Part shown: piece after piece, positions 1 through 64,000 of the stretch
Position numbering within the stretch: position 1 is the first letter of the stretch
Layout of the letters: the number at the start of each line of letters is the position of its first letter
From: Reyranellaceae bacterium
GTDB lineage: Bacteria > Pseudomonadota > Alphaproteobacteria > Reyranellales > Reyranellaceae
Assembly (NCBI GenBank): GCA_022844045.1
Contig: JALHMM010000018.1
Location: 18,292 to 82,291, forward strand
Direction: 5' to 3'
DNA length: 64,000 nt
Notes under the pieces: model-generated
The model's input: the letters and a program-made list of their open reading frames with translations, nothing else
Database searches by the model: none
Told to the model about the DNA's origin: nothing
Made by a program: the position numbers and the translations under genes

Positions 1-504
1 GAAGGCACTTTTCTCGCGACCGTCGCGGCGCGCGCACCGCGGCTCCAGTTGCTGCTTTTCGACCTACCCGCCGTTGCTGCCCGGGCCGAGGCTCGGTTCG
101 CAGCCTTGGGGCTTGTGGATAGGGCTGTCGCAGTTGGGGGTGATTTCCGTCGTGATCGGTTGCCGTCCGGCGCTGACATCGTGTCATTGATCCGGGTCCT
201 GCACGACCATGACGACCCGTCGGCGCTCCTCATTTTGCGCGCCATCCACGCCGCGCTGCCGCCTGGTGGAACGCTCCTGGTCGCCGAACCGATGTCCGCC
301 AGCAGAGGATCCGACCCAGTTGGCGACGCCTATTTTGCGTTCTACCTGATGGCCATGGGCAGCGGCCGTCCGCGTCAGCCGACCGAGATTTCGAACCTCC
401 TCGCGGCGGCGGGATTTCGCGACATCGAGTCTATGCGTACCCGTCAGCCGATGCTGACACGCCTCATTGTGGCCAGGCGGTCGACGGCGGTGGACAGGTG
501 TTAG
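1..504 (+). CDS. crtF: Hydroxyneurosporene O-methyltransferase, C-terminal part (5' end outside the window)
   Basis: Frame open from base 1 (EGTFLATVAARAPRLQLLLFDLPAV...); SAM-methyltransferase motifs (LRVLHDHDDPSALLILRAIHAALPPGGTLLVAEPM); directly upstream of bchC as in other purple bacteria. Confidence 0.8.
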   Translation, partial: EGTFLATVAARAPRLQLLLFDLPAVAARAEARFAALGLVDRAVAVGGDFRRDRLPSGADIVSLIRVLHDHDDPSALLILRAIHAALPPGGTLLVAEPMSASRGSDPVGDAYFAFYLMAMGSGRPRQPTEISNLLAAAGFRDIESMRTRQPMLTRLIVARRSTAVDRC

Positions 505-542
505 ATTTAGTTGACACTTTGGATAGTCAAGTTACGATGACA
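499..542. promoter_or_regulatory. Tandem PpsR/CrtJ-type sites upstream of bchC: TGT-N12-ACA (499-516) and AGT-N12-ACA (525-542)
   Basis: TGTTAGATTTAGTTGACA, 8-bp spacer, AGTCAAGTTACGATGACA; matches the TGT-N12-ACA consensus; the first site contains TTGACA and the second TACGAT, giving a possible -35/-10 pair. Confidence 0.7.
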
Positions 543-569
543 CTTCGATAGTCCAAAACCAGCTGCCCC

Positions 570-1514
570 ATGAAGACGCTCGCTGTAGTCGTCGAAAGGC
601 CCGAGCACCTCGTGCTCAGTCATCTGCCGTTGCCCCCGCCCGGTGACGGCGAGGTGGTGGTTGACATCGAATGGAGCGCCATCAGCACCGGTACCGAGAG
701 GCTTTTGTGGACCGGCCGCATGCCGTCGTTTCCGGGCATGGGCTACCCCTTGGTCCCCGGCTACGAGTCGGTCGGACGCATCACGTCGGCCGGTAGTCGC
801 CGACTGGACTCCCGCATCGGTGAACGCGTCTTTGTTCCCGGCGCACGCTGCTTCGGCGAGGTCCGCGGCCTGTTTGGCGGCGCTGCGGCGCGCGTGGTCG
901 TGCCATGCGAGAAAGCGGTGACGATCGATGAGAGCCTTGGCGAGCAGGGCGTGCTCATCGCGCTTGCCGCCACCGCTTATCACGTGACCGCCAAGGCGGG
1001 CAGCGCTCAACCGGACTTGATCGTCGGGCACGGGGTGCTGGGACGTCTGATGGCGCGGCTCGCTTTGGTGGCGGGTGCGCCGCCGCCGGTGGTCTGGGAG
1101 CGAAACCCGGAACGACGCCATGGTGCGGTCGGCTACAGCGTGGTCGATCCGGACACCGATCCGCGGCGCGACTATCGCGTCATCTGTGACGTCAGCGGCG
1201 ACGCGTCCGTGCTCGACGGTTTGTTCGCCCGGCTCGCGCCAGGCGGCGAGGTCGTCCTCGCCGGCTTCTACAGCGAGCGCCTGGGGTTCGACTTTCCGGG
1301 CGCTTTCATGCGCGAGGCCCGTATCCGCGTCGCCGCGGAATGGCAGCCGCCCGATCTGCACGCCGTCAAGACCCTGATCGAAACCGGCGCGCTGTCGCTC
1401 GATGGGCTGATCACGCATCGCAGCTCCGCGATGAAGGCGGACGCCGCTTATCGAACCGCGTTCGGCGACCCGGCGTGCCTCAAGATGATCCTCGATTGGA
1501 GGGACTGCGTATGA
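570..1514 (+). CDS. bchC: Bacteriochlorophyllide a dehydrogenase BchC
   Basis: Zn-dehydrogenase-like protein (MKTLAVVVERPEHLVLSHLPLPPPGDGEVVVDIEWSAISTGTERLLWTG), followed by bchXYZ. Confidence 0.93.
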   Translation: MKTLAVVVERPEHLVLSHLPLPPPGDGEVVVDIEWSAISTGTERLLWTGRMPSFPGMGYPLVPGYESVGRITSAGSRRLDSRIGERVFVPGARCFGEVRGLFGGAAARVVVPCEKAVTIDESLGEQGVLIALAATAYHVTAKAGSAQPDLIVGHGVLGRLMARLALVAGAPPPVVWERNPERRHGAVGYSVVDPDTDPRRDYRVICDVSGDASVLDGLFARLAPGGEVVLAGFYSERLGFDFPGAFMREARIRVAAEWQPPDLHAVKTLIETGALSLDGLITHRSSAMKADAAYRTAFGDPACLKMILDWRDCV

Positions 1515-2506
1515 ACGCCCAGCCGACCATCAATCTCCGGGATCATCTGAGAGCCGAGGCGTCGATAGAGCCCGACCCGGTTTCGACAGCGACGCCGACG
1601 CGCGAAACCCAGGTCATCGCGATCTACGGTAAGGGCGGCATCGGCAAGAGCTTCACGCTGGCCAACCTGTCATACATGATGGCGCAGCAGGGCAAGCGGG
1701 TTCTGCTGATCGGCTGCGATCCCAAGAGCGACACGACCTCCCTGCTGTTCGGCGGCCGTGCCTGCCCGACAATCATCGAGACCTCCTCCAAGAAGAAAGC
1801 CGCAGGCGAGGACGTCAAGATCGGTGATGTCTGCTTCAAGCGCGACGGTGTTTTCGCCATGGAGCTCGGGGGCCCCGAGGTCGGCCGCGGTTGCGGCGGT
1901 CGCGGGATCATCCATGGCTTCGAGCTGCTCGAGAAGCTCGGTTTTCATGAGTGGGGCTTTGACTATGTCCTGCTCGACTTCCTGGGCGACGTCGTGTGTG
2001 GCGGCTTCGGTCTGCCGATCGCGCGCGACATGTGCCAGAAGGTGATCGTCGTCGGCTCGAACGATCTCCAATCGCTTTATGTCGCCAACAACGTTTGCTC
2101 GGCCGTCGAGTATTTCCGCAAGCTCGGCGGCAACGTCGGCGTCGCCGGCATGGTGGTCAACAAGGACGACGGCAGCGGTGAAGCTCATGCCTTCGCAGAG
2201 CTGGCCGGGATCCCCGTCCTCGCGTCGGTTCCGGCGCATGACGATATCCGCCGCAAGAGCGCCAACTACGAGATCATCGGGCGCCCCGGAACGCAGTGGG
2301 CGCCGCTTTTTGAGGAGCTGGCGAAGAATGTCGCCGAAGCGCCGCCGATGCGGCCCAAGCCGCTGACCCAGGACGGTCTGCTCGATCTCTTCAAGGGCGA
2401 GGCTGTCGGCCGCAACGTGGTGCTGCAGCCCGCGACCGCGGAGGACATGTGCGGCGGCATAGTCATCGAGAAGCCGTCGCTTGAAGTCGTCTACGACACG
2501 GTGTGA
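1511..2506 (+). CDS. bchX: Chlorophyllide a reductase iron protein subunit BchX
   Basis: NifH-like P-loop [42 protein letters not shown] at 1511 overlaps bchC stop. Confidence 0.96.
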   Translation: MNAQPTINLRDHLRAEASIEPDPVSTATPTRETQVIAIYGKGGIGKSFTLANLSYMMAQQGKRVLLIGCDPKSDTTSLLFGGRACPTIIETSSKKKAAGEDVKIGDVCFKRDGVFAMELGGPEVGRGCGGRGIIHGFELLEKLGFHEWGFDYVLLDFLGDVVCGGFGLPIARDMCQKVIVVGSNDLQSLYVANNVCSAVEYFRKLGGNVGVAGMVVNKDDGSGEAHAFAELAGIPVLASVPAHDDIRRKSANYEIIGRPGTQWAPLFEELAKNVAEAPPMRPKPLTQDGLLDLFKGEAVGRNVVLQPATAEDMCGGIVIEKPSLEVVYDTV

Positions 2507-4092
2507 GCGACGCAGGAGGCAGTATCAACGTGGCCGCACATCCATCATCCCCTGGTACCGGCGTCGGCGCATCGCCCGCGACCGTCCACGACGGTGTGGC
2601 GAGCGCACGCGCCCTGCCGACGGATGGTGCAGGCTGCCATGCGGGCAAAGCCGAGATGCAGAACGCCGCGGCGGCCGCGGGCAAGAGCGAGACGCTGGCG
2701 AGGTATGCGGCGGACTATCCCACCGGCCCGCACGATCAGCCGCAAAGCATGTGCCCCGCGTTCGGCTCGCTGCGCGTCGGTCTGCGTATGCGCCGCACCG
2801 CGACCGTACTCTCCGGGTCAGCGTGCTGCGTCTACGGGCTGACGTTCACGTCCCACTTCTACGGCGCCCGCCGTTCGGTCGGGTACGTGCCGTTCAATTC
2901 CGAGACGCTGGTGACCGGCAAACTGTTCGAAGACATCCGCGACGCGGTCTTCAAGCTCGCCGATCCCGAGCTTTACGACACGATCGTCATCACCAACCTC
3001 TGTGTGCCAACGGCCTCGGGCGTGCCGCTGCAACTGCTGCCAAAGGTGATCAATGGGGTCCGGATCGTCGGTATCGACGTTCCGGGCTTCGGTGTTCCGA
3101 CGCATGCCGAAGCCAAGGACGTGCTGGCGGCCGCGATGCTCAAGTACGCCCGTGCGGAAGCCGAGCAGGGCCCGGTCCAGGCTCCGGCCTCCAGACGTTC
3201 CGACGTGCAGACGATCACACTGGTCGGCGAGATGTTCCCGGTGGATCCGATCGGCATCGGCATGATGCTCGAGCCGATGGGCCTCGCAGCCGGGCCGGTC
3301 GTGCCGACGCGCGAATGGCGTGAACTCTACGCCGCGCTGGATTGCGCCGCGGTCGCGGCGATCCATCCGCACTACACGGCGACGTTCCGCGAGTTCGAGT
3401 CGGCGGGTCGCAAGATCGTGGCATCGGCGCCTGTCGGCCTCGACGGCACGGCCACCTGGCTCGAAGGCGTCGGCGAGGCCTGCGGTACGTCGCGGCAGAA
3501 GATCGAGGCGGCGAAAAACGCTGTATTGCCGGCCATCCGTGGCGCTCTTGCCAAGATGCCTATCCGGTCTCGCATAACCCTGTCGGGCTACGAGGGCTCG
3601 GAGCTGCTTGTCGCGCGACTGCTGATCGAGAGCGGTGCGGATGTGCGCTACGTCGGCACGGCCTGCCCGCGCACGGCGCTGTCGGACGGCGATCGGCAAT
3701 GGCTCGAAGCGAAAGGTGCGCACGTGCAGTTTCGCGCCTCGTTGGAGCAGGACATCGCGGCGATGCTCGAATTCAAGCCCGACGTGGCGATCGGCACGAC
3801 GCCGGTCGTGCAGAAGGCGAAGGAGTTGGCGACGCCTGCTCTCTACTTCACCAACCTCATCTCGGCCCGGCCGTTGATGGGTCCGGCGGGCGCGGGCTCT
3901 CTGGCGCAGGTCGTCAACGCGGCCGTCGCCGGCAAGTCGCGAATGGACGAGATGAACGCCTTCTTCGCCGGAGTTGGAACCGACGCGACGGCGGGGATCT
4001 GGGAGGATCTGCCACGTGATCGGCCCGAGTTCCGGGCCCGCTTCCAGAAGCGGCTTCAGGCCGACAGGAAGAAGACCGAGGAGCCGGTGTGA
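2503..4092 (+). CDS. bchY: Chlorophyllide a reductase subunit Y
   Basis: NifDK-like protein between bchX and bchZ with overlapping start/stop. Confidence 0.95.
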
Positions 4093-5543
4093 TGCTGATC
4101 CTCGACCATGACAGGGCTGGCGGATACTGGGGTGCCGTCTACGTGTTCACCGCGGTGAAGGGCCTGCAGGTGATCATCGACGGGCCAGTCGGCTGCGAGA
4201 ATCTGCCGGTCACCGCCGTTCTTCACTACACGGACGCCTTACCGCCGCATGAGCTGCCCATCGTGGTCACCGGCCTGTCCGAGGACGAGCTTGGCCAGCA
4301 CGGCACGGAGCAGGCGATGCGGCGGGCGCACAAGACGCTCGATCCGACTTTGCCGAGTGTCGTGGTCACGGGTTCGATCGCCGAGATGATTGGCGGCGGG
4401 GTCACGCCGGAAGGAACCGGAATCCAGCGATTCCTTCCGCGCACGATCGACGAGGATCAGTGGCAGAGCGCAAATCGCGCGATGTTCTGGTTGTGGAAGG
4501 AGTATGGCCCCAAGCGGGCGCCAAAGCTCAAGCCACGCGCGCCCGACAAGAAGCCCAAGGTCAATATCATCGGCCCGATATACGGGAACTTCAACACGTA
4601 CTCCGATCTCGCCGAGATACGCCGGCTCGTCGAGGGCATCGGCGCCGAAGTCAACATGGTGTTTCCCCTCGGGAGCCATCTGGCCGACGTCGTCCGCCTG
4701 GGCGATGCGGACGCGAACGTTTGCATGTATCGCGAGTTCGGCCGGATGCTTTGCGAGGCGATGGAACGGCCCTACCTGCAAGCGCCGATCGGCCTGCATT
4801 CGACCACCAAGTTCCTGCGCAAGCTGGGTGAAATCCTCGGGCTCGACCCCGAACCTTTCATAACGCGCGAGAAGCACACCACGATCAAGGCGGTGTGGGA
4901 CCTCTGGCGCTCCGTGACGCAGGACTTCTTCGGCACCGCGAGTTTCGCGATCGTCGCCAACGAGACTTATGCTCGTGGCGTGCGGCACTTCCTCGAGGAG
5001 GAGATGGGGCTGCCGTGCGCGTTCTCATTCGCCCGGCGGCCGGGCGTCAAGCCGGACAATGAGGCCGTAAGGCAAGCGATCCGCGAGAAGCCACCGCTGA
5101 TTCTGTTTGGCAGCTTCAACGAGCGGATGTATCTCGCCGAGTCCGGTGGGCGGGCGATGTTCATTCCCGCCTCCTTCCCCGGCGCGATCGTGCGGCGACA
5201 TACCGGCACGCCTTTCATGGGCTACGCCGGCGCCACTTACATCGTCCAGGAGGTTTGCAACGCGCTGTTCGATGCGCTGTTCAACATCCTTCCGCTCGCC
5301 AGTGCTCTCGACAAGGTAGAGGCGACTCCGGCGCGTCTCCACCGCGAGCTTCCTTGGGACGACGACGCCAAGCGCCGGCTCGATGAGATGCTCGAAGACC
5401 ATCCGGTTCTGGTTCGCATCTCGGCGGCCAAGCGGATGCGCGAAGCCGCGGAGCGAGAAGCACGCAAGGTCGGAGGGGATCGCGTCACCATGGCGTGTAT
5501 CGCCGCCGTGGGTTCCGGCCTGGCCGAAGGACGGGCAGCATGA
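4089..5543 (+). CDS. bchZ: Chlorophyllide a reductase subunit Z
   Basis: [68 protein letters not shown]; order bchXYZ-puf. Confidence 0.96.
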
Positions 5544-5632
5544 CGACAGCCATCGAGATCCATTTGAGTACCCCAGCCGCGCGGGTCGGGTGCGGTAACG
5601 GCCTCAGGGCCAATCTCATGGAGAATGCATAG

Positions 5633-5863
5633 ATGGCAAATGTCGAAACGAGAGGTGGTTCCCTATCGGGACTCTCCGAGCGCGAAGCGAAGGAGTTCCA
5701 CGGGATTTTCATGAGTAGCTTCATCGGGTTCACGGCGATCGCGGTGGTTGCTCACATCCTCGCCTGGATGTGGCGCCCCTGGCTGCCGCCCGCAAAAGGC
5801 TACGGCTCACTGGTCGACGGCGCGACAACGACCGTCGCTTCAGTGCTCACCTACCTCCTATAG
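5633..5863 (+). CDS. pufB: Light-harvesting 1 beta subunit
   Basis: [40 protein letters not shown], classic LH1 beta with His ligand. Confidence 0.96.
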
Positions 5864-5875
5864 AGGGAGGATCGC

Positions 5876-6052
5876 ATGTATCGACTCTGGCTTATGTTCG
5901 ATCCGCGACGCACGCTGATCGCACTGTTTACGTTCCTGTTCGGGTTGGCGCTGGTCATTCACTTCATCTTGCTCAGCACCGACCGCTTCAACTGGCTCGA
6001 AGGTTCACGCGCGACGCGTGCTCCGGCGGCCCAGGTGACGCCTACCAAGTAG
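5876..6052 (+). CDS. pufA: Light-harvesting 1 alpha subunit (58 aa, absent from the supplied ORF track)
   Basis: Hand translation [69 protein letters not shown] upstream; conserved W..FDPRR and H...STDRFNWL. Confidence 0.97.
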
Positions 6053-6069
6053 GACTACACAACGACGAC

Positions 6070-6102
6070 GGGCGAGGCGCGGGCGCAGGCCCTGCCTCGT
6101 CC
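6070..6102 (+). promoter_or_regulatory. Intercistronic stem-loop between pufA and pufL (putative mRNA-stabilising/processing hairpin)
   Basis: GGGCGAGGC-gc-GGGC-gcag-GCCC-t-GCCTCGTCC: 9-bp stem (one G-U), small internal loop, 4-bp stem, tetraloop. Confidence 0.75.
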
Positions 6103-6161
6103 GCCTTCCCTGTCACTTCAAGGTGAGCGTGGTCGCGTGATCGCGCTCGGGGGAACCGGCC

Positions 6162-6986
6162 ATGGCGATGCTTAGCTTCGAACGGAAATACCGGGTCCGC
6201 GGCGGTACGTTGATCGGTGGTGACCTGTTCGACTTCTGGGTCGGACCGTTCTACGTCGGATTTTTCGGTGTCACGACGATTTTTTTCTCGTTCGTGGGCA
6301 TCGCACTGATCGCATGGGGTGCGGCGCTCGGCCCCACCTGGAACCCGTGGCAAATCAGCATTGATCCGCCCGATGTCAAGTATGGGCTGTCCCTGGCGCC
6401 TCTTCAGGAGGGCGGCCTGTGGCAGTTGATCACGATAGCCGCGATCGGGGCTTTTGTGTCGTGGGCACTTCGCGAGGTCGAGATCTGCCGAAAGCTGGGC
6501 ATCGGGCTGCATGTGCCCTTCGCTTTCGGTATGGCAATTTTCGCTTATGTTTCCTTGGTCGTTATTCGGCCGGTGATGCTGGGCGCCTGGGGGCACGGCT
6601 TCCCTTACGGTATCATCACCCATCTCGATTGGGTGTCGAACACCGGCTACCAGTATCTCAACTTTCACTACAATCCGGCGCACATGATCGCCGTGAGCTT
6701 CTTCTTCACGACGACGCTCGCCTTGGCGTTGCATGGTTCGCTGGTGCTGTCCGCCGTCAACCCGCCGAAGGGCGAAACGGTCAAGACGCCGGAGCACGAG
6801 AACACATTCTTCCGCGACACGATCGGTTATTCGATCGGAACCCTGGGCATCCATAGGCTCGGCCTGTTCCTCGCCCTCTCGGCCGGGTTCTGGAGCGCTG
6901 TCTGCATGATCATCAGCGGACCATTCTGGACCCTGGGCTGGCCCGAATGGTGGGACTGGTGGCTCAAGCTGCCAATCTGGTCTTAA
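6162..6986 (+). CDS. pufL: Photosynthetic reaction centre L subunit
   Basis: [36 protein letters not shown]... canonical PufL. Confidence 0.98.
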
Positions 6987-7001
6987 CGCGAGGAGATTCC
7001 G

Positions 7002-7922
7002 ATGGCCGAGTATCAGAACATCTTCACGCGCGCTCAGATCCGCGCTCCCGCGTATCCAGGCGTTCCCTTGCCGCAAGGCAACTCGGAACGTCGGGGAACG
7101 CCATACTTCGTGCACTGGATCGGTCGGCTTGGCGACGCGCAGATCGGTCCGATCTATCTCGGATGGACGGGCCTAGCCTCGCTGTTTTGCGGCTTCATCG
7201 CGATCGAGATCATCGGCCTCAACATGCTTGCGTCGGTGAACTGGGATCCTATCCAGTTCTTGCGGCAGTTCTTCTGGTTGACGCTCGATCCGCCGGCGCC
7301 GGAGCACGGCATCAGTATTCCGCCCCTGAAAGAGGGCGGATGGTGGTTGATGGCCGGCATGTTCCTGACGCTTTCGATCCTTCTGTGGTGGGTGCGCATG
7401 TATCGGCGTGCCCGCGCCTTGGGCATGGGCACGCACGTCGCCTGGGCTTTTGCATCGGCCATTTGGCTCTATCTCGTTCTAGGCTTCATCCGCCCCCTGT
7501 TGATGGGCAGTTGGAGTGAGGCTGTGCCGTTCGGCATATTCTCGCACCTCGACTGGACGGGTGCGTTTTCGATCAAGTACGGCAACTTGTTCTACAACCC
7601 GTTCCACATGCTTTCGATCGCGTTCCTTTACGGCGCCGCGCTTCTGTTCGCGATGCACGGCGCGACGATTCTGGCTGTCAGCCGGTTTGGTGGCGAGCGC
7701 GAGATCGAGCAGGTGGTCGATCGAGGGACCGCCGCCGAACGGGCGGCTCTGTTCTGGCGTTGGACCATGGGCTTCAACGCCACGATGGAATCCGTTCACC
7801 GCTGGGCTTGGTGGTTTGCGGTTCTCTGCCCCCTGACAGGAGGAATAGGCATTCTCCTGACAGGCACGGTCGTCGACAACTGGTACGAGTGGGGGATCCA
7901 GCACGGCTTGGCGCGGCGTTAG
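7002..7922 (+). CDS. pufM: Photosynthetic reaction centre M subunit
   Basis: [16 protein letters not shown]...[10 protein letters not shown]...[27 protein letters not shown]. Confidence 0.98.
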
Positions 7923-8083
7923 TAGCGGGCGCCTGGAACGGTCGCCGATCGCGCGTGGTGATCGGGAAGACGCATACTCGAGGCGACGTTGGATCTGTCC
8001 GTTCTATCGGCGGCTGTCGGCATGTGTTGGCGTCAGTTGTGTCGTCTGGTACCGTCGAACGAGTTGGCATCTTGGCTCGACAC

Positions 8084-8791
8084 ATGACGGACAGTAGGCA
8101 ACGCCCCTTGGATGATTCGCCGCCGGATTCTGTCGGCACTGGCCCGACGATCGGGGCGGCGAGTCTTCTGGCCAAGCTGCGGGAGCGGACACGGGCGCTG
8201 CACGCCGAAGCCGAACGATCCGGGTTCGTCTCGGAACTCCTTCGAGGTCGAGGAAGTCGAGCCGGATATGCGATGCTTCTTCGAAATCTACTGCCCGCTT
8301 ATCAGGAACTTGAGCGGGGGTTGGATCGGCACGGAGCGTCGCCAGTCTTCGATCGTGTTCGGTGGTCGTCGTTGTACCGTTGCGCGGCCATTGAACGGGA
8401 TCTCTTGGCCCTGGCTGGTCCCGATTGGAGTCATTCTGTCGCCCTGCTGCCGTCGGGCAGGGACTACGCGACTGGCGTGGCGCAGGCCGCCGCCGACAAC
8501 GGGGAGAGGCTGATAGCGCATGCTTATACGCGCTATCTGGGTGATCTCAGCGGGGGGCAGATTCTAAAGCGACTTCTAGAGCGGTCGCTTGGGCTCGGGC
8601 CGGATGCACTGTCGTTCTATGAGTTTCCTGCCATCGCCGACATCGCGGTCTTCAAATCGGGCCTGCATGCGGCGATCGCGGCGGCGACGAGCGTTGTCGA
8701 TGTCGTAGCCGTCGTCGAAGAAGCGGCGATGGCGTTCCGTCTGAACATCGAGCTTTCCAGGGCGATACATTTGGCCGGCATCGCGCGCTGA
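8084..8791 (+). CDS. hmuO: Biliverdin-producing heme oxygenase
   Basis: LRERTRALHAEAERSGFVSELLRG..., AYTRYLGDLSGGQIL motif; ATG 8084 in frame with the 7760..8791 ORF; next to a bacteriophytochrome. Confidence 0.88.
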   Translation: MTDSRQRPLDDSPPDSVGTGPTIGAASLLAKLRERTRALHAEAERSGFVSELLRGRGSRAGYAMLLRNLLPAYQELERGLDRHGASPVFDRVRWSSLYRCAAIERDLLALAGPDWSHSVALLPSGRDYATGVAQAAADNGERLIAHAYTRYLGDLSGGQILKRLLERSLGLGPDALSFYEFPAIADIAVFKSGLHAAIAAATSVVDVVAVVEEAAMAFRLNIELSRAIHLAGIAR

Positions 8792-8803
8792 AGCGGCGGA
8801 CCC

Positions 8804-8829
8804 GACGTCAAAGCCCTTTCTTTGACGTC
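8804..8829. terminator. Inverted repeat at the convergent hmuO/bphP junction, candidate bidirectional terminator
   Basis: GACGTCAAAG-ccctt t-CTTTGACGTC: perfect 10-bp arms, 6-nt loop, spanning the bphP stop codon; no clear T-tract beyond the stem. Confidence 0.55.
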
Positions 8830-10988
8830 CGGCTGGCATGCCAGAGCAATAGCTCAAGAATCTCGGCCGTTCTCGTGACCGACGTATGCACGCTCTCCAG
8901 CATTTCCGGCATACGAGCCAAATCCATGCCGTCGGTGATCTCGAGCGCCGCAAGCTGGGCATTGTCCACGATCGATGACAGTAGGTTCTGGAACGCAAGA
9001 TCCGTTGTCGTGTCCAAGCGCACGCTCGTCACGTGATGCCTCTCGATGATGCTTTCCTGGAAACGCCGTCGCGCGGCCTCCGCCGCTTTGCGTTCAGTGA
9101 GTTCTGTTAGCAAGATAACGAAACCCAGAACGACGTCGGGCGGCGATAACACAGGATCGGCTCGCAGGAGCAGCGGTTTCGTGGCGCCGTCTGACATCTC
9201 CAGCCGGACTTCGGCGCGCCATGGTCCGCGTTGCGTCAGCAGGTCGCGAAGCCGTCGGCGCACACCATCGCTTTCGGCGAACATGGCGGGAAGATCGTCG
9301 ATCCATTGCAGGCGCGGACGAGGAACCGGCAGCAGCCTCTCAAAGGCGTCATTCGCGAGCAGAATGCGGCCGCGCGCGTCAGAGATGATGACGGGCAGCT
9401 CGGATCGTTCAACCTGACGGCTCGCATGCTCGAGCTGATTCTGGGCGATGAGCATCCGCACCGACCTGAACTGGAGAACCACGTCTGACACGGTTTCTCC
9501 GATCAGTCGCACCACACCGAGGTCCGCCGGCGTCCATGGTTCCGAGGTGTTCTCGACCAGCTGATGCCATTGCGCGAATGAGCGTCGCGGTGACAGCTCT
9601 GCTGGATTGTCGCCGATGATGACGGGCTTGAGCGGGTCGCCGCCCCACGTGACGGTGCGAACGCGTTCGGGCCGGAACCAGACCAGATGCTCGCCGCGCG
9701 AGCTCGACACGGCGGTGGAGAGAACACCGCTGGCTGAAGCCTTGATTGGCAGGAACCGCGGCTCGTCGATGCCAAGCGACGCGGTCGCGATGACCGCCCC
9801 TCGCTTCCGCCTCTCGCCATCAAGCCAGGTTCCAAGTTCCCGCAACTCCTGCGTTCCCGGCACATCGCCGACGGTATGCACTTCTCCTTCGAACAGCAGA
9901 GCCGCGCCCGTGGCACCCACGTATTGCAGCAGGGACTTCGTGCCGTCGAACAGCGCCAGCTTCCAGTCGCCATCGCGCGAGATCGCCTCGATCATCCTTT
10001 GCTCGAGGCGCCGGACCGAGAGTTCGGCCTGTGCCTGCACGAAGCTTTCGAGCGCGGCGATCCGCGTCGCTATCACCTCGGCAAGAAGTTCGCAGACCGC
10101 GCGGACCTCGAAGTGGACAAACCGCGGAGCGTAGTGATGGCAGGCGATGAGGCCCCAGAGCTTCCCGCCGACCATCAGCGAAACCACGAGCGTCGCTTTG
10201 ACGCCCATGTTTTTCAGGTATTGGATATGGATCGGCGACATGCTGCGCAGAAAACACATCGACATGTCGAGGTCGCGGCCGGTAATCGGCGACAGCCTGT
10301 CGCTCAGCGGTATCGGCTCGTAACCGACATCGACCAGGACGCGCACGCGATTGCGCTCGTAGAGCCGACGCGCGATCTGGGGAATGTCCGAGGCCGGATA
10401 CCGGTTGCCGAGATAGGCTTCCAGCTGCGGTTGCCGACGTTCGGAGAAGACTTCTCCATGTCCTTGATCGTCGAAGCGATAGACCATCACCCGGTCATAG
10501 CCTGTGAGGTCCTTGAAGATCTTCGCGGTCGCGTCACATAAAGCCCGCAGCGAAGGCGCCGTGAGAGCCGTCTGCACGGCTCTGTCGAGGTGTCGCGACA
10601 GGTCGACGGGTGGGCCTGCGCGTTCCAATTCGATGATGAGGCCGCCGTCGGCCGGTCGATGCAGCAATCCGTCGAATTCGCTCGCGGGCTGTCCAACGCG
10701 GCAGCGCACGGCGCGCGGAATTGTGCTGAGAGAGTCGCGAAGGTGAGGCTCGACCCGCGACGCCAGATCGCCAGGGAGGCTCCCCAGGGAGCGACCGATG
10801 AAGTTGTCGCCGATACCCAGGAATTGCCCGGCGTTCTGGCTGGCCTGCACGATGACGCTATCCGCCTCGCGAACGACGATCAATGCGCCATGCGGCTGGA
10901 TCGAAGCCGCGAACTGAATCTGCTCACGTTCGCAGTTGGAGAGATCCGCGTGCCCGAAGGCAGGTGTGGGCGATGGGTGGGCGGTCAC
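8808..10988 (-). CDS. bphP: Bacteriophytochrome (PAS-GAF-PHY core plus C-terminal PAS and helical output; no HATPase domain)
   Basis: N-terminal NCEREQIQFAASIQPHGAL (candidate biliverdin Cys), GAF motif YPASDIPQIARRLYERNRVRVLVDV, RDLDMSMCFLRSMSPIHIQYLKNMGV; C-terminus ends after a short helical segment (ESIIERHHVTSVRLD...ILELLLWHASRTSKKGL). Confidence 0.92.
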   Translation of the reverse strand: MTAHPSPTPAFGHADLSNCEREQIQFAASIQPHGALIVVREADSVIVQASQNAGQFLGIGDNFIGRSLGSLPGDLASRVEPHLRDSLSTIPRAVRCRVGQPASEFDGLLHRPADGGLIIELERAGPPVDLSRHLDRAVQTALTAPSLRALCDATAKIFKDLTGYDRVMVYRFDDQGHGEVFSERRQPQLEAYLGNRYPASDIPQIARRLYERNRVRVLVDVGYEPIPLSDRLSPITGRDLDMSMCFLRSMSPIHIQYLKNMGVKATLVVSLMVGGKLWGLIACHHYAPRFVHFEVRAVCELLAEVIATRIAALESFVQAQAELSVRRLEQRMIEAISRDGDWKLALFDGTKSLLQYVGATGAALLFEGEVHTVGDVPGTQELRELGTWLDGERRKRGAVIATASLGIDEPRFLPIKASASGVLSTAVSSSRGEHLVWFRPERVRTVTWGGDPLKPVIIGDNPAELSPRRSFAQWHQLVENTSEPWTPADLGVVRLIGETVSDVVLQFRSVRMLIAQNQLEHASRQVERSELPVIISDARGRILLANDAFERLLPVPRPRLQWIDDLPAMFAESDGVRRRLRDLLTQRGPWRAEVRLEMSDGATKPLLLRADPVLSPPDVVLGFVILLTELTERKAAEAARRRFQESIIERHHVTSVRLDTTTDLAFQNLLSSIVDNAQLAALEITDGMDLARMPEMLESVHTSVTRTAEILELLLWHASRTSKKGL

Positions 10989-11006
10989 GTCAAACGCCCC
11001 CCGCGG

Positions 11007-12380
11007 TCAGTCGCCGGTGTCGGAGTCCGCTCGGCTGCGTTGTTCGAGGCCATACCTCTTCAGCTTAGCATAAAGGCTCTGCCGACTTAGACCAAGGATT
11101 TCAGCGGCCGCGGTTCGGTTGCCGTCGGCTGTCTCGATGGCCGACTTGATATGGTATCGTTCGACGACCCCAACGGTGTCGTCGACCAGCTTGCGCAGGG
11201 GAGCCCGACCGAGTTGCTCCGATAGTGAACCGAGCGCCGACAGCAAACGCGAATCGTTGGGGGGGGGCTGCAACCGGCGGCTGACATCGCGAATGATCAT
11301 GCCGATGTAGTGCGATTCGAGATTGGCCGTTCCAGCGACCGACACTTCGACCTCGGTTTCCGTGCCCAGCTCGCCGTGTATCGTCGTCGAAAAACGGCGT
11401 ACCACGCGATGACGATGGAACGTCCCCAGCAACACCGAGAGATCGGCGCCCGGTTGCCACAGCCACCGAGCCAGGCTCTCGCCGACCACAGATCCCACCG
11501 CGCCGAGTTCTACCAGCTCCAGAAAAGCTTTGTTGGTGCGGCGGATCAGGCCCTCGTCATCGACCACGACGAAGCCATCGGGGGCGTGTTCAATCAACTC
11601 TTCGATCGACACCGCTTCCTTGCCGCGGCGGTCGGGTGGCGCCGATCCCACAGACGCCAGCTGCAGAAGAAAAGCCTGCCCGGCCTCCGCCGCGATCAAT
11701 GACGCGCGCACCATCCACGGTTTGCGATCGAGCCCGACATGGATGAGCAGCCCAGGCGCCTTGCCCTGCTCGCGGACCCGCTGGAGCATCGTCTGGAACG
11801 GCTCGCGCTCTTGGGGCACGAGCTCCTGGAGGAATTCGCGGCCGTTAAGGGCTTCGGGATCCTGGGAGGAGAGTCCCAGAGCCTGCACTGCGGCGGGATT
11901 TGCCTCGACAATCCGAAGGTTCGAAGCCCGGATCATCAGAAACGATTCGTTCGAATTCTCGAAAAGCAGGCGATAGCGGGTCTCAACTTCGCGTCTCTTC
12001 CAGTGGTCGCGCTCCATAGCCTGTTGCGCGGCGATCAAGCGCGACTGGAGTTCGGCGACCGCTTGGAGGTTCTTGCCGATCGCGATCAATCCGGCACGCC
12101 CGCCGAGCATGAGCGTTGTGTACTCGACAGGCAGTTCAAGGCCGCTCGGAAACCGCTGCATGACCTGGCGGAAGGCGGACACGCCACTGGCCTTGGCGTC
12201 GTCGACCATGCGGCGAATCTTGTCGCCGCCAAAATCTGAGACTGTGTCGACCCAGGGCCGTCCCAACCAGCTCTCGATCGGTTCGCCTGAAATGGCGCCA
12301 GCCAGCGTCGCCTCTCGGATCACTCCGTCCATGTCGAGGAGCAAGGTGACGTCAGGTTGGGTGATCGAGATAGCGCTCAT
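11007..12380 (-). CDS. ppsR: PpsR/CrtJ-family transcriptional regulator, copy 1
   Basis: PAS domains plus Fis-type HTH TADGNRTAAAEILGLSRQSLYAKLKRYGL; upstream of bphP on the same strand. Confidence 0.9.
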   Translation of the reverse strand: MSAISITQPDVTLLLDMDGVIREATLAGAISGEPIESWLGRPWVDTVSDFGGDKIRRMVDDAKASGVSAFRQVMQRFPSGLELPVEYTTLMLGGRAGLIAIGKNLQAVAELQSRLIAAQQAMERDHWKRREVETRYRLLFENSNESFLMIRASNLRIVEANPAAVQALGLSSQDPEALNGREFLQELVPQEREPFQTMLQRVREQGKAPGLLIHVGLDRKPWMVRASLIAAEAGQAFLLQLASVGSAPPDRRGKEAVSIEELIEHAPDGFVVVDDEGLIRRTNKAFLELVELGAVGSVVGESLARWLWQPGADLSVLLGTFHRHRVVRRFSTTIHGELGTETEVEVSVAGTANLESHYIGMIIRDVSRRLQPPPNDSRLLSALGSLSEQLGRAPLRKLVDDTVGVVERYHIKSAIETADGNRTAAAEILGLSRQSLYAKLKRYGLEQRSRADSDTGD

Positions 12381-12493
12381 AGCTTGTCGGACTGCTTTCT
12401 TGGGTGACAAGTCTGGCCAGCGTCTCCAATCCAAACATGACAAACTGTAACGCCCACCTGTCTATCAGATAAGCCGAAAAGCACAAAATTGCC

Positions 12494-12569
12494 AGTCAAA
12501 ATGACTCTGCACTCAATTTTGGCGAGACAAGGGTATTTTGACCCTTACACGTCAACATGACTTGTCATG
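12494..12569. promoter_or_regulatory. Palindrome cluster in the divergent ppsR copy 1 / cytochrome c2 intergenic region
   Basis: AGTCA-AAA-TGACT (12494-12506), TTGAC-N8-GTCAA (12538-12555), CATGAC-TT-GTCATG (12556-12569). Confidence 0.5.
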
Positions 12570-12670
12570 ATTTCAACCTTCGCCGATATTGACGTGGCAG
12601 GGCGACACTTAAGCGTCAACATTGCTCGACGCCTGTCTGTCGCCGGGTAGGAGTTAGGGAGCTTGTGAGC

Positions 12671-13111
12671 ATGAAAGCCGTGGCATTGTTGGCGCTCGCG
12701 GTCGGCGCCTTTATCGGGTCTGCAGACTTCGCTCAAGCGCAGCAGGGAGACGCCGAGAAAGGCGCCAAGGTCTTTGGGAAATGCATGACCTGTCACCGAG
12801 TCGGGGAAGGCGCCAGGAACCTTGTCGGGCCAGTGTTGACGGGGGTCGTAGGACGTCCGGCGGGTACGATCGAGGGTTTCGCGTATTCGCCGCTGAACAA
12901 GGCCGCAGGCGAAAATGGGCTTGTCTGGACCGAGGATCAGCTCTTTTCGTATCTGGCCAATCCCAATGCGTTCTTGAAAAAGTTCCTGACGGACAAGGGT
13001 AAGCCGCAGCTCGCCACCGGGTCGACCAAGATGGTCTTCAACCTTCCCAACGAGACCGAGCGCAGGGACGTTATCGCCTTCTTGAAGACGTTCTCGAAGC
13101 CCACCCAGTGA
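12671..13111 (+). CDS. Soluble cytochrome c2-like protein (c-type, signal peptide)
   Basis: MKAVALLALAVGAFIGSADFAQAQ signal; GDAEKGAKVFGKCMTCHRVGEGARNLVGPVLTGVVGR heme-binding CxxCH; likely electron donor to the reaction centre. Confidence 0.88.
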   Translation: MKAVALLALAVGAFIGSADFAQAQQGDAEKGAKVFGKCMTCHRVGEGARNLVGPVLTGVVGRPAGTIEGFAYSPLNKAAGENGLVWTEDQLFSYLANPNAFLKKFLTDKGKPQLATGSTKMVFNLPNETERRDVIAFLKTFSKPTQ

Positions 13112-13132
13112 TCTGGACGACCTGAGGCCTTT

Positions 13133-13624
13133 CTAGAAGGGTCCGTTCAACCGAACAATGGCGAGATTGAGGAATCCCGCGAAGGCGACCCAGCAGAGGT
13201 AGGGCAATAGCAGCCAGCGGGCGGTGCTCGAATGTCTCGTCGGGCCGATGATGAGCCAGACGATGGATAGCCAGAGAGCGACGACTTCTATAAGCGCCCA
13301 GTCGGGCTGCCGCAGGCGGAAGAACAGGGCGCTCCAGAGAATATTCAGGACTCCATTCAAAGCGAACAGCCCGATGATCGCTTCACGGGTGCGCCGATCC
13401 GGCGCGGTGTTCCAGGCCACGATCCCGGAGAGCGCTGTCAGGCCAAAAATGACGGTCCACGCCGGCCCGAATAGCCAGTCCGGCGGCTGCCAGTCGGGCT
13501 TGCGCAGGTTCTGATACCAAGGTCCGAGGTCGGTCATGGTCGCGCCCAGCCCCGCCAGGGCGACGGCCGCCGCCGCGCCCGCGATGAAGGGCAATAGACG
13601 GCGACTAGATCGCTTGGCCGTCAA
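13133..13624 (-). CDS. tspO: TspO/MBR family tryptophan-rich sensory protein (probable TTG start overlapping bchP stop)
   Basis: DLGPWYQNLRKPDWQPPDWLFGPAWTVIFGLTALSGIVAWNTAP..., five-helix TspO pattern; TTG at 13624-13622 within ..CCTTGA. Confidence 0.88.
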   Translation of the reverse strand: MTAKRSSRRLLPFIAGAAAAVALAGLGATMTDLGPWYQNLRKPDWQPPDWLFGPAWTVIFGLTALSGIVAWNTAPDRRTREAIIGLFALNGVLNILWSALFFRLRQPDWALIEVVALWLSIVWLIIGPTRHSSTARWLLLPYLCWVAFAGFLNLAIVRLNGPF

Positions 13625-14823
13625 GGGCGCACGAGCCCAAAAAGATGTGCCAGATCCTTGAAGAAGATTCTCATGTGGGCGACCGGTCGCGCACGAACCA
13701 GCTTCTTGTTCATGTAGGCTTCCCAGGTCAGTTTCTGGACATCGGGATCGCCGCAGATGCTGACGAATCGCTCGCGACGGCGATCGCTCCGATACCAGAA
13801 TCGCTGCATGATTCCGAGCACCCAGAACACTCGGGCATGCAGTTTCATGAATTCCTTGCGTGCCTTGCGCAGTTCGCGCGCGTCGCCGGTCTCGAGAAAT
13901 GCGTCCACGGCCTCTGCGGCGAACCGGCCGCATGCCATGGCATAGTAGATGCCCTCGCCGGAGGCGGGTGCGACGACGCCCGCCGCGTCACCCGCGAGTA
14001 ACACGTCCCTGCCGTTATCCCAGCGTCGCAGTGGGCGCATCGGGATAGGCGCGCCTTCGCGCCTCAGCGTCTCCGCGCCCTCCAGCCCTGCGCATTTGCG
14101 CAGTTCGCCGACAGCGCCTCGCAAGGAGAAACCCTTGTGAGCCGACCCCGTGCCCACGCTCGTGGTATCGCCGTGAGGGAAAACCCAGCCATAGAAGTCA
14201 GGCGATAGCGAACCTCGGTAGTAGACATCGCAACGGCTGCCATCGAAATCCGCCGAGATCCCGGCAGGTGAGCGCACGATCTCATGGTAGGCAAAGACGT
14301 AGGGTACGCGCTCGGCCCCCGGGACGCACTGTTTGGCGACGGCGGAGTTCGCGCCATCGGCACCTATGATGGCCCGGGCGAGGACGCGGGCGGTACCTGC
14401 CGGCTCGTCGCCAGACCTCCCGCAGCGATACTCGATCTCAATCAAGCCGTCCTTGCGACCGATCACACTTTCGAACTTGCCGGCCATGCGCGTGGCGCCA
14501 GCGAGAGCGGCGCGATTTCTCAGCCACTCGTCGAACACGTCCCGATCGACCATGCCCACGAAGCCATTTTCGATCGGCATGTCGACGCGGCGATCGGAAG
14601 GCGAAACGATACGTGCGCCCGCCGCCTTCGCCACGAGCAGATGATCGGGAATCGCGAAGTCGCGGATAAGCCGGGGCGGTATCGCGCCACCGCAGGGCTT
14701 GATCCTGCCGGCCTTGTCCAGCAGCAGGATACTGCGTCCCTGTCGCGCGAGTTCGGTTGCGGCAGTGGCTCCGGCGGGCCCGCCACCGACAACGACGACG
14801 TCATATACAGTCGACTGGGTCAT
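13621..14823 (-). CDS. bchP: Geranylgeranyl diphosphate/bacteriochlorophyll reductase
   Basis: MTQSTVYDVVVVGGGPAGATAATELARQGRSILLLDKAGRIKPCGGAIPPRLI. Confidence 0.94.
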   Translation of the reverse strand: MTQSTVYDVVVVGGGPAGATAATELARQGRSILLLDKAGRIKPCGGAIPPRLIRDFAIPDHLLVAKAAGARIVSPSDRRVDMPIENGFVGMVDRDVFDEWLRNRAALAGATRMAGKFESVIGRKDGLIEIEYRCGRSGDEPAGTARVLARAIIGADGANSAVAKQCVPGAERVPYVFAYHEIVRSPAGISADFDGSRCDVYYRGSLSPDFYGWVFPHGDTTSVGTGSAHKGFSLRGAVGELRKCAGLEGAETLRREGAPIPMRPLRRWDNGRDVLLAGDAAGVVAPASGEGIYYAMACGRFAAEAVDAFLETGDARELRKARKEFMKLHARVFWVLGIMQRFWYRSDRRRERFVSICGDPDVQKLTWEAYMNKKLVRARPVAHMRIFFKDLAHLFGLVRP

Positions 14824-16184
14824 GCCGATCGCCCTTCTTTCAGCGGGCCGACGAAAGGTGTCGCCTTGTCCTGCCGCATTGTGTGAGACGAGCTGGTCAA
14901 CGCCGTGGCCGCGCGGGTCGCGAGGACGGCCGACAAGACGAACAACGCGGCCTCGCAGATGAAGACAACGGCGTAGGCGTCCGCTGCCGAATCAAGCAGG
15001 TAGCGAGCGACGTCGCTCGCGAGAGTCCCGAGCAGCCCGCCCATTCCGAAGGCGATCGCCTGCGCGGCACCCCACAGACCCATCCGCACGCCCTCGCGAT
15101 TGGCGCGTCCCGCGCCGACCAGCGACATCATCGAGCCGATCGCCGCGATCGCGTAGACACCGTTGGCGACACCCAGCGCGAAAACTGTCGGTCGGAGCGG
15201 CCATGGCGGTCCGACGACGCCGCTTGTCGCCAGCAGGCACAAAGCCACTGCAGATGCGAGGCAACCACCGATTGTCCAAGACCTCAGAGAACCGATGCGT
15301 GGAACGCCAATGCCGCTGCTAAAGATCGCGACAAGCAGCATCCCGGTCAGCACACCACCATTCTGAATACCGGATAGCTGCGTGGTCTGGCCTGGTGTCA
15401 GGCTAAAGACGAGGCCGGCGAATGGCTCGAGGATCAGATCCTGGGCGCTGTATGCGATCATGGAGAGGAACACGAACACGGCGAACCGTCGCGCCCGCGG
15501 CTCCGACCAGACGTCCAACATGGCAGCGCGAAATGATGGTTGCGGATCGCTCGCGAAGCGTTCGTCTCCGCTTGGGCGCGCGTAGTCCGGCTCGATCCGC
15601 CAAACCGCCAGGACCGAAAGGGCGAACGCCGCCGCCGACAGAGCGGTGGCGACCCAGACAAGCCGTGCAGGGGAGAACGGATCGAGCAGCTGTCCCGTGA
15701 CCATGGCGGTGATAACAAAGCCACCGATCATCATGATCCAGACAATACTCGCCGCGGCGGCGCGGCGGCGCTCATCGGTTCGCTTGGCAAGGAGCACGAG
15801 AAGCGAAGTGCCGGCCGCGCCGACGCCAATACCGATCAGCAAGAACGCGACGATGGCAAGCACGATGCCCGCCGCAAGGTTCGAACTCATCCACGCTGTG
15901 GCCAGGGATGCCGTGGCGCCGCCGACGCAAAGAAGCGCCATACCACCGATGATCCACGGCGTGCGTCGCCCCCCGACATCGGATCCATGGCCAAGCCGGG
16001 GCCTGAAGACCTGTAGCACGTAGTGGAGCCCGACAAGAAAGCCGGGCAACATCGCCGGCAAAGCCAACTCGACCACCATGATGCGGTTGAGTGTCGACGT
16101 GGTGAGAACGACGACCGAGCCCAACGCCGTCTGGACCAGACCGAGGCGAACGATACCCAACCATGCCAGGGACTCGGCTGTCAT
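14820..16184 (-). CDS. BCD-family MFS transporter (PucC/LhaA/ORF428-like)
   Basis: LGLVQTALGSVVVLTTSTLNRIMVVELALPAMLPGFLVGLHYVLQVFRPRLGHGSDVGGRRTPWI; located between bchG and bchP. Confidence 0.9.
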   Translation of the reverse strand: MTAESLAWLGIVRLGLVQTALGSVVVLTTSTLNRIMVVELALPAMLPGFLVGLHYVLQVFRPRLGHGSDVGGRRTPWIIGGMALLCVGGATASLATAWMSSNLAAGIVLAIVAFLLIGIGVGAAGTSLLVLLAKRTDERRRAAAASIVWIMMIGGFVITAMVTGQLLDPFSPARLVWVATALSAAAFALSVLAVWRIEPDYARPSGDERFASDPQPSFRAAMLDVWSEPRARRFAVFVFLSMIAYSAQDLILEPFAGLVFSLTPGQTTQLSGIQNGGVLTGMLLVAIFSSGIGVPRIGSLRSWTIGGCLASAVALCLLATSGVVGPPWPLRPTVFALGVANGVYAIAAIGSMMSLVGAGRANREGVRMGLWGAAQAIAFGMGGLLGTLASDVARYLLDSAADAYAVVFICEAALFVLSAVLATRAATALTSSSHTMRQDKATPFVGPLKEGRSA

Positions 16185-17080
16185 GTCCCCCCCGCGATGC
16201 CGGGTCGTATGGCAAAAGCGCTTATCAGCATGCCGATCACGTAAAGTGTCACGCCGGTCGCGTTGTACCAGGGCGCCCGCTCACGCGGATTGTCGAGCAG
16301 ACGTTTCATCAGAAACAGCTGAACTGCGAGAAGAGCGGCGATCGTCGCCGCATGAGGCAAGTATCCCCATGCCGCAAGCAGTCCGACCACCGCGATCTGC
16401 GAGCCCGCCATGAACGCGCAGGCGACGCGTCCTGCGTTCGTCGGGCCGAGCCGCACGGGGAGAGAGCCGATACCCATGCGGCTGTCGCCGTCGATCGACT
16501 TGAAGTCGTTCAGCGTCATGATTCCATGCGCGCCCACGCTGTAGAGGATGGCCAGCGCGGCCGAGCGTCCGTCCGGCGCGGCCCCGCCTGTCGCGACCAT
16601 AGCGCCGGTTAGCCAGGCGAGGCCCTCGTAGCACGCGGCGCATGCGGCGTTACCCCACCAACCGTTCTGCTTCAGGCGTGGCGGTGGGGCGCTATACGCC
16701 CAGGCTAGTGCGAGACCGCCGACCGCCGCGACGAACACGTAGGTTCCCAGAAGCGCGGCGACGGCCAATGAGAGCGCGGTCCAGATGATGGCTATGCGAA
16801 GCCCCCAGTTTCCAGGGATGCGGCCCGAGGGAATCGGTCGGTGCGGCTCGTTGATGGTGTCGACGTCACGATCAAACCAGTCGTTAACCGCCTGACTGGT
16901 CGCGCAAACCAGCGGACCGGCCAACAGCACACCGCCGACGATCGCCGGCCACTTGTCGGCCGTGAAGGGGCCCGCCGAAACGACTCCGCAAGCAAAGGCC
17001 CACATCGGCGGAAACCAGGTCACCGGCTTCAGGAGTTCCAGCACCGCGGATGCCTGGGGCCGAGCCATAGATCGCCTCAA
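16181..17080 (-). CDS. bchG: Bacteriochlorophyll synthase
   Basis: UbiA prenyltransferase: QAVNDWFDRDVDTINEPHRPIPSGRIPG. Confidence 0.95.
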   Translation of the reverse strand: MRRSMARPQASAVLELLKPVTWFPPMWAFACGVVSAGPFTADKWPAIVGGVLLAGPLVCATSQAVNDWFDRDVDTINEPHRPIPSGRIPGNWGLRIAIIWTALSLAVAALLGTYVFVAAVGGLALAWAYSAPPPRLKQNGWWGNAACAACYEGLAWLTGAMVATGGAAPDGRSAALAILYSVGAHGIMTLNDFKSIDGDSRMGIGSLPVRLGPTNAGRVACAFMAGSQIAVVGLLAAWGYLPHAATIAALLAVQLFLMKRLLDNPRERAPWYNATGVTLYVIGMLISAFAIRPGIAGGT

Positions 17081-18516
17081 TCGTGCGTTTCGCTATGGAC
17101 GGCTGGCGCGAGCCCGTACCTGCGCAGCTTGACATACAGGCTCTGGCGGCTGAGGCCGAGGATCTCGGCGGCCGACGCGCGGTTGTCGCGTGTCAGCTGC
17201 AGCGCCGCCTCGATCGCGAGACGCTCGATAAGATCAGTGGCCTCCTGGACGAGCTCTTTCAGCGACACGCGTCCGACCAACGCTGTCAGCTGTTCGACCG
17301 AATGTGGCAGCCCCCGGGGCATCGGTGGCTCTGGCTTCAGTCTTCCGCCGACGTTGCGGATCGTGAAGCCCAAGCGTTGCCCGTCTTCGTTCTTCACCAA
17401 GACCGCCGATATCTCGACATTCGACTGGACGCCGTGTTCGCCACGCAGCGTCGTCGCGAACAATCGTACGGTTCCCCTCTGTTTGAGGTTCAGTATCAGT
17501 ACGCCGAGATCGACGCCCGATCGGCCGAGCCAGCGTTCGATCGACTCCGAAACCGCCTGTTTCTCGTTGGCGAGCTGAGCCATCTCGAGAAAGGCCTCGT
17601 TGGCCGCCAGGATCCGGCCTTCTAGGTCGGTTACGACGAAACCGTCAGGCGCGCTCTCGACTAGCTTGACGAGCATCGCCTTGGTCGCCGACAGCGTCGA
17701 AGACGCATCGGCGTTTTGCGCCGCCTCGAGCCGCACGAGGAACAGCGAGGCTTTGTCCTGTCGGAACAGAGACGCCGAGACCATGACCTCGCCTTCGACG
17801 CCCTGGAGCTTCGCCTTGGTCGAATCCGTCCTCCCCGCGCCCCGCACGCCCGCGAGAAAACTCTGGATCGTTTGGGTGCTGTCTCGGTCGAATGCCGAGA
17901 TGAACGGACGGCCCACGAGGCGTTTTCCGATCGCGCCGAACAGATGGCTGGCGGCGGGGTTCGATTCGATGATCTTCAGAGTGGAGACGTCGACGATCAA
18001 CACGGGCTCGGAAGAGATCTGAAACAGGAGCCGATAGCGGGTCTCGACGTGACGGAGTCTGGAATAGTCGCGCTCCATCGATTGCTGTGCGTCCACAAGC
18101 TGCTGCTGCAAGGCGGAGACGGACCGCAAGTCCCGTCCGAAGACGACCAGAAGCCCTTGCTTGTCGACGCGAACCGCGCAGCACAACACCGGCAGGGGGG
18201 CCGCCTCTGCCGATCCGCGATAGTTTACGTGACGCCAACGCGGTGCCTGCCCCGAGGCCGCTTCCCGCAGGATCTGTTCAACCTTCCCTTGGCTATCGGA
18301 CGCTACGGTATCGACCCAGGTGCTGCCGGGCCACCTGGAGACCCCCGCGAAGCTATGCGCGAACTCGTCATTGTTGAACGCGATATCCCGGATAACGCCC
18401 GACTGGTCGACGACCATCGCGACGTCCGCCGCCGCCGCGACAATCGCCGCAACAGCATCCGCGTCGAGTTGGGCAAGAAACCTCTTCGGGGCCTTGAAAG
18501 CCTTCACGAGAGACAT
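17077..18516 (-). CDS. ppsR: PpsR/CrtJ transcriptional regulator, copy 2 (alternative upstream start 18540)
   Basis: PAS domains plus HTH TRDNRASAAEILGLSRQSLYVKLRRYGL; adjacent to bchG and aerR in canonical order. Confidence 0.93.
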   Translation of the reverse strand: MSLVKAFKAPKRFLAQLDADAVAAIVAAAADVAMVVDQSGVIRDIAFNNDEFAHSFAGVSRWPGSTWVDTVASDSQGKVEQILREAASGQAPRWRHVNYRGSAEAAPLPVLCCAVRVDKQGLLVVFGRDLRSVSALQQQLVDAQQSMERDYSRLRHVETRYRLLFQISSEPVLIVDVSTLKIIESNPAASHLFGAIGKRLVGRPFISAFDRDSTQTIQSFLAGVRGAGRTDSTKAKLQGVEGEVMVSASLFRQDKASLFLVRLEAAQNADASSTLSATKAMLVKLVESAPDGFVVTDLEGRILAANEAFLEMAQLANEKQAVSESIERWLGRSGVDLGVLILNLKQRGTVRLFATTLRGEHGVQSNVEISAVLVKNEDGQRLGFTIRNVGGRLKPEPPMPRGLPHSVEQLTALVGRVSLKELVQEATDLIERLAIEAALQLTRDNRASAAEILGLSRQSLYVKLRRYGLAPAVHSETHD

Positions 18517-18628
18517 GATCCTTCTTCGCCAGAGCCGCACTCCTCCCGACTTTCCTTGTCCCGGTCCTTGTCACGCACCGGTTGTGTCGACTGGTATCTG
18601 TGTGGGTCGCTCGCCCGCCACGAACGGA

Positions 18629-19561
18629 TTAGGGTCGTTTTCGTCGTTGTAGTTCCATCAGGTTGTCGGCTTGAATTGCGGCGTCTCGTCCGTCGGTCGC
18701 CGACATGTCGGCTCCGACGGATGTGATGTTCTCGGGATGGTCGCGAAACGCGGGGCCGCTGACGATCACGCCGATCGTCCTGTTTCGCGACGCCCTGCGG
18801 ATCTGTCGGATTCCAGCCGCAAGATCGTCGAGATGCGACTCGAGAGTGAGCGAGATTTCGACGACGTCGAACCATTCGCGGCGGACGATACCCACGGTTT
18901 CGGCGCCCGATGCCGAGCAGCCCAGATAGGCGTCCCAGCCGTCCCGCCTGAGGAACTCGGCGGCCAGCACGAGTCCGAACGCACCGAAGATCAAATGCCC
19001 GAAACTGGCCTCTTCCCCGGGGGCCGGCACCAATAGCACGCGATGACCGTGCTCGCGGGGCTTGACCTCTCCACGAAACGCCAGGCCGAACTCGTGGAGG
19101 ATCTGCTGCAGTCGCAGAGTGCCGAGCGTTACAGCGACAAAGTCGCAAACGTCGTCCTTCCAGTAGTCCCCCATCCGCCGCGCCGCCGGCTCTATCAGAT
19201 CGAGATAAATCTGCTCCAGCGACAGGCCTTGTGAGCGCATCGTTTCGACCCGGCTACACGCCTCGGCAACGCTGCCGCCCAGAACCAGTCTTGCGAAGTC
19301 GTCGACCTCCGTGGTCGCGGCCTTCGCGTCGATGCTCGCTGGGGTCCTGACACTACGGATGGCTGAGACAAGCCGCGGGATGATCTCCAACTCGACCACG
19401 CTGGCCACATCGTGCGCCGGCTTAATGAGTCGCCGTTCCCGCTGTTTCCTCGGCGGCGAGTTCAGCCCGGCGATTCCCGCCTGGCTGTCATCTTGGCCGA
19501 GACCGGTCGACTCGAGTTCGAAGCCCCGCATCTCAAGTCGTTCTCTCAAATGACCTGTCAT
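18629..19561 (-). CDS. aerR: B12-binding photosynthesis regulator AerR/PpaA
   Basis: B12-type fold: RRMGDYWKDDVCDFVAVTLGTLRLQQILHEFG...GHRVLLVPAPGEEASFGHLIFGAFGLVLAAEFLRRDGWDAYLG; between ppsR and bchF. Confidence 0.87.
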   Translation of the reverse strand: MTGHLRERLEMRGFELESTGLGQDDSQAGIAGLNSPPRKQRERRLIKPAHDVASVVELEIIPRLVSAIRSVRTPASIDAKAATTEVDDFARLVLGGSVAEACSRVETMRSQGLSLEQIYLDLIEPAARRMGDYWKDDVCDFVAVTLGTLRLQQILHEFGLAFRGEVKPREHGHRVLLVPAPGEEASFGHLIFGAFGLVLAAEFLRRDGWDAYLGCSASGAETVGIVRREWFDVVEISLTLESHLDDLAAGIRQIRRASRNRTIGVIVSGPAFRDHPENITSVGADMSATDGRDAAIQADNLMELQRRKRP

Positions 19562-19601
19562 GGACTGCTCCCTCCCAGAAGGCTAAATCCACTTCCATGT
19601 G

Positions 19602-19640
19602 ATCGTCAACTGAAGTTTACGTTGATCTAGGTTGACACTC
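19602..19640. promoter_or_regulatory. Candidate degenerate PpsR-type sites in the aerR/bchF divergent region
   Basis: CGT-CAACTGAAGTTT-ACG and the partly overlapping CGT-TGATCTAGGTTG-ACA (coordinates approximate); symmetric half-sites with N12 spacing. Confidence 0.4.
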
Positions 19641-19850
19641 CTCGAACAGCGACCTAGGCTTTCTATCAACGAAGGCATTCGCGTCAGGAGTTGCGCAATG
19701 CATCAGACAACGAAAGAGACCAGAAACTCTCGAATATCGGACGATGCGGCCGCCTCATCATCGTTGCGCGCTTCCCGGCCAACATCCGAGTGTCCAAAAT
19801 CCAATGTGTCAAGTCACTCGTACGCTTGGTTTGTCATTGTTGACAGATTT

Positions 19851-21709
<1,859 letters not shown>

Positions 21710-21711
21710 CG

Positions 21712-23257
21712 ATGCAGCTGACGGTCTGGACATACGAGGCTCCTCCCCATGTCGGTGCGATGCGAATCGCCACGGCGATGCGCGGCGTCCACTACGTTCT
21801 GCACGCGCCGCAAGGCGATACGTACGCCGATCTCCTGTTCACGATGATCGAACGTCGTGACCGCAGGCCGCCCGTCACCTACACGACGTTCCAGGCTCGC
21901 GATCTCGGTGGCGACACCGCCACGCTGTTCAAGGATTCAGTGAGCGACGCCTTCGAGCGCTTCCGTCCGGAGCTCATGCTGGTTGGCGCGTCGTGCACCG
22001 CCGAACTCATCCAGGACGATCCAGGTGGCCTGGCGCGCGCCGTCGGCCTGCCGATCCCGGTCATTCCGCTCGAGTTGCCGGCGTATCAGAAGAAGGAGAA
22101 CTGGGGCGCGTCCGAGACGTTCTATCGGATCGCCCGCGCGCTCGTCCGCCCGCCCGAGGCGGGCGCCGGCGCGAACCGGCGAACGGCTGGCGCGAAGCCG
22201 CTCTGCAATCTGCTCGGGCCGACCGCGTTGGGCTTCAGGCATCGCGACGACGTTCGCGAAATCACCGGGTTGTTGGAGCGCCTGGGCGTTGGCGTCAACG
22301 TCGTGGCGCCGCTCGGGGCGAGCCCCTCGGATATCGCCCGTCTTGCCGACGCCGACTTCAATGTCGTGCTCTACCCCGAGATCGCGATGGCGGTCGCGTC
22401 CTGGCTCGAGAAATCGTTCGGCATGCCCACCGTGAAGACGGTACCGATCGGCGACGGCGCGACACGGGAGTTCATCGCGGAGGTCGCAGCCCTGATTGGC
22501 CACGATCCGACATCGGTGCTCGAAGACTCCGGCTCGCGTTCGCCATGGTACTCGAAGTCCGTCGACTCAACCTACCTCACCGGCAAACGCGTCTTCATCT
22601 TCGGCGACGCCACGCACGCCGTGGCCGCGGCCCGCGTGGCGACGCGTGAGCTCGGTTTCTCCGTGGTCGGCCTGGGGACATACAGCAGGGAGTTCGCGCG
22701 CGAGGTTCGCGCGGCAGCGGACGAGCTCGGTCTCGAGGCGCTGATCACCGACGACTACCTGGAGGTCGAGGCTCGCGTCGCTGAACTGCGTCCCGAGTTG
22801 GTTCTGGGCACCCAGATGGAGCGGCACATCGCCAAGCGCCTCGGTATCCCCTGCGCAGTCATTTCGTCGCCGGTACACGTTCAGGACTTTCCCGCCCGCT
22901 ACTCGCCGCAGATGGGCTTCGAGGGCGCCAACGTGATCTTCGACGCCTGGATCCATCCGTTGATGATGGGCCTCGAGGAGCATCTGCTGACGATGTTCCG
23001 CGAAGACTTCGAGTTCCACGACGGCGCCGCGCCCTCGCATCTGGGGTCGGAACATGGCGACCTGACCGAGGCGCGGGAACCCGAAGCGGTGACGCCGGTC
23101 GCCCCGACCGGTCTCGGGCAAGCCCTTCCCTGGACATCCGAGGCGGAACGAGAGCTGAAGAAGATCCCGTTCTTCGTACGGGGCAAGGCGCGGCGAAACA
23201 CCGAACGCTTTGCCGGCGAACGTGGCGTGGCAACCATCACGATCGAGACCTTGTACG

Positions 23258-23283
<26 letters not shown>
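21712..23283 (+). CDS. bchB: Light-independent protochlorophyllide reductase subunit B
   Basis: [52 protein letters not shown] 21712. Confidence 0.97.
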
Positions 23284-27881
<4,598 letters not shown>

Positions 27882-27882
<1 letters not shown>

Positions 27883-28583
27883 TGGATTCCGCATCCTACA
27901 CCGAGCGTCGTAGTCAGATCGAAGCCTACTTCGATCGCACCGCCGTCGACGCCTGGTCGAGGCTGACGTCGGATGCGCCGGTCGGACGGATTCGCGCCAC
28001 GGTCAGGGCTGGGCGTGACCGGATGCGCGCCACGATTCTCGAATGGCTGCCCGTCGATCTGCGCGGCAGACGGGTACTCGACGCCGGGTGCGGTACGGGG
28101 GCGCTGGCGGTCGAATTGGCGCGGCGGGGGGCCGAGGTCGTCGCGGTAGACCTGTCGCCGACTCTGGTCGGTTTGGCGCAGGAGCGCATGATGCCAGGTC
28201 CGATGGCCGGGTCCGTCCGCTTCGCCGTGGGTGACATGCTGGGCACGTCGCTCGGACGCTTCGACCACGTCGTCGCCATGGACTCGCTGATACACTATCG
28301 TGCCGATGACATGGTGCGCGCGATCGGCAGTCTGGCGCAGCGCACCGATCGCTCCCTGATCTTCACCTTCGCGCCGCGGACCCCCGCGCTTGCCTTGATG
28401 CACGCTGTCGGTCGCTGCTTTCCGCGCGGCGATCGCGCGCCCGCGATCGAACCGATTGCCGCCGGAGTGATCCACCGACGTATCGGTGACGACTCGGCGG
28501 TGGGCTCGTGGCGGGCCGCGCGGACGCAGCGGATCGCCAGCGGTTTCTATACCTCCCAAGCCATGGAGGTTCTGCCGGCATGA
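27882..28583 (+). CDS. bchM: Magnesium-protoporphyrin O-methyltransferase
   Basis: MDSASYTERRSQIEAYFDRTAVDAWSRLTSDAPVGRIRATVRAGRDRMRATIL; SAM motif VLDAGCGTGALAVELARRGAEVVAVDLS. Confidence 0.95.
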
Positions 28584-30016
28584 CTCAGATCAACCAGAGG
28601 ATGGCTCGGATATGGATCGCGCTCGGGCCGCGATTCCTTCCGTTCGCCGATGCGGCGACGGTCGAGCTGCCCCTTGGGCGACTGGTGCGCTTGTCGTTGT
28701 TCCAGGTGTCGGTCGGCATGGCGGTGGTGCTGCTCAACGGCACACTGAACCGGGTCATGATCGTCGAGCTTCAGGTGCCGACCTGGCTCGTGGCGCTGAT
28801 GATCTCTCTGCCGCTGATGTTCGCACCGCTGCGGGCACTTGTGGGCTTCCGGTCGGACACGCATCGCTCTTTCCTCGGTTGGCGGCGCGTGCCCTACATC
28901 TGGCTGGGCACCATGCTGCAGTTCGGTGGCTTCGCCATCATGCCGTTCGCGCTGCTGGTCCTGTCTGGTGACACCCACGGTCCGGCGTGGATCGGGCAGG
29001 CGGGCGCCGCGCTGGCGTTTCTCCTCGTCGGCGCGGGGCTGCATACGACGCAGACGGCCGGATTGGCGCTGGCGACTGATCTCGCACCGGATGAATCGCG
29101 TCCGCGCGTCGTGGCGTTCCTTTATGTCCTGTCGCTGGTCGGCATGGTCGGCAGCTCTCTGGCGTTCAGCGCGGCGCTTGCGGACTTCGACCAGATTCGG
29201 CTGATCCAGGTCATCCAGGGCGCCGCGCTGATCACCTTCGTGCTCAATGCGATCGCGCTCTGGAAGCAGGAACCCAGAAGGCCGTCGGTCACCTTGCCGG
29301 ATCGCGAGCGTCCAGCTTTCCGCGATGCGTTGAAGTCGCTACGTGCCAAAGGGCTTTCGGCGCGCTCGTTGGTTGCCGTCGGGCTGGGGACGGCCGCGTT
29401 CAGCATGCAGGATATCCTTCTCGAGCCCTACGGGGGCGAGGTCCTCAAGATGTCGGTCGGCGAGACCACAGCACTCACGGCGTTCCTTGCAGCTGGAACC
29501 TTGGCTGGCCTCGCATTGGCGTCGAGGCTGCTTGCGCGCGGTATCGGCGCCTATCGGCTGGCAGGCTACGGCGCGGTCTTGGGCATCGTCGCGTTCTCGT
29601 TGGTGATATTCGCCGCGCCACTCGGGTCCTTGCTCCTGTTTCTGCTCGGCACGACGCTCATCGGCTTCAGTGGTGGCCTCTTCGCGGTCGGGACCCTGAC
29701 AGCGGTCATGGACTTGGCGCGCGACGGTCAGGGCGGGCTGATCCTCGGCGCCTGGGGTGCCGTCCAGGCGTCGGCGGCCGGCATTGGAATCGCCTTGGGT
29801 GGCCTCGTGCGCGATGTGATTTCCGCTCTCGCCGCGAACGGTACGCTTGGTCCGGCGATGGCTGGCCCGTCAGTCGGCTACAGCGTCGTCTACCATATTG
29901 AGATTGCTCTCTTGTTCTGCGCTCTCGTCGCGCTGGGTCCGCTCGCCAGCCGCCGGAACCGGGAGCGGCGGCAAGGTGGTTCATCCAGGTTCGGCCTCGC
30001 CGAGATGCCTGGCTAG
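28580..30016 (+). CDS. lhaA: Light-harvesting complex assembly/BCD-family MFS protein LhaA
   Basis: PucC family: VGMAVVLLNGTLNRVMIVELQVPTWLVALMISLPLMFAPLRALVGFRSDTHRSFLGWRRVPYIW; between bchM and puhA. Confidence 0.93.
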   Translation: MTQINQRMARIWIALGPRFLPFADAATVELPLGRLVRLSLFQVSVGMAVVLLNGTLNRVMIVELQVPTWLVALMISLPLMFAPLRALVGFRSDTHRSFLGWRRVPYIWLGTMLQFGGFAIMPFALLVLSGDTHGPAWIGQAGAALAFLLVGAGLHTTQTAGLALATDLAPDESRPRVVAFLYVLSLVGMVGSSLAFSAALADFDQIRLIQVIQGAALITFVLNAIALWKQEPRRPSVTLPDRERPAFRDALKSLRAKGLSARSLVAVGLGTAAFSMQDILLEPYGGEVLKMSVGETTALTAFLAAGTLAGLALASRLLARGIGAYRLAGYGAVLGIVAFSLVIFAAPLGSLLLFLLGTTLIGFSGGLFAVGTLTAVMDLARDGQGGLILGAWGAVQASAAGIGIALGGLVRDVISALAANGTLGPAMAGPSVGYSVVYHIEIALLFCALVALGPLASRRNRERRQGGSSRFGLAEMPG

Positions 30017-30043
30017 CTTCAATCCGTCGGGAGGTCTTCCGTC

Positions 30044-30805
30044 ATGCAAGGCTCCATCATCGGCTCCATCGACCTCACATTGGTCACCCTTTACATGTTC
30101 TGGCTATTCCTCGCCGGTCTCATCTTCTATCTGCGCCGTGAGGACAAACGCGAAGGATACCCGCTGGAGTCCGATCGCTCCGGCCTTATCACGGTGCAGG
30201 GATTTCCGGCGATGCCGGCGCCCAAGACGTTCCTCCTGCCCCATGGCGGCAGCACCAGCGCGCCCAGCGGCAAGGTCGATGACCGAGAGATCCTCGCGAC
30301 CCCGATCGGTCAATGGCCTGGGGCACCTCTCGAACCGACCGGCAATCCGATGGTCGATGGAGTCGGGCCCGCCGCCTATGCCGCGCGCGCCGACGTGCCC
30401 GAGCTAACGATCGATGGCCATCCGAGCGTCGTGCCGACGCGGGTGGCGAGCGACCACGTCGCCGCGCGCCCTGACGATAGCCCTGTTGGCATGGATGTGC
30501 TCGGAGCCGACGGCGTGGTGGCCGGCACCGTGCGAGATGTATGGGTCGATCGAACCGAACCTCAGATTCGCTACCTTGAGGTCGAGATCGCCGGCCCGCG
30601 CAATGTCCTTCTCCCGATGACGCTTGCGCGCATCAATGGCCGTCGACAGGTGACCGTGAAGTCGATCCTCGCGGCGCAGTTCGCCGACGTGCCCGGGCTG
30701 AAAAACCCCGACCTGGTCACCAAGCGTGAGGAGGATCGCATCAGCGCCTACTATGCGAGCGGCAATCTGTACGCCACTCCGTCCAGGCTGGGGCCACTCC
30801 TATGA
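30044..30805 (+). CDS. puhA: Photosynthetic reaction centre H subunit
   Basis: GSIDLTLVTLYMFWLFLAGLIFYLRREDKREGYPLESDR. Confidence 0.97.
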   Translation: MQGSIIGSIDLTLVTLYMFWLFLAGLIFYLRREDKREGYPLESDRSGLITVQGFPAMPAPKTFLLPHGGSTSAPSGKVDDREILATPIGQWPGAPLEPTGNPMVDGVGPAAYAARADVPELTIDGHPSVVPTRVASDHVAARPDDSPVGMDVLGADGVVAGTVRDVWVDRTEPQIRYLEVEIAGPRNVLLPMTLARINGRRQVTVKSILAAQFADVPGLKNPDLVTKREEDRISAYYASGNLYATPSRLGPLL

Positions 30806-31470
30806 GCGGCGACTACGACTTCGAGCCCGTCCGGGGGTTGCCGGAGCACCTGCCCGCGGGCGAGACGTTGATTTGGCAGGGTGGCCCCGACTGGCGGTCG
30901 CTGGCGGTTCGCGCCTTTCACCTCAAGAAGGTCGTCCTGTACTTCGGCCTTCTTGCCATCTGGTCGATTGTCTCGGCATGGGCCGACGATCGGAAGCTCG
31001 GTGAGGCGTTGGTCGGCGCGGCCTGGATCCTGCCGGTGACGCTGGCCGCCGTCGTACCGCTTGCCTTGCTGGCTTGGCTCATCGCGCGCACAACGGTCTA
31101 TTCGATCACCAGCAAGCGCGTCGTGATGCGGATTGGCGTTGCGCTGCCGATCACGATCAACATTCCCTTCAAGGCGATCGAGTCGATCGGGATGCGGCGG
31201 CATCACGACGGATCCGGTGACCTCCCGGCTTCGATCATGAAGGGCTACAAACTGGCATTTCTGGTGCTCTGGCCACATGTGCGGCCGTGGCATATCCGAC
31301 ATCCTCAGCCGATGCTGCGGTGCGTACCCGACTGTGAGCGGGTCGCGGGTATCCTGGCGCAAGCCATTTCGGGCGATGCTGCCCAGGCTCGGCAGCCGAT
31401 AACAGACGCGGCGCGCGAACCGGATCGACGGCCCACGCCGGTCGTGCCGGCCTCGGCGGCTGCTGCGTGA
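30802..31470 (+). CDS. puhB: Photosynthetic complex assembly protein PuhB
   Basis: EPVRGLPEHLPAGETLIWQGGPDWRSLAVRAFHLKKVVLYFGLLAIW; follows puhA. Confidence 0.92.
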   Translation: MSGDYDFEPVRGLPEHLPAGETLIWQGGPDWRSLAVRAFHLKKVVLYFGLLAIWSIVSAWADDRKLGEALVGAAWILPVTLAAVVPLALLAWLIARTTVYSITSKRVVMRIGVALPITINIPFKAIESIGMRRHHDGSGDLPASIMKGYKLAFLVLWPHVRPWHIRHPQPMLRCVPDCERVAGILAQAISGDAAQARQPITDAAREPDRRPTPVVPASAAAA

Positions 31471-31483
31471 GGAGGGCCCAGTC

Positions 31484-31945
31484 ATGAGCCATTCCCACAC
31501 TGTCAGGCCCATCCCCCGTGGCATTCTGATCGGCGCCGGGGTCATGATCGCGGTCTCGATCGCCCTTGCCGGTGTGGCTCGTATGACGGGCGTGGGCACG
31601 GTGCGCGTCGTCAGCGATGCCGCCGTCGTCGAAAGCCGGGATCTGCGCTTCACCGACCGGCGCGACGGCTCGATCGTCATACTCGACGTGGCCACCGAAG
31701 AGGTCGTGTCGGTGGTCGCGCCGGCCACCAACGGTTTCATCCGTGGCGCGCTGCGAGGCCTTGCGCGTGAGCGGCGGCAGCAAGGCGTCGGTGCGGGCCC
31801 GGCCTTCCGGTTGGCCCGGTGGGCCGACGGACGGCTGACCATCGAGGATCCGGTGACCAGTCGGGTCATCGACCTGACAGCCTTCGGTCCGACGAACACC
31901 GCGGCGTTCGCGGCTCTTCTGGCGAGCAAGGGAACGACACGATGA
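31484..31945 (+). CDS. puhC: Photosynthetic complex assembly protein PuhC
   Basis: RDLRFTDRRDGSIVILDVATEEVVSVVAPATNGFIRGALRGLARERR; follows puhB. Confidence 0.9.
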   Translation: MSHSHTVRPIPRGILIGAGVMIAVSIALAGVARMTGVGTVRVVSDAAVVESRDLRFTDRRDGSIVILDVATEEVVSVVAPATNGFIRGALRGLARERRQQGVGAGPAFRLARWADGRLTIEDPVTSRVIDLTAFGPTNTAAFAALLASKGTTR

Positions 31946-32247
31946 TCGGTGGCTTCCTCTACGCGCGCCGCACGCTCGATGTCGGCTGCACCATCGATAT
32001 CGAGCATACGGCCGACAGCCTGCACGCCCACGTCGATCTCGACGGCGAGCCGGACATTGGCCCGGGCGATCAGGTGGTTATTCATGCGGCGCCAATGAAG
32101 GTGGCCCATGGTGAGCGGATGGTCGTGAGACGCGTCGCCACCATCGCGCGCTCGTCGTGGATCGAGCGCCTGTGGGTCCGTTCGATCGCCTATCGCGGGC
32201 TGACCGACCTCTATGAAATTGGCTTCTCGATCGGGAGGCACCGATGA
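31942..32247 (+). CDS. Small conserved PGC-type hypothetical protein (101 aa) between puhC and acsF
   Basis: [51 protein letters not shown]...; overlaps both neighbours by 4 nt. Confidence 0.75.
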
Positions 32248-33308
32248 CCGCCATGCTCCGCGAGTCCGTTTCCAACGCCACGACCGAGTTGGCGCGGCAG
32301 GACACCGTTCTCAGTCCACGGTTCTATACGACCGATTTCAAGGAGCTCGATCGCACCGATGTCGGTCCCGTGCGGCGCGAGTGGGATGAACTCCTTGCCG
32401 AGATGCGCCGCGACCCCAACAAGTCGCACTTTGTTCGAAACGAGAATTTCGACCTGGATCTGTCGCGGCTGCCAAACGACCTTCGTGAGGAGTTCATCGA
32501 ATTTCTTGTGAGTTCGGTCACGGCGGAATTCTCGGGCTGCATTCTGTATGCCGAGATCAAGAAGCGATCGACCAATCCAGATGTCCGCGAGCTCTTCAGC
32601 TACATGAGTCGCGACGAGGCGCGGCATGCCGGCTTCATCAACGAGTCGCTCAAGGATTTCGGGATCGGCGTCGACCTCGGCTTCCTGACGCGGGTGAAGA
32701 AGTACACCTACTTCAAGCCGAAGTTCATCTACTACGCGACCTACCTGTCGGAGAAGATCGGCTACGCGAGATACATCACGATCTTCCGGCAGTTCGAACG
32801 CCATCCCGAGCGCCGCTTTCATCCGATTTTCAAGTGGTTCGACAAGTGGTGCAACGACGAGTTCCGCCATGGCGAGGCTTTCGCGCTCCTGATGCGCGCG
32901 AACCCGAGCCTTCTCTCCGGCGTCAACAGGCTCTGGATCCGCTTCTTCGTGCTCGCCGTGTTCGCCACAATGTATGTCCGTGACCACTCTCGGCCGCTGT
33001 TTCACTCGGCGCTGGGGATGGATCCGACCGACTACGATTTCGAGGTGTTCCGCATCACCTCCGAGATCTCCCGGCAGGTCTTCCCGGTGACACTTGATCT
33101 CGACAACCCGGCGTTTCGCGCTGGCCTCGATCGTCTCTGGCGGCTGTCCGAGGCGATCTCGGCGGCGCGCGCGGAGGGTGGGCTCGCGGGTCGCGCCAAG
33201 CGCCTGGCGCTGACAGCGGCGGTCGCGGCGACGTTCGTCAGACTCTACCTTCTACCCGCCAAGCGACATCCCTTGCCGGAGCAGGTCCGCCTGCAACCGG
33301 CCTGGTAG
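32244..33308 (+). CDS. acsF: Aerobic Mg-protoporphyrin IX monomethyl ester oxidative cyclase
   Basis: Diiron-type [53 protein letters not shown]. Confidence 0.97.
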
Positions 33309-33324
33309 CGGGGTATCGGCGTCC

Positions 33325-34260
33325 ATGCTTCAAGTCGCCCTGCCTGTCCTGTACGCGCTGTTCGTCTGGTGGTTCAGCACCGGGATCGTGCTTTACCTCG
33401 TGACCTTGCCGCGGCGCACGCATCGCTGGAGTCTGCTGGGCGTGACGCTGCTGACGGCCGCCGCGCTCTGGGGGCTGTCGGCGAGCTCGATGGACGCGAC
33501 GGTGAGCAATGCCTATGCGGCCTTCGCCTGCGCGATCGTCGTTTGGGGCTGGCAGGAGATCTGCTTTCTCACGGGAGTTACCGCCGGACCGCGCATCGAT
33601 CCTTGTCCCGCGGGTCTTGGTGGCTGGAAGCGCGTCGGCGCGGCCATTGGGGTCATCCTATACCATGAGCTTCAGCTGCTCGCGCTCGGCGTCGCGATCG
33701 TCATCGCGACCGCTGGCGGCGCGAACCAGGTCGGACTCTGGACCTTTGTCGTCCTCTGGACGATGCGTCTCAGCGCGAAGCTGAATCTCTTCCTGGGCGT
33801 GCCCTTCCTGCACGATGACTGGCTGCCGCATCATCTGCGACACGTGGCGACGTACTTCCGGATCAGGTCGATGAATTACCTTTTCCCAGTGGCGGTAACG
33901 GTGTCCTCGATCGTGGTCTTCGTGCTGGTGCGCTCGGCGCTCAGTCCGGAGACCGGCCCGTTCGACGCGACGGCTCAGCTTTTGCTCGCATCGCTCCTGG
34001 CGCTCGCCGTTCTGGAGCATTGGTTCATGGTGCTGCCGCTGCCTGTCGCCAGGTTGTGGGCCGGATTCCGCGCCAGGCGCCGCAGCGTCGCCGGCGGTGA
34101 AGGAGCGGAGCCTGAGATGGTCGCCGCTCCGGCCTCGCCGCGCGTTGTGAATCAGCCGGTCGATGATCACCTCGCGATGGCGAAACCGCAGCCTTTCATC
34201 GCCGCGACGCAGCCTGTCCTTGTCTTTTCTGTTCCGACGATCAACGGGGGACGACCATGA
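33325..34260 (+). CDS. puhE: PuhE (DUF3623-type PGC membrane protein)
   Basis: [34 protein letters not shown]...[28 protein letters not shown]; between acsF and hemA. Confidence 0.9.
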
Positions 34261-35468
34261 ACTATGAAGCCTTCTTCCGCCGGCAGTTGGACGGGCTGCA
34301 TGCCGAAGGTCGCTACCGGGTCTTCGCCGACCTTGAGCGCCAGGCGGGCTCCTTTCCCCGTGCCACCCACTATTGCGACCGGGGCCAGGCGCCCGTGACG
34401 GTCTGGTGCTCGAACGACTATCTCGGGATGGGGCAGCATCCGCTGGTCCTCGGCGCCATGCATGAGGCGCTCGATCGTTGCGGCGCCGGCGCGGGCGGTA
34501 CGCGAAACATCGCCGGTACCAACCACTATCATGTGCTGTTGGAGCGCGAGCTTGCTGATCTGCATGGCAAGCAGAGCGCGCTGCTGTTCACGTCGGGATA
34601 TGTGTCGAACTGGGCGAGCCTTGGCACGCTCGCGTCGCGCATGCCGGGCTGCGTCGTGCTGTCGGATGCGCTGAACCACGCCTCGATGATCGAGGGAATC
34701 CGGCATAGCCGCGCCGAGACCCGGGTGTTCGCGCACAACGACCCGGCGGACCTCGCGCGCAAGCTGGCTGATCTCGATCCGTCGCGGCCCAAGCTCGTGG
34801 CGTTCGAGTCGGTGTACTCGATGGATGGCGATATCGCGCCGATCCAGGAGATTTGCGATGTCGCCGAACGGTACGGCGCGATGACCTATCTCGATGAAGT
34901 CCACGCCGTCGGCCTTTATGGTCCGCGTGGCGGCGGCGTGGCGGAGCGCGACGGTCAGAGTCACCGACTGACGGTCATCGAGGGCACGCTGGCGAAGGCG
35001 TTCGGCGTCGTCGGCGGTTACATCGCCGCGTCCGAGGCGCTGTGCGACTTCGTGCGCAGCTTCGCCTCCGGCTTCATCTTCACCACGGCGCTGCCACCGG
35101 CGAGCGCGGCCGGCGCCCTGGCGAGCATCCGTCACCTCAAGGTCAGTGGCGCGGAACGCGCGCAGCAACAACAGCGGGTCGCCAGCCTGCGTCGCCGCCT
35201 GGACGCGGCGGGCTTGCCGTACCTGCGCAACGAAAGCCACATCGTGCCCGTCATGGTGCGCGATCCGGTGCTCTGCAAGCGCATCAGCGACCAGCTGCTC
35301 GAGGACTACGGCATCTACGTGCAGCCGATCAACTATCCGACGGTCGCCCGCGGCACCGAGCGGCTGCGCATCACGCCATCGCCGCTGCACAGCGATGCCG
35401 ACATCGACCATCTTGTGTCATCGCTGTCCGCCATCTGGTCGACGCTCGGGCTGCGGCAGGCGGCGTAG
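34257..35468 (+). CDS. hemA: 5-aminolevulinate synthase
   Basis: [28 protein letters not shown]...[54 protein letters not shown]. Confidence 0.97.
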
Positions 35469-35491
35469 TCAAATCGGTGCGGGGTACCCTC

Positions 35492-37408
35492 ATGACCAGG
35501 AATTCCCGACTACTCGACCAGATCATCGAACCCGCGGATCTTCGTCAGCTCGGCGAAAGCGAGCTCGGCCGCCTCGCCGACGAGCTGCGGGCGGAGACGA
35601 TCGACGCCGTCTCCGTTACCGGCGGGCACCTCGGCGCCGGCCTTGGCGTCGTCGAGCTGACGGTGGCCCTGCACTATGTCTTCGACACCCCGACGGATCG
35701 GCTGATCTGGGATGTCGGCCACCAGGCCTACCCGCACAAGATCCTGACGGGCCGTCGTGATCGCATACGCACGCTGCGCCAGGGCGGTGGCCTGTCGGGT
35801 TTCACCAAGCGCGCGGAGAGCCCCTATGATCCGTTCGGCGCGGCGCACAGCTCGACCTCGATATCCGCCGGGCTCGGCATGGCTGTGGCGCGCGACCTTG
35901 AAGGCCGCAAGAACAACGTGATCTGCGTCATCGGCGACGGCGCGCTGTCGGCGGGAATGGCTTATGAGGCGATGAACAACGCCGGCTCGATGGATGCGCG
36001 GCTGATCGTCATCCTCAACGACAACGATATGTCCATCGCGCCGCCCGTTGGCGCCATGTCTGCCTACCTGGCGCGGGTCCTGTCCGGGCGCACCTACCTG
36101 TCGCTGCGCGAGATTGCCAAGCAGGTCACGTACAAGCTGCCGAAACGGCTGGCCCGGCGTGCCGCCCAGACGGAGACCTTCGCACGAAGCTTCTGGACCG
36201 GCGGCACGCTGTTCGAAGAACTCGGCTTCTACTATGTCGGGCCGATCGACGGCCACGACCTCGGACATCTGCTTCCGGTTCTGCGCAATGCGCGCGACGC
36301 TCCAAACGGTCCGATCTTCATCCATGTGGTGACGCAGAAAGGCAAGGGCTACGCGCCGGCCGAGAGCGCCGAGGACAAATACCATGGCGTGGTCAAGTTC
36401 GATGTGGTGACCGGAAAGCAGGCCAAGGCTCAGGCTTCGGCTCCGGCCTATACCAAGGTGTTCGGGGATGCCCTCGTCGCCGAAGCGAGCCGGGATCGCC
36501 GGATCGTCGCGATCACGGCGGCGATGCCGAGCGGCACCGGCCTGGATGCCTTCAAGCGGGCTTTTCCGGATCGCTTCTTCGATGTTGGCATCGCCGAGCA
36601 GCACGCGGTCACGTTCGCGGCCGGTCTTGCGACCGAAGGCATGAAGCCTTTCGCGGCGATCTATTCGACGTTCCTGCAGCGCGCCTATGACCAGGTTGTG
36701 CATGACGTCGCGATCCAGCGCCTGCCCGTGCGCTTCGCCATCGATCGCGCCGGGCTGGTAGGCGCGGACGGACCGACCCATGCCGGCTCGTTCGACGTTG
36801 GATATCTCGCGTCCTTGCCCGGCTTCGTGGTGATGGCGCCGGCCGACGAGTGCGAGCTCGTGCATATGATGGCGACGGCGGCGGCGATAGACGACCGGCC
36901 GTCGGCCTTCCGCTATCCGCGCGGCGACGGCACCGGCGCGACCTTGCCCGAAAAGGGCGTGCCGCTGCCGATCGGCAAGGGGCGGATCGTCCGCGAAGGC
37001 ACTACCGTCGCCCTGCTTTCCCTGGGGACCAGGCTCGCCGAATGCTGCAAGGCCGCGGAGCAGCTCGCGCGCTTCGGCCTGTCGACGACGGTGGCCGACG
37101 CGCGGTTCGCCAAGCCGCTCGACACCGATCTCGTGCTGCGCCTGGCGCGCGAGCACGAGGTCCTCGTCACGATCGAGGAAGGCGCGATCGGCGGCTTCGG
37201 ATCCCATGTCCTGCAGCTGCTGAGCCAGCATGACGCGCTCGGCGGCGGGCTCAAGGTCCGGCCCATGGTCCTGCCCGACGTCTTCATCGATCAGGACAGT
37301 CCGGCCGCGATGTATGCGAAGGCCGGGCTCGACGCCGACGGAATCGTCCGGACGGTGTTCGAGTGCCTGGGGCGGCAGGTCGGGTTGCGTGCGGGCCACC
37401 TCGCCTGA
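35492..37408 (+). CDS. dxs: 1-deoxy-D-xylulose-5-phosphate synthase
   Basis: [51 protein letters not shown] 35492. Confidence 0.96.
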
Positions 37409-37435
37409 GTCGCGAAGGTCGGGCCGGGGATCGCA

Positions 37436-37985
37436 ATGCAGGCGATCCTCGCTGAGCCATACGGCTTCTGCGTCGGCTTCGTTCGCGCGATCGATCTCCT
37501 GCGCAAGTCGATCTACGTCGGCAGGATTGTCCATCGGGGAGAAGAGCACGCCGGACTGCACGTGCCGATCCTTGAAAGAGCACTCTGGGACGAGGTTCAG
37601 GCAATGCTGAAGCGCAATCGCCAAGGTGAACGGGGACCAGTCGGTCCGCAGCGGCTGGCAGCAGCCTGTTGACGGGCCAGCTTTACGATGATCGCGGTAA
37701 CCTCATGAGCCCCTCCCATACCTGGAAGCGGGGCCCCATCTGTCGTTACCAAGTAAGCTAGGCGCTATTGCAGTACAGGCGCAGGCCGGTGGATCGATCC
37801 CGCGCGTGGCTGCGGCAGCGATCGCGGGACTGGCCATAGATCGAATACTGGCGTGGAGCCGGGAGGCGGGGGAGAACCTGACCGGTGCAGTGAGACCGTC
37901 CGAGGTAGTCGCAGCCAGGGTTGCTCGTGTCGTGCTGGGCCGTGACCGGGTCACAATCGATCTCTCTGGTGCCACCGGCGGCGAC
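37436..37985 (+). pseudogene. IspH/LytB-like N-terminal stub joined to a degenerate C-terminal half of a serine recombinase
   Basis: MQAILAEPYGFCVGFVRAIDLL (IspH-like PRGFCAGV.RAI) then RKSIYVGRIVHRGEEHAGLHVPILERALWDEVQAMLKRN; after a frameshift LTGQLYDDRGNLMSPSHTWKRGPICRYQVS*ALLQYR; after another GGSIPRVAAAAIAGLAI...VARVVLGRDRVTIDLS. Confidence 0.72.
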
Positions 37986-38066
37986 TCCATTCGAGCGCCT
38001 AACTCCCGGAGATCGCGCCACTATCTGCGCGGGCCATACGAACGGAGAATGGTTCGTATGGAAGGT

Positions 38067-38141
38067 TGGCTGGGGCGCCAGGATTCGAACCTGGGAATGG
38101 CGGAATCAAAATCCGCTGCCTTACCGCTTGGCTACGCCCCA
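38067..38141 (-). tRNA. tRNA-Gln(UUG), CCA encoded
   Basis: Reverse complement TGGGGCGTAGCCAAGCGGTAAGGCAGCGGATTTTGATTCCGCCATTCCCAGGTTCGAATCCTGGCGCCCCAGCCA folds as a cloverleaf; anticodon loop TT-TTG-AT. Confidence 0.95.
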
Positions 38142-38254
38142 TAGATAAGCGCTTCTGGAAATATCAGATGGTTAAGCCATAGCCGTGTATACAATTCCGC
38201 ATATAGAATCGAGACTCGTATGCCATTTCCTATACACGAAGACACCCTCACCCC

Positions 38255-38700
38255 ATGGCGAGATACCCGGGCCTATTCCTGAACATCCGTGACGGACTCT
38301 AACTCGATCGAAACGCAGCCCCCGACGCGGTGCGAGACGTAGTCGGAAAGGCAATGTGGATCAAGTTATTCGGCACGACGGATAGGCGCGAGGCGGAAAG
38401 CCGCTGATCTATGGTCGGCGTGGAGTTCAAGTTGGTGGTCGCCCAAGCGGAGGCCGGTCCCGGCTGGCCCGGGATCAGCGTTGAGCAGGCCGATCGTGCA
38501 CATGTCGCGAAGGTCCGCGCGTCGGTTCTCAGCTGACCTTCAACAGCCTGCGGCACACGGCAAGGATCAAGGCGCGGACCGTGGTGGTCCCGGAAGAAAA
38601 ATCGATGACATCGCTGGACGCGGCAGCGTCATTCAGGGACGCCGCCATGGCGACCACGCGCTGGTCGCGCCGAATGCGGCTATCGACAAGCCGAGCTCCC
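38255..38700 (+). pseudogene. Decayed tyrosine-type phage integrase (N-terminal and C-terminal fragments)
   Basis: MARYPGLFLNIRDGL*...VRDVVGKAMWIKLFGTTDRREAESR*; then FNSLRHTARIKAR.VVVPEEK in one frame and KDQGADRGGPGRKIDDIAGRGSVIQGRRHGDHALVAPNAAIDK in another; HxLRHT box visible; internal stops, frameshift, missing middle. Confidence 0.65.
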
Positions 38701-38951
38701 GATCCAGGTCAAGCCGTGGCGCTGAAGCGCAGACAACGTACCTCGGACAAAGCCGTCTCGCTCGTGGTCAGACTCATTGAGTTCGGCCAGTTCCTCCGAG
38801 CTTCCGCATGAGGCCTGTTACGTTGAACCGTCGCAATTCCCGGCCCGCGATAGACTTGAGCGCGACAATGTCATGGCGATGCAGAAAATCTACGTGACAG
38901 ATGTTCGACCCATACTGGAGGATCAGCTCACGCAGAAGAGGGAGGCACCGC

Positions 38952-40268
38952 ATGAGCGGGGTATTCGCCATGAGTCTCGGCTCGCTTCACACGGTGTGCG
39001 CCTTCGTGGTCCGCTGTTCGGCGGTCGTCTTGGTGACAATTTGGGCATCGCAGGCGTTGGCGCAGCAGCCCACACCCAGCCGGCCGGGCACCGTCCAGCC
39101 CGGCCCCGGCGAGAACTACGATCCCCCGGGTATTCGGCTTGGCGGCTTCCTTCTGTTTCCGACCCTGGAACTGGTTGAGATGTACAACGACAACGTCTTC
39201 GCCACGACCAACAACCGGACCGGCAGGTTCATCACGGTGGTCAATCCCCGCGTCGACTTGCGCTCGAACTGGAACAACCACATGTTGAACCTGTTCGCGG
39301 CTGGCTCGTTCGGATTCTATCACGGCGCCAGCGCCGAGAACTTCCAGGATTTCTCTTTTGGCGCGACCGGCCGCCTGGACATCCAGCGCAACTGGAACGT
39401 CTATGGCGGCGCGTCCTTCAGTCGGCGACACGAGGAACGCGGTACGCCCAACGATCTCGTCGGGCGGGAGCCGAACCGCTTCTCCGATACGGCGGTGAAT
39501 CTCGGCTACTACCAGAAATTCAATCGGTTCTTCGTCCGGCTCGACGGCCGCTGGCAAAATCTCGCGTACACCAACAACAAGACGCTGAACCTCCCGGGGG
39601 TCATCAACAACGAGAACCGCAACCGCAACGAGTTCACCGAGAGCTTGCGGTTTGGTTACGAATTCCTCGAGGGTACCGAGGTCTGGATCCAGGGCGGCCT
39701 GAACCAGCGGCGCTACGAATCACGCTTCGACAATCTCGGCTTTGAGCGCAGCTCTGCTGGCTGGGAAATCGTCGTCGGCGCAACCGTCGATCTCGGCGGC
39801 ATCACGCAGCTTGAAGGTTTCGGCGGCTTCCGCGCGCAGGACTATCGCGACGCACGTCTGGGCGAAATCCGGGGCGCGATGTTCGGATTGTCCGGCACGT
39901 GGAACCCATACCAGCCGCTCCTTATCAAGCCTTATGTCAAGCGCACGATCGAGGAGACGAATTCCGGCGGCTACAGCGGCTACTGGTCGACGGTGCTGGG
40001 CGTCAATGTCGACTACCGCCTCCGCCCCAACATCCGCGTCAACGCCGGTGCGGCTTACGGCTTCGACGACTATCGCCTCAACAACGCGGTCCCCGGCACG
40101 CCTGCGCGCAACGATCGTGTCCTGGCGCTCGAAATCGGCGTGCAGTATCGGCCGACCGAGAACTTCTTCGTCGGCCCGACCTACCAGTACACCAACCGCG
40201 ATTCCAACCTGGCGGGTCTCGATTTCGGTCGTAACATCTTCATGCTGCGCGGCGGCGCGCAGTTCTGA
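38952..40268 (+). CDS. Outer-membrane beta-barrel protein of an EPS cluster
   Basis: Signal peptide VLVTIWASQALAQQ; aromatic/alternating beta strands; C-terminal ...NIFMLRGGAQF ending in Phe. Confidence 0.8.
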   Translation: MSGVFAMSLGSLHTVCAFVVRCSAVVLVTIWASQALAQQPTPSRPGTVQPGPGENYDPPGIRLGGFLLFPTLELVEMYNDNVFATTNNRTGRFITVVNPRVDLRSNWNNHMLNLFAAGSFGFYHGASAENFQDFSFGATGRLDIQRNWNVYGGASFSRRHEERGTPNDLVGREPNRFSDTAVNLGYYQKFNRFFVRLDGRWQNLAYTNNKTLNLPGVINNENRNRNEFTESLRFGYEFLEGTEVWIQGGLNQRRYESRFDNLGFERSSAGWEIVVGATVDLGGITQLEGFGGFRAQDYRDARLGEIRGAMFGLSGTWNPYQPLLIKPYVKRTIEETNSGGYSGYWSTVLGVNVDYRLRPNIRVNAGAAYGFDDYRLNNAVPGTPARNDRVLALEIGVQYRPTENFFVGPTYQYTNRDSNLAGLDFGRNIFMLRGGAQF

Positions 40269-40398
40269 TCCGAGGGTCCACATTGGTCGTGACGACAGAA
40301 TTGGCATCGTCGGACATTTAATAGTCACTTCCGCTGCGGGCTGTGACGGCGAATGCTGTTGGGCATCGTGGAAACGGGTCGCGTAGGAAGCCGTCGTC

Positions 40399-41178
40399 AT
40401 GCTGAAAATCGTCAGGGACTCAGTCCTCAAGGTCAGCCGTTCCTTCGGCTACGACATCGTGCCCTTGCGCGAGATGAAGGAGCGCGACTTCGCCCTGCAC
40501 CTGCGCGAATTGCTCGCCAGTCAGCGGATTGATTGCGTGCTCGATGTCGGCGCCAATGTCGGCCAGTACCGCGACTTCCTGCGCGATCGCGTGCTCTATG
40601 ATGGGCCGATCGTGTCCTTCGAGCCGGTCGGTCGGCACATCGAGATCCTGCGCCAGCGCGCGCGCGAGGACCGCGACTGGCATGTCGAGGGCTATGCGCT
40701 GGGTGCCAAGAGCGGGGCGATGCCGATCAATGTCATGGCGTCGGACCAGTTCAGCTCGTTCCTCGAGCCCGACAATACGCACGTCCAGGATTACGGCGAT
40801 CTCAACGTCCCCTGCCGCACCGAGCTGGTGGCGGTGCGCACGCTGGACCAGATCTTGCCGACGCTACGCCAGCAGCTCGGCTTCTTCCGGCCTTATCTGA
40901 AGATCGACACCCAGGGCTACGACATCGAGGTGCTGCACGGCGCCGAGGACAGCCTACCCTCGATCAGCGCGCTGCAGACCGAGGCTTCGGTGATCGGCAT
41001 CTACAAGAGCATGCCGAGCTACATGGATACCATCCGCTATCTCAACGAACGCGGCTTCGAGATCACCGGCCTCTATCCGATCAGCCGCGACCGCGCGCTG
41101 CGCCTTGTCGAGTTCGACTGCGTGATGGTCAACGCCGCGATGGTCGGGCAGGCCCGGTCGCGACCGCGCCTGGCCTGA
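40399..41178 (+). CDS. FkbM-family methyltransferase
   Basis: IDCVLDVGANVGQYRDFLRDRVLYDGPIVSFEPVGRHIEILRQ...PYLKIDTQGYDIEVLHGAEDSL. Confidence 0.9.
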   Translation: MLKIVRDSVLKVSRSFGYDIVPLREMKERDFALHLRELLASQRIDCVLDVGANVGQYRDFLRDRVLYDGPIVSFEPVGRHIEILRQRAREDRDWHVEGYALGAKSGAMPINVMASDQFSSFLEPDNTHVQDYGDLNVPCRTELVAVRTLDQILPTLRQQLGFFRPYLKIDTQGYDIEVLHGAEDSLPSISALQTEASVIGIYKSMPSYMDTIRYLNERGFEITGLYPISRDRALRLVEFDCVMVNAAMVGQARSRPRLA

Positions 41179-42358
41179 GCGGCCGGCGCTCGGCCGCGTC
41201 GGCCGTGCCGGTGGCGAGGCGCGAGAGGATCGCGCTCAGCCGCGTGAGGTCCTCGCCGGCGACAAAGGTACTCTGCGGCAGGCCGCACAGGCGACCGCGC
41301 ACCTTCAGGTAATCCGCCGGCGTCAGCGCCTGGAAGAAGCGCACCAGTTGCTCCTCGAGCGGCCGGCCGAAGGTCCAACCGATGCGATGTTCCTCGAGCA
41401 GGGCGCCGATCTCGAAGCCGTGCACGCCCAGACACGGCACGCCGAAATGTCCGGCCTCGTAGAAGCGACAGGGCAGCAGCCAGCGCGAATTATGGTCGGC
41501 GTTCTCGAGGTCGAGCGCCCAGGCGAAATCGACGTCGCCATAGAGGTCCTGCAGGTCGTCGTGCGGCCGGTAGGGGCCGTCATAGACCATGTTGGGATGC
41601 TGCAGCAGGGCGCGGCGGAAGCGCTCCTCGTCGACCGTGGTCAGCACGCCGCGGAACTTGAACAGCACCTTGTCGCCCAACCGCGCGGCCAGGCGCGTCA
41701 TGAGGTCGAACGTCGCCTCGCCGCGGATCAGCCCGAAATAACCGATCACCCACGGGCGCTTGCCGTCGTGGGAGCGGGGGTTTTCGCGCACCCCGGCGGC
41801 GGCCGGGATTGGCGCGTGCAGCTTGTTCTCGAGCAGGAACCATTCTCCGCGATACTTCTGCATCATCGAATAGTAGCTGCGATGGAAGCCAGGCGAAGAC
41901 AGCACCAGCAGGCGCACGTGGCGCAGGCACAGTCGCTCGACGAAACGCAACAGGGCGGCGAGAGGATTGCGTCCCATCAACGCCGGCTGGATATCGAGCA
42001 CCTCGTAGGCGACCGGCGCACGGCTGCCCGACATCATGCGCGCCAGCATCGTCAGCACCAGCTGATCCAGATTGCGGGCATAGAACAACGAGGCGCGACC
42101 GAGCCATCGGCGCTGCGCGAAGATCACCGGCAGCGCGCCGATGAGGGCACGCAGGCGCTGCCAGTAGCGCGCATCGGCGGTCATGCCGAGCAGTACATGG
42201 CGCCACGGTGGTTCATAGCCGTTGTTGTAGCGCTCGCGGCGGAAGCCGAAGACGACGACCCGCAGTCCATGCTCGATGAATTGCTGGACACGCTTGACGG
42301 TACTGGCGTCGGTGATGTCCGGGCAGAAGAAGAAAAGGCGGTCTGCGTCGTCGTCCAT
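41129..42358 (-). CDS. Glycosyltransferase (GT-B, group 1-like)
   Basis: MDDDADRLFFFCPDITDASTVKRVQQFIEHGLRVVVFGFRRERYNNGYEPPWRHVLLG...GPYRPHDDLQDLYGDVDFAWALDLENADHNSRWLLPCRFYEAGHFGVPCLG. Confidence 0.8.
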   Translation of the reverse strand: MDDDADRLFFFCPDITDASTVKRVQQFIEHGLRVVVFGFRRERYNNGYEPPWRHVLLGMTADARYWQRLRALIGALPVIFAQRRWLGRASLFYARNLDQLVLTMLARMMSGSRAPVAYEVLDIQPALMGRNPLAALLRFVERLCLRHVRLLVLSSPGFHRSYYSMMQKYRGEWFLLENKLHAPIPAAAGVRENPRSHDGKRPWVIGYFGLIRGEATFDLMTRLAARLGDKVLFKFRGVLTTVDEERFRRALLQHPNMVYDGPYRPHDDLQDLYGDVDFAWALDLENADHNSRWLLPCRFYEAGHFGVPCLGVHGFEIGALLEEHRIGWTFGRPLEEQLVRFFQALTPADYLKVRGRLCGLPQSTFVAGEDLTRLSAILSRLATGTADAAERRPLRPGAVATGPARPSRR

Positions 42359-42507
42359 GGCGGCAGTATCGGCCGACTGCTCGCTGCCACAGTGTGATCA
42401 AACTGTGTCGGTGGAATCGCGCGAATCCGCGGCGATCCATCGGCGATTCCGGGGGTCACAGGTTGATCACTGGTCCCTGCGCGGGCCTGAGTGGTTCTGT
42501 TGGCGCG

Positions 42508-43656
42508 ATGAATGCCGTGCCCCAACTCCGCGACCAGCGCGCGCTGCGCTTCGAGCGCATCGCGATGACCTCGGTGTTCGGCGATCCGCGTGATCGCCGC
42601 TCGTGGTCGGGCGCGCCGGCCAATCTCGCCGACGCGCTCGAACGCATCGGTATCGCCGTCGAGGGCATCCATCCGCATCTCGGCCTGTTCGGCAAGCTGA
42701 GCGTCGCCGCCGGTGATGTGCTGAGCGGTCACGGGCGACCGATCGACGGTGAGCACCTTCTGCGCAGCGCGCGCTCGCGCCACAGGCTGGCCGGGCAGGT
42801 CGCGCGCGAGGCCGAGCGTCGGGGCATCGAGCATGTGTTGCACACCGGCAGCATGGATCTGCCGGCGCTCGACCTGTCGCGCGGCGTGAAGCACTACCTG
42901 TACTGCGATCACAGCTGGGCGCTGGCCATGCCCAACCGCAGCGATCTCGACCGCTTCAAGCCGCGTGCGCTCGCCGCCTTCGAGAAGAGCGAGCGAGAAT
43001 CGCTGGGTGGACTGACGCACGTATTCACCTTCGGCGCCTATGTTCGCGATAATCTGATCCGTCACTACGGCCTGCCGGCGGATCGCGTCACTGCGGTCGG
43101 CTCGGGCATGGGCGCGATCGAGCCCCATGACGGACGCAAGGATTTCTCGAAGCCATCGCTGCTCTTCGTCGCCAAGCACCTGTTCCGCGCCAAGGGCGGC
43201 TTCCTGCTGCTGGAGGCGTTCCGATTGGCGCTGAAGCGGCGGCCGGATCTGACGCTCACCATCGTCGGCGACCGCCGCAGCAAGGCCTTCGTCCCGGACC
43301 ATCCGGCGATCAAGTTCCACGGCCATCTGCCTTGGGCGGAGCTGCAGCGTCTCTTCCGTGACGCGACCTTGCTGGCCCAGCCGATGCTCAACGATCCCTG
43401 GGGTCAGGTCTATCTCGAGGCCCTGGTGTCGCGCACGCCGGTGCTGGGGCTCGATCGCAACGGCCTGCCGGAGATCGTCGACGGCGGCCGCTATGGCTTC
43501 CTGGTCAAGCACGCCGATCCCGAGGCGCTGTCGCACGCCATCCTCGATGCCGTCGCCGACCCGGCGCGGCTCGAGCGCATGGCGATCGCGGGTCAGCGCC
43601 ACGTGCTCGGCAACTACTCCTGGGACCGGGTCGCCGAGCGTGTTGGTTTTTGTTGA
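42508..43656 (+). CDS. Glycosyltransferase family 4
   Basis: [77 protein letters not shown]. Confidence 0.88.
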
Positions 43657-43678
43657 GTCAAGAGAAAGGTACCTTCGC

Positions 43679-44767
43679 ATGTCCGACAAGATCGCCCTGA
43701 TCACCGGTATCACCGGCCAGGACGGCGCCTACCTGGCCGATTTCCTGTTGGCACGCGGCTACACCGTGCATGGCGTCAAGCGACGATCCTCGTCGCTGAA
43801 CACCGAGCGCATCGACCACGTCTATCGCGACCGCCACGAGGCGGACGTGCGGATGTTCCTGCACTACGGCGACATGACGGACTCGACCAACCTTCTACGC
43901 CTGATCAACGAGCATCGGCCGACCGAGATCTACAATCTCGCCGCCCAGAGCCACGTGCAGGTGAGCTTCGAGACGCCGGAATACACCGCCAACACCGACG
44001 CGCTGGGCACGCTGCGCCTGCTCGAGGCGATCCGCATCCTGAAGATGGAAGACCGCGTGCGCTTCTACCAGGCCTCGACGTCGGAGCTGTTCGGCAAGGT
44101 CCAGGAGACGCCGCAACGCGAGGTCACGCCGTTCTATCCGCGCAGCCCCTACGCGGTGGCCAAGCTCTACGCCTACTGGATCGTGGTGAATTACCGCGAG
44201 GCCTACGGCATGCATGCGTCGAACGGTATTCTGTTCAACCACGAATCGCCGATCCGCGGCGAGACCTTCGTCACCCGCAAGATCACCCGCGCCGTGGCGG
44301 CGATCGAGCGCGGCCTGCAGGACAGGCTGTTCCTGGGCAACCTCGACGCGCGGCGCGACTGGGGCCATGCGCGCGATTATGTCGAAGGCATGTGGCTGAT
44401 CCTGCAGCAGGACAAGCCCGACGACTACGTGCTGGCGACCGGCGAGACGCACACCGTGCGGGAGTTTGTCGAGCTCGCCTTCGAGCAGGTCGACCGGCCC
44501 ATCGTCTGGCGCGGCAATGACGGCGAGGAGACCGGCTGCTGTCGCAAGAGCGGCAAAGTGCTGGTGGCGCTCGATCCGGCCTATCGCCGGCCGACCGAGG
44601 TCGATCTGCTGCTGGGCGATCCATCGAAAGCGCATAGCCGGTTGGGCTGGCGTCACCGCACCAGCTTCAAGGAGCTGGTCGCCGAGATGGTCCAGTCCGA
44701 CCGTGCCCTACTTCGCGAAGCGGGAGACATCAATGCACAACAGCACCTCCTACACGCTGCGCAATAA
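43679..44767 (+). CDS. gmd: GDP-mannose 4,6-dehydratase
   Basis: [53 protein letters not shown] 43679. Confidence 0.97.
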
Positions 44768-45707
44768 GCGCGTCTGGGTCGCGGGTCACCGCGGCCTGGT
44801 GGGCAGCGCGCTCGTCCGGCGTCTGCAGGACGAGGGCTGCGAGATCCTCAGCGCCTCGCGCGCCCAGGTCGATCTGCGCGCGCCTGAGCAGCTCGAACGC
44901 TGGATGCGCGAACGCAAGCCCGAGGCGGTGTTCGTGGCGGCGGCGCGGGTCGGCGGCATCTACGCCAACGACAGTCGGCCGGCCGAGTTCATCTACGACA
45001 ACCTGATGATCGCCGCCAACGTGGTCGAGGCGGCGTGCCGTCACGGCGTCGAGAAGCTGCTGATGCTGGGCTCGTCCTGCATCTACCCCAGGCTGGCACC
45101 GCAGCCGATCTCCGAAGACGCGCTGCTGTCGGGGCCGCTGGAGCCGACCAACCAGTGGTACGCGATCGCCAAGATCGCCGGCATCAAGCTGTGCCAGGCC
45201 TACCGGCGCCAGCACGGCAGCGACTTCATCTCGGTCATGCCGACCAACCTCTATGGTCCGGGCGACAATTTCGACCTGATGAGCAGCCACGTCATGCCGG
45301 CGCTGATGGCCAAGGCACACGACGCCAAGCTACGGCGTGCGCCCAGCCTCGAGGTCTGGGGCACCGGCCGGCCGCTGCGCGAGTTCATGTATGTCGATGA
45401 TCTCGCCGACGGGCTGGTCTTCCTGATGCGGCACTACTCGGACGAGCCGATCATCAATATCGGCACCGGCATCGACCTGCCGATCGGCGAGCTCGCGGCC
45501 ATGGTCTGCGAGGTGGTCGGCTTCCGTGGCCGGCTCCGCTTCGACACATCGAAACCCGACGGCACGCCGCGCAAGGTGATGGATGTATCGCGCCTGCGCG
45601 AATTGGGCTGGCAGGCGCGTACGCCTTTGCGCCAGGGCCTCGAACAAACATATCGGTGGTACGTTGAGCATATCGTCCGCGAGCAGCGGCCAGCAGCCGT
45701 CGCCTGA
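44733..45707 (+). CDS. fcl: GDP-L-fucose synthase
   Basis: [27 protein letters not shown]...[46 protein letters not shown]. Confidence 0.96.
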
Positions 45708-47214
45708 GGGCGAGCTCGGGACGGACCATCTCGTCACGGATCTCGGTCGCCGCTCGCGCCGTGGCGGCGCGCTGATGATGGCGGCGCAGGCCGTGCGCGT
45801 GCTCGTCCAGGCCTGCGCCATCATCGTGCTGGCGCGGCTGTTGCCGCCGCAAACCTTCGGCCTGCTGGCGATGGTGGCGGCGCTGGGCGTGATCCTCGAC
45901 CTGGCCAAGGATCTCGGCTTGTCGTCGGCCACCATCCAGAAGGCCGACCTCACCGAGGCGCAGATTTCGAGCCTGTTCTGGATCAACACCGCCGCTGGTG
46001 CCGCGTTGGCGCTGGCGCTGTTCCTGGCCGCCCCCGCTCTGGCGCGCTTCTATGGCCAGCCTGTGGTGGCGCCGGTGACGCAATGGCTTGCGCTGGGCTT
46101 CCTGATGAGCGGGCTCACCGTGCAGCACTGGGCGCTGCTGCGCCGCCAGATGCGCTTCGGCGCCATCGCCGCGATCGAGGTCGGCGCCGATCTCGCCGGC
46201 TTCGCCGTGGCGATCGGCTTGGCCTTTGCCGGGGCGGGGCTGTGGGCGTTGGTGGCGCAGCGCCTGGTGAGCCCTGGTGTACTGCTGGTTGGCAGCTGGA
46301 TTGTCTGCCGTTGGCGGCCCGGTCGGCCGGCGGGGGCCAGCGGACTGGGCGGGTTACTGCGCTTCGGCGCCGCGGTCACCGGCAGCGGGCTGGCTTCGGC
46401 ACTGACCCGCAGTGTCGATCAGGTGCTGATCGGCTGGCTGTGGGGACCGACGATCCTTGGCCTCTACGAACGCACCACGCGCCTGCTGCTGCTGCCGATC
46501 AACAGCATCAACGCGCCGGTCTATGCCGTCGGCATGCCGGCGCTCAGCCGGCTGGCAACCCATCCCGAGCCCTATCGGCGCGCCTTCAGGCAATTGCTGC
46601 AGAAGCTGGCGCTGCTGACCATGCCGCCTTTCGCCGTGATCTGCGTCACCGCCGACTGGGTCGTGCAGATCCTGTTCGGCCCGAGCTGGAGTCAGGCAGT
46701 CCCGCTGGTGCAGTGGTTCGCCATCTCGGCGACCTATCTGCCGGTGCTGATGGCCGTCAGCCTGCTCTACCTGACGCAGGACCGTACGGGTGAGATGCTG
46801 CGCGCCACCTTGATCGATTCGGCGATCTGCATCGTCTCGATCCTGCTCGGCCTTGTGTCGGGCGCCGTGGGTGTGGCGGCGGCGATCGCCGTGATCGGCT
46901 TCGTGGTGCGCACGCCGATGGCATTCTGGCTGTCGACGCGCCAGGGCCCGGTGACGCAACGTGATGTCTACGCCGCCGTGCTGCCGGCCATCGTTGCCGC
47001 TGTGATTGCCGCCGCGTGCGCATGGGCGTTACGCCGATTCTATCTTACCGACGTCGCGGTCAGTGTCAGCGGGGTCGCGTGGGTGGCGCTCACGGCGCTC
47101 GGCGCGATGGCGGTTACTCTGCTGGCATTTCCGGAGACCCGGCGCGAGCTTATGGCGCTGATCAGGCACCCACTGGCGTTCCGTCTTCGTCGCCAGACGG
47201 CGCCCCCTTCTTGA
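45664..47214 (+). CDS. Wzx-like polysaccharide flippase/lipopolysaccharide biosynthesis protein (probable TTG start)
   Basis: RRGGALMMAAQAVRVLVQACAIIVLARLLPPQTFGLLAMVAALGVILDLAKDLGLSSATIQKADLTEAQISSLFWIN; many TM segments. Confidence 0.88.
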   Translation: MSISSASSGQQPSPEGELGTDHLVTDLGRRSRRGGALMMAAQAVRVLVQACAIIVLARLLPPQTFGLLAMVAALGVILDLAKDLGLSSATIQKADLTEAQISSLFWINTAAGAALALALFLAAPALARFYGQPVVAPVTQWLALGFLMSGLTVQHWALLRRQMRFGAIAAIEVGADLAGFAVAIGLAFAGAGLWALVAQRLVSPGVLLVGSWIVCRWRPGRPAGASGLGGLLRFGAAVTGSGLASALTRSVDQVLIGWLWGPTILGLYERTTRLLLLPINSINAPVYAVGMPALSRLATHPEPYRRAFRQLLQKLALLTMPPFAVICVTADWVVQILFGPSWSQAVPLVQWFAISATYLPVLMAVSLLYLTQDRTGEMLRATLIDSAICIVSILLGLVSGAVGVAAAIAVIGFVVRTPMAFWLSTRQGPVTQRDVYAAVLPAIVAAVIAAACAWALRRFYLTDVAVSVSGVAWVALTALGAMAVTLLAFPETRRELMALIRHPLAFRLRRQTAPPS

Positions 47215-48445
47215 GGCGCAACCGGCCGCGCCGATCGACCCAGAGGCGGTAGTCGCCTAGTCGCGCGAGGTTGGCACCGTTCCAGGCGGCGCTGAGGCCA
47301 ACGCCGCCTGAAGCGCCGCCGATTTCCAGTCCTTCGAATCCGTTCTGGTACTCGATCGCGCCACTGGCGCCGATGATGGTGGCGCGCGCCCTTTTCTCGC
47401 CGCCGATGCGCGCCAGCCCGGCGCCCTTGGCGCGCGCATCGCCGCTGCCCGAGCAGCCGATCATCACCAGCTGACCGACGACATAGGCCTGCAGCAGGCG
47501 TTGCTGCTTGAACATGGAGTAGGCGGTGCAACCGATCAGCGTGGCGAAGCCTTGCAGCATCATGCCGGCGCCGCCGGCCTCGAAGCTCGCTGCCGATTCA
47601 TGGTTGTTCTCGAAACCGCAATGAGCCAGCAGCGTGCAACCGTTCTCGGCCACCAGCCCATACTTGCCGTTGAGCAGGAAGTAGCAGCCATGGAATCCCG
47701 CGTCGTAGCAGCCGTTGACCATGGCGGCGCCGAACTGGCCGTTCTGGCCGAACACGCAGCCAAAGGCATGTATCGCCGAGAGGATGCCAGCCTTCATGCC
47801 ATGGCCAAGGGTCAGGCCGTTGCGCTTGTTGTCGCGGAAATAGCAGTTGATCAGCTGGCCCTCGAAGACGTTGCCGATCATGCGGCAGCCGTCGCCGCCG
47901 CAGCCTTGCACGGTCACGTCACGCAGGCAGAAATTGTAGAGGAAGTGCTCCTTGTGCTCGCACGCCAGGTGGATGCCGTCGCCCTCGCGGCCACTGCCAA
48001 GGATGTCGAGGCCTTCGATCAGCAGGAAGCGCACGGTCGAGTGGCTGATGAACTCCAGCACGTTGCCGCCGCCGGCAATCGTCGACAGCAGCCGCGCGCC
48101 ATGGCCGGTGATGCCGTGGTTGCGAGTGATGTCGCCACGTTCGCCCTGCCGTGTGTGTATGCGCAGCGTGCGGCTCACGCGGTAGGTGCCGGGCGGGATG
48201 ATGAGGAACCCCGGTCCGCCCGGCGCGAAGGCAGCGTCCACCGCCGACTGCAGTGCGGCGGTGTCGTCGGCTGAGCCGTCGCCGATCGCGCCGAACGCCA
48301 CCACCGACAGCATTTGACGAGGTGGTGCCGGGCGTTGTGTCGGCTGCTGCGCCAGCGCGGCCAAAGGCAAGGTCGACAGCGCCAAGCCGGCACCCATCAG
48401 TGCGGCGCGCCGTCCGGCGTCGGGGCCAGTCACGCGGCCAGTCAC
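47162..48445 (-). CDS. Exported right-handed beta-helix protein (pectate lyase-like fold), candidate Tat or Sec signal
   Basis: GTG 48445: VTGRVTGPDAGRRAALMGAGLALSTLPLAALAQ...VVAFGAIGDGSADDTAALQSAVDAAF then parallel beta-helix repeats. Confidence 0.82.
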   Translation of the reverse strand: MTGRVTGPDAGRRAALMGAGLALSTLPLAALAQQPTQRPAPPRQMLSVVAFGAIGDGSADDTAALQSAVDAAFAPGGPGFLIIPPGTYRVSRTLRIHTRQGERGDITRNHGITGHGARLLSTIAGGGNVLEFISHSTVRFLLIEGLDILGSGREGDGIHLACEHKEHFLYNFCLRDVTVQGCGGDGCRMIGNVFEGQLINCYFRDNKRNGLTLGHGMKAGILSAIHAFGCVFGQNGQFGAAMVNGCYDAGFHGCYFLLNGKYGLVAENGCTLLAHCGFENNHESAASFEAGGAGMMLQGFATLIGCTAYSMFKQQRLLQAYVVGQLVMIGCSGSGDARAKGAGLARIGGEKRARATIIGASGAIEYQNGFEGLEIGGASGGVGLSAAWNGANLARLGDYRLWVDRRGRLRLKKGAPSGDEDGTPVGA

Positions 48446-49782
48446 GCGGCCCGCCTGCGGTTGGCGAGCAGGGCAGGATAGACCGGCAACTCGGTAGGAC
48501 GCGGATGGGCCGGGCGCGTGGCGATGATCGAAACGGCAGCGGCGGTGAACAGCACCGCCCAGGTCTTGGGGCCGACATAGGCGCCGGAAGCCTGGCCGAG
48601 GATCGCCCAGCAGGTCCAGCAATAGAGCACGCTGGGCACGCCCAGAATGCGCAGCCAGCCCGACATACCGGCAAAGATGACCGCGCCCCAGATCAGCCCG
48701 AGGTAAATCCAGTGCAGCCAGAAATAGTTGGTGAGCACGTCGCCGATCTTCGGGATCTTCCACGCCGCCTGGAAGCCGGGCGCGTTCATGTAGACGTTGA
48801 TCACGTCGTCCGCGATGAAGGGCTCGCCGGTGAGCCCCGATCCAGCCCAGGGATACTTGTCGAACATCTCGAAGGCCACCAGCATCGGGCCGGTGAAGCG
48901 GTAAAAGAAGCTGGCGTCCTTGCCGTCGGCGAGTTCCTTCAAGCGCTCGGCGAAGAACATGTTGCCGATCCACACCGCGACACCGAGAACGATCGCCGAC
49001 AGCGCCAGCGCGCCGATCAAGCGGGTCGCCGCCGAGCCGGGGCGCACGCCGTCGACCGTCCCCGACAGAAAGATGAAGTAGGGAATCGCCAGCAGCAGCA
49101 TCAGCACCAGGGTCGGTCCCGGCATGACGATCAGGGCGGCGCCGACCAGCCCGGCATAGACCACGATCTTGTAGCGCCATGGGCTCGTCACGAGCCAGAT
49201 CGAGCAGAAATGCGTGAAGCTGAAGGTGACCGCCGACGGCTCGGAGGTGAAAAGCTTGGGCCGCACCTTGCCATAGAGGATCTCGTCGCGCAGGTCGGCG
49301 TCGTAGACGTAGGCCGACTCGAAGATCTTCTCGCGCACCCAGTCGCTGATCGGCCGCAGGCCGGCATAGCTCTCCAGCAGGCAGCCGACGATGATGAAGA
49401 CGCAGAAGCCAAGCAGGATGGCCGCGACCTGCTTGCGCTGGCCTTGCACCATCGTGAGGAAGAGCGCGTAGCCGATAATCAGCGAGTACGTGAGCTGCAG
49501 CAGCCCGGTGGCACGCTTGCCGAGGAAACTGTAGTCGGCGGCGGTGAAGATCGAGCCGAGATAGAGCGCGATGACGCCGAAGAGCCCGGCGAGATGCGTC
49601 GGCCGGATTTGGTCGCGACGGCGCCACAGCATCGCCAGGCCGGCGAAGCCCGAAGGCGCGCAGGTCAAGGGGATCTTGGAGGTAATCGGCAGCGAGACAC
49701 CGAGATACAAGCCGACCAGAAAGACCACGAGCAGGCTCGTGTCGATCCAGTCCAGCGAGCGTTCGGAGTCGGCGCTGGTCAT
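48442..49782 (-). CDS. Wzy-like O-antigen/EPS polymerase membrane protein
   Basis: Multiple TM helices: LLVVFLVGLYLGVSLPIT..., TYSLIIGYALFLTMVQGQRKQVAAILLGFCVFIIVGCLLESYAGL; position in EPS locus. Confidence 0.78.
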   Translation of the reverse strand: MTSADSERSLDWIDTSLLVVFLVGLYLGVSLPITSKIPLTCAPSGFAGLAMLWRRRDQIRPTHLAGLFGVIALYLGSIFTAADYSFLGKRATGLLQLTYSLIIGYALFLTMVQGQRKQVAAILLGFCVFIIVGCLLESYAGLRPISDWVREKIFESAYVYDADLRDEILYGKVRPKLFTSEPSAVTFSFTHFCSIWLVTSPWRYKIVVYAGLVGAALIVMPGPTLVLMLLLAIPYFIFLSGTVDGVRPGSAATRLIGALALSAIVLGVAVWIGNMFFAERLKELADGKDASFFYRFTGPMLVAFEMFDKYPWAGSGLTGEPFIADDVINVYMNAPGFQAAWKIPKIGDVLTNYFWLHWIYLGLIWGAVIFAGMSGWLRILGVPSVLYCWTCWAILGQASGAYVGPKTWAVLFTAAAVSIIATRPAHPRPTELPVYPALLANRRRAA

Positions 49783-49785
49783 GGC

Positions 49786-50994
49786 TCAGCCGATTGCCGC
49801 GAGGATCTGGCGGCCGCGGGTCGACCAGTCGAAGCGGTCCCTGCAGACCTGGTAGGCGCGCTCCTGCAGGCGATTGAGCAGGTCGACGTTGTCGATCATC
49901 TCAAGCACGCCTTTGGCCAGTGCCGCGTGATCAGGAAACATCATGGCGCTCTCGCCATGGCGCAGCGGCACGCCGGCGAAGGCCTCGGCCAGGCCGAACA
50001 CCGGGATGCGGTTGAACACATACTCGAGCAACTTGAGCTTGAAGCCGCCGCCATTGCGCTCGGGCACGATGGCGATCCGCGCGTCGTTCATGAAGCCGGT
50101 GACGTCGTCGACCGTGCCGGTGAAGCTGCTGGCGCTGACCGAGCGGCGCAACTTCTCGAGGAAGGCCGCCTCGGCGCTGCCGATCGCCTGCAGCTCGACA
50201 CCGCCCGCGGCGAACATGGGATCGGCGATGGCGACGAACTCCTCGAGATTCATGCGCTTGGCGATCCAGTCGAAGCTGCCGATTATCACGGCGCGGCGTG
50301 GCAGGCGGCGGGTGATCGATCGCGACGCGACGCGCCGGCCTTGATAGCCCGGCGTCAGGACATCCATCGGCTTGTCGTGGTGACTCTCGCGGTAGAGCGA
50401 GAGGTCTTCGGGCGTGATCGCGGTCACGACATCGACCGCCTCGACCAGGCTGCGCTCCAGCCGCGCGACCTTGTAGGCGTCGAGCCTGCTGGCCTGACGC
50501 TTGAGGAAGTGGCCCTGGCTGTCGGCCACTCGGCTGCGCAGGCTCGCCTCGTGGTTATGCGAGACATAGACCAGCTTCGGCCGGTCAGGCTCATTGACAT
50601 AGTGCTTGAGTATGCGCGGCAGCGCCCAGGCGCCGCATATGCTGTCGAAGACGATGCCGTCCCAGCCGCCCCGTGCCAGCAGATCATCGAGGATACGCCG
50701 TGTCCGGGCGTTGACGCAGCGATGCGCCATGTGCGGCAGGCGCGATGTGAGGCTCGCAAGCCGCGATAGCGGCCGGTCGGCCGGCAGCCACCACACGACA
50801 TGCGGCTCGCGCCAGCCGTTGCTACGTTGCGATTCGGGCCGCGCCAGGCCGAGCACCTCGACCTCGGCGCCGGCTTCGATCACGGCGTCGATCAGGCCGC
50901 CGGAATAGACGTACTGGCCATTGTGGCGAGGCTCCGGGTCGGACAGCGTCAGCCACAGGCAGCGCGGCGCGCGGGGTTGCTGCTCAGAATGCAT
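49786..50994 (-). CDS. Glycosyltransferase family 4
   Basis: [55 protein letters not shown]...VVTAITPEDLSLYRE...EYVFNRIPVFGLAEAFAGVPLR. Confidence 0.85.
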   Translation of the reverse strand: MHSEQQPRAPRCLWLTLSDPEPRHNGQYVYSGGLIDAVIEAGAEVEVLGLARPESQRSNGWREPHVVWWLPADRPLSRLASLTSRLPHMAHRCVNARTRRILDDLLARGGWDGIVFDSICGAWALPRILKHYVNEPDRPKLVYVSHNHEASLRSRVADSQGHFLKRQASRLDAYKVARLERSLVEAVDVVTAITPEDLSLYRESHHDKPMDVLTPGYQGRRVASRSITRRLPRRAVIIGSFDWIAKRMNLEEFVAIADPMFAAGGVELQAIGSAEAAFLEKLRRSVSASSFTGTVDDVTGFMNDARIAIVPERNGGGFKLKLLEYVFNRIPVFGLAEAFAGVPLRHGESAMMFPDHAALAKGVLEMIDNVDLLNRLQERAYQVCRDRFDWSTRGRQILAAIG

Positions 50995-52462
50995 GGTGCC
51001 CTTTAAAGCCGCCCAGCATGGTGCGAGCGATGATCTTGAGGTCCAGGCGGATCGACCAGTTGTCGATGTAGTAAAGGTCGTGCTCGACACGCTTGCGGAT
51101 CTGCTCGACGGTGTCGGTTTCGCCGCGCCAGCCATTGACCTGGGCCCAGCCGGTGATGCCGGGCTTCATGCGGTGGCGCGCGTCGTAGTAGCGCACGGCG
51201 TCCTGGTAGAGCAGGGTGCCGGCCTTAGCGCGCAACGCATGCGGACGCGGGCCGACGATCGACATCTCGCCACGCAGCACGTTGATGAACTGTGGCAGCT
51301 CGTCGATGCTGGTGCGGCGGATGAAGGCGCCGACGCGGGTGATGCGCGGATCGTTGCGGCGTGTCAGCTGCTCGGCGTTGGTGTCCTGCGCGGCGTGGTG
51401 CATGGAGCGGAACTTCCATACCTCGATCAGCTGGTTATTGAATCCGTAGCGCTTCTGCCTGAAGAACACCGGGCCGGGACTGTCGAGCTTGATCAGCAAG
51501 GCGACGCCCAGCAGCACAGGCGAGATAAGGGTCAGGATGATCGCGGCCAGCATCCGGTCCTCGATCTCCTTGGCGATCCACCGCCAATCGCGCAGCGGCC
51601 GGTCCAGCACGTTGAGGAAAGTCAGCCCGCCGATATGACTCACCTGGATCTGGCCAAGCTGCAACCCGAACGCGTCGGGGCAGAGCCGCACGTCGACCGG
51701 CAGCAGGCTGAGCTTGTTCATTGTGTCGGTGAGCGCACGGTCGACTGCGAGCGGCAGGGCGACGATCACCGTGCCGATGCCGAGGCGGCGCGCGTCGTCG
51801 ACCAGATCGTCGATGGTGCCGCGGATCGGATGGCCCATGCAGCGCTCAGGCAGAGAGCGCGCGTCGTCGTCGTAGACGCCGACGATGCGCATGCTCGAGC
51901 TTGGCGACTCGTTGAGGTGGCGCAGCAGGCGCTGGGCGATCGGCCCCGCGCCGACGATCGCCACCAGTTCGCCCAGCCGGCCCTCGCGTCGCCATTTGCG
52001 TACAAGATGGAACAGCACCAGCCTGGATGGCAGCAGCAGGCTCAAGCCCGCGGCGAACCACAGCATGAACCACGCGCTGCCGGCCCCGCCTATCGGCGCC
52101 GCGACATAGGCCGCGACAGCGAGCGTGCCCAGCGTCAGGGTCCAGGCCAGCAACGCGCGCGAGACACCGTCGTCGAGCCGCGCGAAACGGTCGAAGCCGT
52201 ACGCCCCGAAGAAATGCAGGAAGTTGACACCGAGCAGTGTGCCGAGCAGCACGGCCAGGCTCGGCATCTGCCAGTCGAGGCCTTGCGCGCCCCAGTGCGT
52301 GGCAACCACGCCGGCGGTGAGAATCGAGACGCCATCGAAGACGCCGACGATGCGCCGCACGATCGGTTCCGACACGGGCTTGCGACTGGCGAAGACTTCC
52401 TCGATACGCTCCGCCGCGAGGTCATCGATGACCTGCGCACGTTGCGCGACGCTGTTTCTCAT
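50984..52462 (-). CDS. Undecaprenyl-phosphate glucose phosphotransferase (initiating polyprenyl sugar-1-phosphate transferase)
   Basis: C-terminal [23 protein letters not shown]...[32 protein letters not shown]...[18 protein letters not shown]-terminal TM and CoA-binding-like domain. Confidence 0.95.
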
Positions 52463-52556
52463 GTGGGTGCTCCTCGGCTGCGTTCAGAGGAGAACGCTGC
52501 GACGCGGCGGATTCTCCATATCGGAGCCGCGAGGGTCTTGTGATCAAGTTGAGGCG

Positions 52557-53807
52557 TCAGGCGACGCCATCGAGCACCATGGCTGCGAAGTGCCTGGGCG
52601 TGCGCGACTCGACAAATCGTCTGGCGCCGGCGGGATCGAACAGCGCCTGGGTACCGCTTTCGACGATCCTTTCGATGGCAAGCGCAAGACAGCCGGGATC
52701 GGACGAGTCTGTGGCGAGTCCGAGGCCGTGATCGCGCGTCAGCCGGCCGAGCAAGCCGAAATCCTGTGTCAACACCGGACGACCGGCGCGTGCCGCCCAC
52801 AGCAGCACGCCGCTGGAGCCGACGAAGCGCTGATAGGGCGCCAGCACGACACCGCTTTTCTCGATCAGTGAATCGATCTCGGCGCTCTCGAGACGTCGAT
52901 CCGCGACCTGCAGCCAGAGCGCGGGCTGAGCGTGCGACAGCGTCTGGCATCGCTGATCGAGCTCGGCGCGGATTTCAGGATCGACCCGGCCCGCGAGCAT
53001 GACCGCCACGCGCGCGGCGGTCTGGGGCTTCAGACGTCGCAGCGCGTCGAGCAGTTCGAGAGGTCCCTTGCGGCGCGCGAGATAGCCGAACAGCAGCAAG
53101 CCGATGCGTCCCTGCGGCGCGTAGCCGGCGAACCGGTCAAGGTCGGCGGCCGCGTCGCTCGCTTCATGCGCCGGATCGGGCAGGGTCTGGACCTTCTCGC
53201 CATGACCGTAGTGCGACATGGCGTAACCGGGAAAATACGGATCCAATGACAGGATCGATCGCAGCGCCTTGTTGCGCAGCATCAAGCGGTAGAGCAGAGC
53301 CTTGCGCAGGTCGCGCAGCCGCTCGGCCCGCGTCGGATGGTAGGAACCGAGCACCGCATAGTGCACCGACGGCCGGAACAGGATGCCCGACACGCGCGCG
53401 CCGCCGAGGCCCAGGCCGCAAGCCAGCGGCAACGACAGATGATCGATCGAGAGGAAGAAGCCTGCCCGCGCGCCGCTGCGCCTGAGGCGCCGGCGCATCA
53501 CCCACCATCGCGCGAAGCCGGATACCGCCAGGCGGCGATGCGTGCACAGGCGCTGTTCGTCCGGCGAGAGGGGCGAGAGCGAAATGCGGCGATGCGCGCC
53601 GTCGGTGATGGCGGGCCGCAACGCCTCGCACAACGCGGCGGACGCGACGATCTCCAGCCGATGCGTGTCGCCTGACGCGACGAAATCGATCAGGTGGCCG
53701 AGCCACTCCTGCGAATGGCCCTCGCTGTCGGGCTCGAGGACGAGGACCCGGTCGTCGGGGGTCCGATCCTCGGCGACCCGCTCCTCAGGTGCTGGCTGAG
53801 AGGGCAT
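52557..53807 (-). CDS. Glycosyltransferase family 4
   Basis: GRIGLLLFGYLARRKGPLELLDALRRLKPQTAARVAVMLAGRVDPEIRAEL...VVLAPYQRFVGSSGVLLWAARAGRPVLTQDFGLLGRLT. Confidence 0.85.
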   Translation of the reverse strand: MPSQPAPEERVAEDRTPDDRVLVLEPDSEGHSQEWLGHLIDFVASGDTHRLEIVASAALCEALRPAITDGAHRRISLSPLSPDEQRLCTHRRLAVSGFARWWVMRRRLRRSGARAGFFLSIDHLSLPLACGLGLGGARVSGILFRPSVHYAVLGSYHPTRAERLRDLRKALLYRLMLRNKALRSILSLDPYFPGYAMSHYGHGEKVQTLPDPAHEASDAAADLDRFAGYAPQGRIGLLLFGYLARRKGPLELLDALRRLKPQTAARVAVMLAGRVDPEIRAELDQRCQTLSHAQPALWLQVADRRLESAEIDSLIEKSGVVLAPYQRFVGSSGVLLWAARAGRPVLTQDFGLLGRLTRDHGLGLATDSSDPGCLALAIERIVESGTQALFDPAGARRFVESRTPRHFAAMVLDGVA

Positions 53808-55020
53808 CGAGCCGAGTCACGAAATCGCCCAACACCTTGGGCTTGGCGCAATGACGCTCGACGAAATGGCGGCCGCGACGACCGAGCTCATCGCGCAGCT
53901 GCCGATCGTCGGCGAGCTTCAGCACGGCGTCAGCGAAGGCCTCCGGATCGTTGGGCGGCACGCAGAGGAAGGCGCCCGTGGCCTCCTGCAGGCGCCACAG
54001 CACCGTGCCGGGCAGCGCGGTGGCGACGAAAGGACGGCCGACGGCCATGATGTTGAAGGCTTTCGATGGCACCGCGAAAGCCGCGGCGTCGGGGTTCTGC
54101 GGGACGAGGTGCACGTCACCGGCGGCCAGCGCCGTGCCCAGGCCTTCGTGTGGGAGCAACTCGGTGAGTCGCACGTTGCGCAGGCCGAGATGCTCGATCT
54201 CCGCGGCCAGGGCGCTGACCTGGCTGCCGCTGCCGCGCAGGATGATCTCGATGTCAGGTCGGCGTGTCGCCAGCAGCTGGGCCAGGGCGATGACCTGGCC
54301 GAGGCCTTGCTTGCGACCGAAGTTGCCGCTGTAGAGCACCCGCAGCGGTCCCGGCGCCGGTACGCTAGCCGGGCGCACGCGGTCGGTGTCGACCCACAGC
54401 GGCACGACCTCGATCGGCGCGATGACGCCGATCTGGCGCAGGTGGTCGCGCATCTCCGCCGACAGCACGACGACGAGGTCGACGCGGTTGAGCACAAAGC
54501 GCTCGCAGGCACGCATCGCACCCGCCATGCCGCCGCCCTTGACCATGCCGAGGCCGGCGGCGAGACCCGACTGGATATCGTGCACGATGGCGACGCAGAC
54601 GCCGCCGCGGCGACGCGCGACCACGCCCAGGGCGACGCCCAGCACGGAAGGACAGAGCGCCAGCACGACACGATGGCGGGCGAAGCGTCCGCTGGCCAGC
54701 GAGGCGAGACCACGCAGCAGGAAGCCAATCTCGTTGAGGATGCGGGACGAGGCCGAGGCCCGCCTGGGTGTGCCGCTCGGCACGCGTTCGACCTTCACGC
54801 CGTTGAATACCTCGCGCAGGCGCGCGCCGTCGCGGTAGTCGGGGAAGACCTCGGCCATCGGATAGTGCGGCAGGCCGGTGACCACCGTGACATCGCGCCC
54901 GGCATCGGCGAGGAACTCCGCGATGTCGGCCGTGAACGGCGCCGAGCCGATCAGCTCGGGCCTGTAGTAACGCGTGACGAAGAGGATCTGCGACGGTGGC
55001 GCCATGCTTGCCGCCGTCAC
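53785..55020 (-). CDS. Glycosyltransferase family 4 (WbuB-like); GTG 55020 or ATG 55005 start
   Basis: QILFVTRYYRPELIGSAPFTADIAEFLADAGRDVTVVTGLPHYPMAEVFPDYRDG...VLYSGNFGRKQGLGQVIALAQLL. Confidence 0.9.
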   Translation of the reverse strand: MTAASMAPPSQILFVTRYYRPELIGSAPFTADIAEFLADAGRDVTVVTGLPHYPMAEVFPDYRDGARLREVFNGVKVERVPSGTPRRASASSRILNEIGFLLRGLASLASGRFARHRVVLALCPSVLGVALGVVARRRGGVCVAIVHDIQSGLAAGLGMVKGGGMAGAMRACERFVLNRVDLVVVLSAEMRDHLRQIGVIAPIEVVPLWVDTDRVRPASVPAPGPLRVLYSGNFGRKQGLGQVIALAQLLATRRPDIEIILRGSGSQVSALAAEIEHLGLRNVRLTELLPHEGLGTALAAGDVHLVPQNPDAAAFAVPSKAFNIMAVGRPFVATALPGTVLWRLQEATGAFLCVPPNDPEAFADAVLKLADDRQLRDELGRRGRHFVERHCAKPKVLGDFVTRLDALSAST

Positions 55021-57323
55021 GTGATCCTCGCCATCTCTGGGCGCGCATACTCGTGCATCGACATGCCGTAAGCGTAGCGGCTGTACTGCTTGGCGACGAC
55101 GCGCGAGAGCACGACGCCGGCAACATCGCCCTGCGCCTCGATGATCTGCTTGAGCGCCTCCATGACCGCCTCGCGCCTGGTGTGACCCCAGCGCACGACG
55201 AAGACCACCTTGTTGACCAGCCGCGACAGCGCCAGCACCTCGGCGGCGACCAGCACTGGCGGCGTGTCGAGAAGGATGAAGTCGTAGTCGGGCTCGAGCG
55301 CAGCCAGCATGTGACGCATGCGATCCGAGCTGATCAGATGCGATTGCCTGGGGTTCCAGTTGCCGGCCGGCATGACATCGACGCCCGACAGCGAGTCGTG
55401 ATGGATGGCGTCGGTCAGCGCCGTGTCCTTCTCGCCCAGCACGCTGACCAGGCCGACGCGGTTGGAGCATCGGAAGGTCTGGTGCAGGCGCGGACACCGC
55501 CAGTCGCAGTCGATCAGCAGCACCCGCTTTCCGTTGCTGGCCAGCAGACGGCCGAGCGAGGCCACCATCACCGACTTGCCCTCCGCCGGTGTCGCCGAAC
55601 TGAACAGCACTGTCTTGGGTGACTCCGCGGTCTCCGACAGTTCGAGCCCGATCTGCAGGCGGCGCAGCGCCTCGCTATAGGCCGACACCGGCTGACGTAG
55701 CACATGCACGGTCGCCGGCGTGCGCCCGGGCAGATGCGGCACGACAGACATCACGGGCAGGCCGGTGGCGGCGACGATCTGGTCGGCGCGGCGGAAGGTG
55801 CGGTCGCTGCCCTCGCGCAACAGCGCGATCGCCGCGCCGGTCAACAGGCCGGCCAAGGTGCCAAGGAAGGCGATCAGCATCTTGGGTGGATAGGCCGGCG
55901 CCTCAGGCGGGCTGGCGGCCGAAACCAGCTTGGCATTGGCCTGCTGGAAGTCCTCGATGCCGATGGTCTGCTTGGCCCGTTGCAGCATGGCCTCGAGCAG
56001 GCCGCGGGTGACCGCGGCGTCGCGCTCCAGCGCCTCGAGCTGGATCGAGGCGTTGTTCACCGTACCCATGGTGCGTTTCAGGCGCTCGAAGTTCTGGTTC
56101 AATGCTTCGTAACGCGCCGCTGCCTGACGCGCCTCGCGCGCCAGGCCGTCGATGGTCTTGGCGATCTCCGCATTGACACGGGCGGCGATATTGCCGGCAT
56201 CTGCGCGGGCGCTGCGCATCAGTGGGTGGCGCTCGCCATAGGCCGCCGATAGCTCGGCGGCCTTGCGCTCAGCATCGGCCTGGGCCTGCTTGAGCGAGGC
56301 GATCAGCGGCGACTTCAGCACATCGGGGACGCTCTCGCGTCCCAGGCCGCCGCGGCTCAGCTCCTGCGCCTCGCGCAGTTTCGCCTCGGCCTCGACTTTG
56401 GCGGTCTGAGCCTGCAGCAGCTGGGTGTTGAGCTCGCTCAACTGCTGGGTGGTGACGCTGCCGCTCGAGCCGCTCTTGTAAAGACCGTGTTCGCGCCTGT
56501 AGTCCTCGACCGCCTGGTCGGAGCGGCGCACCTGCTCGCGCAGCTCGTTGACACGGGTCATCAGGAACTTCTCGACGCGGCCCATGGAGGCGATCTTTTC
56601 CTGGCGCTGGCTGTCCAGATAGACCTCGGCGAGGACATTGGCGATCGACGCGGCGGTGCCGGGGCTCAGTGATTCCGCCTTGACGCTCAGCACATGCGAG
56701 CGGCCCAGGGTCGAGACGTTGACCTGGGCCAGCAGGATATCGATCGTGCGGTTTTCGGTCTGCGCTCTGGCGACGTCGGGTTCGACCGGCTTGGGCGGCT
56801 GCTTGGGCCGCTGCGCGTCGATCCATGCCATCCAGTCGGCTGGCAGGTAACGCGCCGGATCGAGCACGCGCGTCCAGCCTGCGGGCTGCTTGGGCGGCGG
56901 GTTGAATTCGGGATTGTCCTGGAGCTTCAGGCGGTCGATGACCTGCTTGGCGAGGATGCGCGACTGCAGGATAAAGCCTTCGTTCTGCACCCGCTCGGCA
57001 TCCGGGCTGACATCGTTGACCGCGGCCTCGATATTGAACACGCGCGGGCCCTGGATGCCGACCAGCACGCGCGCCTCCGCGACATAGCGCGAGGGCAGCG
57101 ACATGGCGATGGCGGCGGCGGCCGCGCCCATGACGACGGCGCAACCCAGCACGATACGGCGCTGGCGCCACAGCCGGCGTAGCGTCTCGAGCAGGCCTTC
57201 CTCCGGCTCGGGCGCGGTGAGCCGGATCGCGGTGTCCGCGATGAGGCTGCGGCGCCTCGCCGCCGGATCGCGGGCCACGCGCCGTTGCGGCAGGTGATAT
57301 GGGCGACGCTGCACATCCGTCAT
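55017..57323 (-). CDS. Wzc/ExoP-type polysaccharide biosynthesis tyrosine autokinase
   Basis: Wzz and GNVR regions (ALERDAAVTRGLLEAMLQRAKQT), Walker A ATPAEGKSVMVASLGRLLASNGKRVLLIDCDWRCP, C-terminal Tyr cluster YSRYAYGMSMHEYARP. Confidence 0.95.
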   Translation of the reverse strand: MTDVQRRPYHLPQRRVARDPAARRRSLIADTAIRLTAPEPEEGLLETLRRLWRQRRIVLGCAVVMGAAAAAIAMSLPSRYVAEARVLVGIQGPRVFNIEAAVNDVSPDAERVQNEGFILQSRILAKQVIDRLKLQDNPEFNPPPKQPAGWTRVLDPARYLPADWMAWIDAQRPKQPPKPVEPDVARAQTENRTIDILLAQVNVSTLGRSHVLSVKAESLSPGTAASIANVLAEVYLDSQRQEKIASMGRVEKFLMTRVNELREQVRRSDQAVEDYRREHGLYKSGSSGSVTTQQLSELNTQLLQAQTAKVEAEAKLREAQELSRGGLGRESVPDVLKSPLIASLKQAQADAERKAAELSAAYGERHPLMRSARADAGNIAARVNAEIAKTIDGLAREARQAAARYEALNQNFERLKRTMGTVNNASIQLEALERDAAVTRGLLEAMLQRAKQTIGIEDFQQANAKLVSAASPPEAPAYPPKMLIAFLGTLAGLLTGAAIALLREGSDRTFRRADQIVAATGLPVMSVVPHLPGRTPATVHVLRQPVSAYSEALRRLQIGLELSETAESPKTVLFSSATPAEGKSVMVASLGRLLASNGKRVLLIDCDWRCPRLHQTFRCSNRVGLVSVLGEKDTALTDAIHHDSLSGVDVMPAGNWNPRQSHLISSDRMRHMLAALEPDYDFILLDTPPVLVAAEVLALSRLVNKVVFVVRWGHTRREAVMEALKQIIEAQGDVAGVVLSRVVAKQYSRYAYGMSMHEYARPEMARIT

Positions 57324-57952
57324 CAGAAATACCGTTCCCGCACCTGGATCGTGTCGCCCGGCCGGATCACCGTGTTGGAGGTGGCGGCGACGCGCACGAT
57401 CTGGCCGTCCTTGCCGGTGCGCTTGATGTAGAAGGAGTTCTCGCGCGCCCGGTAGGTGTAGCCGCCGGCCAACGCGACCGCGTTGAACACGCTGATGCCC
57501 GAGACATAGGGATAGCTGCCGGGGTTGCGCACCTCGCCGATGATGTAGAACGGCCGCTTGCTGGCGACCTCGACGCTGACGCTGGCGCCGCGAATGTAGT
57601 CGGGGTCGAGCTTCGACTTGATCGTGCGCTCGAGCTCGCCCGGGGTCATGCCCGACGCCTTGATCTGGCCGGCGAGCGGGAAGGACAGCACGCCGGCATT
57701 GTCGAGCGCATAGTCGCCGGTCAGATGGTTCTGGCCGTAGACGATAATGCGCATCTTGTCGCCCGGGTTGAGACGATAGCTGCCCGCGGCGACGTCCTCG
57801 CCGCTACCCGGCGCGCCGGCAAACTGGATCGCATCGCCACTGTCGGCGGCGACGATCGGCGTATCGTCGGTGTCGCAGGCGGCCAGAGCCACCGCACCGA
57901 CCAGCAAGCCACGACGGGAAATCGAAAGGGCGTTCACGACCTTGTTCGTCAT
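57323..57952 (-). CDS. Wza-like polysaccharide export outer-membrane lipoprotein
   Basis: LLVGAVALAACDTDD lipobox; YRLNPGDKMRIIVYGQNHLTGDYALDNAGVLSFPLAGQIKASGMTPGELERTIKSKL. Confidence 0.93.
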   Translation of the reverse strand: MTNKVVNALSISRRGLLVGAVALAACDTDDTPIVAADSGDAIQFAGAPGSGEDVAAGSYRLNPGDKMRIIVYGQNHLTGDYALDNAGVLSFPLAGQIKASGMTPGELERTIKSKLDPDYIRGASVSVEVASKRPFYIIGEVRNPGSYPYVSGISVFNAVALAGGYTYRARENSFYIKRTGKDGQIVRVAATSNTVIRPGDTIQVRERYF

Positions 57953-58072
57953 CTCACCACCTGTCGCGCTGAGTGATGGTCGCGCGCCCGGCGGGCAGCG
58001 CGCCGCTGAAACGAATGTCTAGCAATCCGGGGCGCGCAGTCGGTGTGACCAAAGCGGGACATCGGCGCGGCT

Positions 58073-59536
58073 TCAGGCGCGGCCGTACTGGTCCTCCAGG
58101 CGCACGATGTCGTCCTCGCCGAGATAGGGACCGGACTGCACCTCGATCAGCTGCAGCGGCAGCTTGCCGGGGTTCTCGAGGCGATGCGCGGTGCCGATCG
58201 GGATGTAGATCGACTCGTTCTCACGCAGCAGCAGACGTTCCTCGCCGCGCTGCACCAGCGCCGTGCCTTGCACCACGACCCAATGCTCGGCGCGGTGGAA
58301 GTGCTTCTGCAGGCTGAGCCGCGCGCCGGGCTTCACCATGATGCGCTTGACCTGGTAGCGCAGGCCGGCGTCGACGCTGCGGTAGTAGCCCCAGGGCCGG
58401 TAGGTGGTGACATGCGTCAACGGCTCCGGCCGGTTGCGCTGGCGCAGAATCTCGACGACTTCGGACAATTCGCCGGCGATCTCGGCGTCGGCCACCAGCA
58501 CCGCGTCGTCGGTGGCGACCACCACCACGTTCTCGACACCGATCGCGGCCACCAACCTGCCGTCCGAGTGGATGTAGGAACCGCGCACCCGGCTCGCCAC
58601 GACGTCACCGCGCAGCACGTTGCCGTCGTCGTCGGGCTGGCTGATCTCGCGCAGCGACTGCCAGGAGCCGACATCGCTCCACGCCATGTCCACCGGGACC
58701 ACGGCGGCGCGCTCGGTGCGCTCCATCACGGCGCGATCGACGGCGATCGAGGGCGCCTCGGCGAAAGCCCCGCCATCGAGGCGGAAGAAGTCGAGATCCT
58801 GCTTTCCCGCGCGGACGGCCTTCTCGCAGGCCTCGAGCATCGCCGGGTTGAGCCGCGCCAGGTCGTCGAGGAAAGCGCGCGCGCCCAACAGAAAGATGCC
58901 GCTGTTCCAGAAGAACACGCCACTATCGACGAAACGCTGCGCCGTGGCGCGATCGGGCTTCTCGACGAAGCGCTCGACAGCCAGCACCTCGACCGAGCCG
59001 TTCACCGGATCGCCGGCCTGGATGTAGCCATAGCCGCTGTCGGGCCGCGTCGGCTTGATGCCGAAGGTGACCAGCATGCCGGCCTGCGCCGCGGCGAGAC
59101 CATGCGTGATGGCGTCGTGGAAGCGCGGCAGCGAGGCGATGACGTGATCGGAGGGCTGCACCAGCATGAGCGCGTCGGGATCTTTGTCGAGTAGCCACAG
59201 CGCCGCCGCCGTGATCGCCGGCCCGGTGTTGCGCGCCACCGGCTCGAGCAGGATCGCCTGCGGCTTGACGCCGATCTGCTTGAGCTGCTCGTCGATGAGG
59301 AAGCGGTGATCCTCGTTGCAGATCACCAGCGGGCCGGTGAAGCCGACGTCGTTCTGATTACGCGCCACCGTCTCCTGCAGCATGCTGCGGTCGGAGACCA
59401 GCGACAGCAGCTGCTTGGGATAGGCCGCGCGCGATAGCGGCCAAAGCCGCGTGCCCGAGCCGCCGGACAGAATGACCGGATGGATCTGTGCCGAACCCGA
59501 CTCGCGAAAGCGCGCGAGATTGGCGATGGTGTCCAT
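58073..59536 (-). CDS. manC: Mannose-1-phosphate guanylyltransferase/mannose-6-phosphate isomerase
   Basis: IHPVILSGGSGTRLWPLSRAAYPKQLLSLVSDRSMLQETV...RPWGYYRSVDAGLRYQVKRIMVKPGARLSLQKHFHRAEHWVVVQGTA. Confidence 0.96.
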   Translation of the reverse strand: MDTIANLARFRESGSAQIHPVILSGGSGTRLWPLSRAAYPKQLLSLVSDRSMLQETVARNQNDVGFTGPLVICNEDHRFLIDEQLKQIGVKPQAILLEPVARNTGPAITAAALWLLDKDPDALMLVQPSDHVIASLPRFHDAITHGLAAAQAGMLVTFGIKPTRPDSGYGYIQAGDPVNGSVEVLAVERFVEKPDRATAQRFVDSGVFFWNSGIFLLGARAFLDDLARLNPAMLEACEKAVRAGKQDLDFFRLDGGAFAEAPSIAVDRAVMERTERAAVVPVDMAWSDVGSWQSLREISQPDDDGNVLRGDVVASRVRGSYIHSDGRLVAAIGVENVVVVATDDAVLVADAEIAGELSEVVEILRQRNRPEPLTHVTTYRPWGYYRSVDAGLRYQVKRIMVKPGARLSLQKHFHRAEHWVVVQGTALVQRGEERLLLRENESIYIPIGTAHRLENPGKLPLQLIEVQSGPYLGEDDIVRLEDQYGRA

Positions 59537-59624
59537 GACTCGTGTGCTCCGTCGCTGACCCCGTGGGGCGCAAGCTAGGAACGCCAGTCATCGGTCTCCA
59601 GTGTTCAAACTGTGGTCGCCGCGC

Positions 59625-61331
59625 TCAGATGTCATTGCGAGGCAACGTGATCGTCACGCTGAGACCGCCACCAAGACGATTGGCCGCGACGACCGTGCCT
59701 CCCAGCGCTTCGACATTGCGGCGCGCGATCCACAAGCCGAGCCCGGCATGGCCCGCCGCGTCGACCTGTTCATCGATGGACTGGCGCGGGCGCAGCGAGA
59801 AATAGCGCTCGAAGACGCGATCGAGCTTGCGCGGATCGATGCCGGGGCCCTCGTCGTCGACGCGCAGCTCAATGGCACTCTGGTTCTGGGTGAGCGTCAC
59901 GACGATGGTGCCGCCCGGCGGCGTGAAGCTGATGGCGTTCTCGAGGATGTTCTGCAGCACGATCTCGAGCATGCCCTCGGCGGCGCGGATCTTCACGCTC
60001 GGCTCCAGCCTTCGGACCAGGCGGACGTTGCGGCCGGCCATCAGCTCGCGGAAATGCAGCACCGATTCGCCGACGATCTCGGCCAGGTTCATCGACGCAC
60101 GCGGCGCCGCGATCATATCGGCCGCGTTGTTGTCGAGATGCTGCGCCGCTGCCACCAGCGCCGTCAGCCTGTCGACCGAGGCATCGACGATTTCCAGCGC
60201 GCGCCGGGCGCGCTGGTCGGTGGGCGGCATGGCGCGGCGGACCGGCTCGAGCGAGGCGCGGATCGTGGCCAGCGGCGACTTGAAGGAGTGCGCGTTGTCT
60301 TCGGCCGACTGCCTGATGTCGCGCGCCGCGCGATGCACGTCCTCGACCAGGCGATCAAAGTCGCGTGCCACGCTGCTGAGCTCGATCACGATGTTGCGTT
60401 TGGCGAAGGCGCCTTCGCCGATGCGGCCCTGGCGCACCTCGTGCGCGACTTCCCGGAAGTGCCGCAGGCTCTTGCGAATGCTGAGCGCCGTCAGTACCGC
60501 GAGCGCGATCAACACGACGCAGATGAGGGCCGCGATGCGCACCGGCCGCGTCTCCCAGTAGGACCGGCCGATCGAGGTCCGCAGGAAGTCCGACGTGCTA
60601 TGGGTCGAGACCAGTACCCAGCAGCCGCGCTCGGTGCGCACCGGCACCAGCGACGTGAGCAACTCGACCGAGCCGTCTGGCTGCTTGTAGCTGATCTCGC
60701 CGGGTAGGTCGGCGGTGCATGCCTCCGACAGGCCTTTGAGGATGCCGCGCTGGCTGAACTGGTCGAGAACGGCCTGCAGCTGGTCGGCGCGGATCGCTGG
60801 CGCGGAGGCGACGAAGAAGATTCCGCTGCCCTGCTCGGCGCGCGCCGGCTGGAACAGCAGCTTCAGCACCGTGCCTTCGGTGGCATACTTCAGAAGCTCG
60901 CTTGCCAGATTCGGATTGGCGACGGGATCGCTACGGGCGAGCAGAGGGGTGATCGCCTGCGCCACCAGCGCGCTGCGATCCTTGACCGAGCGGGTCACCA
61001 GGTCGCGCATGTGTCGGTCGGCGGTCTCGAACTGACCGTAGAGCAACACCGGCAGCGCGGCGCAGATCGTGATCAGTCCGATCAGCTTCAGCGTCAGTGA
61101 TGCGCCATAGCGGCGTGCCGAAGCACGCCACTCGGGCCAGGTCTTCTTGGGCCACGTCCCCTTAGGCCATGCCTTCTTGAGCCAGGCCCACGCCTCAGGC
61201 GTTGGCCGGCGCTCGACCCCAGCGGTAGCCGAACGAGGGGAAGTTCTCGATCTCGGCGAAGTCGGGATCGATGGCGCGGAACTTGTTGCGTATCCGCTTG
61301 ATTGAGGATCGGACATTTGTTCGATAGCCAT
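59625..61331 (-). CDS. Sensor histidine kinase
   Basis: Two TM regions, HAMP-like segment, H-box DNAHSFKSPLATIRASLEP, N-box ENAISFTPPGGTIVV, G-box GLGLWIARRNVEALGG. Confidence 0.9.
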   Translation of the reverse strand: MAIEQMSDPQSSGYATSSAPSIPTSPRSRTSPRSATAGVERRPTPEAWAWLKKAWPKGTWPKKTWPEWRASARRYGASLTLKLIGLITICAALPVLLYGQFETADRHMRDLVTRSVKDRSALVAQAITPLLARSDPVANPNLASELLKYATEGTVLKLLFQPARAEQGSGIFFVASAPAIRADQLQAVLDQFSQRGILKGLSEACTADLPGEISYKQPDGSVELLTSLVPVRTERGCWVLVSTHSTSDFLRTSIGRSYWETRPVRIAALICVVLIALAVLTALSIRKSLRHFREVAHEVRQGRIGEGAFAKRNIVIELSSVARDFDRLVEDVHRAARDIRQSAEDNAHSFKSPLATIRASLEPVRRAMPPTDQRARRALEIVDASVDRLTALVAAAQHLDNNAADMIAAPRASMNLAEIVGESVLHFRELMAGRNVRLVRRLEPSVKIRAAEGMLEIVLQNILENAISFTPPGGTIVVTLTQNQSAIELRVDDEGPGIDPRKLDRVFERYFSLRPRQSIDEQVDAAGHAGLGLWIARRNVEALGGTVVAANRLGGGLSVTITLPRNDI

Positions 61332-62007
61332 CCTCGCCGCTCCCCGCGATAAAGCCCGCGTAGTGCATGCAGTCGTAGACGGCGCGATAGGTCACGTGCG
61401 CGCCGACAGTCGACGCCAGCAGGCGTACGATGTTGAACTCGGTCAGGGTGAGGTTGACGTCGACGTCGTCCCAGTAGGCCCGGCTGACATGCGGCTTCAG
61501 CATCAGCCGGCCGCAATGCAGGACCTCGCCGCCAGGCTCGGCGGCCGGTGGCCGCTTGCCGGCCTCGACGATCAGCCGCAGGCGTTTGGCGAGGATTTCG
61601 ACACCGCGTGTCTTGTCGATGAAGTCGAGCGCACCGCGGTCGAACGCCATGTTCTCGTGCGCCAGCGAGCCGCGGCCGGTAAGGAACACGACCGGCACAA
61701 CGACACCCTTGCGTTTCAACTTCTGCAGCAAGTCGATGCCCGAGATCGCGGGCAGGCTCCAGTCGAGCACGATGATGTCGGCGCAGCCGCCGCCGGCGAG
61801 GAACTCGAGCATCGAAGCGCCGTCGGCGAAACTACTGATCAAGAAGCCGCGCTCGGCCAGCTCGGCGCCGACCGCCTCGCGATAATCGTCGTCGTCGTCG
61901 ACGAAGATCAGCCGGATGATGCCGGCCGACTCGTCGACATTAGCGAATCCGGCCGCGAGACTGGAGTTGTCCAATACAGAGCTGTTTTGCTTGATCTGAG
62001 TTGTCAT
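61195..62007 (-). CDS. OmpR-family response regulator
   Basis: Receiver IRLIFVDDDDDYREAVGAELAERGFLISSFADGASMLEFL...IIVLDWSLPAISGIDLL, winged helix NLTLTEFNIVRLLAS...RTNVRSSIKRIRNKFRAID. Confidence 0.9.
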   Translation of the reverse strand: MTTQIKQNSSVLDNSSLAAGFANVDESAGIIRLIFVDDDDDYREAVGAELAERGFLISSFADGASMLEFLAGGGCADIIVLDWSLPAISGIDLLQKLKRKGVVVPVVFLTGRGSLAHENMAFDRGALDFIDKTRGVEILAKRLRLIVEAGKRPPAAEPGGEVLHCGRLMLKPHVSRAYWDDVDVNLTLTEFNIVRLLASTVGAHVTYRAVYDCMHYAGFIAGSGEDGYRTNVRSSIKRIRNKFRAIDPDFAEIENFPSFGYRWGRAPANA

Positions 62008-62446
62008 CGCTCCTGACCTCATAAGCAAGGGTTGTGAACTTTCTGGTCTGGATGTCGGGATAAAGGGACACATCCAGGGCACATGGCCCGTACCTGTAGC
62101 GCCAGGTTTTTCCTGGTGAGCGATCCTCCTCGCTTACTGGCGCGCCGAAACGCGCACGAATGTCGCCCTCGCTCTGGCCAACCAGATTCAGGGGCTGTGA
62201 CACGATCTCCTCCTTGTCGGGCATTGTTGGTTGTCTGAAGCCGGTGATCTTCGGGTCAGCGGCGGCAGCGACGTTCGGGCGCACTGCTGGTGAAGTGGTG
62301 GACGTTGGTGCTCGGGCCGGGCGCGGCGCAGCGAACGGTGACTGCACCGTCGGCCGGCCGAAATCGGGTCGGGCCACACCATCGCAGCCCGTGAGAAACA
62401 TCAGCGCTACGCCAATCAAACACGTCAGTTGCGCCGTATGTGCCAT
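61940..62446 (-). CDS. Putative lipoprotein (168 aa)
   Basis: MAHTAQLTCLIGVALMFLTGCDGVARPD lipobox; C-terminal GDIRARFGAPVSEEDRSPGKTWRYRYGPCALDVSLYPD. Confidence 0.75.
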   Translation of the reverse strand: MAHTAQLTCLIGVALMFLTGCDGVARPDFGRPTVQSPFAAPRPARAPTSTTSPAVRPNVAAAADPKITGFRQPTMPDKEEIVSQPLNLVGQSEGDIRARFGAPVSEEDRSPGKTWRYRYGPCALDVSLYPDIQTRKFTTLAYEVRSDDNSDQAKQLCIGQLQSRGRIR

Positions 62447-63067
62447 CACTGCTCCCGTCGATATGCTTGTCAATGCTGCGGCTACGGCGTCCCGCCGATT
62501 GGGCGCGGGACACTGTTTCGCTACAATGCAATCGACATGCCTCGGTTGCCCGGCCGTCAGCCGGCGCAGACGCTTGAGATTGGCAACGGGCCTTTCGGTC
62601 CCGGGACACAAGCGGATTGAACTCTGTTTTTGGCAAGTTTGGGGCGAGAACCCTTCGTCGTTGAAGGTTCGCTGGACTGTCTTGTCACAGAAATAGCACC
62701 GTCGCCAAATTGACAGATGGAAGCCTAGTGCTAAGCGGTTGCTGCGTTGCCACTGCACGGGCGGCGTCCTCGCATTGCCGAGCGTGGTGGGGTTGCGCGC
62801 TTCACCTGTTGGCGGAGAGACGCCGAAGCAGTTCAGGGACAGATCGAACCCGTGACACGAACCGAGAGCCTGGCACTTAGTTGTGTGCCTCCGCAGCTGG
62901 CACCAGGGTTCGTGCTCAGTTAGCGATCCCCGAGGAGTAGTCGGCGTGATTCACGTTGCGCAGGCACGGGCGCGCGCGGGCACGACTGTCTGTTGGAGTA
63001 CGGCCCCGCCACGACGATCCGCAACCGCTTCAATCGGTGTCGAAGCGGGGCGTCTGGGAGGGTGGCC

Positions 63068-63583
63068 TCAGGATGGCGGCGCCACGCCGCGCAGCACGTC
63101 GGCCGGCACGAAAGTGGCGTCGGCGTAGAGCAAGGCGACCGCCGCAGGATCCAGCGCGACATCCGAGATCTGGCCGACAACGATGGTGTGCGTGCCCGCC
63201 ACCATCGTGTTGACGGTTTCGCAGGCGAAGGTCACCGGGCAGCCGAGCAGGGTTGGCACGTCGCCGATCATTGTCCGCCACTCGCCCAGCCCGTCGAAAC
63301 GCGCGTCGCCTTCGACGCCGTCCATGCCGGCGAAACGCTCGGCGATCTTGCGATGCTGAGGCGCCAGCACATTGACGCAGAATTTTCGGCTGGCGACGAT
63401 CAGCGGATGCGCGCTGGCCGAGCGGTTGACGCAGACAAGCAGCTGCGGCGGATCGGCCGAGACCGAGCACACCGCGGTCGCCGTCAGCCCACCGCGCTCG
63501 CCGGCGTGACGCGTCGTGATCAAGGTCACGCTGGCCGCCAGGTGGCGCATGCCCTTCTTGAAGGCGACCGGATCGCAGGTCAT
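63068..63583 (-). CDS. Flavin reductase family (FMN-binding) protein
   Basis: FKKGMRHLAASVTLITTRHAGERGGLTATAVCSVSADPPQLLVCVNRSASAHPLIVASRKFCVNVLAPQH. Confidence 0.92.
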   Translation of the reverse strand: MTCDPVAFKKGMRHLAASVTLITTRHAGERGGLTATAVCSVSADPPQLLVCVNRSASAHPLIVASRKFCVNVLAPQHRKIAERFAGMDGVEGDARFDGLGEWRTMIGDVPTLLGCPVTFACETVNTMVAGTHTIVVGQISDVALDPAAVALLYADATFVPADVLRGVAPPS

Positions 63584-63770
63584 CACCGCTTCCTCTTTAC
63601 GCTGGCCGGCAGAGTGGGGGATCACCCGGCGCGACGCAACCGGAGTCGGGCGCTGTGCGAAATGAGGGGATGATCACGTAGCTGAATCGCTCGACCGAGC
63701 ATCGCGCGACCGTCCGTCAAGCGGGCGATCGTGGTTGATCGGGCCGCCGTGACAAGGGCACCCTGCGGCC

Positions 63771-64000
63771 ATGGACGAGGTGGCGGCCCCCGAGCCGGTC
63801 TATAGCCCCGCCGTGCACGACCTTGTGCGCGCCACGCTGCGCTCGGCCCGTGCCGAGCTGCTGGCGAGCCGCGAGCTGGTGCTGAGCGGGCGCGAGCCCG
63901 TGGGTATCCACCGCAGCCGCGTGGCGTTGCGCCGCCTGCGCGCCGCGCTGGCGCTGTTCCGCGAGCCGCTGACGGGCGACGCGGTACTGGCGCTGCGCGA
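63771..64000 (+). CDS. CHAD domain protein, N-terminal part (runs off the window)
   Basis: VHDLVRATLRSARAELLASRELVLSGREPVGIHRSRVALRRLRAALALFREPL; CHAD H..R..LRRLRAAL.LF pattern. Confidence 0.75.
   Translation, partial: MDEVAAPEPVYSPAVHDLVRATLRSARAELLASRELVLSGREPVGIHRSRVALRRLRAALALFREPLTGDAVLALR

Follow-up and report, generated by a model that had tools for sequence, protein, structure and literature searches.

The 64 kb of DNA analysed here (the window) belong to contig C18 (82,291 bases) and reach to the end of that contig; the source is a Reyranellaceae draft genome in 144 contigs (92% complete, 5.8% contamination), and the gene order at the tRNA-Gln junction has this single contig as its basis. 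An intact tRNA-Gln(UUG) lies on the minus strand at 38067-38141 (ARAGORN; Rfam tRNA 65.8 bits, E 4e-13). With one match in the whole assembly, it is the sole copy found, and it should still be functional. A tRNA-Glu that ARAGORN also reported at 35508-35587, within dxs, has no Rfam support and is probably false.

The 5' side of the tRNA, and not the usual 3' side, is adjoined by a decayed tyrosine integrase of the DUF6538/Phage_integrase type (38252-38725, plus strand) with two stops, frameshifts and two large internal deletions. When the intact integrase of the same-genus genome G002 (P0001) is used as a tblastn query, the relic resolves into four collinear plus-strand pieces in three frames: residues 24 to about 90 at about 38252-38450, with two in-frame stops; residues 257-274 at 38468-38521; residues 469 to about 480 (LTFNSLRHTAR) in another frame; and residues 493-523 (KIDDIAGRGSVIQGRRHGDH...) in a third. 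About 166 codons (91-256) and about 194 codons (275-468) are missing. The best piece matches P0001 with an E value of 1e-27, and a whole-genome search with the integrase recovers the relic at 62% identity (E 6e-23), with one TGA and one TAA. At the DNA level, the window and G002 share 73% identity over 420 bp (E 2e-58), in an alignment that begins in the 3' flank of the tRNA, spans the tRNA gene and the intergenic stretch, and runs into the integrase N-terminus. Homology of this degree lies far beyond chance. Taken alone, the relic stays below the cut-off in the Phage_integrase (PF00589)/DUF6538 (PF20172) profile comparison (17.2 against 27 bits).

The photosynthesis gene cluster (PGC) ends 3' of the tRNA. 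Its last intact gene is dxs (35465-37408, plus strand; TIGR00204 804.7 bits), the start of which is approximate, the open reading frame opening at 35042. This gene is followed by the truncated 5' stub of a PGC-borne ispH of about 20 codons (MQAILAEPYGFCVGFVRAID; 37430-37494, 65 bp, plus strand), which matches the ispH directly after dxs in the PGC of genome G069 (76% over 63 bp, E 8e-10), itself scoring 323 bits against TIGR00216. In G069, this intact PGC-borne ispH exists besides a housekeeping ispH, the two being 52% identical to each other. Homology to ispH ends at 37494, and at 37496 begins the frameshifted C-terminal remnant of a large serine recombinase (37496-37830, plus strand), which aligns by tblastn with a 524-aa homologue in genome G019 in two pieces and two frames (37496-37630 and 37633-37830; 58% and 46% identity, E 8e-20) and scores weakly against PF07508 (20.4 bits against a cut-off of 21.1). 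The opening bases of the region initially annotated as a serine recombinase scar (37430-37494) are the start of ispH. The intact G019 gene (L076:7612-9492) lies on the 3' side of a tRNA-Gln(CUG), in the same orientation, converging on the tRNA, and may represent a second tRNA-Gln-associated element. To the left of the PGC (G000:C18:1-18300, L042) are genes for the RuBisCO large subunit, fructose-bisphosphatase and magnesium chelatase.

Beyond the integrase relic lies an exopolysaccharide (EPS) block, defined by protein families and by collinearity in relatives, that extends from an EpsL-like protein to a lipoprotein-like gene, 'X' (38901-62758). It is followed by a junction gap (62764-63067) and by a flavin reductase gene (63068-63625, minus strand; PF01613 123.8 bits), the gene that as a rule directly precedes tRNA-Gln. 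The tRNA-Gln(UUG) follows the flavin reductase on the same strand in 43 of 46 Reyranellaceae loci, at a spacing of 26-176 bp in 38 loci and of 1.4-6 kb in five; in the remaining three, the sequence available up to the locus end (0.9-3.3 kb) contains no tRNA-Gln. The five longer inserts are found in other family members (loci L134, L135, L136, L164 and L170). The window pair stands 24.9 kb apart and encloses the entire EPS block.

The initial annotation had thus read the locus correctly in its main features: the tRNA-Gln(UUG) with an adjacent decayed tyrosine integrase and the serine recombinase scar are all real, and two dead recombinases do surround one tRNA, the tyrosine type on its 5' side and the serine type on its 3' side. 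Both sets of remains are scars rather than working parts. Since the flavin reductase-tRNA pair is split by the EPS block and the PGC ends in an ispH stub and a dead serine recombinase, the junction is a true rearrangement hotspot. Each of the four members of the genus has different surroundings 3' of the tRNA, and tRNA-Gln(UUG) is a hotspot of integration and rearrangement in Reyranellaceae, a family whose members bear names including Reyranella, Vineibacter and 'Enhydrobacter'.

An intact prophage at the same tRNA

Genome G002 carries an intact version of the window integrase (535 aa, DUF6538/Phage_integrase) at the same tRNA-Gln and on the same side, with domain scores of 35.6 and 29.5 bits, above both cut-offs (PF00589/PF20172). 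This integrase is the terminal gene of a prophage of 30,606 bp that encodes a terminase large subunit, a head-tail adaptor, and virion, tail and tail fibre proteins, with a GC content of 0.61 compared with 0.67-0.69 in the flanks. Both prophage ends carry a 40-bp repeat (40/40, 100% identical) that corresponds to the 5' half of the tRNA through the anticodon loop. Directly beyond the far end lies the same flavin reductase gene as at 63068-63625 of the window, and joining the G002 flanks in silico gives a native upstream region and tRNA as in G001 and in G003, a metagenome-assembled genome of the same genus as the window genome (K_DeepCast_35m_m2_067, VGCZ01000023). The G002 prophage is therefore of the rare 'reversed' type: it rebuilds the tRNA's 5' half and parts the tRNA from its native upstream sequence.

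For an element of this orientation, the tRNA 3' end is the wrong half in which to look for a repeat. The initial annotation had looked to a copy of that 3' end as a mark of the far PGC or EPS boundary, and the window contains none; the only other site for it in the genome has two mismatches and belongs to a tRNA-Gln(CUG) type on another contig. The 5' half, on the other hand, is present in the window (38103-38142) as a homologue of the 40-bp attachment-site repeat. Next to it, a phage-derived intergenic stretch (38142-38251), within the 73% alignment to the G002 prophage end, takes the place of the native tRNA upstream sequence of G001 and G003, which is absent there. Promoter scans upstream of the window tRNA gave no match to the sigma-70 consensus.

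Of the second end, no trace was found: the 5'-half repeat does not recur in the window, in the rest of the assembly or near the flavin reductase. The junction gap, the expected place of the native tRNA promoter and of the second attachment site, contains no repeat, tRNA remnant or homologue, and native tRNA upstream sequence was not found beside the flavin reductase. Between the integrase relic and the flavin reductase there are no phage genes, the space being occupied by EPS genes. The window holds the stub of a 5'-restoring element, not a whole element. Because the second attachment site and all other phage genes are missing, a former prophage body in the window is something we infer.

No close relatives of the G002 integrase were found in the genome contigs, in IMG/VR or in 385 genomes across the class, and phage records gave weak matches only. 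Distant DUF6538-type integrases of the family (about 32% identity) were considered as further reversed elements and rejected: wherever a tRNA is near enough to be the target (tRNA-Arg, tRNA-Glu or tRNA-Ser), the integrase has the canonical 3' position.

Origins of the EPS and PGC neighbours

Five further genomes of the family (G002, on contig C10, and G001, G005, G009 and G011) carry the EPS genes in collinear order, at about 80% identity within the genus and about 60-65% outside it, so that the divergence of the block follows relatedness. The relatives share no EPS neighbours in the 5-10 kb examined on each side. The block is thus an old cassette of the family, which relatives have in other places. 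Because the block is old and collinear in the family, its position on the 5' side of the window tRNA is best read as relocation rather than import.

The site of the block differs between related species. In G002 (G002:C10:94398-94703, L053) a tRNA-Phe(GAA) precedes it, 230 bp separating the tRNA 3' end from the start of the block, while in the window it lies at tRNA-Gln. In G003, the end gene X (80% nucleotide identity) lies 620 bp from tRNA-Gln, on the 3' side (L016:6933-8428); the contig then ends near an IS-like sequence, cutting the locus off, and X is the only EPS remainder there. The block might then have been cargo of, or an island moved by, the 5'-restoring integrase. The layout flavin reductase-attR-EPS-integrase-tRNA is exactly what the remains of such an element would be expected to look like, the order and orientation are those of the G002 prophage with EPS genes replacing the phage body, and the variable tRNA sites (with the end gene alone in G003) fit a mobile block. 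Yet neither the window nor the assembly contains an attR, the G002 EPS locus has neither an integrase of the prophage kind nor a tRNA-Phe repeat at its far end, no tRNA was found in the examined EPS flanks of G001, G005, G009 and G011, and EPS divergence resembles that of resident genes. We therefore consider this explanation unlikely, although the least unlikely of the alternatives to our main reading.

The order in G003 can also be taken as a starting point. If the EPS block had first lain on the 3' side (flavin reductase-tRNA-X-EPS), and if its far end had carried an orphan 3' piece of the tRNA, a 5'-restoring phage integrating there would have created a second whole tRNA-Gln, and the original beside the flavin reductase could then have been lost. 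Such a two-step relocation would account for the absence of a tRNA or native promoter between the window flavin reductase and X, and for the phage-type sequence upstream of the window tRNA. It requires several steps, however, and neither an orphan 3' fragment nor a double-tRNA intermediate is seen in any genome, which leaves it rather improbable. A bolder combination, in which a 5'-restoring phage rebuilt the sole tRNA-Gln(UUG) at the far EPS end, thereby moving an essential tRNA under a new promoter, while the EPS block hops between tRNA genes (tRNA-Phe and tRNA-Gln) in relatives, strikes us as distinctly improbable.

The PGC is sporadic: PGC-type BchH occurs in 3 of 75 Reyranellaceae genomes and in none of the other three members of the genus. 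This distribution, together with the place of the PGC next to the tRNA 3' end, from which a recombinase relic separates it, favours the earlier proposal that the PGC and/or the EPS block came from outside by integration at this tRNA. In a BchH tree, however, the window sequence forms one clade with those of the other two Reyranellaceae PGCs (support 100/100), and dxs and HemA are 84% and 87% identical to their G069 counterparts at the amino acid level, much like the housekeeping ispH of the same two genomes (84%). Given these identities and the BchH clade, the PGC data argue against a recent import from elsewhere at this tRNA; transfer within the family would be possible. The lack of a 3'-end repeat, a PGC edge that is a cut inside ispH instead of an att site, and an EPS block native to the family likewise count against outside import, which we regard as very unlikely. 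The proposal of arrival or rearrangement thus survives in its second half: rearrangement is upheld by the EPS block splitting the tRNA from the flavin reductase and by the cut in ispH, whereas arrival from outside is opposed by a phage integrase, a family-native EPS block and the BchH clade. The comparison with relatives divides in the same way, the PGC-tRNA-EPS order being unseen in them, in favour of rearrangement, and the PGC tree fitting the family, against import.

A gene order seen once also raises the question of whether the contig fuses pieces of different organisms near the tRNA. The assembly is a contaminated draft, and the tetranucleotide make-up of the PGC and EPS parts differs slightly (r 0.86-0.91). 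Against such an assembly or binning artefact, an EPS-flavin reductase join without a tRNA would demand a tRNA-Gln elsewhere, and the sole copy found is that of the window; furthermore, only the genus of the window genome has the integrase whose decayed form lies at this tRNA site, and the PGC part resembles the G002 chromosome as much as the EPS part does. An artefact is, in our estimate, the least probable of the explanations considered.

A proposed history and its known counterparts

The account that we favour, and hold to be probable with considerable room for doubt, combines a reversed-orientation phage, its decay to a stub, a rearrangement of the EPS block and a separate encounter of a serine-recombinase element with a break in the PGC. 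A temperate phage of the DUF6538 type would have recombined at the anticodon loop of tRNA-Gln and supplied its 5' half; the crossover point is suggested by the 40-bp repeat. The integrase gene would thereby have come to lie next to the 5' end of the tRNA, with a phage-borne region now upstream of the latter. These events can be read from the intact G002 prophage and would extend to the window by homology, phage sequence presumably now driving the window tRNA-Gln. In the window lineage, the whole prophage would once have been present, its body would have decayed to the integrase stub and the far attachment site would have been lost. The native EPS cassette would then have been set between the stub and the flavin reductase by a chromosomal rearrangement, a mechanism that we propose for a position that is directly observed. 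Separately, an element with a serine recombinase, located 3' of the tRNA, would have become joined to the PGC where ispH was broken; the ispH stub is plainly there, and the order of events is our likely reconstruction. Against this account stands gene X of G003 on the 3' side of the tRNA, for which a single 5'-side insertion gives no account, and this order is the main fact that our best explanation leaves unexplained. The missing second attachment site and phage genes, the negative sigma-70 promoter scans and the reliance on one contig of a draft genome also count against it.

Integrations that restore the 5' part of a tRNA are seldom reported in bacteria, and here two related genomes hold, at one and the same site, an intact prophage and a fossil, while a conserved gene pair shows what the site looks like when empty. 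Searching for tRNA 3'-end repeats alone overlooks such elements. The locus also shows that tRNA-Gln(UUG) can keep upstream sequence of phage origin long after the rest of the phage is lost.

The window integrase is a scar left by an element whose kind is rare but already known. Elements in reversed orientation that recombine with the 5'-distal part of a tRNA were described by Zhao and Williams (2002), and CalSub-E1 in a tRNA-Ser is an example, as cited in PMC6563490. Like these, the G002 prophage duplicates the 5' part of a tRNA and has its integrase on the 5' side; unlike them, the target here is tRNA-Gln(UUG) in Reyranellaceae, the element is a tailed phage, and the window retains only the integrase stub. 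Canonical prophages and islands that restore the 3' end share the tyrosine integrase by a tRNA and an attachment site within it, but the integrase here is on the 5' side and there is no 3'-end repeat. SpyCI of Streptococcus pyogenes (PMC3430984) similarly enters a gene that the cell needs, at its 5' end, and brings an island-borne promoter, although the target, mutL, is a protein gene and the promoter takeover at tRNA-Gln is presumed. Finally, the relic 3' of the tRNA resembles large serine recombinases (PF07508), and its intact homologue in G019 likewise lies 3' of a tRNA-Gln, there of the CUG type, whereas the window keeps only a frameshifted C-terminal fragment.
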